Shown: positions 1 to 33,694 of the stretch, in pieces
How positions within the stretch are numbered: position 1 is the stretch's first letter
Layout: every line of letters begins with the position of its first letter
Assembly: GCA_030649165.1 (NCBI GenBank)
Contig: JAUSGG010000196.1
Coordinates: forward strand, 1-33,694
Origin: Armatimonadota bacterium
Lineage (GTDB): Bacteria > Armatimonadota > UBA5829 > JAUSEB01
Length of the DNA stretch: 33,694 nt
Direction: 5' to 3'
The notes under the pieces: model-generated
What the model saw: the letters and a program-made list of their open reading frames with translations, nothing else
Database searches by the model: none
What the model was told of the DNA's origin: nothing
Program-made: the position numbers and the translations under genes

Positions 1-121
1 GGTAGCTCACACCCAGCGTCCTCGCTGCTTCGCTCAGGGCTAACTTGTTCTCTAACACCATCCTGAGCACATGATGACGGCTCAAATCTCTCTGACTGAT
101 CCCTGTGTCCCTTCTTTCCAT
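1..121 (-). CDS. Transposase, N-terminal fragment cut by the window edge
   Basis: Reading the minus strand from the ATG at 119-121 gives 40 residues before the window ends. They form a helix-turn-helix-like start: MERRDTGISQRDLSRHHVLR, then a segment containing ENKLALSEAARTLGVSY. The pattern of a long helix followed by 'L(S/T)xxEAAxxLGVSY' is typical of the DNA-binding N-terminus of IS1202-like (ISNCY) transposases, and it sits directly inside a repeated terminal sequence (121-171), as expected at an insertion-sequence end. The family call is from recognition only. The catalytic part lies outside the window, so whether the element is intact cannot be judged. Confidence 0.65.
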   Translation of the reverse strand, partial: MERRDTGISQRDLSRHHVLRMVLENKLALSEAARTLGVSY

Positions 122-171
122 GGGGACATTATCGCTCTGCAGTTAACTGGGGACATAATCGCTCTGCAACT
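121..171. mobile_element. Terminal region of the insertion sequence at the left edge
   Basis: The motif GGGGACATWATCGCTCTGCA occurs twice in direct orientation (from 122 and from 149), 27 bp apart, immediately upstream of the transposase start codon. Repeated subterminal motifs of this kind are typical transposase-binding sites, so the element probably ends near 148-175. The opposite end is outside the window, so inverted ends and a target duplication cannot be checked. Confidence 0.5.
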
Positions 172-190
172 ACACGATAAGCGAAGGCGG

Positions 191-219
191 TTGACACAGA
201 ATGGTTTGCTTGCTAGACT
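191..219 (+). promoter_or_regulatory. Sigma70-type promoter for the beta-barrel-like gene
   Basis: A perfect -35 hexamer TTGACA (191-196) is followed by a 17-bp spacer and TAGACT (214-219, four of six matches to TATAAT). Transcription would start near 226, leaving a leader of about 100 nt before the ATG at 327. It lies just outside the insertion-sequence end at 121-171. Confidence 0.6.
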
Positions 220-326
220 GACTGCTAGCTTGGCCGCATCGAAACCTTGGAAAGGGTGGCGGGGCTAATTTCAAACTTCCGACCGCAGCTATTCGGGCCG
301 CGGCGGGGAAACGGGAGGTCGTTGCA

Positions 327-830
327 ATGAAGAAGTTGATTGTGGCGCTGGCCTGCGTAGCCCTTGCGCTGGGCATGGTCGCCGCCGCCTTCGCGGAGGA
401 AGGCGGACTCAACGGCAAGACTGAGCTGAGCGTATCCGCAAGCTGGGTCGAAGTCGACTCAGACTCATTCACTCAGCTCACATTGGGCGTCGGCAAATTC
501 ATCACGCCTAACGTGGAGCCTGGACTGGATGTTCAGTATCAGAAGGCAAGCGGATCAGACGCGGCTTATGTCCTGCTGCCTAACGTCTCTTACAACTTCA
601 TCTCTGAGACAACCACTAACTTGGTTCCTTTCGTCGGCGTCGGCTGGGCGTTTGCCAGGTCGTCCGGCGAGGACGACAACGCCCTTGTTCTGGGCGCCGG
701 GCTTCGCTTTTTCCTAGATGGTGACTACAACTCGAGCAGCACGACGTTGTTCCTGAAGTATCAGTACACCAACGATTTGTTTGACAATAATATCAACCAG
801 ATCAGCCTGGGTATCTCGAAGTTCTTCTGA
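327..830 (+). CDS. Small exported outer-membrane beta-barrel-like protein
   Basis: The product is 167 aa. It begins with a clear signal peptide (KK, then a hydrophobic run, with likely cleavage after AFA at residue 23). The mature part is a series of short alternating polar/hydrophobic segments separated by Gly/Asn/Asp turns, including LTLGVGKFITPNVEPGLDVQ, NLVPFVGVGWAF, LVLGAGLRFFLDGDY and ISLGISKFF. The terminal Phe is the usual outer-membrane barrel end. This suggests an eight-stranded OmpW/OmpX-like barrel and hence a diderm envelope. GGGAGG lies nine bases before the ATG, and a good promoter lies upstream. It is monocistronic, ending in the hairpin at 938-963. The exact function is unknown, and the barrel assignment rests on pattern rather than a specific family motif. 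Confidence 0.75.
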   Translation: MKKLIVALACVALALGMVAAAFAEEGGLNGKTELSVSASWVEVDSDSFTQLTLGVGKFITPNVEPGLDVQYQKASGSDAAYVLLPNVSYNFISETTTNLVPFVGVGWAFARSSGEDDNALVLGAGLRFFLDGDYNSSSTTLFLKYQYTNDLFDNNINQISLGISKFF

Positions 831-937
831 TACGACATAGCCGTTCACGTCACCGGCGGGCTCGGGCGTTTCCGACTCAGTTCAGAGTCGACGAGAGAGC
901 ACGTCCGTGAATGGATCAATAGCGCAGAGCAATCTGC

Positions 938-963
938 AAGGGGCGGGTTTGGACCCGCCCCTT
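938..963. terminator. Hairpin between convergent genes
   Basis: A perfect inverted repeat with 11-bp arms (AAGGGGCGGGT / ACCCGCCCCTT) and a 4-base loop lies between the 3' ends of the + gene (830) and the - gene (962). Its right arm overlaps the stop codon of the DUF1844 gene. The U-tract on the + side is weak (ACTTATT). It probably acts as a bidirectional terminator. Confidence 0.55.
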
Positions 964-1369
964 ACTTATTCTGGTTTACGAAGTTCAACTGCAGGTCACT
1001 CACAATCCCCTTCAGTTCCCGCCTGCCGGTATCGTCCAGATGTGGCGAAATGTGGTCCGAAAGCGCCATGACACAGTCTATGGCAGTCCTCGCCTGATCC
1101 AAATCCTTTTCGATCTTCCCGCTGCCGGGATCGACCTGAAGGCCCAGCTTTTGCCACGCTGAGGTAGCCAGGATCTCTATCATCCACGTCACGACCGTAT
1201 ATACGTCCGCGACGCCGGCCTGCTCCCTCTCCTCGGCCTCGGGCTCCTCGGGCGCTGTCATCTCGGCGGATTCTTGCTGTTCGGAGACGGCCTCTTCGGG
1301 GCTTTCGGTTTCCTCCTCGGCCTTTACTTTTCGCTTATCTACGACTTCAAATCCCTGGTCATCGCTCAC
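962..1369 (-). CDS. DUF1844 domain protein with acidic N-terminus
   Basis: The product is 135 aa. Residues 15-52 are a Glu-rich, low-complexity, probably disordered tail. Residues 55-133 match the DUF1844 pattern: a hydrophobic helix VYTVVTWMIEILATSAWQKL, then GLQVDPGSGKIEKDLDQAR, IDCVMALSD, and a C-terminal helix ending LQLNFVNQ. The function of DUF1844 proteins is not established. The start codon is GTG at 1367-1369, with GGGGAGG about nine bases upstream. An ATG inside GCGATGACC is in another frame. It probably descends from a translationally coupled pair with the VanZ gene, now separated by a 133-bp duplication/insertion. Confidence 0.8.
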   Translation of the reverse strand: MSDDQGFEVVDKRKVKAEEETESPEEAVSEQQESAEMTAPEEPEAEEREQAGVADVYTVVTWMIEILATSAWQKLGLQVDPGSGKIEKDLDQARTAIDCVMALSDHISPHLDDTGRRELKGIVSDLQLNFVNQNK

Positions 1370-1517
1370 AGTTTTCGACCTCCCCTAGATCAGTTTGAGA
1401 GTTCAGTTCCGCATGAATCCGAGCACGTGTTCCCTCCAACCCGACCACGTGCTCCCTCCAGGTAGGGTACCTGGAGGGATAGGATCCCTGGTCATCGCTC
1501 ACAGTTTTCGACCTCCC
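1351..1517. repeat. 34-bp direct repeats around a hairpin-rich insertion between vanZ and DUF1844
   Basis: The 34 bp at 1351-1384 (ribosome-binding site plus start codon of the DUF1844 gene) recur exactly at 1484-1517, a shift of 133 bp. The 99 bp in between carry two inverted repeats: GAGCACGTG/CACGTGCTC (1421-1454) and a perfect 12-bp-arm hairpin (1453-1479). The second repeat copy supplies the last codons and stop of the VanZ gene; its TGA stop overlaps the duplicated GTG as GTGA. Confidence 0.85.
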
Positions 1518-1924
1518 ATGAGATTAGTGACGTGCATAACGAGCACAACGACGGACGCGCCGATAATATCAGCTACCAGATCGGCCGGCGACCTGCTTCT
1601 GCCGGGAACGAGGCCCTGGTGAACTTCGTCAGACACGGCGTACAGGGCCGCAATGACGAGCGCCGCGACAGCGTGAAAGAGCCTCGTGCGCGCGCCGGCA
1701 GTGGAACCGACGGCCCCATACAGGGTGAAGGCCAGTATCCCATATACGATGAAGTGCTCGCCCTTGTCGGCGTTGGAGAAGGGATCGCCCGGCTTTTTGC
1801 CCCCCGGCACGGAGGACATGAGGAAGATGGCGGTCATGACGAGCAAGACGGAAAGCCACAAGGCCGCGATGCGGGACCGGCTGCTCTTTTTCACGTGATA
1901 TGGTTGTGTTGATGTCTCTATCAT
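1499..1924 (-). CDS. VanZ-family membrane protein
   Basis: The product is 141 aa with four predicted membrane segments (about 18-37, 56-73, 83-97 and 114-133). Family motifs are present: SSVPG after the first helix, ADKGEHFIVYGILAF around the second, and SDEVHQGLVPGRSRSPADLV with its conserved D/E, H, Q, R and D before the last helix. VanZ-like proteins are small integral membrane proteins. VanZ itself gives low-level teicoplanin resistance, but most homologues have no known role, so resistance should not be assumed here. No strong ribosome-binding site precedes the chosen ATG. The last residues (LMGGRKL) come from sequence duplicated from the ribosome-binding-site region of the next gene. 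Confidence 0.8.
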   Translation of the reverse strand: MIETSTQPYHVKKSSRSRIAALWLSVLLVMTAIFLMSSVPGGKKPGDPFSNADKGEHFIVYGILAFTLYGAVGSTAGARTRLFHAVAALVIAALYAVSDEVHQGLVPGRSRSPADLVADIIGASVVVLVMHVTNLMGGRKL

Positions 1925-1931
1925 TGACGTT

Positions 1932-2108
1932 TTGGTTGTTAGTTGTTGGTTCGAAGCATGCGAGAAGTTTCACCCTCACCCTAACCCTCTCCCGTCAAGG
2001 GAGAGGGGATTACGTGTTGGTTGTTAGTTGTTAGTTGGCGATTTGAAGCATACGAGAAGTCTCACCCTCACCCTAACCCTCTCCCGTCAAGGGAGAGGGG
2101 ATTACGTG
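1932..2108. repeat. Tandem copies of a spacer repeat with a CTCTCCC...GGGAGAG hairpin
   Basis: Two adjacent copies (about 1932-2016 and 2017-2108) each contain a TTGGTTGTTAGTTG-type tract, a GAAGCAT(A/G)CGAGAAG segment and the hairpin core CTCTCCCgtcaaGGGAGAG followed by GGATTACGTG. The same core recurs at 5990-6010 inside a coding sequence. Variants occur at 11416-11450 and inside the short elements at 21582 and 22000. The spacer between vanZ and ligA (1925-2160) holds nothing else. Confidence 0.85.
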
Positions 2109-2160
2109 CGCTTCTGCCCAAACAGTCGGGGAGAAGACTTATGGTTCGCATGGTTTCCCT

Positions 2161-4619
<2,459 letters not shown>

Positions 4620-4622
4620 GGG

Positions 4623-4652
4623 TTGCGCGGGTTGGGCTGTTCCTGCTATGCT
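4623..4652 (+). promoter_or_regulatory. Promoter-like TTGCGC-N18-TATGCT beside MITE C copy 1
   Basis: TTGCGC (4623-4628), an 18-bp spacer and TATGCT (4647-4652) match the layout found before apgM at 7507-7536 (TTGCGC-N18-TATTCT), including a shared TTCCTG just before the -10. The -35-like hexamer overlaps the target duplication of the element. If active it would drive the fusion gene at 5002 with a ~340-nt leader. The -35 match to consensus is modest. Confidence 0.4.
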
Positions 4653-4734
4653 GAGTCAATGGCTGAGATTGCAGGCCAATTGGGCATGGCGACGGTATGA
4701 GTCAGTCATTGCGCCTCGCGCCAGCCAAAGGGGT

Positions 4735-4975
4735 GAAACCTTTTTGCGGAGTGATCCGGGAACTGACTTGGGCAATATGCGATGGGCTGGCTGCACGAGG
4801 CCGTTCCCGCAAGATACAAACCTTTTTGCGGAGTGATGCGGGAACTGACTTGGACAATATGTGATGGGCACGCTGCACGAGGCCGTTCCGCAAGATACAT
4901 GATACATGATGCGGGAACTGACTTGGGCAATATGCGATGGGCTGGCTGTATGAGGCCGTTCCCGCGAGATAGGCG
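4735..4975. repeat. Three tandem hairpin repeats (family E) upstream of the SUMF1-type gene
   Basis: Three imperfect units start GCGGGAACTGACTTGG or a variant and end GAGGCCGTTCCCGC or a variant (about 4755-4811, 4838-4891 and 4911-4965), so each can fold with GGGAAC pairing with GTTCCC. The first two are preceded by AACCTTTTTGCGGAGTGAT. A fourth related unit lies at 5905-5958 within the next coding sequence. The rest of the spacer between ligA and the next gene (4201-5001) is filled by the elements listed separately; no gene is seen. Confidence 0.8.
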
Positions 4976-5001
4976 CTATTTTCGAGGTGGAAGGACGGCT
5001 T

Positions 5002-7146
5002 ATGAGACGTGTTGGCTGGGTTCTTGCGACGGCGCTCGTTGTATGTCTTGCGCGTTGGGAACAGGCGCCTGAGGTGGAGAGGGAGTTCCAATTGCCCGGC
5101 GGGGGAGGCGTTCATCTCATTCACGTGCCGGCCGGGGCGTTCCTTATGGGCAACAACGGTCGCGAGCCGTATTGTTATCCCAACGAGCTTCCGCGGCATT
5201 CGGTGTACCTATCGGACTACTGGATCGGCAAGTACGAGGTGACGCGGGGGCAGTACAGGCGTTTCATCGAAGCGGGCGGGTATTCCAATCCCGATTATTG
5301 GTCGAAGGAAGGTTGGGAGTGGAAGTCGTCCAGAAAACAGCCGGGGATGTGGGAGGCGAAATCGGTATGGGGCCCGCCGCTTGAGTTCACACAGACGGAC
5401 GATTATCCGGTCACGGGGGTCAGCTACTATGAAGCTGAGGCGTTCTGCAACTGGGCCGGGCTGCGGTTGCCGACGGAGGCGCAGTGGGAGAAGGCGGCCC
5501 GCTGGGACGGACGGCGCGCCAGAATCTTCCCGTGGGGCGACAAGTGGGACGCTGGGAAGTGCAACAACTGGTATGACAAGCAGTATGAGGGTTATCAGTC
5601 CGCGCCCATCGGCAGCTACCCGTCGGGGGCGAGCGCCTATGGGTGTCTCGATATGGCGGGAAACCTGTGGGAATGGTGCAGGGACTGGTACGATCCCGAC
5701 TACTACTCCGCGGAGCCGAGGGGCGGGTGGGTCGATCCGCGGGGGCCTGCGAGGGGCGAGTGCAGGGTCATGCGCGGCGGGAGCTGGTATTACTTCGATT
5801 ACAACACGCGATGCGCGTATCGGGGGAATTACTTCTACCCGGGGAACTGGTATTACGAGTACGGGTTCAGGGTGGCGTTGGGGAAGTCGGACGATGGGCG
5901 TCGTGCGGGAACTGACTTTGACGAGGTTCGACAGAAAGAGCCATCAGGTCGTTCCCGCAGGATAGGATTGGATCACCCTCACCCTAACCCTCTCCCGTCA
6001 AGGGAGAGGGGATTACGTGGTTCGTCGCGCCCGACAAGGGAGAGGGGATTACGTGGTTCATCGCGCCCGACAAAGGACAGGGGATTACGTGGTTCATCGG
6101 CGGTATCGTGGACAAAGGCGCTCTATGGCGCGGAGGCTTACAGGGGAAAGGACCCGATTGGCGGCGGGAAGGGTTACACGAGGATGGTTGACCGGTCCGC
6201 CGCCGGGTTCGTGGTCTCGACCCTCGACGAGTTGAAGGCGGCGCTGGCGTCGGCGAAGGCGGGAGATGTCGTTTACATCGCCGATAATGCAAGGATTGAC
6301 CTGACGGGAGAGAATGAAGCCGTAGTCATACCCGGAGGCGTGACTATTGCCGGCAATCGGGGGCGGAAGCGAGCAGCCGGACCGACGATCTTCACCACGA
6401 ATCTCGGCCACTATCCGATGCTTACCACCGGGGGAGCCGGAGTGCGGTTCACGGGCCTGCGACTGCAGGGACCGGACACGCAAATCCGGGCGACCGGCGA
6501 GGAGCAATTGCGCAACGCGGTCGGTGTTGTGGTCAATCACCCGGACTGCGAGTTCGACAACTGCGAAATCCTTGGGTGGAGTGCGGCGGGTGTCCAGTTT
6601 TCCGACGCCGGTCCGGGGCGGGTCCATCATTGCTACATCCACCACAACCGCCGGGCGGGAAACGGGTACGGCGTGTACGTGCACGAATGCTACGTTGCGA
6701 TCGAGGCGAATATTTTCGCCGAAAACCGGCACGATATCGCCGGAAGCGGGCGGCCGGGTTCGTCTTACAGGGCCTGCTACAACTTTTCGATAGCGAACGA
6801 GCCGTTCACCAGCCACGCTTTCGATATGCACGGCAACCACAACAGCAGGGCTCCGGGTGAGGTGGTCCCGCACATAGCCGGGGATTCGATCGTCATAGCC
6901 TACAATACGTTCGTGAGCTGCCGTCCGCGGATATACATCGCCATCCGCGGCGAACCGCGCCAGGGGGCGATTATCCATCACAACGAGTTTCAGAACGCGT
7001 TTATCGGCGCGGACATCCTGGAGCCGTGCGGGAACGCGGTGATCTACGACAACAAGTTCACCGTGCCCGCCAAGAGGGCTTCGTATAAGCCGGACTCGGA
7101 CGGGAATCTGGTAGATGGGAAGCGGGCGGCGAAGGGGGAACGGTGA
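5002..7146 (+). CDS. Exported SUMF1/FGE-like domain fused to a right-handed beta-helix domain
   Basis: The product is 714 aa from the ATG at 5002 (AAGGA upstream; an in-frame GTG at 4987 is the alternative). Residues 1-18 resemble a signal peptide. Residues 37-294 are a SUMF1 (formylglycine-generating enzyme type) domain: IHVPAGAFLMGN, GKYEVTRGQYRRFIEAGGY, YPVTGVSYYEAEAFCNWAG, LRLPTEAQWEKAAR, GCLDMAGNLWEWCRDWY, RVMRGGSW and YGFRVAL. The paired active-site cysteines of true formylglycine-generating enzymes are not visible after RGGSW; only CAYRG follows. Sulfatase activation is therefore doubtful. Residues 295-370 are encoded by spacer-type repeats and include three 12-residue repeats. Residues 371-705 start like secreted polysaccharide-lyase-type proteins (YGAEAYRGKDPIGGGKGYTR) and continue as beta-helix coils (CEFDNCEILGWSAAGVQF, GRVHHCYIHHNRRAGNGYGV, SIVIAYNTFVS). 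Substrate unknown; probably extracellular carbohydrate. It may be two genes joined by repeat insertion. Confidence 0.8.
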   Translation: MRRVGWVLATALVVCLARWEQAPEVEREFQLPGGGGVHLIHVPAGAFLMGNNGREPYCYPNELPRHSVYLSDYWIGKYEVTRGQYRRFIEAGGYSNPDYWSKEGWEWKSSRKQPGMWEAKSVWGPPLEFTQTDDYPVTGVSYYEAEAFCNWAGLRLPTEAQWEKAARWDGRRARIFPWGDKWDAGKCNNWYDKQYEGYQSAPIGSYPSGASAYGCLDMAGNLWEWCRDWYDPDYYSAEPRGGWVDPRGPARGECRVMRGGSWYYFDYNTRCAYRGNYFYPGNWYYEYGFRVALGKSDDGRRAGTDFDEVRQKEPSGRSRRIGLDHPHPNPLPSRERGLRGSSRPTRERGLRGSSRPTKDRGLRGSSAVSWTKALYGAEAYRGKDPIGGGKGYTRMVDRSAAGFVVSTLDELKAALASAKAGDVVYIADNARIDLTGENEAVVIPGGVTIAGNRGRKRAAGPTIFTTNLGHYPMLTTGGAGVRFTGLRLQGPDTQIRATGEEQLRNAVGVVVNHPDCEFDNCEILGWSAAGVQFSDAGPGRVHHCYIHHNRRAGNGYGVYVHECYVAIEANIFAENRHDIAGSGRPGSSYRACYNFSIANEPFTSHAFDMHGNHNSRAPGEVVPHIAGDSIVIAYNTFVSCRPRIYIAIRGEPRQGAIIHHNEFQNAFIGADILEPCGNAVIYDNKFTVPAKRASYKPDSDGNLVDGKRAAKGER
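5905..6108. repeat. Spacer repeats read in frame inside the fusion gene
   Basis: A family E hairpin unit (5905-5958, GCGGGAACTGACTT to GTTCCCGC) is followed by the CTCTCCC/GGGAGAG hairpin (about 5990-6010). Three 36-bp tandem units follow (6001-6036, 6037-6072, 6073-6108) that encode RERGLRGSSRPT, the same again, and KDRGLRGSSAVS. The same repeats are intergenic elsewhere in the window. Because the unit is a multiple of three, the frame stays open. Confidence 0.9.
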
Positions 7147-7342
7147 TCGGTGAACGGTGAACAGTGGACGGTGGACATCGGTTGCTCCTAACAAAGCGTC
7201 GCGGTTTCGGGATTTCCGCTTGCCCCCTTCGCCAGCGTCGCTGCCGCTCTGCTGCCGAAGAATCGATATCCAGTCCATCCATCTGAGTTTATCTGCGTTT
7301 ATCCGCGTTCATCGGCGGTTACAAAGAACCCGCCCCTTGCGC
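7147..7342. other. Spacer with decayed repeats, no gene
   Basis: A GGTGAACGGTGAACAGTGGA-type simple repeat follows the stop codon. A fragment of palindromic repeat B (GTTTCGGGATTTCCG near 7204) and one copy of hairpin family D (7226-7260, CTTCG...CGAAG) come next. Then TTTATCTGCGTTTATCCGCG precedes MITE C copy 2. No convincing coding frame is present. Confidence 0.7.
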
Positions 7343-7504
7343 GTAACAGTTCAGGAATAGGAAGTACATGGCGCTGAATGTCATTTCGAGCGGAGCGCCG
7401 GCGGAGTCGAGAAATCTGCTTCTGTAAAGTAGCCGGAAAAAGCAAATTCCTCGTTCCTCGGAATGACGTTGCCCGGCAGGCGCTCACCATTCCTGAACTC
7501 TTAC
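7343..7504. mobile_element. MITE family C, copy 2 (uninterrupted, 162 bp)
   Basis: The ends are a 16-bp inverted repeat with one mismatch (GTAACAGTTCAGGAAT / ATTCCTGAACTCTTAC). It is flanked by an 8-bp duplication, CCTTGCGC (7335-7342 and 7505-7512). It lies in the opposite orientation to copy 1 and, like it, abuts a TTGCGC promoter-like motif. Internally it forms a long hairpin and has no coding capacity. Confidence 0.88.
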
Positions 7505-7506
7505 CC

Positions 7507-7536
7507 TTGCGCCGGAGTGGGGTTTTCCTGTATTCT
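7507..7536 (+). promoter_or_regulatory. Promoter-like TTGCGC-N18-TATTCT before apgM
   Basis: TTGCGC (7507-7512), 18-bp spacer, TATTCT (7531-7536). It is 52 bp before the apgM start, with the same arrangement as at 4623-4652. The -35-like hexamer is part of the MITE C target duplication, so insertion preserved it while replacing everything upstream. Confidence 0.45.
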
Positions 7537-7588
7537 GAATCGGCGGTGGGAACCGCTCATTGAGTCGATTGGGTAGAGTACAGGGAAG

Positions 7589-8770
7589 ATGAAGTATATA
7601 TTAGCCGTGCTTGATGGGATGGCGGATGAGTTTCTGCCGGAACTGGACGGGAAAACACCGATGATGGTGGCCCGCAAGCCGAATCTGGACCGGCTTGCGG
7701 CCAGGGGGCAGGTCGGGATAGTGACGACCACGCCGCCGGGGATGTCGCCTGGGAGCGACGTGACCAACCTCTCGATCCTGGGTTACGACCCTCGAAAGTA
7801 CTACACCGGGCGGGGGCCTCTGGAAGCGGCGAGCCTGGAGATTCCGCTGGAGACGCGCGACGTGGCTTTTCGGTGCAATCTCGTTTCCACGGACGGCGCG
7901 GCGATAACCGAGAGCAGCGCGGGACACGTGTCCACCGAGGAAGCGCGAGTCCTGATCGAGCTTCTGGACGAGAAGCTCGGGACGAGTCGAATCAAGTTCT
8001 ACCCGGGCGTGAGCTACCGGCATATTACCGTTTGGCGGGATGGGTCGGCCGACGTAGAGTGCGCCGCGCCGTACAGGATCGTGGGAGAGCCGTTCCGGGA
8101 GCATCTACCGATGGGCGACGGCGAGGACAAGCTGAGGTCGATGATATACGACTCCTATGAGATACTGGACGGGCATCCGATCAACCGGAGGCGCGTGGAC
8201 GAGGGACATCATCCGGCGAATATGGTCTGGTTTTGGGGCCAGGGGGTCCAGCCGGATATTCCGCCGTTCTTCAACCTGCGCGGGATGACGGGTTCGGTTG
8301 TGGCGGCGGTGGACCTTATCCGCGGAATCGGGCGCATGGTGGGTCTGAAGCTGTATGACGTGCCGGGAGCGACCGGCTACACGGACACGAATTACCTGGG
8401 TAAGGGACAGTACGCCGTGGGAGCGCTCAGGCAGCAGGATTTCGTGTGGGTGCACATCGAGGCGCCCGATGAGGCCGCGCACGAGGGAGATCTGGACGCC
8501 AAGATCGAAGCGATCGAGCAGATCGACGAGAAGGTTATCGGCACGATCGTTGAGGGGATGAAGGACATAGGCGAATTCAGGCTTCTTGCGCTGCCGGACC
8601 ACCCGACGCCGGTCAAGACTCGCTCGCATTCGGATTCGCCCGTTCCCTTCGTGCTGTATTCGTCGGCGCAGGAGACAGCCAATTCGCTTCCTTACGATGA
8701 GCGGGCTTTAGACGAAGCGAAGCTGCGGGTGGAGGAAGGGCATAGGCTGATTGAGTTGCTGTTGGGTTGA
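7589..8770 (+). CDS. apgM: Archaeal-type cofactor-independent phosphoglycerate mutase (or related phosphotransferase)
   Basis: The product is 393 aa. This alkaline-phosphatase-fold family interconverts 3- and 2-phosphoglycerate in glycolysis and gluconeogenesis using two metal ions. Visible motifs are VLDGMAD at the start (metal-binding Asp9), PPGMSPGSDVTNLSILGYDP (likely catalytic Ser56 in GSD), YYTGRGPLEAAS, and DVAFRCNLV. Towards the C-terminus are HIEAPDEAAHEGD and LPDHPTPVKTRSHSD, which carry the second group of metal ligands. A bacterial branch of this family of similar length has been proposed as a homoserine kinase substitute. No threonine genes lie nearby to support that reading, so phosphoglycerate mutase is the safer call. 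An AGGGAAG ribosome-binding site precedes the ATG. Confidence 0.88.
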   Translation: MKYILAVLDGMADEFLPELDGKTPMMVARKPNLDRLAARGQVGIVTTTPPGMSPGSDVTNLSILGYDPRKYYTGRGPLEAASLEIPLETRDVAFRCNLVSTDGAAITESSAGHVSTEEARVLIELLDEKLGTSRIKFYPGVSYRHITVWRDGSADVECAAPYRIVGEPFREHLPMGDGEDKLRSMIYDSYEILDGHPINRRRVDEGHHPANMVWFWGQGVQPDIPPFFNLRGMTGSVVAAVDLIRGIGRMVGLKLYDVPGATGYTDTNYLGKGQYAVGALRQQDFVWVHIEAPDEAAHEGDLDAKIEAIEQIDEKVIGTIVEGMKDIGEFRLLALPDHPTPVKTRSHSDSPVPFVLYSSAQETANSLPYDERALDEAKLRVEEGHRLIELLLG

Positions 8771-8952
8771 TTGTTGGTGGTTGATGGTTGGTGGCAGCCG
8801 CCGGATAAACTCTCGAGGTACCGCCTTGACCTCCCCCTAACCCCGTCCTAAGAGGAGGGGGGACTCCCTCTCCTTCTAGGGGAGGGTTGGGGTGGGGTCC
8901 TTCCGATCCGACACTAACCGCCAACCACCAACCACGAACCACTCATACGCTG
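8771..8952. repeat. Short spacer with nested inverted tracts before tilS
   Basis: A TTGGTGGTTGATGGTTGGTGG tract variant after apgM is mirrored by CCGCCAACCACCAACCACG (8919-8937). Between them, C-rich and G-rich arms (CCTCCCCCTAACCCC and GGGGAGGGTTGGGG) can pair. It may act as a terminator-like structure. No gene is seen. Confidence 0.55.
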
Positions 8953-10359
8953 ATGTTTACGCAAAAGCTGCTGGAGACTGTTCGCAAGCATTGTATGTTC
9001 TCGCCGGGGGAGACGGTTATCGTCGCGGTGTCCGGCGGGGCGGACTCCGTTGCGCTCCTCCACGCGCTTTGGACTTTGAAGGAAAGCCTTGCCCTGTCGC
9101 TCCACGTGGCGCACCTCAATCACGGTATCCGAGGCAGGCAGGCAGACCGGGACGCTGAGTTCGTCGCGAGCTTCGCTGACGAGTTCGGCCTGCCGCTCAT
9201 TGTCGAGAAGGTCGACGTGCCGGCTCTCAAAAAGGCGTGGAGGTTGTCGACCGAGGAGGCGGCCCGGAAAGCCCGATACGAGTTCTTCGACAGAACAGCC
9301 GAAGCGGTCGGCGCTGGGCGCGTAGCGACGGCCCATACGCTTGACGACCAGGCCGAGACCGTGCTCCTTAACCTCATCCGCGGGGCGGGGCCGGACGGCT
9401 TGTCGGGAATCCCGCCGGTACGCGGCAAGTACGTGCGCCCTCTTCTGCATATCTCGCGGCTCGAAGTCCTTGAATACTGTGCCGCGCACGACCTCAAGTA
9501 TCGAACAGACTCAACCAACCTGCGTATCGAATACAGGCGAAACAGGGTACGGCTCGAGCTGATTCCGCTTCTGGAGTCTCACTACAACCCGCGTGTCAAA
9601 TCCGTTTTGGCCAGCTCGGCGGAGATACTGCGCGAGGAATCCGGCCTGCTCTCGGCGCTCGCGTCGGAGTTGTTCGACGAAGCTGCAATCCAGACCGGGC
9701 CGCTGGAAGTGGTCCTGGACATCGGCCATCTTCTCCGCGCCCATGCGGCCCTGGGGCGGCGGTGCGCGCGAATGGCGATAGAGCGCGTCAAAGGCGACCT
9801 TCGCGATCTGAGTTTCGAGCAGGTCGAACGGATTCTGCGCCGCCTCGACGCGGGCGGCGATTTCACCCTGACTCTGCCTTCCGGCGTCGTATACGCTCGG
9901 CGGGAAGGCGCTAAGCTGCGCGTCTACCGCATCGAGCCCGAGCCGGAGGTCCCGGCTGTAGAGGTCGAGCTGCCGGTCCCCGGCAGAGCAGCCTCGACGG
10001 AATTGGGGGTCGTCATCACAACAGAGCTTCTGTCGCCGCCCGCGGATTACCGGCGACCATTGGGAAGTCTCGATGTGGTAATCGATCGGGACGCGGTAAA
10101 AGGGAAGCTGGTCCTCCGCAACTGGCGGCCCGGGGACCGAATCCGGCCTCTTGGGATGAGTGAGGAGAAAAAACTGCAGGATGTCTTCACCGACGCGAAG
10201 GTCCCGCGGCGGCAGAGAGGTTTCGTCCCTGTCGTGGCCGACCGGGAGAAGATCATCTGGGTCGCCGGAATGGCGCTGTCGGACGCGGCAAAGGTGACGG
10301 AATCGACAAGGCAGACGCTTCGGCTGGTGTGCGAGGGTTGTAGGGTTGTAGGGTTGTAG
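8953..10359 (+). CDS. tilS: tRNA(Ile)-lysidine synthase
   Basis: TilS attaches lysine to C34 of the CAU-anticodon tRNA-Ile, changing it to read AUA; it is essential in most bacteria. The product is 468 aa. The PP-loop ATP site is VAVSGGADSVALL (SGGADS at 27-32), followed by AHLNHGIRG, TAHTLDDQAETVLLNLIRG and YRTDSTNLRIEYRRNRVR. The middle substrate-binding domain and the C-terminal domain (LRNWRPGDRIRPLGM to ADREKIIWVAGMALSD) are complete. The open frame runs 22 codons further upstream, but those codons come from spacer repeat. The family N-terminus (LLETVRKH) supports the ATG at 8953, although no strong ribosome-binding site is visible. The last codons and the stop lie inside a nonamer repeat. 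Confidence 0.93.
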   Translation: MFTQKLLETVRKHCMFSPGETVIVAVSGGADSVALLHALWTLKESLALSLHVAHLNHGIRGRQADRDAEFVASFADEFGLPLIVEKVDVPALKKAWRLSTEEAARKARYEFFDRTAEAVGAGRVATAHTLDDQAETVLLNLIRGAGPDGLSGIPPVRGKYVRPLLHISRLEVLEYCAAHDLKYRTDSTNLRIEYRRNRVRLELIPLLESHYNPRVKSVLASSAEILREESGLLSALASELFDEAAIQTGPLEVVLDIGHLLRAHAALGRRCARMAIERVKGDLRDLSFEQVERILRRLDAGGDFTLTLPSGVVYARREGAKLRVYRIEPEPEVPAVEVELPVPGRAASTELGVVITTELLSPPADYRRPLGSLDVVIDRDAVKGKLVLRNWRPGDRIRPLGMSEEKKLQDVFTDAKVPRRQRGFVPVVADREKIIWVAGMALSDAAKVTESTRQTLRLVCEGCRVVGL

Positions 10360-10370
10360 GGTTGTAAGGC
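10335..10370. repeat. GGGTTGTAG nonamer tandem repeat at the tilS stop
   Basis: About four copies of GGGTTGTAG span the tilS stop codon (TAG at 10357-10359) and run to within 10 bp of the convergent gene. A degenerate array of the same nonamer is at 17538-17584. Confidence 0.85.
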
Positions 10371-10378
10371 GCTGTGGT

Positions 10379-10888
10379 TCAGGAGGCCAGGGGCGACGCA
10401 GCCTGCCCGGCGGATTTTCTTCTCGATGGTTTGGCAGCCGTGGCCGCAGGAGGCGCATTCGGAGCCATCTTCATCATGCGGATGCGGGTGCCGACGTTGG
10501 GCCGGGACCAGTAATCCACCCGATCCATCAGGGCCCGGATCAATACGATCCCCAACCCGCCCTCTCGCGAGAGGTCCGGAGGCTGATCGGTTTTCGGAAC
10601 AGAGAAACCGATGCCACGGTCTATTATCTCGATTGTAAGCCGACCCGGGCCGCGGCAGCATCGCAGGAAGACGGGCTGGGGACTCTTGCCCGGACCGTAG
10701 GCGTGGCGTATGATGTTGGCTACGGCCTCGGAAACGGCTATCTGGACAGCGTCAACGGACTCCACAGGCAAAGCCAGCTCTTCGGCCAACTCCTTAACAA
10801 CCGACCTGACCGTTCTTACGTATTCCGGCTTGCACGGTATCTTCAGTTCGACGCTGTCAACACAGTCGTCCGGCCCGCTGAGTTTCAT
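10379..10888 (-). CDS. SpoIIAB/RsbW-type serine-protein kinase / anti-sigma ATPase
   Basis: The product is 169 aa with a GHKL-type ATPase fold. The N-box is SVDAVQIAVSEAVANIIRHAY (Glu54 and Asn58), the G1 box is IEIIDRGIGF (Asp90) and the G2 box is REGGLGIVLIRALMDRVDY, ending in GTRIRMMK. Single-domain members without a histidine phosphoacceptor are anti-sigma factors or serine kinases that bind a sigma factor or phosphorylate a STAS-domain antagonist. Neither a STAS protein nor a sigma factor is adjacent, so the partner is unknown. After residue 141 there is an Ala/Pro/Lys tail. GGGGAAGG precedes the ATG. It converges on tilS with only 19 bp between the coding ends. Confidence 0.87.
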   Translation of the reverse strand: MKLSGPDDCVDSVELKIPCKPEYVRTVRSVVKELAEELALPVESVDAVQIAVSEAVANIIRHAYGPGKSPQPVFLRCCRGPGRLTIEIIDRGIGFSVPKTDQPPDLSREGGLGIVLIRALMDRVDYWSRPNVGTRIRMMKMAPNAPPAATAAKPSRRKSAGQAASPLAS

Positions 10889-11530
10889 GATAAACCTTCC
10901 CCGGAACGTATCCCGGCTGCTACTCTATTTTTGTACCCCGGCTTGTGAGGCGCAAAACCTGTGGCCGGCACGTATGTTCGCATGACCGCCTGTGAGGTTA
11001 TATGGCCCGGCAATGATTCGGCCGGCCGGAGCCAAAGGAATTGGGGATTCCGGTGTTCTGTTCCGGGCGCGATGAGATATCGCGCCCGATCGAAGGCCCG
11101 ATCGAGGCGCCGAGGTGGTCGCCTCCTTCGGCAGCGTCGCCGGCGCTCTGCTACCGAAGGATCGGAAAGCGGATTCTTCGCCGGCGCTCCAAAGGAAGCG
11201 CCCCGTTTCGGGATTTCCGGGTTGGGACCCGAAGTTGTCCGCTACAGCATGCGTATGCCGCCCAACCCTCAAATCCCGAAACAACGGGTGGTTTCTTTCC
11301 GAAGCGGGCCCCGGTCATGGATGACCGGGGCCATCGGGCGGCGCGGCGCTTGCGCGTTCTTCGGCAGCGTCGCCGGCGCTATGCTACCGAAGGATCGGAA
11401 CAAGATCGGTTCAACCCTCACCCCAACCCTCTCCCTTCCAGGGAGAGGGAGTTGCGCTCGATTCACTCGATTCGTTCTGTTCGGACCCTAACCCGCCACT
11501 GAAGGTGAGGGGGAATCGTGGCCAAATGTG
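10889..11530. repeat. Repeat-filled spacer with no gene
   Basis: In order: hairpin family D (11125-11166, CTTCGG ... CCGAAG); palindromic repeat B (11190-11289); a perfect palindrome with 12-bp arms (11307-11332, GGCCCCGGTCAT / ATGACCGGGGCC); a second D copy (11359-11398); and a CTCTCCC...GGGAGAG hairpin (11416-11450). No frame in it looks like a real gene. Confidence 0.75.
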
Positions 11531-11564
11531 CGTCTGGTCCGGCGGTTAACCGCCGGACCAGACG
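11531..11564. terminator. Perfect 34-bp palindrome downstream of the giant glycosidase-like gene
   Basis: CGTCTGGTCCGGCGGTT is followed at once by its exact complement, with no unpaired base. It lies 38 bp beyond the stop of the minus-strand gene ending at 11603. The position suggests a transcription terminator or mRNA 3'-end hairpin for that gene. There is no U-tract, so an operator or a site for another DNA-binding protein is possible. Confidence 0.45.
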
Positions 11565-11602
11565 TGGGCGAGGATGATTATCCGGGTTAGTCGATGCCTG
11601 CG

Positions 11603-14600
11603 TTACGGTTGCAGGAGCAGTATATTCATGGGCAATATCAGCGGTCTGAGACCACCCGAGTCGAAGCAGGAACTGATACCTTCGACGGCGACATAGCAGC
11701 CTTCCGGATAGGACGCCGGATCGGCTATGACCCTAATTCCGACGTTCTCCGCTCCACCGGTCGTAGTCCCGTCTATCAGACCGGAGCCGTCGTCGATGTA
11801 GAAGTACTTCGGATCGATGGTCTGTCGCTGCGTCACCGCGCCGTAAGCCGTCGCATACAAGCCTACGTTGTTGGGTCCGATTCCTCCCACGACTCCGAGA
11901 GTGTTGGAGTTCAGCGCAGCTCCACCGATGGAGGCGTTGGGTAGAATGACCGTGTTAGGAAGGCCGGGACCCGGAGTCGTTTTGATGATTCCGGAGCCTG
12001 TGGTATCGAGATACCTTTCAGCTCCTGAGCCGCTCATGACTCCGCAGACGTCAACTTCGTTACCGGGAGCAACCGAAGCCGAAGAGACTATCTCTAAGCC
12101 GCACAAGCTGCCCGGCTCCTGGATGTAGAAGCTGCCGGGGAAGACTCCCGTGACGATCTTGCCTCTGAGCGCTTTGACATCCGTCGGCGCGCCATCGGGA
12201 AGGGCCTTTGCAGCCTGTATCGAGGCGAGGCCGGGAGCGACCTTGATGCCGTTGGTATTGGCCGCCGGTCCCCAGTTCCCGTACATGGAAGCCCTCGCGC
12301 CTATATAGTAGTTGGCGGTGGACTGAGTGAGAGCCAGGCCGGATGCCGTGTAGTCGGTCGAAGCGCCGCAGTCCGTCCAGCCTCTCACCTGAGTCCCGCC
12401 CGAGGTCGTCCCTATCGCGTACTGGTATTGGAGAGCCTCGGCCACGGGCGTGATGCTGAAGTGGAGCTTATCGAGGCTCGGGCTCCAGGAGCCGTCATCG
12501 GTGACGCTCGAGACTGTGAGCTTCGGCTCCAGCTTCACGTTGTCGATATAGGTCTTCTGAGGGCTGAGAGACATGTTCCTGTCGCTCCAGAACAATATTC
12601 TGGAGATGTTGGTCCCGGTCCCCTTCCAGGCGTAGTTAGTTCCTTTGCCGGACCCGTCAAGCCACAGGTCCATCTTTCTCGTGTCTACGTTGAACCCTAT
12701 CTTCATATTGTACCAGTTGAGATTCCCAATAGTCGTGCTGATGGTAGCGAGGGTGCCCGAGCCGTACTCCACGAACAGCCGGCTCTTCTGGATTTGCAGG
12801 GTCGCTATCGGGGTGGAGGAACTCGACCCATATATGCTGACATAAGCCCCCAACTGACCCGCGGTTCCGCTGTACTCCTGAGCCAAGTCGAAACTCATGT
12901 AGTAATAGCCGCTCGACTTGTCAGTGAACTGTATCTGTACGCCCACGGACTGGCCGGTCGGGACAGGATCGAGCAAGCTAGCCTTGCCTGTCCCTCCCTT
13001 GGCGAAGGCGGATTGCACTTGAGCGCTTGAAGCTCCCATCGTAACCCATCCGCCCTGGCCTCCCAGATTGCCGTCGCTGTAATTATCGAATATCTCGTTG
13101 AGCCAGACCTGGCTCACCGCGCAGGTCGAGGCCAGCGCGGCCATAGAGTAGCCGGGAACTTCGTCGTAGGCGTACGCCGCGTAGTAGTAGCACAGGCTGG
13201 GGTTAACGCCATTGTGGGCGAAGCTGTCGTTCGATCCCGGCAGAGCGGTCCTGTTGCAGACCAGCGTTCCGTCCGTGGGTCCGCTGGGATATGAGTCGGT
13301 CCTGAACCTGACCATCGTTCCGGCGAAATCGAGATCGGTCGGGTTGGTCCAACTGAGGTTGTTGGTCGTTCCGTTGGGCGTAGCGGTGAAATTCGTCACA
13401 GGACCTGGCGGGTATATGTCGCTGTTGACCGATTTGATCAGGTAAGCCGTCGCCGTACCTGGAAGAGTGATGTTCTCCCCGGTATTTTTCGAAACAGGAT
13501 ATCCCGCGAGCAGAGCGCCGGTCAGCACGTTATAGACGTTGAAAGTCAGCGGTCTGCGGGCCTGCAGCACAACGCCTCCCGTTTGCACTCCCATAGGATA
13601 GCAAACCCACTCGTCCGGGTCTGACGAGTTGATCGCGCCGATGTTTCTGTAGCATCCGGTTCCGGAGCCCGAGCCGGGTCCGTACACGTTGGGTGTGCCG
13701 TTAAGAAAAACGGTAAACGGAGCGGCGGACTCTATCCCGTCGTTTCTCGTCCAGTCGAGAACGTTGGGGGGCATGAGCTTTATCATCTTCGAATAAGCGG
13801 TGAATCCGTTCGAGTTGCGGAACCACAACTCCGCGCCGGTGTATCGATCGTATCCCTGAATGCCTGCTTTGCAGTGGTACACATACATCGGTATGTCTGC
13901 AATATAGCCGAAGGCCGCTTGAGAGCAGAGCCTGGTGGGATCGTTCTCTTCCGCCACGGACGATCCGGGGCCTATGGGTTCGTTATTGCTGACAGGCGGA
14001 ATGCTCGGATAGAGCAATGGCGTATCCCACACCTGTCTCACGAAATACCATCCGTAGTCGCTTGTGTCGCGCGAGTAGTGGACTGTGGATATATCGACGC
14101 CGCTGCCGCCGTACATCGCCGAGACATTGGCATTGTCGGAACCACCCGGCGCGCTGAGCGAGACGGGCACGCTGGTGAGGCCGTTCAGATACGCGCCGTA
14201 CGAGCGAACCAGGTTAAGATCACCCGGCCCGTTCTGGTAGTACTCGTTGGCGACTTCGATCAGAATCACCTTGTGCTCACGGCCGGCGACCGCCGCCAGG
14301 ACTCTGTCCATTTGGGCGTACTGAACGGTCTGGTTCGGCATAACGTCCGAGGCCGCGAATATGGTTATCTCCGTGCGTATGCCGTAGACGTCATAAGCTA
14401 TGTCTATCGTGTCTCTCAACTGTTGATCGTAGTCAGGCCAAGCCTTGACGGTCTCATTTATGCCGTTCACGAAATCGATGGGTGTAATCTCCATATCGTG
14501 TTCCACCCAGCTAACCACGGAGAGAATTCTCTGATAGTTGAACCCCTGGCCGGCCATGTCCGATAGATCCGCCAGGTATCTGGGCCGGTCGTACTTGCAG

Positions 14601-16981
14601 CGATGCATGGCTTTCATATGAGTGAAGCCCAACGCGAGGAACTTGCCGCCGTCGTCCTCGAGGCCGTGGTTCACGACTCTCACCGGACCCCGGCGAGCGG
14701 GGACGTAAGCGGTATCAACTACGAACGAGTAGCCGGCCAGGCTCCAATTGCTCCATCCCTGGGTCGTGCCGAGCCTGACGAATGGATAGCACGTGGCCTG
14801 ATTCGGAAGCGCTCCCGATGTCACCTCAAAGCTGCTCGAACTCACCGGGCCGGAATCCCAAATGACGCCGATGTTAGGATCGTTTTGCGAGCTGACCCTG
14901 ACCTGATACTGGCTGTGAATGTCGCCTTTCCACTTGATAACCGGTGTCGTCGTCGAGACAGTCAGCGTTTTGCCCGGTTGAATGACCGCGGGCGCCGCCG
15001 GGATAACAGTCTCGGACATATCCCAGACCTTCATGTAGCTGTAGACGGCGCCGTTGGGCGCGGCCTCGTCGGCGACTCCTCTGTTACTCGCCGCAATGCG
15101 GACGCTGTGACCGAGGGGGGTGTAGGAGCCGATAAGAAGCTGGCTCGCAACCAGGACTCCGTCCCTGTACAGCCTAATGTATGTGTGGCTGTCGCCATCG
15201 GGTCCCCACTCTTCACGGAAACGATAGTTATTCGCGGGATTCCAGGTAAGGGCCACAGTATCGATTTCAAAGTAGTTTTGGTTGATGGAGAATTCCCATT
15301 CAAAAGCGTTGGTATTTCCACCTGTCGCCCCGTTCTTCCGCAGGAAATGTTTGTAGGGATTGTCCCTGTAGCCGCCGGAATAGACGTAGTCCGAATTGTT
15401 GAACGTGTAATCATACATGTGGAAGAGTTCATCTTTGGAGGTCGGTGTACTCTCGGTAAGACCGCTGATATACCACTCCGCGGCTCCTTTGTACACCGGA
15501 TAGGGCAGATGCCAGAAGATGTAGTCGAAATCTCCCGTGACCTGCCATCCGCTTGCCGTGTAGGCCCCGCCTTGAGATCCATTGGGGGTCAGATGGCTGC
15601 CGTCCAGCAGCGTGTCGTAAAGCACGAGGCCGGGCTCGGACTCCGGCGCGTCCACATCCACCTGCTTTGTGCACGTGTCGCCAAACCAGACGACTCCCTC
15701 GTGCACCATTCGCCAGTCGGTCGTATAGGTTCCGGCAATTCCCGGAGCGACCATTGAGAAATTGAAGGTTTTCTGCTGGCTGTTGCCAATGGAGTCGGAA
15801 GGATCGAGCTCCACTCTTCCCGGTCCCATGGGGTCGCTGTCGTCCACTGCTCCCAGTTTGTAGACGCTTGCCTGAGTCCAGGTGTTGTTGCTTGTATTTC
15901 TCATTGTCACGGACACGTTGTACTGCAGGCCGGCTGTCATGGCCGTCGGTATCGTGTCGGAGAGGTATTGCGCGCTGTCGGGCCAGTAAACCTGAACCTG
16001 CTTGCCAGCAACACCACCGAACAAGCCCATTCCGTCGTGCAGCATCTGCCAGTCTGTTGTGTACGTGCCTGGAGTGGACGGGGCGGTCATCGTGAAGTTG
16101 AAAGCCTTCTGCTGATTCTGGGCTATGCTGTCGCCGCCCGCAAGGTCCACCCTGTTGAAGGCGCAGAACGGATCAGAGTCGTCAATAGCCGCAAGCTTAT
16201 AGCCCGCGGCGGCGGTCCAGGTAGCCGTTCCCGCGTTTCTCATGGTCACGGTGACGTCGTACGGCTGCCCGGCGGTCATTCCGGACGGGATCGTATCGCT
16301 CACAACCATTGAGTCGTCGACCGCCGGAGTCAGATCGTTGTCATACACTTTCAAGTTGCTGTACGTCGAGCTGACGATAGCGCCCGTGGTTCCGCCTCTG
16401 GAACTCGCGCCAACGCGAACGGACATGGTTGGAGGGTCCCATATCCATCCCGGGGCGCTTATTGTCTTGGTTTCCTGCAGATTGCCGTCCCAGTAAGTCC
16501 AGATCGAGAGGCTGCCCGTCGTCGAAGCCCACTGGAACTTCAGCGTGTGTGTACCGGCCCAGCCGGGGTTTATCGTGCTTGTGGTGTCATCAAAAACGCC
16601 GCCCATGGCAAGACAGGTCCTGATCTTATCGGTATTCTCTTTCCTGAAGTACATCTTATAGTCGAGGCTGTCGTACCCGCTCGTATCCGCGATGGAGTTG
16701 TAAGCGTGGAATATCTCGTACTTTGCCCATCCGCCGGGAAGTGCATCCATACCGGTCACGGTCATCTCGGCATACCCGTTGCGGACCACGTGCGGTAGAT
16801 GCCAATAGATGCTGTCCTGCTTAGCGTCGATCCTGTACGCGCTGCCCGTGAACGATCCGCCGGTCGTCGTCCCGCCGGAGCCGAAGCCGGTCGCAAGCGG
16901 CTCATCCAGGACCAGAACCTGGCCGGAGACGGCTGTGGCTGCTAACAGCAACAACAGCGCTGAACACACATATCGTTTCAT
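11603..16981 (-). CDS. Giant exported multidomain protein with a glycosidase-like barrel
   Basis: The product is 1792 aa; TGGAGGAA precedes the ATG. Residues 1-20 are a signal peptide. Residues 21-215 and 448-655 are two related jelly-roll (lectin-like) domains sharing D-IWHLP and VR(V/I)(G/A)AS-RG patterns. Residues 225-330 and 335-442 are two NBR1-like Ig domains (SDTIPSGMTAGQPYDVTVTM; PGTYTTDWQMLHDGMGLFGG). Residues 658-757 are FN3-like. Residues 760-1110 look like a TIM-barrel glycosidase of the clan A style, with VILIEVANEYYQ (Glu913, candidate acid/base) and PPVSNNEPIGPG (Glu1001, candidate nucleophile), then a small beta-domain to 1188. Next come FN3 (1191-1290), a third jelly roll (1291-1487), another FN3-like segment (1488-1585), and the shared C-terminal module (1588-1792: GSFYIQEPGSLCGLEI, NNVGLYATAYG, YFYIDDGSG). 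Role inferred as cell-surface or secreted polysaccharide breakdown; the GH family is not identified. Confidence 0.85.
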   Translation of the reverse strand: MKRYVCSALLLLLAATAVSGQVLVLDEPLATGFGSGGTTTGGSFTGSAYRIDAKQDSIYWHLPHVVRNGYAEMTVTGMDALPGGWAKYEIFHAYNSIADTSGYDSLDYKMYFRKENTDKIRTCLAMGGVFDDTTSTINPGWAGTHTLKFQWASTTGSLSIWTYWDGNLQETKTISAPGWIWDPPTMSVRVGASSRGGTTGAIVSSTYSNLKVYDNDLTPAVDDSMVVSDTIPSGMTAGQPYDVTVTMRNAGTATWTAAAGYKLAAIDDSDPFCAFNRVDLAGGDSIAQNQQKAFNFTMTAPSTPGTYTTDWQMLHDGMGLFGGVAGKQVQVYWPDSAQYLSDTIPTAMTAGLQYNVSVTMRNTSNNTWTQASVYKLGAVDDSDPMGPGRVELDPSDSIGNSQQKTFNFSMVAPGIAGTYTTDWRMVHEGVVWFGDTCTKQVDVDAPESEPGLVLYDTLLDGSHLTPNGSQGGAYTASGWQVTGDFDYIFWHLPYPVYKGAAEWYISGLTESTPTSKDELFHMYDYTFNNSDYVYSGGYRDNPYKHFLRKNGATGGNTNAFEWEFSINQNYFEIDTVALTWNPANNYRFREEWGPDGDSHTYIRLYRDGVLVASQLLIGSYTPLGHSVRIAASNRGVADEAAPNGAVYSYMKVWDMSETVIPAAPAVIQPGKTLTVSTTTPVIKWKGDIHSQYQVRVSSQNDPNIGVIWDSGPVSSSSFEVTSGALPNQATCYPFVRLGTTQGWSNWSLAGYSFVVDTAYVPARRGPVRVVNHGLEDDGGKFLALGFTHMKAMHRCKYDRPRYLADLSDMAGQGFNYQRILSVVSWVEHDMEITPIDFVNGINETVKAWPDYDQQLRDTIDIAYDVYGIRTEITIFAASDVMPNQTVQYAQMDRVLAAVAGREHKVILIEVANEYYQNGPGDLNLVRSYGAYLNGLTSVPVSLSAPGGSDNANVSAMYGGSGVDISTVHYSRDTSDYGWYFVRQVWDTPLLYPSIPPVSNNEPIGPGSSVAEENDPTRLCSQAAFGYIADIPMYVYHCKAGIQGYDRYTGAELWFRNSNGFTAYSKMIKLMPPNVLDWTRNDGIESAAPFTVFLNGTPNVYGPGSGSGTGCYRNIGAINSSDPDEWVCYPMGVQTGGVVLQARRPLTFNVYNVLTGALLAGYPVSKNTGENITLPGTATAYLIKSVNSDIYPPGPVTNFTATPNGTTNNLSWTNPTDLDFAGTMVRFRTDSYPSGPTDGTLVCNRTALPGSNDSFAHNGVNPSLCYYYAAYAYDEVPGYSMAALASTCAVSQVWLNEIFDNYSDGNLGGQGGWVTMGASSAQVQSAFAKGGTGKASLLDPVPTGQSVGVQIQFTDKSSGYYYMSFDLAQEYSGTAGQLGAYVSIYGSSSSTPIATLQIQKSRLFVEYGSGTLATISTTIGNLNWYNMKIGFNVDTRKMDLWLDGSGKGTNYAWKGTGTNISRILFWSDRNMSLSPQKTYIDNVKLEPKLTVSSVTDDGSWSPSLDKLHFSITPVAEALQYQYAIGTTSGGTQVRGWTDCGASTDYTASGLALTQSTANYYIGARASMYGNWGPAANTNGIKVAPGLASIQAAKALPDGAPTDVKALRGKIVTGVFPGSFYIQEPGSLCGLEIVSSASVAPGNEVDVCGVMSGSGAERYLDTTGSGIIKTTPGPGLPNTVILPNASIGGAALNSNTLGVVGGIGPNNVGLYATAYGAVTQRQTIDPKYFYIDDGSGLIDGTTTGGAENVGIRVIADPASYPEGCYVAVEGISSCFDSGGLRPLILPMNILLLQP

Positions 16982-17701
16982 TCAGTTCCTCCAAAACCGC
17001 GTTTCAGGCTGTCCGGACGCCCGTCCGACGCCGCGGCACAGCCCGGTATATTAGCTGCGATAGTCCGCCGGGACGGAAGACAAGACTTTTGTGCCACAAT
17101 AGCCGCCGAATCGGTGGGTACGGATATGCGCGCGAACATCGCTGACATGGCTTTCGCTCCTCGTGGAAGGATAACGCGAGCGAGATGTGCAGAGGCTATG
17201 GACCAGCCTGCATTCCATAACGGAGATTCGCCTCCTCGAGCGCTTGCCGCGGCAGAGTTCAGCGCCGCCGCGGGCATACCGATTCAGCGCAGCTAGCGTA
17301 CGTCCAGCGTCGTACCGCAAGCATTTGAGGGAGAATGTCTGCTTCGGTGTCAACCGAGCCAGGCAGAGGTTGTTGACGTACGACCGGGCAACCAGCGCGC
17401 CGGAACCTGCCCGTGACCGACGGATGGCTAGACTACGTCTATAGGAATGATAGGCAGAGGCGTGGCCGACTGTCAAGGTCAAACCCCCGGTTAAGGGCTT
17501 TTAGGGGCCAAAAACCGGTAATTGTACGGATGCCGCGGTTTAGGGTTATAGGGTTGTGGGGTTCTAGGGTTGTAGGGTTGTAGGAACCCGCGTTGGCCAG
17601 GCCCGTATGACTGCAATGCCGTTTTTCACCTTCTCCAATCTTCTTTTCCTTCGACCGACGGCTGGCCTGCCGAGCGCCCACTACAGTTGACCGGACGCTT
17701 T
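16982..17701. other. 720-bp spacer, no gene recognised
   Basis: This separates the giant glycosidase-like gene from the propeller gene. Open frames inside are Arg/Ser-rich and have no recognisable motif. A degenerate GGGTTGTAG-type nonamer array lies at 17538-17584. I looked for riboswitch-like cores upstream of the ATG at 16981 and saw none. No promoter stands out. Confidence 0.6.
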
Positions 17702-20700
17702 TCACAACGCCACGATATCCGCTTGTTCCCTGACCCTGATCAGCCGGCGGATCACGCCGCCGACGTTCTCGCACGAGCTTATCCCGGTGGCGCAAACGTA
17801 CTGCCAGCCGGGCTGCAGGACGATGCCGTTGGGGACGGTGCATTTGACGGGGCCGCTGCCGTCGTCCAGGGTGAACGTGGTGTCGCTGGTTTTGACGAAC
17901 CTGCCGCACATCCTGACGAGCAGGCCGGTATTGCTAAGTCCCTGCCCGCCTTCAACGGGCTGCTGGAGACTGTGATTCGCGCCGCCGCCGATGTTGTTGC
18001 CGGAAACAGCGCGCGGTCGCGGCTGTTGAGGTTGTCCGACAGGCGACCAATTGCTGTTGACAAGCGTAAGGTCAGGTTGCAGATAGTCCAGCGAGCCGCT
18101 GACCGACACGTTTTCGCCGACTTGCGGGTACTGGCCGCTGCCGGTGACGCGGATTCCGCTCGTGCCCAGCGCGTCCTGCGCGTAGAAGCAATCGTCGAAG
18201 ACGGCGGAGACGTACCCCGGAACACTGACCACATCACCGGGATTGCTGTTGAACTTGGCCGACCCGATCGCGCTCGGCGCGGGGAGGGCCACCACAAACG
18301 TTGCCCGCGCCGTTTGCCCGCCGTAAGATGCCTCAATCGTGACCGGTGTGTCCTGTTGGACCTGGGTTGTTGCAACATCGAACAGAGCCGACGTCGATCC
18401 TTCGGCGACCGTAACGCCCTGGGCGACGGTGGCCGCCGAACTGTCGCTTGCGAGCGCAACGTACGCGCCTCCCGACGGCGCGGGGCTCGGCAGCCTCACT
18501 TCGCCCTTGATGGATGATCCCCCGCCGACACCCGGTGGGTCATCGGGACCCGGTGGAATCATCAGTGCAATCGTTTCGGCCAGGCCGATCTTCCACATGC
18601 CCCTTCCGAAAGTGGCGGCGTACAGGTTATTCTGCCCCACGACGGCCTTGAGATCGTTCACCTGCACGTTCGGCAAGCCGAGCGGGTTGGTCGCGTTGTA
18701 CCACGCCACCCCGCCGTCCGATGTTTGGAATACGCCAACGTCATTCCCGACGTACCAGGTCTTATTCGGGTCCCACGGGTCGCGCGCTATCGTGTTCAAA
18801 GAGACGTCCGGCAGCTTCTTGGGACTCGCCACGCCACTCACATCGTCCCAAAACCGGTAAGCTGACGCGGTGTCGGCGCACCGCCAGAGGTGGCTGGTCC
18901 CGGTCCCCGACACTCCCACGAGCAAGTCATTCTTATTGCTCGGGTTCACGCTCAGGGCGAAAATCGCTCTGCTCGGAAGGCTTCCGCCCAAGCCGGAGCC
19001 GGTCTGGATCGCCTCCCAGTTCTCGCCTCGGTTCTTGGACATCCACACTTCGCCGTCCCAAGAGCCGGTGTAGATGCGATCGGGGTCGCCGGGCGCCACG
19101 GCAATGCAGGTTATCGTGCCGGTCAAGGAGAGCTGTTTCGCTCCCAGGCGCCCTGACCACCCGGCTGCGTCGCGCCGCCAGAGATAGTTGGTTCCAGCGT
19201 ATAAGACCTTGGGGTCGTTTGGGTCCAGGATTATGGCGACGAGCCACGGAATCCGCTCTCCGGGCATAAAGCCGAGGACTGCCGAAGACTTGCTTGCCCA
19301 AGCGTTCGTCGTGGAATATAAGCGCGTATCCTGGTCCGTGGCGAACTGGATCTGTGGGTCTGACGGATCTATAAGGCAGAATCCTCCATCCCCGCCGCCC
19401 GTGTTGCCCCAGTTGGCCAGGTCTCCCCAAGCGTAAGGGGTGGCATTGTCCTGTGTGCCGCCGATCATAACGGTGGGGTCCGTGGGATGGAAGTCCGCTC
19501 TGTAGAACTGCGTGATGCCGAGGCCCGCGTTCAGCGATACGAAAGTGTACGGCGCGATATACTTGTAAACGCCTCCGTCATTGCCGACCAATGCCTCATT
19601 CACGGAATCGAACGGGCTGATGGAGATGGCGTGCTGGTCACAGTGGAGCCGTGCGTCAGTTTCCTGCGTGTGGCCCAGAGAAGTCCACGACGCTCCCGAC
19701 CCGGTCAGGTTGGCGTTGATGTCGAAATAAAGGTCTCTCGTTCCGGCGTAGAGTTGATCGGTCCAATATCCGGTGTATTCCCAACTGGAGCAGACGAGGC
19801 TTGCATTGTAGCTCCACTGCTTAAAGTTCTCGTGGCATCCGGACGTCGGAATCCACGGGCCGAGCGGCATCGCCATATCGGCCCAAGCGCCTCCCGCATC
19901 GGTACTCTTCATCACATACTCGTCGTAGCCCGACATGATATACACTGTCCTGGGATAATGCGGAGACGTGGATACCCTCATGTTCACCCCGTTTTCTATC
20001 GAGGAGAATGGCAGTATACATGGCGTCCACGTCAGCCCGCGGTCGCTTGAGCGCCAAACTTGGCGGAAAGGTCCTGGAGACTGGCCCACCGCGTAGTAGT
20101 ACCTTACGGCGGGATAAACGCTGGTGTCGATCTGGCTGTACGCCAGGTCGCTCCATGCCCCAAGCGTGGGCCACAAAGGGTCAGTGCATGAGACGGGAAA
20201 CCAATCCACGCCTTTGTTGGGCGAGCGCCATATCTGTCCCCACCATCCGTTTCCGCGCCCTGTTGTGATAGTTACGATGTTCGGATCATCGGGGTCCACG
20301 AGGATGGAGCGGATTGCCAATCCGTCGAACTGCGGTCTCCCGTAGTTGGTCCAGGAAATACCCCCATTCGGGGATTTCATAATGCCGTACCCGAGATAGC
20401 CGCCATCAAAGTCGCCGGTTCCCGCGTAGATTATCTGGTGGTTCGATGGGTCCATCGCCAGGGACGAGACCGAGAGGAGCGGCCAGTTGTCGCTGCGCGG
20501 AGCCCACGTCATGCCCCCGTCCTGGGTCTTCCAAACGCCGCCGCGCGCCGACCCGATATACATGGTATCCGGATCCTGAGAATCGTAGAGGACGGCATTC
20601 ACCCGTCCATTGACGGATCCCACTCCGAAGTACTTCTGATACGGCACGGGCAGGTTCCGCGGGCCCACGAAAGACCAACCTCCGAACAGCGACAACGGCC

Positions 20701-20965
20701 CAATGGATGACGACCGTCCCGATTGGGGGCCGGGGGATTGGCCCTGCCCCTGTCCCATCAATGCGGGCGGCATCTGGTCCCGATACTCAGCCGCGGTGGT
20801 GTAGGCGTTCCAGTCTATCTCGGCGTTCGGGAATGCCCTGGGTTGGTACCAGTAATTGTAGGCGTCCTCGTAGCCGGCGAACGCCGGCGCGCACCCGGCA
20901 AGCAGGCAGAACGCAAGCGCCAGGATGCTGAGCGCGCCATTGGTAACCGCGTGTACCTTTGGCAT
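17702..20965 (-). CDS. Exported BNR/Asp-box beta-propeller lipoprotein with shared C-terminal module
   Basis: The product is 1087 aa from the ATG at 20965 (GGAGGG eight bases upstream; an in-frame GTG three codons earlier is less well placed). The signal peptide ends in a lipobox-like LLAGC (Cys25), suggesting lipid anchoring. Residues about 95-795 are sialidase-type propeller blades with many Asp-box motifs: VWKTQDGGMTW, IMKSPNGGISW, IWRSPNKGVDW, VWRSSDRGLTW, VMKSTDAGGAW, VWMSKNRGENW and VFQTSDGGVAW. Two propellers are likely. This fold occurs in sialidases, GH74 enzymes and sortilin-like proteins, but I cannot assign catalytic residues. Residues 820-895 are an Ig-like segment. Residues about 900-1087 are the shared module, with GLSNTGLLVRMCGRFV and FTLDDGSGPVKC. 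Binding or degradation of a surface polymer is plausible. Confidence 0.85.
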   Translation of the reverse strand: MPKVHAVTNGALSILALAFCLLAGCAPAFAGYEDAYNYWYQPRAFPNAEIDWNAYTTAAEYRDQMPPALMGQGQGQSPGPQSGRSSSIGPLSLFGGWSFVGPRNLPVPYQKYFGVGSVNGRVNAVLYDSQDPDTMYIGSARGGVWKTQDGGMTWAPRSDNWPLLSVSSLAMDPSNHQIIYAGTGDFDGGYLGYGIMKSPNGGISWTNYGRPQFDGLAIRSILVDPDDPNIVTITTGRGNGWWGQIWRSPNKGVDWFPVSCTDPLWPTLGAWSDLAYSQIDTSVYPAVRYYYAVGQSPGPFRQVWRSSDRGLTWTPCILPFSSIENGVNMRVSTSPHYPRTVYIMSGYDEYVMKSTDAGGAWADMAMPLGPWIPTSGCHENFKQWSYNASLVCSSWEYTGYWTDQLYAGTRDLYFDINANLTGSGASWTSLGHTQETDARLHCDQHAISISPFDSVNEALVGNDGGVYKYIAPYTFVSLNAGLGITQFYRADFHPTDPTVMIGGTQDNATPYAWGDLANWGNTGGGDGGFCLIDPSDPQIQFATDQDTRLYSTTNAWASKSSAVLGFMPGERIPWLVAIILDPNDPKVLYAGTNYLWRRDAAGWSGRLGAKQLSLTGTITCIAVAPGDPDRIYTGSWDGEVWMSKNRGENWEAIQTGSGLGGSLPSRAIFALSVNPSNKNDLLVGVSGTGTSHLWRCADTASAYRFWDDVSGVASPKKLPDVSLNTIARDPWDPNKTWYVGNDVGVFQTSDGGVAWYNATNPLGLPNVQVNDLKAVVGQNNLYAATFGRGMWKIGLAETIALMIPPGPDDPPGVGGGSSIKGEVRLPSPAPSGGAYVALASDSSAATVAQGVTVAEGSTSALFDVATTQVQQDTPVTIEASYGGQTARATFVVALPAPSAIGSAKFNSNPGDVVSVPGYVSAVFDDCFYAQDALGTSGIRVTGSGQYPQVGENVSVSGSLDYLQPDLTLVNSNWSPVGQPQQPRPRAVSGNNIGGGANHSLQQPVEGGQGLSNTGLLVRMCGRFVKTSDTTFTLDDGSGPVKCTVPNGIVLQPGWQYVCATGISSCENVGGVIRRLIRVREQADIVAL

Positions 20966-21086
20966 ATGTTGCACCCTCCCTGAATCGTATGACGAAACGA
21001 AAAAACCGAGTGGCGGGCAGGGCCGTGGTCTGCCCGCTCACTTTGTTATCGGTTACGCCGCAAGAGAAATCACCTCAGGCGACACA

Positions 21087-21325
21087 CTAGGGCGCCAGCA
21101 GGTCCTCAAAGCTGACAACATGAATCCTCGGCTCTATATCGCCGCCCCCAGGCGTGCCCTTTCCGGAAATCGCTCCGGTGGCCGAGATGAAATGACCCAC
21201 CTGCGGCATGGTGATCGGCCCGGGCGTGTGACTGAAGTCCAGATCCAGAACCTCCTCTGGCTGGTAGTGTTAAGGCCCACTCCACTACCGATGGCGGGCT
21301 GAGCGCCGGCGAAGGATCCAACCAC
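21087..21325 (-). pseudogene. 3' remnant of a third TolB-type paralogue
   Basis: Reading minus from 21250 to the stop at 21087-21089 gives the tail QVGHFISATGAISGKGTPGG, then a short segment ending VVSFEDLLAP. This is nearly the same as the ends of the proteins at 25655 and 29704. Further upstream, in a different frame, GAQPAIGSGVGL matches GAQFGVQPAVGLGIGL of those proteins. About 40 codons between the two matches (around GLSNVGLL to WLTIDFS) are missing. No upstream propeller part remains. It is therefore a truncated, deleted and frameshifted relic, and no start codon is present. Confidence 0.85.
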
Positions 21326-21571
21326 TTACCGAAGACGCCGACCGTCCGGTCCAATGGCGCAACGTCTGGCAAGAAGTGAAGACTGCGTAGATTCTTCGCT
21401 TCACTCCTAAGGACACTGGGCGCTGGTAACGGTCGTACTTGTGCGTCCTTTGGCAACGTCGCTGCCGCTCTGCTACCGAAGGATCGGCTGGCTCGTTTCC
21501 GAAACAACCCCGATACATCGGAGTCGGTTGCTCAGAATGACGGGCTCCGGGACGTTGTTCAGGAATAATCC
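21326..21571. repeat. Mosaic of decayed spacer repeats
   Basis: It contains a TTCTTCGCTTCACTCCTAAGG segment variant related to the edge of repeat B, a hairpin family D copy (21447-21486), and a CCGAAACAACCCCGATACATCGG hairpin variant with GGTTGCTCAGAATGAC, as at the right part of the element at 4309-4619. No gene. Confidence 0.6.
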
Positions 21572-21581
21572 GGGTTAGGTC

Positions 21582-21682
21582 CAATACGGTTCACTTAAGC
21601 GGATACCCCCTCACCCCAACCCTCTCCCGCCCAGGGGGAGAGGGGGACTTGGCGGATGCGCCACGTTAAGTGAACTGTGTTG
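21582..21682. mobile_element. MITE family F, copy 1 (101 bp, 10-bp target duplication)
   Basis: The ends are CAATACGGTTCACTTAA and TTAAGTGAACTGTGTTG, a 17-bp inverted repeat with two mismatches. It is flanked by exact 10-bp duplications GGGTTAGGTC (21572-21581 and 21683-21692). The interior holds the CTCTCCC...GGGGAGAG hairpin. It differs from copy 3 (22000-22100) at one base. Ends of the CAAT...GTTCA type with 10-bp duplications are reminiscent of the IS4 family; that attribution is inference. Confidence 0.93.
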
Positions 21683-21692
21683 GGGTTAGGTC

Positions 21693-21786
21693 CAATACCG
21701 TTCACTTGAGACGTGACGTTAAAGCGTCACGCTGCCTACCGGAAAGCATGCTGAAGCAAGCTACAGGGCTAGAGTGAACTGTATTG
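21693..21786. mobile_element. MITE family F, variant copy 2 (94 bp) with a different core
   Basis: It has the same terminal type (CAATACCGTTCACTTGAG / CTAGAGTGAACTGTATTG) but an unrelated interior with a GTGACGTTAAAGCGTCAC hairpin. It is flanked by the same GGGTTAGGTC 10-mer on both sides (21683-21692 and 21787-21796), sharing its left copy with element 1. Two elements therefore sit head to tail between three copies of one target. Confidence 0.9.
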
Positions 21787-21999
21787 GGGTTAGGTCAGTC
21801 GCCCAAATCTTTGGTGTTTTCGTCCTTTCGTGATTGACTCCCCATGTAACTGGGATGCACCCGGTTATCGGTTGACAGTTCACGGTTGGCGTTGCGCCCA
21901 TCTCAGCCTTACGCGCCCAACCAGTGAAAGCCTGCTAAGTTCGCAGCCCAAGACCTTGTGCCGATTCCAGGGGTTGGGTTACGACGGGTATACTAGCCT

Positions 22000-22100
22000 C
22001 AATACGGTTCACTTAAGCGGATCCCCCCTCACCCCAACCCTCTCCCGCCCAGGGGGAGAGGGGGACTTGGCGGATGCGCCACGTTAAGTGAACTGTGTTG
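22000..22100. mobile_element. MITE family F, copy 3 (101 bp, 10-bp target duplication)
   Basis: It is 100/101 identical to copy 1 and in the same orientation, but flanked by a different exact 10-bp duplication, ATACTAGCCT (21990-21999 and 22101-22110). The different target with an intact duplication shows a separate transposition event rather than a segmental copy. Confidence 0.95.
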
Positions 22101-22170
22101 ATACTAGCCTGGATTATTCACGATGTGCCTGTATTGCCGGCAGTGCGCAGACACGTCATTCTTCGCTTCG

Positions 22171-22274
22171 CTCCTAAGGAAGCGCCCCGTTTCGGGATTT
22201 CCGGGTTGGGACCGGAAGTTGTCTGCTATAGTATGCGTATGCCGCCCAACCCTCAAATCCCGAAACAACGGGGT
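22171..22274. repeat. Palindromic repeat B, copy 3
   Basis: CTCCTAAGGAAGCGCCCCG, a 30-bp arm, an inner ACCGGAAGTTGTCTGCTATAG-type loop (shortened here) and a complementary arm ending CGAAACAACGGGG. It is closely related to the copies at 4426-4568 and 11190-11289. Confidence 0.8.
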
Positions 22275-22337
22275 GACTGCTAAGTTCGCAGCTCAAGACC
22301 TTGTGCCGATTCCAGGGGTTGGGTTACGACTGGTATA

Positions 22338-25300
22338 CTAGTTCTCGCCAAGTAAGAACGTCGATACGTCGAAAGGACTTCGGATAAAGATCACGCGCCG
22401 GAGATTATTGGATATGTCTTTTTCGCACGCCGCGGCGCCCGTGACAGCGACATACTGCCAGCCCTCGCTGACATACGCGCCGGGGTAAACATAGCACTTC
22501 ACAGGTGTCCCCGAGCCATCATCTATCTCGAAGGCAAATTCGCTCAAGTAGAAGAATCTACCGCACGAAGTAACCAGGAGGCCCATGTCGTTCAAACCCG
22601 ATGCCCCCGGAATTCCTTCCTGGAGGCCGAATGGCCCGCCGCCAACCATCCGGTTGCTCATCGCAACCGGGTTCGCCGCGGCGTCCCATCTTTCCCGATA
22701 GTAGCATCCGGACAGGCATTTCTCTCCACCTTCGGTGGTCGCGGTCGTCCCAATCACTTCTATCATTTTGCCAACCGGAGCGGCTATGCCTTCGAGTCTG
22801 ATACCCGCGGAGCCGTTTTGCTCCTGGCCGTAAGTCGTCAAGTAAGCGGACACTGTTGTGACCAGCAGCGGCAGCCCCAGCTTCTGGCCGTCCGTGTAGG
22901 CCTTCGCGGACGATGCATTGGCGACAATCGGGTCGCCGCCGTCGAGCGGCGAGGTCGACGCGGAAACCTCCAGGCCGTCGGAAAGCCCCTCCCCGTCAGT
23001 GTCGGGGTCGGTCGGGTTCGTGCCCGTCTGATACTCCTGGAGGTTCGTCAGACCGTCATCGTCGGGGTCGAGCGACTGCTCTCCGGCATTGTTCGGATCG
23101 AAGCCGTAAGCCTCTTCCCACTGGTCGGACAGGCCGTCTCCGTCGGTGTCCAGAACGTAGGACGTAGCGTCGTCTACGTTCGAGAGCGCGCCGAGGCTGC
23201 CCGCTTCGTCCTGGGTCTTGATGGCGAAGTAGTAGAGGGTGTTGGGGTCCGGCATTTCAAGCCCGTGTTGCTCGACCTGGCCCGCCGCCAGTGGTCGATC
23301 CAGAAAATCGAACTCGGAACATGTGGTCAGGTTTCCCACGGTGATCGGCACGGTGTTGAAATAGACGTGGTACCTGGCGGCCTGTCCCGTGTTGCCGTCG
23401 TCTCCGGGCGATGTCCACGTCAAGGATACGGATTTGCCGGATTGCCCCGTAACCGCGGAGAGATTCGTGATAGGCCCCGGCGCCGTCGTATCGGCCGAGG
23501 GAAACGCAAGAACGGTGTATATTCCTTCCGCCAAGCCCTCCGCCGAGACTCTCGGCCAACCCGCTCTTACCACTGCCGTAACGGGTACCCATTCTTTGGT
23601 CGAAATCTCAAAGCGGCACAGCGTCATCGTGGACGAATCCCGACCGGGCATGAGGTCCGGGTTGATTCGCCAGTTTATCGTATAGTTCGACCCGCCGGAA
23701 GCCCCGCTCTGCAAATGGAACGAAACCGGGTTAGCGAGGAACTCCATCGCCGGGTTCATCGGCGGGACCGGCAGGATCGGCGCGTCGCCGGAGTCGAGCG
23801 TGACCGCGAGAACACTTTGCGTGAGGATTCCCGCGGGCAGAAGCGACTCCTGCCACGCGTCCGGGCTAAACAGCATCGGCGGCCTGTCCGCGCGCGTCTT
23901 TTGCACGGAGAAGTTCGTGGATAGCTGCGTTTGCCCGCCGGAGGAAGCAGCCGTTACGTCCACTCCGCCGTCGTCGTGCTCGCTTCCGATGTTTACGGAT
24001 CCCTGGAAGATATTGGGCCCGGCGGGAGTCATGGGGACGGGGACTTGCGAGCCGAACGATGGGCGGACGAAGACCTGCGGCGGGCCGACCAGCGGCCGGT
24101 CGGCTACCACCATCATTGTCAGAGTATTCTCCACGCCGGCGGGAGCTATGCCCGCATCCAATATGAGGCGCGGCCCGTTTCCCGTGATTATGGCCGCCTG
24201 TAGGCCGGAGGCGGGTTCCGGAGCGCCTTGCGGCTCCTGTGACGCCGGCGAGGACGTACCCGACGGAAACTCACAATATTCCCAGAGCACAAAAGCGCTG
24301 AGATACCGGGGGATATCACCCGGGCCGCCGCGGTCCGAAGAGGAGCGCTTCTCGCCATTCAACCAATCGTAACCCTGGTAGACCCCATCCGGCGGCATCA
24401 AAAGCGCTATGCGCCTTCCGCCATAGCCGCCCCAGTTGCCCTGCGTACCGTTTCTGTTATCGAACCGGTCGAAGACGTGCTGCCAGCAGGGCCGATGCCC
24501 GCCGCCCGAACGGACGTTCCACCACCATATCTCGTTCGTACACTTGTCCGCCGACTTGCCGACGTAGTTACCCAGGTAGTCGTTGTTGGAGGACATCTCC
24601 GATGAATTATACTGGTCATCCATCAATCCGTAGTTGCTCGGCGCTTTGTCGTGGTTCCAGAACCGGTAATCGTCCCAAGCGCTCTCGTTGCCGTTCCCGT
24701 TCAGGTATTCGTCGAACAGCTCGAGCAGATAGTGCCCGCACTCGTGGACGATTGTTCGATAGTAATTCGCTTCATCCGGGTTACCCGTCCATGTGTTGAT
24801 GCTGTTGAAGTTCTTAGGCAGCCAGATATGGTGGTTGTAGTTGACGCTGTCGCTCGTTACGCCATCAATCGTGGCGTGCGGCCAGGTGCTGTCGTTCTTA
24901 ATCCGGATGTCCGCGTCCAGGTATGTCTGCGAGCTGTGGCCGATGTTGTTGCGGATGTCGATCTTGCCGTATTTCATGTGCCCATCGGTGACGTCGAACA
25001 GGTACTTGGAAGCGCTGCGAAAGCCCGCTCGCAATTTGCTTCGGTAGTCGGCGTCGGCGTTCCAATCCAGGGCAACCATGAGATTCCATGAGAACACCGG
25101 GTGAGACGTCCAGACGTTGACGGTTCCACCACTGTTGATCGTCTGCGCTTCGCCGGATGTGAGAGCGCGCCTCACCATGTCCCCGTTGCTCTTCACTGTG
25201 TCGGTGTCCGCGTAGAGGTCGAACATCGCGCCCGCAAGGTTCCTTGTGCCTTTCGCGGCGGTTTCGGAGCGGACCAGAAACCGGGCGTACAGCTTGTCGT

Positions 25301-25547
25301 CCTTGGCGACGTTGTTCAGGGTCACGGTTCCGTCAGCGGCGATATTAGCCGACAGGAGCGTACCGGCGGTCTTGTAGTGATACCATAACTGGCCGCTTGA
25401 GATCTGCTCGCCGGCGTCGTACTGTCCGTCACGGTCGGTGTCGAAGTACATGCGCAGTTTGCCTGCCGCGGCGGGTTGGCTCACCCAGGCAGTCGCGCAA
25501 GTGACGAGCAATAGCGCCGCAAGAGTCAGAGACACCCGCTGTCGCAC
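22338..25547 (-). CDS. Exported zincin-like metalloprotease with FN3, calcium-binding repeats and shared C-terminal module
   Basis: The product is 1069 aa. The start is GTG (25545-25547) with GGAGGGAAGG upstream. Residues 1-28 are a signal peptide. Residues 145-400 contain YYRTIVHECGHYLLELFDEY: HECGH at 268-272 with a downstream DEY (279-281), resembling the HExxH plus D/E arrangement of the metallohydrolase part of CLCA-type proteins. His268, Glu269 and His272 are thus candidate zinc/catalytic residues. Several Cys and Trp follow (EIWWWNV, HRPCWQHVFD). Residues about 455-550 are Ig-like, 690-795 FN3, and 798-862 contain calcium-binding DxDxDG repeats (DTDGDGLSDQWEE, DPDDDGLTNLQEY). Residues about 878-1069 are the shared module (GLNDMGLLVTSCGRF, FEIDDGSGTPVKCYV). 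Probably a secreted protease; the substrate is unknown. Confidence 0.82.
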   Translation of the reverse strand: MRQRVSLTLAALLLVTCATAWVSQPAAAGKLRMYFDTDRDGQYDAGEQISSGQLWYHYKTAGTLLSANIAADGTVTLNNVAKDDKLYARFLVRSETAAKGTRNLAGAMFDLYADTDTVKSNGDMVRRALTSGEAQTINSGGTVNVWTSHPVFSWNLMVALDWNADADYRSKLRAGFRSASKYLFDVTDGHMKYGKIDIRNNIGHSSQTYLDADIRIKNDSTWPHATIDGVTSDSVNYNHHIWLPKNFNSINTWTGNPDEANYYRTIVHECGHYLLELFDEYLNGNGNESAWDDYRFWNHDKAPSNYGLMDDQYNSSEMSSNNDYLGNYVGKSADKCTNEIWWWNVRSGGGHRPCWQHVFDRFDNRNGTQGNWGGYGGRRIALLMPPDGVYQGYDWLNGEKRSSSDRGGPGDIPRYLSAFVLWEYCEFPSGTSSPASQEPQGAPEPASGLQAAIITGNGPRLILDAGIAPAGVENTLTMMVVADRPLVGPPQVFVRPSFGSQVPVPMTPAGPNIFQGSVNIGSEHDDGGVDVTAASSGGQTQLSTNFSVQKTRADRPPMLFSPDAWQESLLPAGILTQSVLAVTLDSGDAPILPVPPMNPAMEFLANPVSFHLQSGASGGSNYTINWRINPDLMPGRDSSTMTLCRFEISTKEWVPVTAVVRAGWPRVSAEGLAEGIYTVLAFPSADTTAPGPITNLSAVTGQSGKSVSLTWTSPGDDGNTGQAARYHVYFNTVPITVGNLTTCSEFDFLDRPLAAGQVEQHGLEMPDPNTLYYFAIKTQDEAGSLGALSNVDDATSYVLDTDGDGLSDQWEEAYGFDPNNAGEQSLDPDDDGLTNLQEYQTGTNPTDPDTDGEGLSDGLEVSASTSPLDGGDPIVANASSAKAYTDGQKLGLPLLVTTVSAYLTTYGQEQNGSAGIRLEGIAAPVGKMIEVIGTTATTEGGEKCLSGCYYRERWDAAANPVAMSNRMVGGGPFGLQEGIPGASGLNDMGLLVTSCGRFFYLSEFAFEIDDGSGTPVKCYVYPGAYVSEGWQYVAVTGAAACEKDISNNLRRVIFIRSPFDVSTFLLGEN

Positions 25548-25586
25548 GCCCTTCCCTCCTTATCCGGCGCAAGAGTTGAAAACGGC

Positions 25587-25637
25587 GAGAATGGGGACAG
25601 TCCACGCCGCTTCCGCCGCGTGCCAGTCCCCATTCTC
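25587..25637 (-). terminator. Long hairpin after the first TolB-type paralogue
   Basis: GAGAATGGGGAC pairs with GTCCCCATTCTC, and the stem is extended by GCACGC/GCGTG pairing inside. On the minus strand it follows the stop at 25655 by about 17 bp, and a short TTTT comes after it. It probably ends transcription of the gene at 25655-29386 before the next gene. Confidence 0.55.
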
Positions 25638-25654
25638 CTCGTGTTAACTCGCTA

Positions 25655-28600
25655 TCACGGGGTCATATCCTCAAAGCTGACCGCGTAAATCCACGGCTGT
25701 ATGTCGCCGCCCCCAGGCGTGCCCTTCCCGGAAATCGCTCCGGTGGCCGAGATGAAATGGCCAACCTGCGGCAGTTGTGGTGGCCCCGGTTGCCTGCTGA
25801 AGTCGATCGTCAGCCAGCCGTTCGATTCAGGGTCCTGAGGCCCAATCGAGAGCCTCGCTAACTCATTGACCGTGTCAACCTCGCGGACCCAGCCCTGCAC
25901 GGACGCCAGCAGGCCCACGTTGCTAAGACCTATCCCCAGGCCGACCGCCGGCTGGACTCCGAATTGAGCCCCGCCCAGATTGGGAATCGCCATCACGTTC
26001 GGATTTGGCGGACGGATCGGAGGACCGACTATCGTGCTCACGGCCTCAATAAACGCCTCGCCGTCTTCCACTCGCAGCGTCCCGCTGACGCTTACTCGAT
26101 CTCCCAGGTTGAGCACGGGCGGCCGCCAGAAGCCGGAGTCGTTGATCCGAATCCCCGAAATCCCCGGACCTTGTATCGGACCGGGATTCCTCTCCGTCTG
26201 GACGTAGAAGAATATGTCGAAGAAACTGCTGACGACGGGGCCGTCCAATATAACGAACCTCCCCACCGGCCCCTGCTTCGCCTCGGCGGGTGAAAGCACG
26301 GGGTCGCAGTGGTCGCCAATGTTGTCATTGTCCGAATCCTCCTGGCAGGGATTGGGCGTGGACGGGCAATTGTCACAAGCGTCGCCGACGCCATCACCGT
26401 CCGCGTCCTCCTGCAAAGGATTGTACATGGTCGGGCAGTTGTCGGTGACATCCGGATAGAAATCGTTGTCACTGTCCAATTGCGGTGGTTGCAGCGCCGC
26501 GATGATGCGCTGCGCCGCGCCTGTCGCGACCATCTCCGTGGAGCGGAGAGTGTACGATGATCCGCAACCGGGCTCGACCCCGGGGTAAAAGTTCGTGCAC
26601 ATAAGCGGCACGCCGTTGAGCTCGAACCCCGGCGGCACCGTGAACCAATCGACGCCTATAGGCCAGTAGTAGCCGCTCTGCGCGTACTGGATCGGGTCCG
26701 GCTCGAGAATCCTCTCCACGGGGGGGCCGCTCACCTGGGTGAAAGTAAACTTCGCCTGTACGGGCAGCACGGAATTCCACGTGCCTCCGTTGCAATGAGT
26801 CTTACGGACAGTCATCGAACCGGGCGGCGGGGCTACGTCCGACAGCGATACGCGCACATCCCAGAGTTCCGGCGGCCCCGACGGGTATGTGACAATGATG
26901 GGATCGCAACTGACAAGCGATAGCGCCACAATCTCGATTGGGACCGTTTCGACCCCGCTGCATCCAGGGAAGGTCATGTCAGCGTTTCGCCTTATGATCG
27001 TGTCCGTCGGGCCGAGTACGCCCGGAGGAGTAGTTGACAGCGGTTCTCCCTGAAACACGATAATGCCCGTGAACGGCATGGAGCCCGGAGCAAAGAAGTC
27101 GGCCGGGATCGGGTCATAGCTGAAGTCCCGGTAGGTTCCGCCTCCCGCCGGTGTGCTGAAGAGGTTGCAGCCGGCCTGGATTATGTCGCCGGTCGTGAAG
27201 CTCCACACCGGCCCATCCGTCATACCTCCGTTCGCGTCCTTCACCACGACTTGCCAGTAGTACTGGGTCATGCCCTCCAGTCCCGACGCGCTTGCGCCGG
27301 GAGTCGTGCTGTCCGATTCGACGATCACGAGCGGCGGGTTGGTCTTGCCTAAGTACACATCGTAGGTGATAATGTCGGCTTCGGGGTCGGTGGACGGGTC
27401 GCAGGAAAGCGACACGTTCCCGGGCAATCCCGTGGTCCCGTCAGCCGGATTCGGATTCTGGGGCTGACTTGGAGGCAGGTTTTCGACGTGCAGCCGGGCC
27501 GGGGTTGGAAGGACAACCAGTTCTTTGTCGTATAGCTGGCCCAGGTCGTGTTTCTTGCTCAGGACCTCGAACCAGTACGACTGGTTTTGCGGCCTGAGCT
27601 GGTTGTTGGAAGACATGTAGGTGTCGAGGGCGTTGTAGTACTTCGGATACAGGCAGTGCTTAGGGAAGTTAAGCGGAAGCAGCGTGTCCGATTCTTCCAT
27701 GTAACGCAGCGACTTGATGGTGTAGACTTTCGGGTAATACGTGCAGTCGCTGAGGTTCGGCTTGATCCCGCAGAACCAGGAGACTTCGTCTCCGATCAAC
27801 TGCATTTCGTCGGCGAACTCGTTGTCCGTCAGGTTCACCGGGTTGGACCCGTCCGCGTTCATGATGACCAGGTCAAGGTCGTCCGAAGTGGAGAACAACG
27901 GTGTATAGAGATCTACTGTCACCGGAGCGCCGCCGTCTATAGCGATCGTCGCCTCGCCGGACTCGAAAGTCTTCCCCAGGTAGACGTCCACGCCGGTGCC
28001 TAAGGACCAGAAGGATATCTCATCCGTGGGCACCCAATCCGACTCGTAGTACATCCCACCATCGGCGCTGCTCGCGGGGGTCCATGTCCACGTTCCGGTG
28101 TAGACCCCGGACGTCTCCTGTATCTTCACGTTGCTTGGCTTTTCGATCAGCATATCCACGTGAATATAGAAACCCGCGGACGACGGATTCTTGGAGCCGG
28201 TGGCCGCAATAGTCACGGTATGCGGGCCGTCGGTGAGTCCGCTCACGCTGAAATCGGGCGGACGGGGAGGACAGGCGTTTCCGCCGACGTATTTGTTTCT
28301 GTCGGACGTGACCACGATCTTGCCGCTATCCATCTGCTCGGGAACGTAGTCGTTCGCTTCGTCGCTGCCGGAGCCGAGCCTTATCCCCGGCGAAACCGGC
28401 GTGTTCACTGAGCCCGCCGGGACCTTGAAAAGCTGTGAGTTGCCCAAGGCGTTTCGGGTCGAAGTGAATATGATATCCAAACCGTCCTCGCTGAAGTGCG
28501 AGCCGCCTGTCATCTTGATCGGATTGGGGCTAGATGGGTACGTCGAGCCAAGCGTGACCCTCCTCAGACTCGTCACGGTTGCGCCATCCCAATCCGCCAC

Positions 28601-29386
28601 GTAGACCTCCCAGTTTCGCCCCTCGCCGTCTACCGCGCCGGAGAATGTGAACTTGGTGTCATCAGGCGAGAAGGACGGATGGCCCACGTAACGCGCCTCG
28701 GTAGGAGCTCTGAGCGGCCACACGGCCGGGTTGGCGGCGCTGAGGACGGCGCTGGTTATGCTGATCTGGTTGTCGCCCACGTGGTCCCCGTTCAGGTCCT
28801 GGGCGTCCATGACCCGAATCCCCTCGCAGTTCTGGCCGCAGGGGTTGGCGGGAATTACAGTCACGGGTACGCTGCACTGGCTCGCGACCGTTCGCTCTTC
28901 GGTCATTACGCACTCGTACTTGGCGCTGTGGATGATCTTGGTCCCGTCGTGGGAGAAATGCGGATGCCTGTCGGGGACTTCGTTCAAGCCGCCCAAGAGG
29001 CCGTTCGAGGTAAGCTGGACGACGCTTCCGCCGGGTCCCTCGTCGTCAATGGGGTTCACCCCGTCCCAGGTTGCGACGAATATTTCGAAATCGCCTTCGG
29101 GATTCGTCTCCGGGTCGCCGGCCTTGGCCTCCTTGCGGGTGGAGCTGAAAACTATCTTCTTCGACCCGCCAGGCGCAACGTAAAGGTCGGGATGGTTGTC
29201 TATGGCCGGATGCGTGGTCACCCTGGTGACTACCTTCGTGTCCACGTCTATCGCATAGATGTCGAAATTCCCGGTGGCGGCCCGGTCGGACACAAAGAGC
29301 ATCGTGTCTCCCGCCGAGGCCGGCGCGCCGCCGCAGAGCGCTAAAAACGCCACAAGCGCCAGCGCGCAAACAAATACTTTCCTCAT
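25655..29386 (-). CDS. Exported TolB-type propeller protein with thrombospondin-3 repeats and shared C-terminal module (paralogue 1)
   Basis: The product is 1243 aa; AGGGAGGA precedes the ATG. Signal peptide 1-25 (PASAG). Residues 26-360 are WD40-like TolB/PD40 blades: MLFVSDRAATGNFDIYAIDV, HPHFSHDGTKIIHSA, HPSFSPDDTKFTFSG and IIFTSTRNALGNSQLFKV. Residues 379-500 look like an all-beta binding domain (ISFWSLGTGVDVYLGKTF; IAIDGGAPVTVDLYTP). A further blade-like stretch is DLDLVIMNADGSNPVNLTD. Residues 635-732 are FN3-like. Residues 970-1030 are thrombospondin type 3 calcium-binding repeats (DADGDGVGDACDNCP). Residues 1031-1243 are the shared module with IFFYVQTE, SGIRINDSG, VSGTLRVEDGEAFIEA, GLSNVGLLASVQGWV. 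No catalytic motif is visible. It is likely a calcium-stabilised extracellular binding or structural protein, and a tandem paralogue of the next gene. Confidence 0.85.
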   Translation of the reverse strand: MRKVFVCALALVAFLALCGGAPASAGDTMLFVSDRAATGNFDIYAIDVDTKVVTRVTTHPAIDNHPDLYVAPGGSKKIVFSSTRKEAKAGDPETNPEGDFEIFVATWDGVNPIDDEGPGGSVVQLTSNGLLGGLNEVPDRHPHFSHDGTKIIHSAKYECVMTEERTVASQCSVPVTVIPANPCGQNCEGIRVMDAQDLNGDHVGDNQISITSAVLSAANPAVWPLRAPTEARYVGHPSFSPDDTKFTFSGAVDGEGRNWEVYVADWDGATVTSLRRVTLGSTYPSSPNPIKMTGGSHFSEDGLDIIFTSTRNALGNSQLFKVPAGSVNTPVSPGIRLGSGSDEANDYVPEQMDSGKIVVTSDRNKYVGGNACPPRPPDFSVSGLTDGPHTVTIAATGSKNPSSAGFYIHVDMLIEKPSNVKIQETSGVYTGTWTWTPASSADGGMYYESDWVPTDEISFWSLGTGVDVYLGKTFESGEATIAIDGGAPVTVDLYTPLFSTSDDLDLVIMNADGSNPVNLTDNEFADEMQLIGDEVSWFCGIKPNLSDCTYYPKVYTIKSLRYMEESDTLLPLNFPKHCLYPKYYNALDTYMSSNNQLRPQNQSYWFEVLSKKHDLGQLYDKELVVLPTPARLHVENLPPSQPQNPNPADGTTGLPGNVSLSCDPSTDPEADIITYDVYLGKTNPPLVIVESDSTTPGASASGLEGMTQYYWQVVVKDANGGMTDGPVWSFTTGDIIQAGCNLFSTPAGGGTYRDFSYDPIPADFFAPGSMPFTGIIVFQGEPLSTTPPGVLGPTDTIIRRNADMTFPGCSGVETVPIEIVALSLVSCDPIIVTYPSGPPELWDVRVSLSDVAPPPGSMTVRKTHCNGGTWNSVLPVQAKFTFTQVSGPPVERILEPDPIQYAQSGYYWPIGVDWFTVPPGFELNGVPLMCTNFYPGVEPGCGSSYTLRSTEMVATGAAQRIIAALQPPQLDSDNDFYPDVTDNCPTMYNPLQEDADGDGVGDACDNCPSTPNPCQEDSDNDNIGDHCDPVLSPAEAKQGPVGRFVILDGPVVSSFFDIFFYVQTERNPGPIQGPGISGIRINDSGFWRPPVLNLGDRVSVSGTLRVEDGEAFIEAVSTIVGPPIRPPNPNVMAIPNLGGAQFGVQPAVGLGIGLSNVGLLASVQGWVREVDTVNELARLSIGPQDPESNGWLTIDFSRQPGPPQLPQVGHFISATGAISGKGTPGGGDIQPWIYAVSFEDMTP

Positions 29387-29703
29387 TTTAGAATCCTCCC
29401 TCTCATCTCACCCGCGACTAAGACGGACGCGGCGATCTCGCCTGGGGGGAGCATTGGGATATCGGGGATCACGTCCGGACTGTCGGTGACCCGATACGGG
29501 GGTTGCCAGGTTACAACTCCTTCTCCCTCAAGTAATTGGCCGTTTGATGTGTTCAATATTGTGCAGTCGCGTTTCGGCCTTGCGCCGCAATCCATTACAC
29601 AACATGGCACAAATACGGCTTCCTGTCTATCAGGGAACTCCCTGGCATTGCCAGGTCGCTTACGTTCCGGGACAGTCCCCATTCCCCTGGTATTAACTCG
29701 CTA
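29387..29703. other. Spacer between the two TolB-type paralogues
   Basis: The 317 bp contain a 99-codon minus-strand frame (29383-29682) that overlaps the next start by four bases but has no recognisable features. They also contain a GGGACAGTCCC palindrome near 29669 and a CCTGGCATTGCCAGG hairpin near 29641. No clear promoter was found. The downstream gene could be read from its own promoter or from the one at 33612. Confidence 0.5.
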
Positions 29704-32700
29704 TCACGGGGTCATATCCTCAAAGCTGACCACGTAAAGCCTCGGCTCTATGTAGCCGCCCCCAGGCACGCCCTTCCCGGAAATCGCTCCGGTGGCCGAG
29801 ATGAAATGGCCCACCTGCGGCAGGGTGATTGGCCCCGGTTGCCTGCTGAAGTCGATCGTCAGCCAGCCGTTCGATTCAGGGTCTTGAGGCCCAATCGAGA
29901 GCCTCGCTAACTCATTGACCGTGTCAACCTCCCGGACCCAACCCTGCACGGACGCCAGCAGGCCCACGTTGCTAAGACCAACCCCCAGGCCGACCGCCGG
30001 TTGGACGCCGAACTGAGCCCCGCCCAGGCTGGGGAGCGCCATGACGCACGGATTCGGCGGATAGCCGGGAGGACCCGGGTTGATCGAACCCTCGATAAGC
30101 GCCTCGCCGTCTTCCACTCGGAGCGTCCCGCTGACGGTTACTCGATCTCCCAGGTTGAGCACGGGCGGCCGCCAGAGGCCGGAGTCGTTGATCCGAATCC
30201 CCGAGATCCCCAGGTTTGGGGGACCGGGCTGCCTCTCCGTCTGCACATAGAAGAAGATGTCGAAGAAACTGCTGACGACGGGGCCATCCAGGATGACGTA
30301 CCTTCCCACCGGCCCCTGCTTTGCCTCGGCGGGCGAAAGCACGGGATCGCAATGGTCGCCGATCCCGTCATTGTCCGCATCTTCCTGACATGGGTTAGCG
30401 GCGGACGGGCAGTTGTCGCAAGCGTCGCCGACGCCGTCACCGTCCGCGTCCTCCTGCAGAGGATTGTACGTGGTCGGGCAGTTGTCGGTGACATCCGGAT
30501 AGAAATCGCTGTCCGTGTCTGATTGCGGCGGTTGCAGAGCCGCGATGATGCGCTGCGTCGCGCCTGCCGCGACCATCTCTATGGAGCGGAGAGTGTACGA
30601 TGATCCGCAATTGGGGTCTTCGATCCCGGGGTGGAAGTTCGTGCACATAAGCGGAATACCGTTATACTCGAAACCGGGAGGCGGGGTGATCCAAGGGCCT
30701 CCTGTATCCATGAGTAACCACATGTCGTTGGAGGAGCAGCCGTAGACTTGGAGGGTCGGGTCCGGATCGAGAATCCTCACATCCGGAGGGCCGCTCACGC
30801 GTGTGAAAGTAAGCTTCGCCTGCACGGGCAGCACGGAGTCCCACGTGCCTCCGTTACAATGAGTCTTACGGACAGTCATCGTACCGGTCGACTGGGGTAA
30901 GCTCGACAGAGACACACTGACATCCCACAACTCATCAGGTCCTAACGGGTATCTCACAACGATGGGATCGCAACTTACGAGCGATAGAGCCACGATCTCG
31001 ATTGGGACCGTTTCGACCCCGCTGCATCCAGGGAAGGTCATGTCAGCGTTTCGCCGTATGATGGTGTCCGTCGGGCCGAGTACGCCAGCGGGAGTCGTCT
31101 CCAGCGGCTCACCCTTGAACACAATAGTGCCCTCGAATGGATCCGAGCCGGGACCGAAGAACTCGTACGGAAGGCTCAAGTCCTGGTGGGTTCCGCCTCC
31201 CTCGGGTGTGCTGAAGAGGTTGCAGCCGGCTTCGATCACGTCGCCGGTAGTAAAGCTCCACACCGGCCCATCGGTCATTCCGCCGTTCGCGTCCTTCGCC
31301 ACGACCTTCCAGAAATACTGCGTCGTGCCCTCCAATCCCGATACGCTTGCGCTGGTAGCCATGGTGTCCGACTTGACGATCACCAGCGGCAGGCTCGTCT
31401 TTCCAAGGTACAAGTCGTAGGTCATCACGTCATTCTCGGGAGGATCGGTAGACGCCGTCCACTCGAAGGTCGGATGATTCGTTACCCCGGTCGCGATGTT
31501 AGCCGGACTCAGATACTGCGGCGGGCTTGGAGCCAGGTTCTCGACGTGCAGCCTGGCCGGGGTTGGAAGAACAACCAGCTCATCGTCGTATCGCTGAGAC
31601 AGATCGTGTTTCTTCTCCAGGACGTCCCACCAGTACCCGTTGTTTTGCCACCTGAGCTGGTTCTGGGAAGACATGTAAGTGTCGAGGGCCGCGTAGTACT
31701 TCGGATACAGGCAGTGCTTCGGGAAGTTAAGCGGGAGCAGCGTGTCCGACTCCTCCATATAGCGCAGCGACTTGATCGTGAAGACCTTCGGATAATACGT
31801 GCAGTCGCTGAGGTTCGGCTTGATCCCGCAGAACCAGGACACTTCGTCTCCGATCAACAGCATTTCGTCCGCCATCTCGTAGTCCGTCAGGTTCACGGGA
31901 TTCGCCCCGTTGGCGTCCATGATGACCAGGTCAAGGTCGTCGGATGTGGAAAACAACGGCGTGTAAAGATCGACTGTCTCTGGGAGTCCGCCGTCTATAA
32001 CGATCGTCGCCTGGCCGGACTCGAGAGTCTTCCCCAGGTAGACGTCCACGCCGGGGCCGAAGAAGGAGAATGTGGCCTGTTCCGCGGACTCGCCGTCCGC
32101 GTACATGTACATCCCACCATCGGCGCTGCTCGATAAACGGGTGGACCAGGTTCCGGTGTAGGAGCCGGACCACTCATGTATCTTCATGTCGCTTGGCTTT
32201 TCGATCAGCATATCGACGTGAACCTTGAAACCCACGGACAACGCGTTCTTGGAGGCGGTGGCCTGGATTGTGAGAGTATGTTCGCCGTAGGTGAGTCCGC
32301 TCACGCTGAAATCGGGCGGCCGCGGAGGGCAGGCGTTTCCGCCGAGGTACTTGTCTCTGTCGGACGTGACGATAATCTTGCCCGCCATTTGCTCGGGAAC
32401 GTAGTCGTTCGCTTCGTCGCTGCCGTAGGTCAGCCTGATGTCGGGCGAGACGGGCACGTCGGTCGCATCGGCGGAGACTTTGAAGACCTGGGAGTTCCCC
32501 AGTGCGTTTCGGGTGGAAGTGAAGAAGATCTGGGACCCGTCGAAGCTGAACTCCGCCCCTCCGCTCATTTTGATAGGGTTAGCGTTGGACGGGTAAGTCG
32601 AACCCAGCGTTACTCTTCTCAAACCAGTTACGGCCGAGCCGTTCCAGTCCGCCACGTAGACTTCCCAGGCATATCCCTTACCGTCTACGGCTCCGGAGAA

Positions 32701-33456
32701 GACGATCTTGGTCCCGTCCGGCGAGAATGAGGGATGGCCCATGAAGCGCGCCTCGTTGTCCGCCCTCTGGGGCCAGACGGTGGGATTGGCGTTCGTGAGG
32801 TCGTCGCTGGTAATGCTTATGAGATTGTCGCCGACGTGGTCGCCGTTCTCATCGATCGTTTTCATCACCCTCAGGCCTTCGCAGCTGGCGCCACAGGGGT
32901 TCGCGATTAACACCACGATTGGAATACTGCACCCGCTTGCGACTGTTATCTCTTCGTCGGTCCTCACGCACTCGTACTTGGAGCTGTAGACCACCCTGGT
33001 TCCGTCGGGAGAGAAGTGGGGGTGTCTGTCCGGGATGACGTGCGGAAAGCCGGGGTCGGTCACGCCGTTGGATGTGAGCTGAGTCACGCTTCCGCCGGGT
33101 CCCTCGTCGTCAATGGGGTTCACCCCGTCCCAGGTTGCGACGAATATTTCGAAATCGCCTTCGGGATTTGTCTCTGGATCCGGATCGCTGGCCTTGGCCT
33201 TCTTGCGCGTGGAGCTGAAGACTATCTTCTTCGACCCATCCAGCGCAACATAAAGGTCGGGATGGTTGTCTATGGCCGGATGCGTGGTCACCCTGGTGAC
33301 TACCTTCGTGTCCACGTCTATCGCATAGATGTCGAAATTCCCGGTGGCGGCCCGGTCAGACACAAAAAGCATGATGTCTCCGGCCGAGGCCGCGGTTCCG
33401 CCGCACACCGCGAGCAGAGCCGCAAATACAAGAACTAACCCAAATACCTTACACAT
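29704..33456 (-). CDS. Exported TolB-type propeller protein with thrombospondin-3 repeats and shared C-terminal module (paralogue 2)
   Basis: The product is 1250 aa from the ATG at 33454-33456, with GGGAGGG upstream; the open frame extends 41 codons further, but without a ribosome-binding site or a signal-peptide context. The layout is the same as the preceding paralogue: signal peptide ending SASAG or TAASAG, TolB blades starting MLFVSDRAATGNFDIYAIDV, an all-beta binding domain, an FN3-like domain (here with THPTFEWTASTDPP-like residues that differ), TSP3 repeats (DSDFYPDVTDNCP, DADGDGVGDACDNCP) and the shared module (GLSNVGLLASVQGWVREVDT). First and last few hundred bases are almost identical to the paralogue, while the middle has diverged clearly (residues ~640-670, ~905-935). 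Function not known beyond probable extracellular binding. Confidence 0.85.
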   Translation of the reverse strand: MCKVFGLVLVFAALLAVCGGTAASAGDIMLFVSDRAATGNFDIYAIDVDTKVVTRVTTHPAIDNHPDLYVALDGSKKIVFSSTRKKAKASDPDPETNPEGDFEIFVATWDGVNPIDDEGPGGSVTQLTSNGVTDPGFPHVIPDRHPHFSPDGTRVVYSSKYECVRTDEEITVASGCSIPIVVLIANPCGASCEGLRVMKTIDENGDHVGDNLISITSDDLTNANPTVWPQRADNEARFMGHPSFSPDGTKIVFSGAVDGKGYAWEVYVADWNGSAVTGLRRVTLGSTYPSNANPIKMSGGAEFSFDGSQIFFTSTRNALGNSQVFKVSADATDVPVSPDIRLTYGSDEANDYVPEQMAGKIIVTSDRDKYLGGNACPPRPPDFSVSGLTYGEHTLTIQATASKNALSVGFKVHVDMLIEKPSDMKIHEWSGSYTGTWSTRLSSSADGGMYMYADGESAEQATFSFFGPGVDVYLGKTLESGQATIVIDGGLPETVDLYTPLFSTSDDLDLVIMDANGANPVNLTDYEMADEMLLIGDEVSWFCGIKPNLSDCTYYPKVFTIKSLRYMEESDTLLPLNFPKHCLYPKYYAALDTYMSSQNQLRWQNNGYWWDVLEKKHDLSQRYDDELVVLPTPARLHVENLAPSPPQYLSPANIATGVTNHPTFEWTASTDPPENDVMTYDLYLGKTSLPLVIVKSDTMATSASVSGLEGTTQYFWKVVAKDANGGMTDGPVWSFTTGDVIEAGCNLFSTPEGGGTHQDLSLPYEFFGPGSDPFEGTIVFKGEPLETTPAGVLGPTDTIIRRNADMTFPGCSGVETVPIEIVALSLVSCDPIVVRYPLGPDELWDVSVSLSSLPQSTGTMTVRKTHCNGGTWDSVLPVQAKLTFTRVSGPPDVRILDPDPTLQVYGCSSNDMWLLMDTGGPWITPPPGFEYNGIPLMCTNFHPGIEDPNCGSSYTLRSIEMVAAGATQRIIAALQPPQSDTDSDFYPDVTDNCPTTYNPLQEDADGDGVGDACDNCPSAANPCQEDADNDGIGDHCDPVLSPAEAKQGPVGRYVILDGPVVSSFFDIFFYVQTERQPGPPNLGISGIRINDSGLWRPPVLNLGDRVTVSGTLRVEDGEALIEGSINPGPPGYPPNPCVMALPSLGGAQFGVQPAVGLGVGLSNVGLLASVQGWVREVDTVNELARLSIGPQDPESNGWLTIDFSRQPGPITLPQVGHFISATGAISGKGVPGGGYIEPRLYVVSFEDMTP

Positions 33457-33611
33457 TCTAAACCCTCCCTTGAATATCTCCCGTTCCACTAGAAGCGAAG
33501 CGGCGTCAGACGAAGCATCGATCCCCTTAGCCAATACATGCTCGTTCCTTCCGCTTAAGCGTCTGGCGTAGGTGTTCACAAGTCCTTAAGCTGGACTTAA
33601 GTATATCGCCA

Positions 33612-33641
33612 ATGTTAACCCGGCGAGCGGTCTACTGTCAA
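33612..33641 (-). promoter_or_regulatory. Sigma70-type promoter for the right-most TolB-type gene
   Basis: On the minus strand, TTGACA (33636-33641) is followed by an 18-bp spacer and TAACAT (33612-33617, four of six matches). The start of transcription would be near 33605, about 150 nt before the ATG. The leader contains an AAGTCC...GGACTT inverted repeat (33580-33596) and several CTTAAG motifs. It is the best promoter seen upstream of the exported-protein cluster. Confidence 0.5.
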
Positions 33642-33694
33642 CTGGTAAAAGCGCTGGTTTATTGATTTATTTTGTCGGGATACTCGACTTTCGC

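Follow-up and report, generated by a model that had tools for sequence, protein, structure and literature searches.

IS231A inserts into the ends of Tn4430. Work on the specificity of IS231A is cited in a published account of the IS4 subgroup, whose members have ends of the form -AATR--------WTW----, are 1400–1650 bp long and make target duplications of 10–13 bp; for some of them, the specificity noted in the target arms is marked (De Palmenaer et al. 2008, PMC2266710). REP sequences and repeated extragenic sequences are likewise known as IS targets (PMC1525189). For MITEs in Armatimonadota and for IS231A/Tn4430, nothing was found in the limited literature collection that was searched, and a term search of a review of bacterial MITEs (PMC10969869) returned no mention of IS4 or IS1380. 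Here we describe two families of small elements in a 33,694-nucleotide stretch of an Armatimonadota genome (hereafter the window, meaning that stretch at its full length) and in the genome to which it belongs. We consider it highly probable (roughly 90%) that both are MITEs moved in trans by an IS4-subgroup DDE transposase, and that they insert mostly into the junctions of IS1380-type MITEs.

Three small elements in one intergenic region

All three elements of the window (101, 94 and 101 bp) lie within a single intergenic region (Table 1), and Rfam gave no match within window positions 20900–22500. A previous sequence-only reading had described the two 101-bp copies as near-identical and as sitting in different exact 10-bp duplications, and both statements were confirmed: the elements at 21582–21682 and 22000–22100 differ at a single base, and their duplications are GGGTTAGGTC and ATACTAGCCT, respectively. 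The first copy belongs to an array at 21572–21796 in which GGGTTAGGTC, the 101-mer, GGGTTAGGTC, the 94-mer and GGGTTAGGTC follow one another.

Table 1. Elements and target duplications identified in the window
Feature	Position	Strand	Remarks
Degenerate, probably IS1380-type MITE (family B1), right-hand part	21486..21574	+	80% identity to B1 positions 164-250
B1 end AATAATCCGGG of this part, left side of the target	within 21486..21574		15/16 to the B terminal repeat, exact register
Target duplication GGGTTAGGTC, copy 1 of 3, 10 bp	21572..21581	.	
Family A, copy 1, 101-bp IS4-type MITE	21582..21682	+	
Target duplication GGGTTAGGTC, copy 2 of 3, 10 bp	21683..21692	.	common to both adjoining elements
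E2, 94-bp sister MITE with A-type ends and REP-like core	21693..21786	+	
Target duplication GGGTTAGGTC, copy 3 of 3, 10 bp	21787..21796	.	
Target duplication ATACTAGCCT, left copy, 10 bp	21990..21999	.	
Family A, second 101-bp IS4-type MITE of the window ("copy 3" of the sequence-only reading)	22000..22100	+	
Target duplication ATACTAGCCT, right copy, 10 bp	22101..22110	.	overlaps the start of the B element by its final 3 bases
Probably IS1380-type MITE B1, left part (1-168 of 250), target of the 22000-22100 copy	22108..22275	+	96% identity to a 250-bp B1 copy in contig C57; 15/16 to the B terminal repeat, exact register

The same region carries a 65-bp direct repeat (97%; 21932–21996 and 22277–22341) that corresponds to the sequence at the 3' end of the gene at 22338–25547 (minus strand), stop codon included. 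Its second copy is found where B1 would otherwise continue to the right, suggesting that a local duplication took place after B1 had inserted at CTAG. Elsewhere in the window, positions 4416–4574 and 11173–11303 match the interior of B1 at 90–92%, with the B end portions outside the match, and this interior may be another independent repeat.

Two sister MITE families across the genome

A search of the window's own genome (G000; 5.48 Mb in 266 contigs) with the 101-mer returned 45 matches, about 29 of them full-length, counts that are lower bounds since contigs end inside these repeats. With copies oriented alike, the 28 that measure exactly 101 bp show 7 variable columns: 3 are interior, each with its change in one copy, and the remaining four fall on positions 4 and 7 from one end or the other. 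So few variable columns are a signature of recent spread, and the earlier description of a recently active, non-autonomous family, made from the window alone, holds at the scale of the genome. Most variation among the copies falls at positions 4, 7, 95 and 98, at which left and right ends differ even within a single element, and exchange between ends is a possible cause of the variation at end positions 4 and 7. The 17-bp end pattern CAAYACNGTTCACTTRA, allowing at most 2 mismatches, matched the genome 91 times, compared to 6 for the reversed control pattern.

Both A and the 94-bp E2 are gene-free and multicopy, with paired inverted ends and target duplications, i.e. the features of MITEs, and they represent two sister MITE families with common ends. 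Parts of their interiors also occur in other contexts. The E2 core is REP-like and stands alone at many loci, and the A core (CCCTCACCCCAACCCTCTCCC...GGGAGAGGGGG) also occurs on its own, as well as within B-ended elements and within a third MITE-like repeat. This third repeat, with ends GTTCAGTTCT..GGGAA / TTCCC..ACTGAACTGTT, was observed in contigs C139 (L265), C42 (L264) and C18 (L027), and has about 60 bp of core in common with the 101-mer. Overall, the type of element is itself ordinary, and it is a strong, nested target preference that sets these families apart.

Insertions concentrate at the junctions of probable IS1380-type MITEs

Targets were tabulated for elements of 101/102 bp and 94 bp at 37 distinct insertions. 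A duplication of exactly 10 bp, within the 10–13 bp of the IS4 subgroup, was found at 29 of these and one with at most 1 mismatch at 32, while a scan up to 14 bp detected none longer than 10 bp, extending to the genome the duplication length first read from the window. In 33 of the 37 insertions the 10-mer has YTAR at its centre, and most target 10-mers run on one side into ...TCRTGAATAATCCGGG, which is the end of a different element, hereafter B. Elements of this kind are gene-free and 185–250 bp long, with ends CCCGGATTATTCAYGA, a 4-bp YTAR duplication and several internal families. End pairs 185–250 bp apart are flanked by YTAR/YTAR duplications, and 151 B ends were counted in the genome, where the control pattern matched once. 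A and B are unrelated, and B is a genuine MITE in its own right. Given that remnants of IS1380-type transposases (PF13701) adjoin B-like ends with YTAR-type flanks in this genome and in two relatives (G003 and G005), an IS1380-type MITE group is the most likely identity of B. In the own genome this transposase is assembled as a remnant only, and no intact IS1380 element with B ends was seen.

Insertions are concentrated at the junctions of these elements, which the sequence-only reading had missed. A B end lies in exact register at 22 of the 33 YTAR-centred sites, whereas in 255 kb of contigs picked without regard to these elements the same holds for 1 of 759 YTAR sites. The other 11 lack a recognisable B end immediately next to them, making B a preference rather than a requirement, and GGGYTAR is present at most targets without a B end too. 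The orientation of A relative to B is uneven (15 vs 6), which a rough estimate judged not significant. The sequence-only reading had also raised the possibility that the flanking 10-mers belong to a longer repeat. On one side they do, as they continue into the B end, but on the far side the repeat covers the 10 bp only and the flank is unique. The repeat that continues from the 10-mer, i.e. B, is the target, and was present before A: its three terminal bases recur beyond A, on the side away from B, indicating that A was inserted later.

This concentration could in principle reflect survival, if any GGGYTAR is used and insertions at B ends persist because the intergenic DNA around B copies is harmless to disrupt. 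GGGYTAR is carried by most non-B sites, and insertions elsewhere could disrupt genes. However, if only intergenic GGGYTAR half-sites compete, 18–24% of insertions would be expected at B ends, compared to the 67% observed (P 6e-10 to 3e-7; 22 intergenic half-sites counted from a rough ORF call, with an approximate coding/intergenic split). The double insertions also argue against survival: at two loci, the window and C139 26874–27078, two elements occupy one 10-bp target, and these tandem arrays represent repeated use of a single target. We thus regard survival as an unlikely explanation.

The same preference was found in G005 (JACPPP01, an Armatimonadetes MAG), which belongs to another family of the same order. 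Its MITE is a different one, 103 bp long, which has CAATACGGTTCACTTAA at its ends and lies between 10-bp duplications centred on YTAR, and a B end is in register at 3 of the 3 sites for which both flanks are assembled. Separately, a 102-bp MITE at two loci of the own genome, in contigs C15 (L259) and C229 (L260), has GGGACAGAGC or its complement as target, not YTAR, as do the IS4 5' parts in C171 (L257) and C199 (L255). These GGGACAGAGC sites, each inside a repeated ACCGGGGACAGAGC sequence, make up a second preferred target unlike the first.

A candidate partner transposase of the IS4 subgroup

The sequence-only reading had placed a partner element outside the window and had likened the ends and duplication length to the IS4 family, and both suggestions were borne out, by transposase fragments in the own genome and by complete ISs with the same ends in other bacteria. 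The left end of A, CAATACGGTTCACTTAA, fits the IS4-subgroup consensus, and so does its right end (CAACAC...) except at position 4, where most copies depart from the T of the subgroup. In the own genome, an IS4 transposase N-terminus (PF13006, E 9e-18; 106 residues) starts beside CAATACTGTTTACTTAA. This start is held at the end of C96, the start of C199 and the end of C171; C96 and C199 overlap exactly over 141 bases inside the transposase gene, and C171 ends in the same sequence. In C96 the gene continues as unrelated coding sequence, and this copy is therefore truncated. The IS4 transposase is present in at least two copies on which the assembly is broken. Hence, although no complete partner IS is assembled in the 266 contigs, only broken 5' parts covering the N-terminus, this is weak evidence of absence. 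As CAATACTGTTTACTTAA and the left end of A disagree at 2 of their 17 positions, the true partner could be a different IS that escaped assembly; the partly assembled IS4 transposase is the candidate mover of A and E2. None of the DDE_Tnp_1 matches in the own genome considered as partners had CAATAC-type ends in the flanks examined, and two of them are DUF4372 (PF14294) plus DDE_Tnp_1 transposases.

When 84,980 species genomes were scanned for CAATACNGTTCACTTAA, at least 119 stretches were returned, and the matches listed include two complete ISs. One, from an acidobacterium (L139:5086-6540), is 1455 bp long with a perfect end pair and the target duplication GGGCTAACCC; the other, from a gemmatimonad (L185:1120-2602), is 1483 bp long, and its target duplication was not matched. 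Both sizes are within the range of the IS4 subgroup. The two transposases, which are 50% identical, each combine Nterm_IS4 (E 1e-22 and 5e-24, respectively) with DDE_Tnp_1 and score as NF033592, IS4 family transposase. In their alignment the Y(2)R(3)E(6)K signature reads YHERWEIETALDELK, and the DDE spacing lies within D(60-110)D(100-150)E, as in the subgroup. A PDB sequence search with the acidobacterial protein gave no meaningful match. In G005, a 499-bp remnant bounded by similar degenerate ends holds an IS4 transposase C-terminus 69% identical to this same protein.

These complete ISs, along with the clean 10-bp duplications and the conserved 17-bp ends, make it very improbable that A and E2 are, instead of DDE transposons, palindromes of REP type that owe their spread to recombination or a REP-associated tyrosine transposase, even if the 101-mer folds into a strong hairpin (-52.5 kcal/mol) and both cores also occur alone as palindromic repeats. 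REP and BIME sequences are palindromes without target duplication that spread through Y1 transposases, and duplications are present here. Equally improbable is mobilisation by an IS701-like transposase, as encoded inside a 1659-bp Microcoleus element (L155:2298-3956) that has the same ends, a 10-bp duplication and an IS701-like DDE_5 protein. Published IS701 elements make 4-bp duplications (PMC2266710), not 10-bp ones, and the end in the own genome adjoins an IS4 N-terminus. In addition, the left end of the Microcoleus element resembles a local 138-bp MITE (L154, L195), so that its DDE_5 gene is probably a nested insert, and this element was set aside as a partner. Finally, segmental copying of a composite A+B unit, which would turn one event into many adjacencies and would fit two adjoining high-copy repeats, can practically be dismissed, as target duplications differ from site to site, A adjoins several different B families in either orientation, and far flanks are unique.

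Taken together, the IS4-subgroup reading suggests the following sequence of events. An IS4-family (IS4-subgroup) DDE transposase, acting in trans, would recognise the 17-bp ends CAAYACNGTTCACTTRA and join them to target strands cut with a 10-bp stagger, hence the 10-bp duplications; movement would probably be cut-and-paste. The target core is GGG-YTAR in either orientation, and mostly the outer junction of the B elements serves as such, with the B end supplying GGG (or its complement) and the 4-bp duplication of B supplying YTAR. Each insertion would restore the target beside the B end and leave the same site open to another, which would account for the array of alternating duplications and elements in the window. 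B ends may also be recognised directly, beyond GGGYTAR. A broader proposal, in which the transposase selects the IS1380-type MITE end beyond GGGYTAR, either by sequence or through bound IS1380 transposase, and MITE cores are exchanged as well, is tentative, and we place it somewhat below even odds. If true, one transposon family serves another as a landing site that is renewed with use, and MITEs of different IS families may be built from shared palindromic cores.

Relationship to known systems

These families provide a clean and countable case of a bacterial mini-transposon that prefers the insertion scars of another, based on dozens of independent insertions and with a second genome that behaves alike. 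This suggests how intergenic repeat islands can grow without hits to genes, and helps explain where this assembly breaks.

The closest resemblance is to the IS4 subgroup (PMC2266710), with which A and E2 share ends fitting -AATR--------WTW and 10-bp duplications, and whose transposases carry the YREK signature. Within this subgroup, the ends of an ISBvi1-family element carried by a Cupriavidus plasmid (CAATACTGTTCAGATAG) are related, its target duplication is CGGCTAGACA, and its transposase is 54% identical to the acidobacterial one. Unlike IS4-subgroup ISs, A and E2 are gene-free and about 100 bp long; likewise, B copies differ from the IS1380 family in being gene-free and 185–250 bp long. 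As in bacterial MITEs generally (PMC10969869), A and E2 are short and gene-free, with paired ends, target duplications and a hairpin fold. A preference for the junction of another MITE is, however, unusual among them. Like IS231A at Tn4430, A takes a transposon end as its target, and like the REP-targeting ISs (PMC1525189), it takes a repeated extragenic element. What differs from both of these systems is that a MITE is doing the inserting, and that it lands at the duplication junction of another, probably IS1380-type, MITE.
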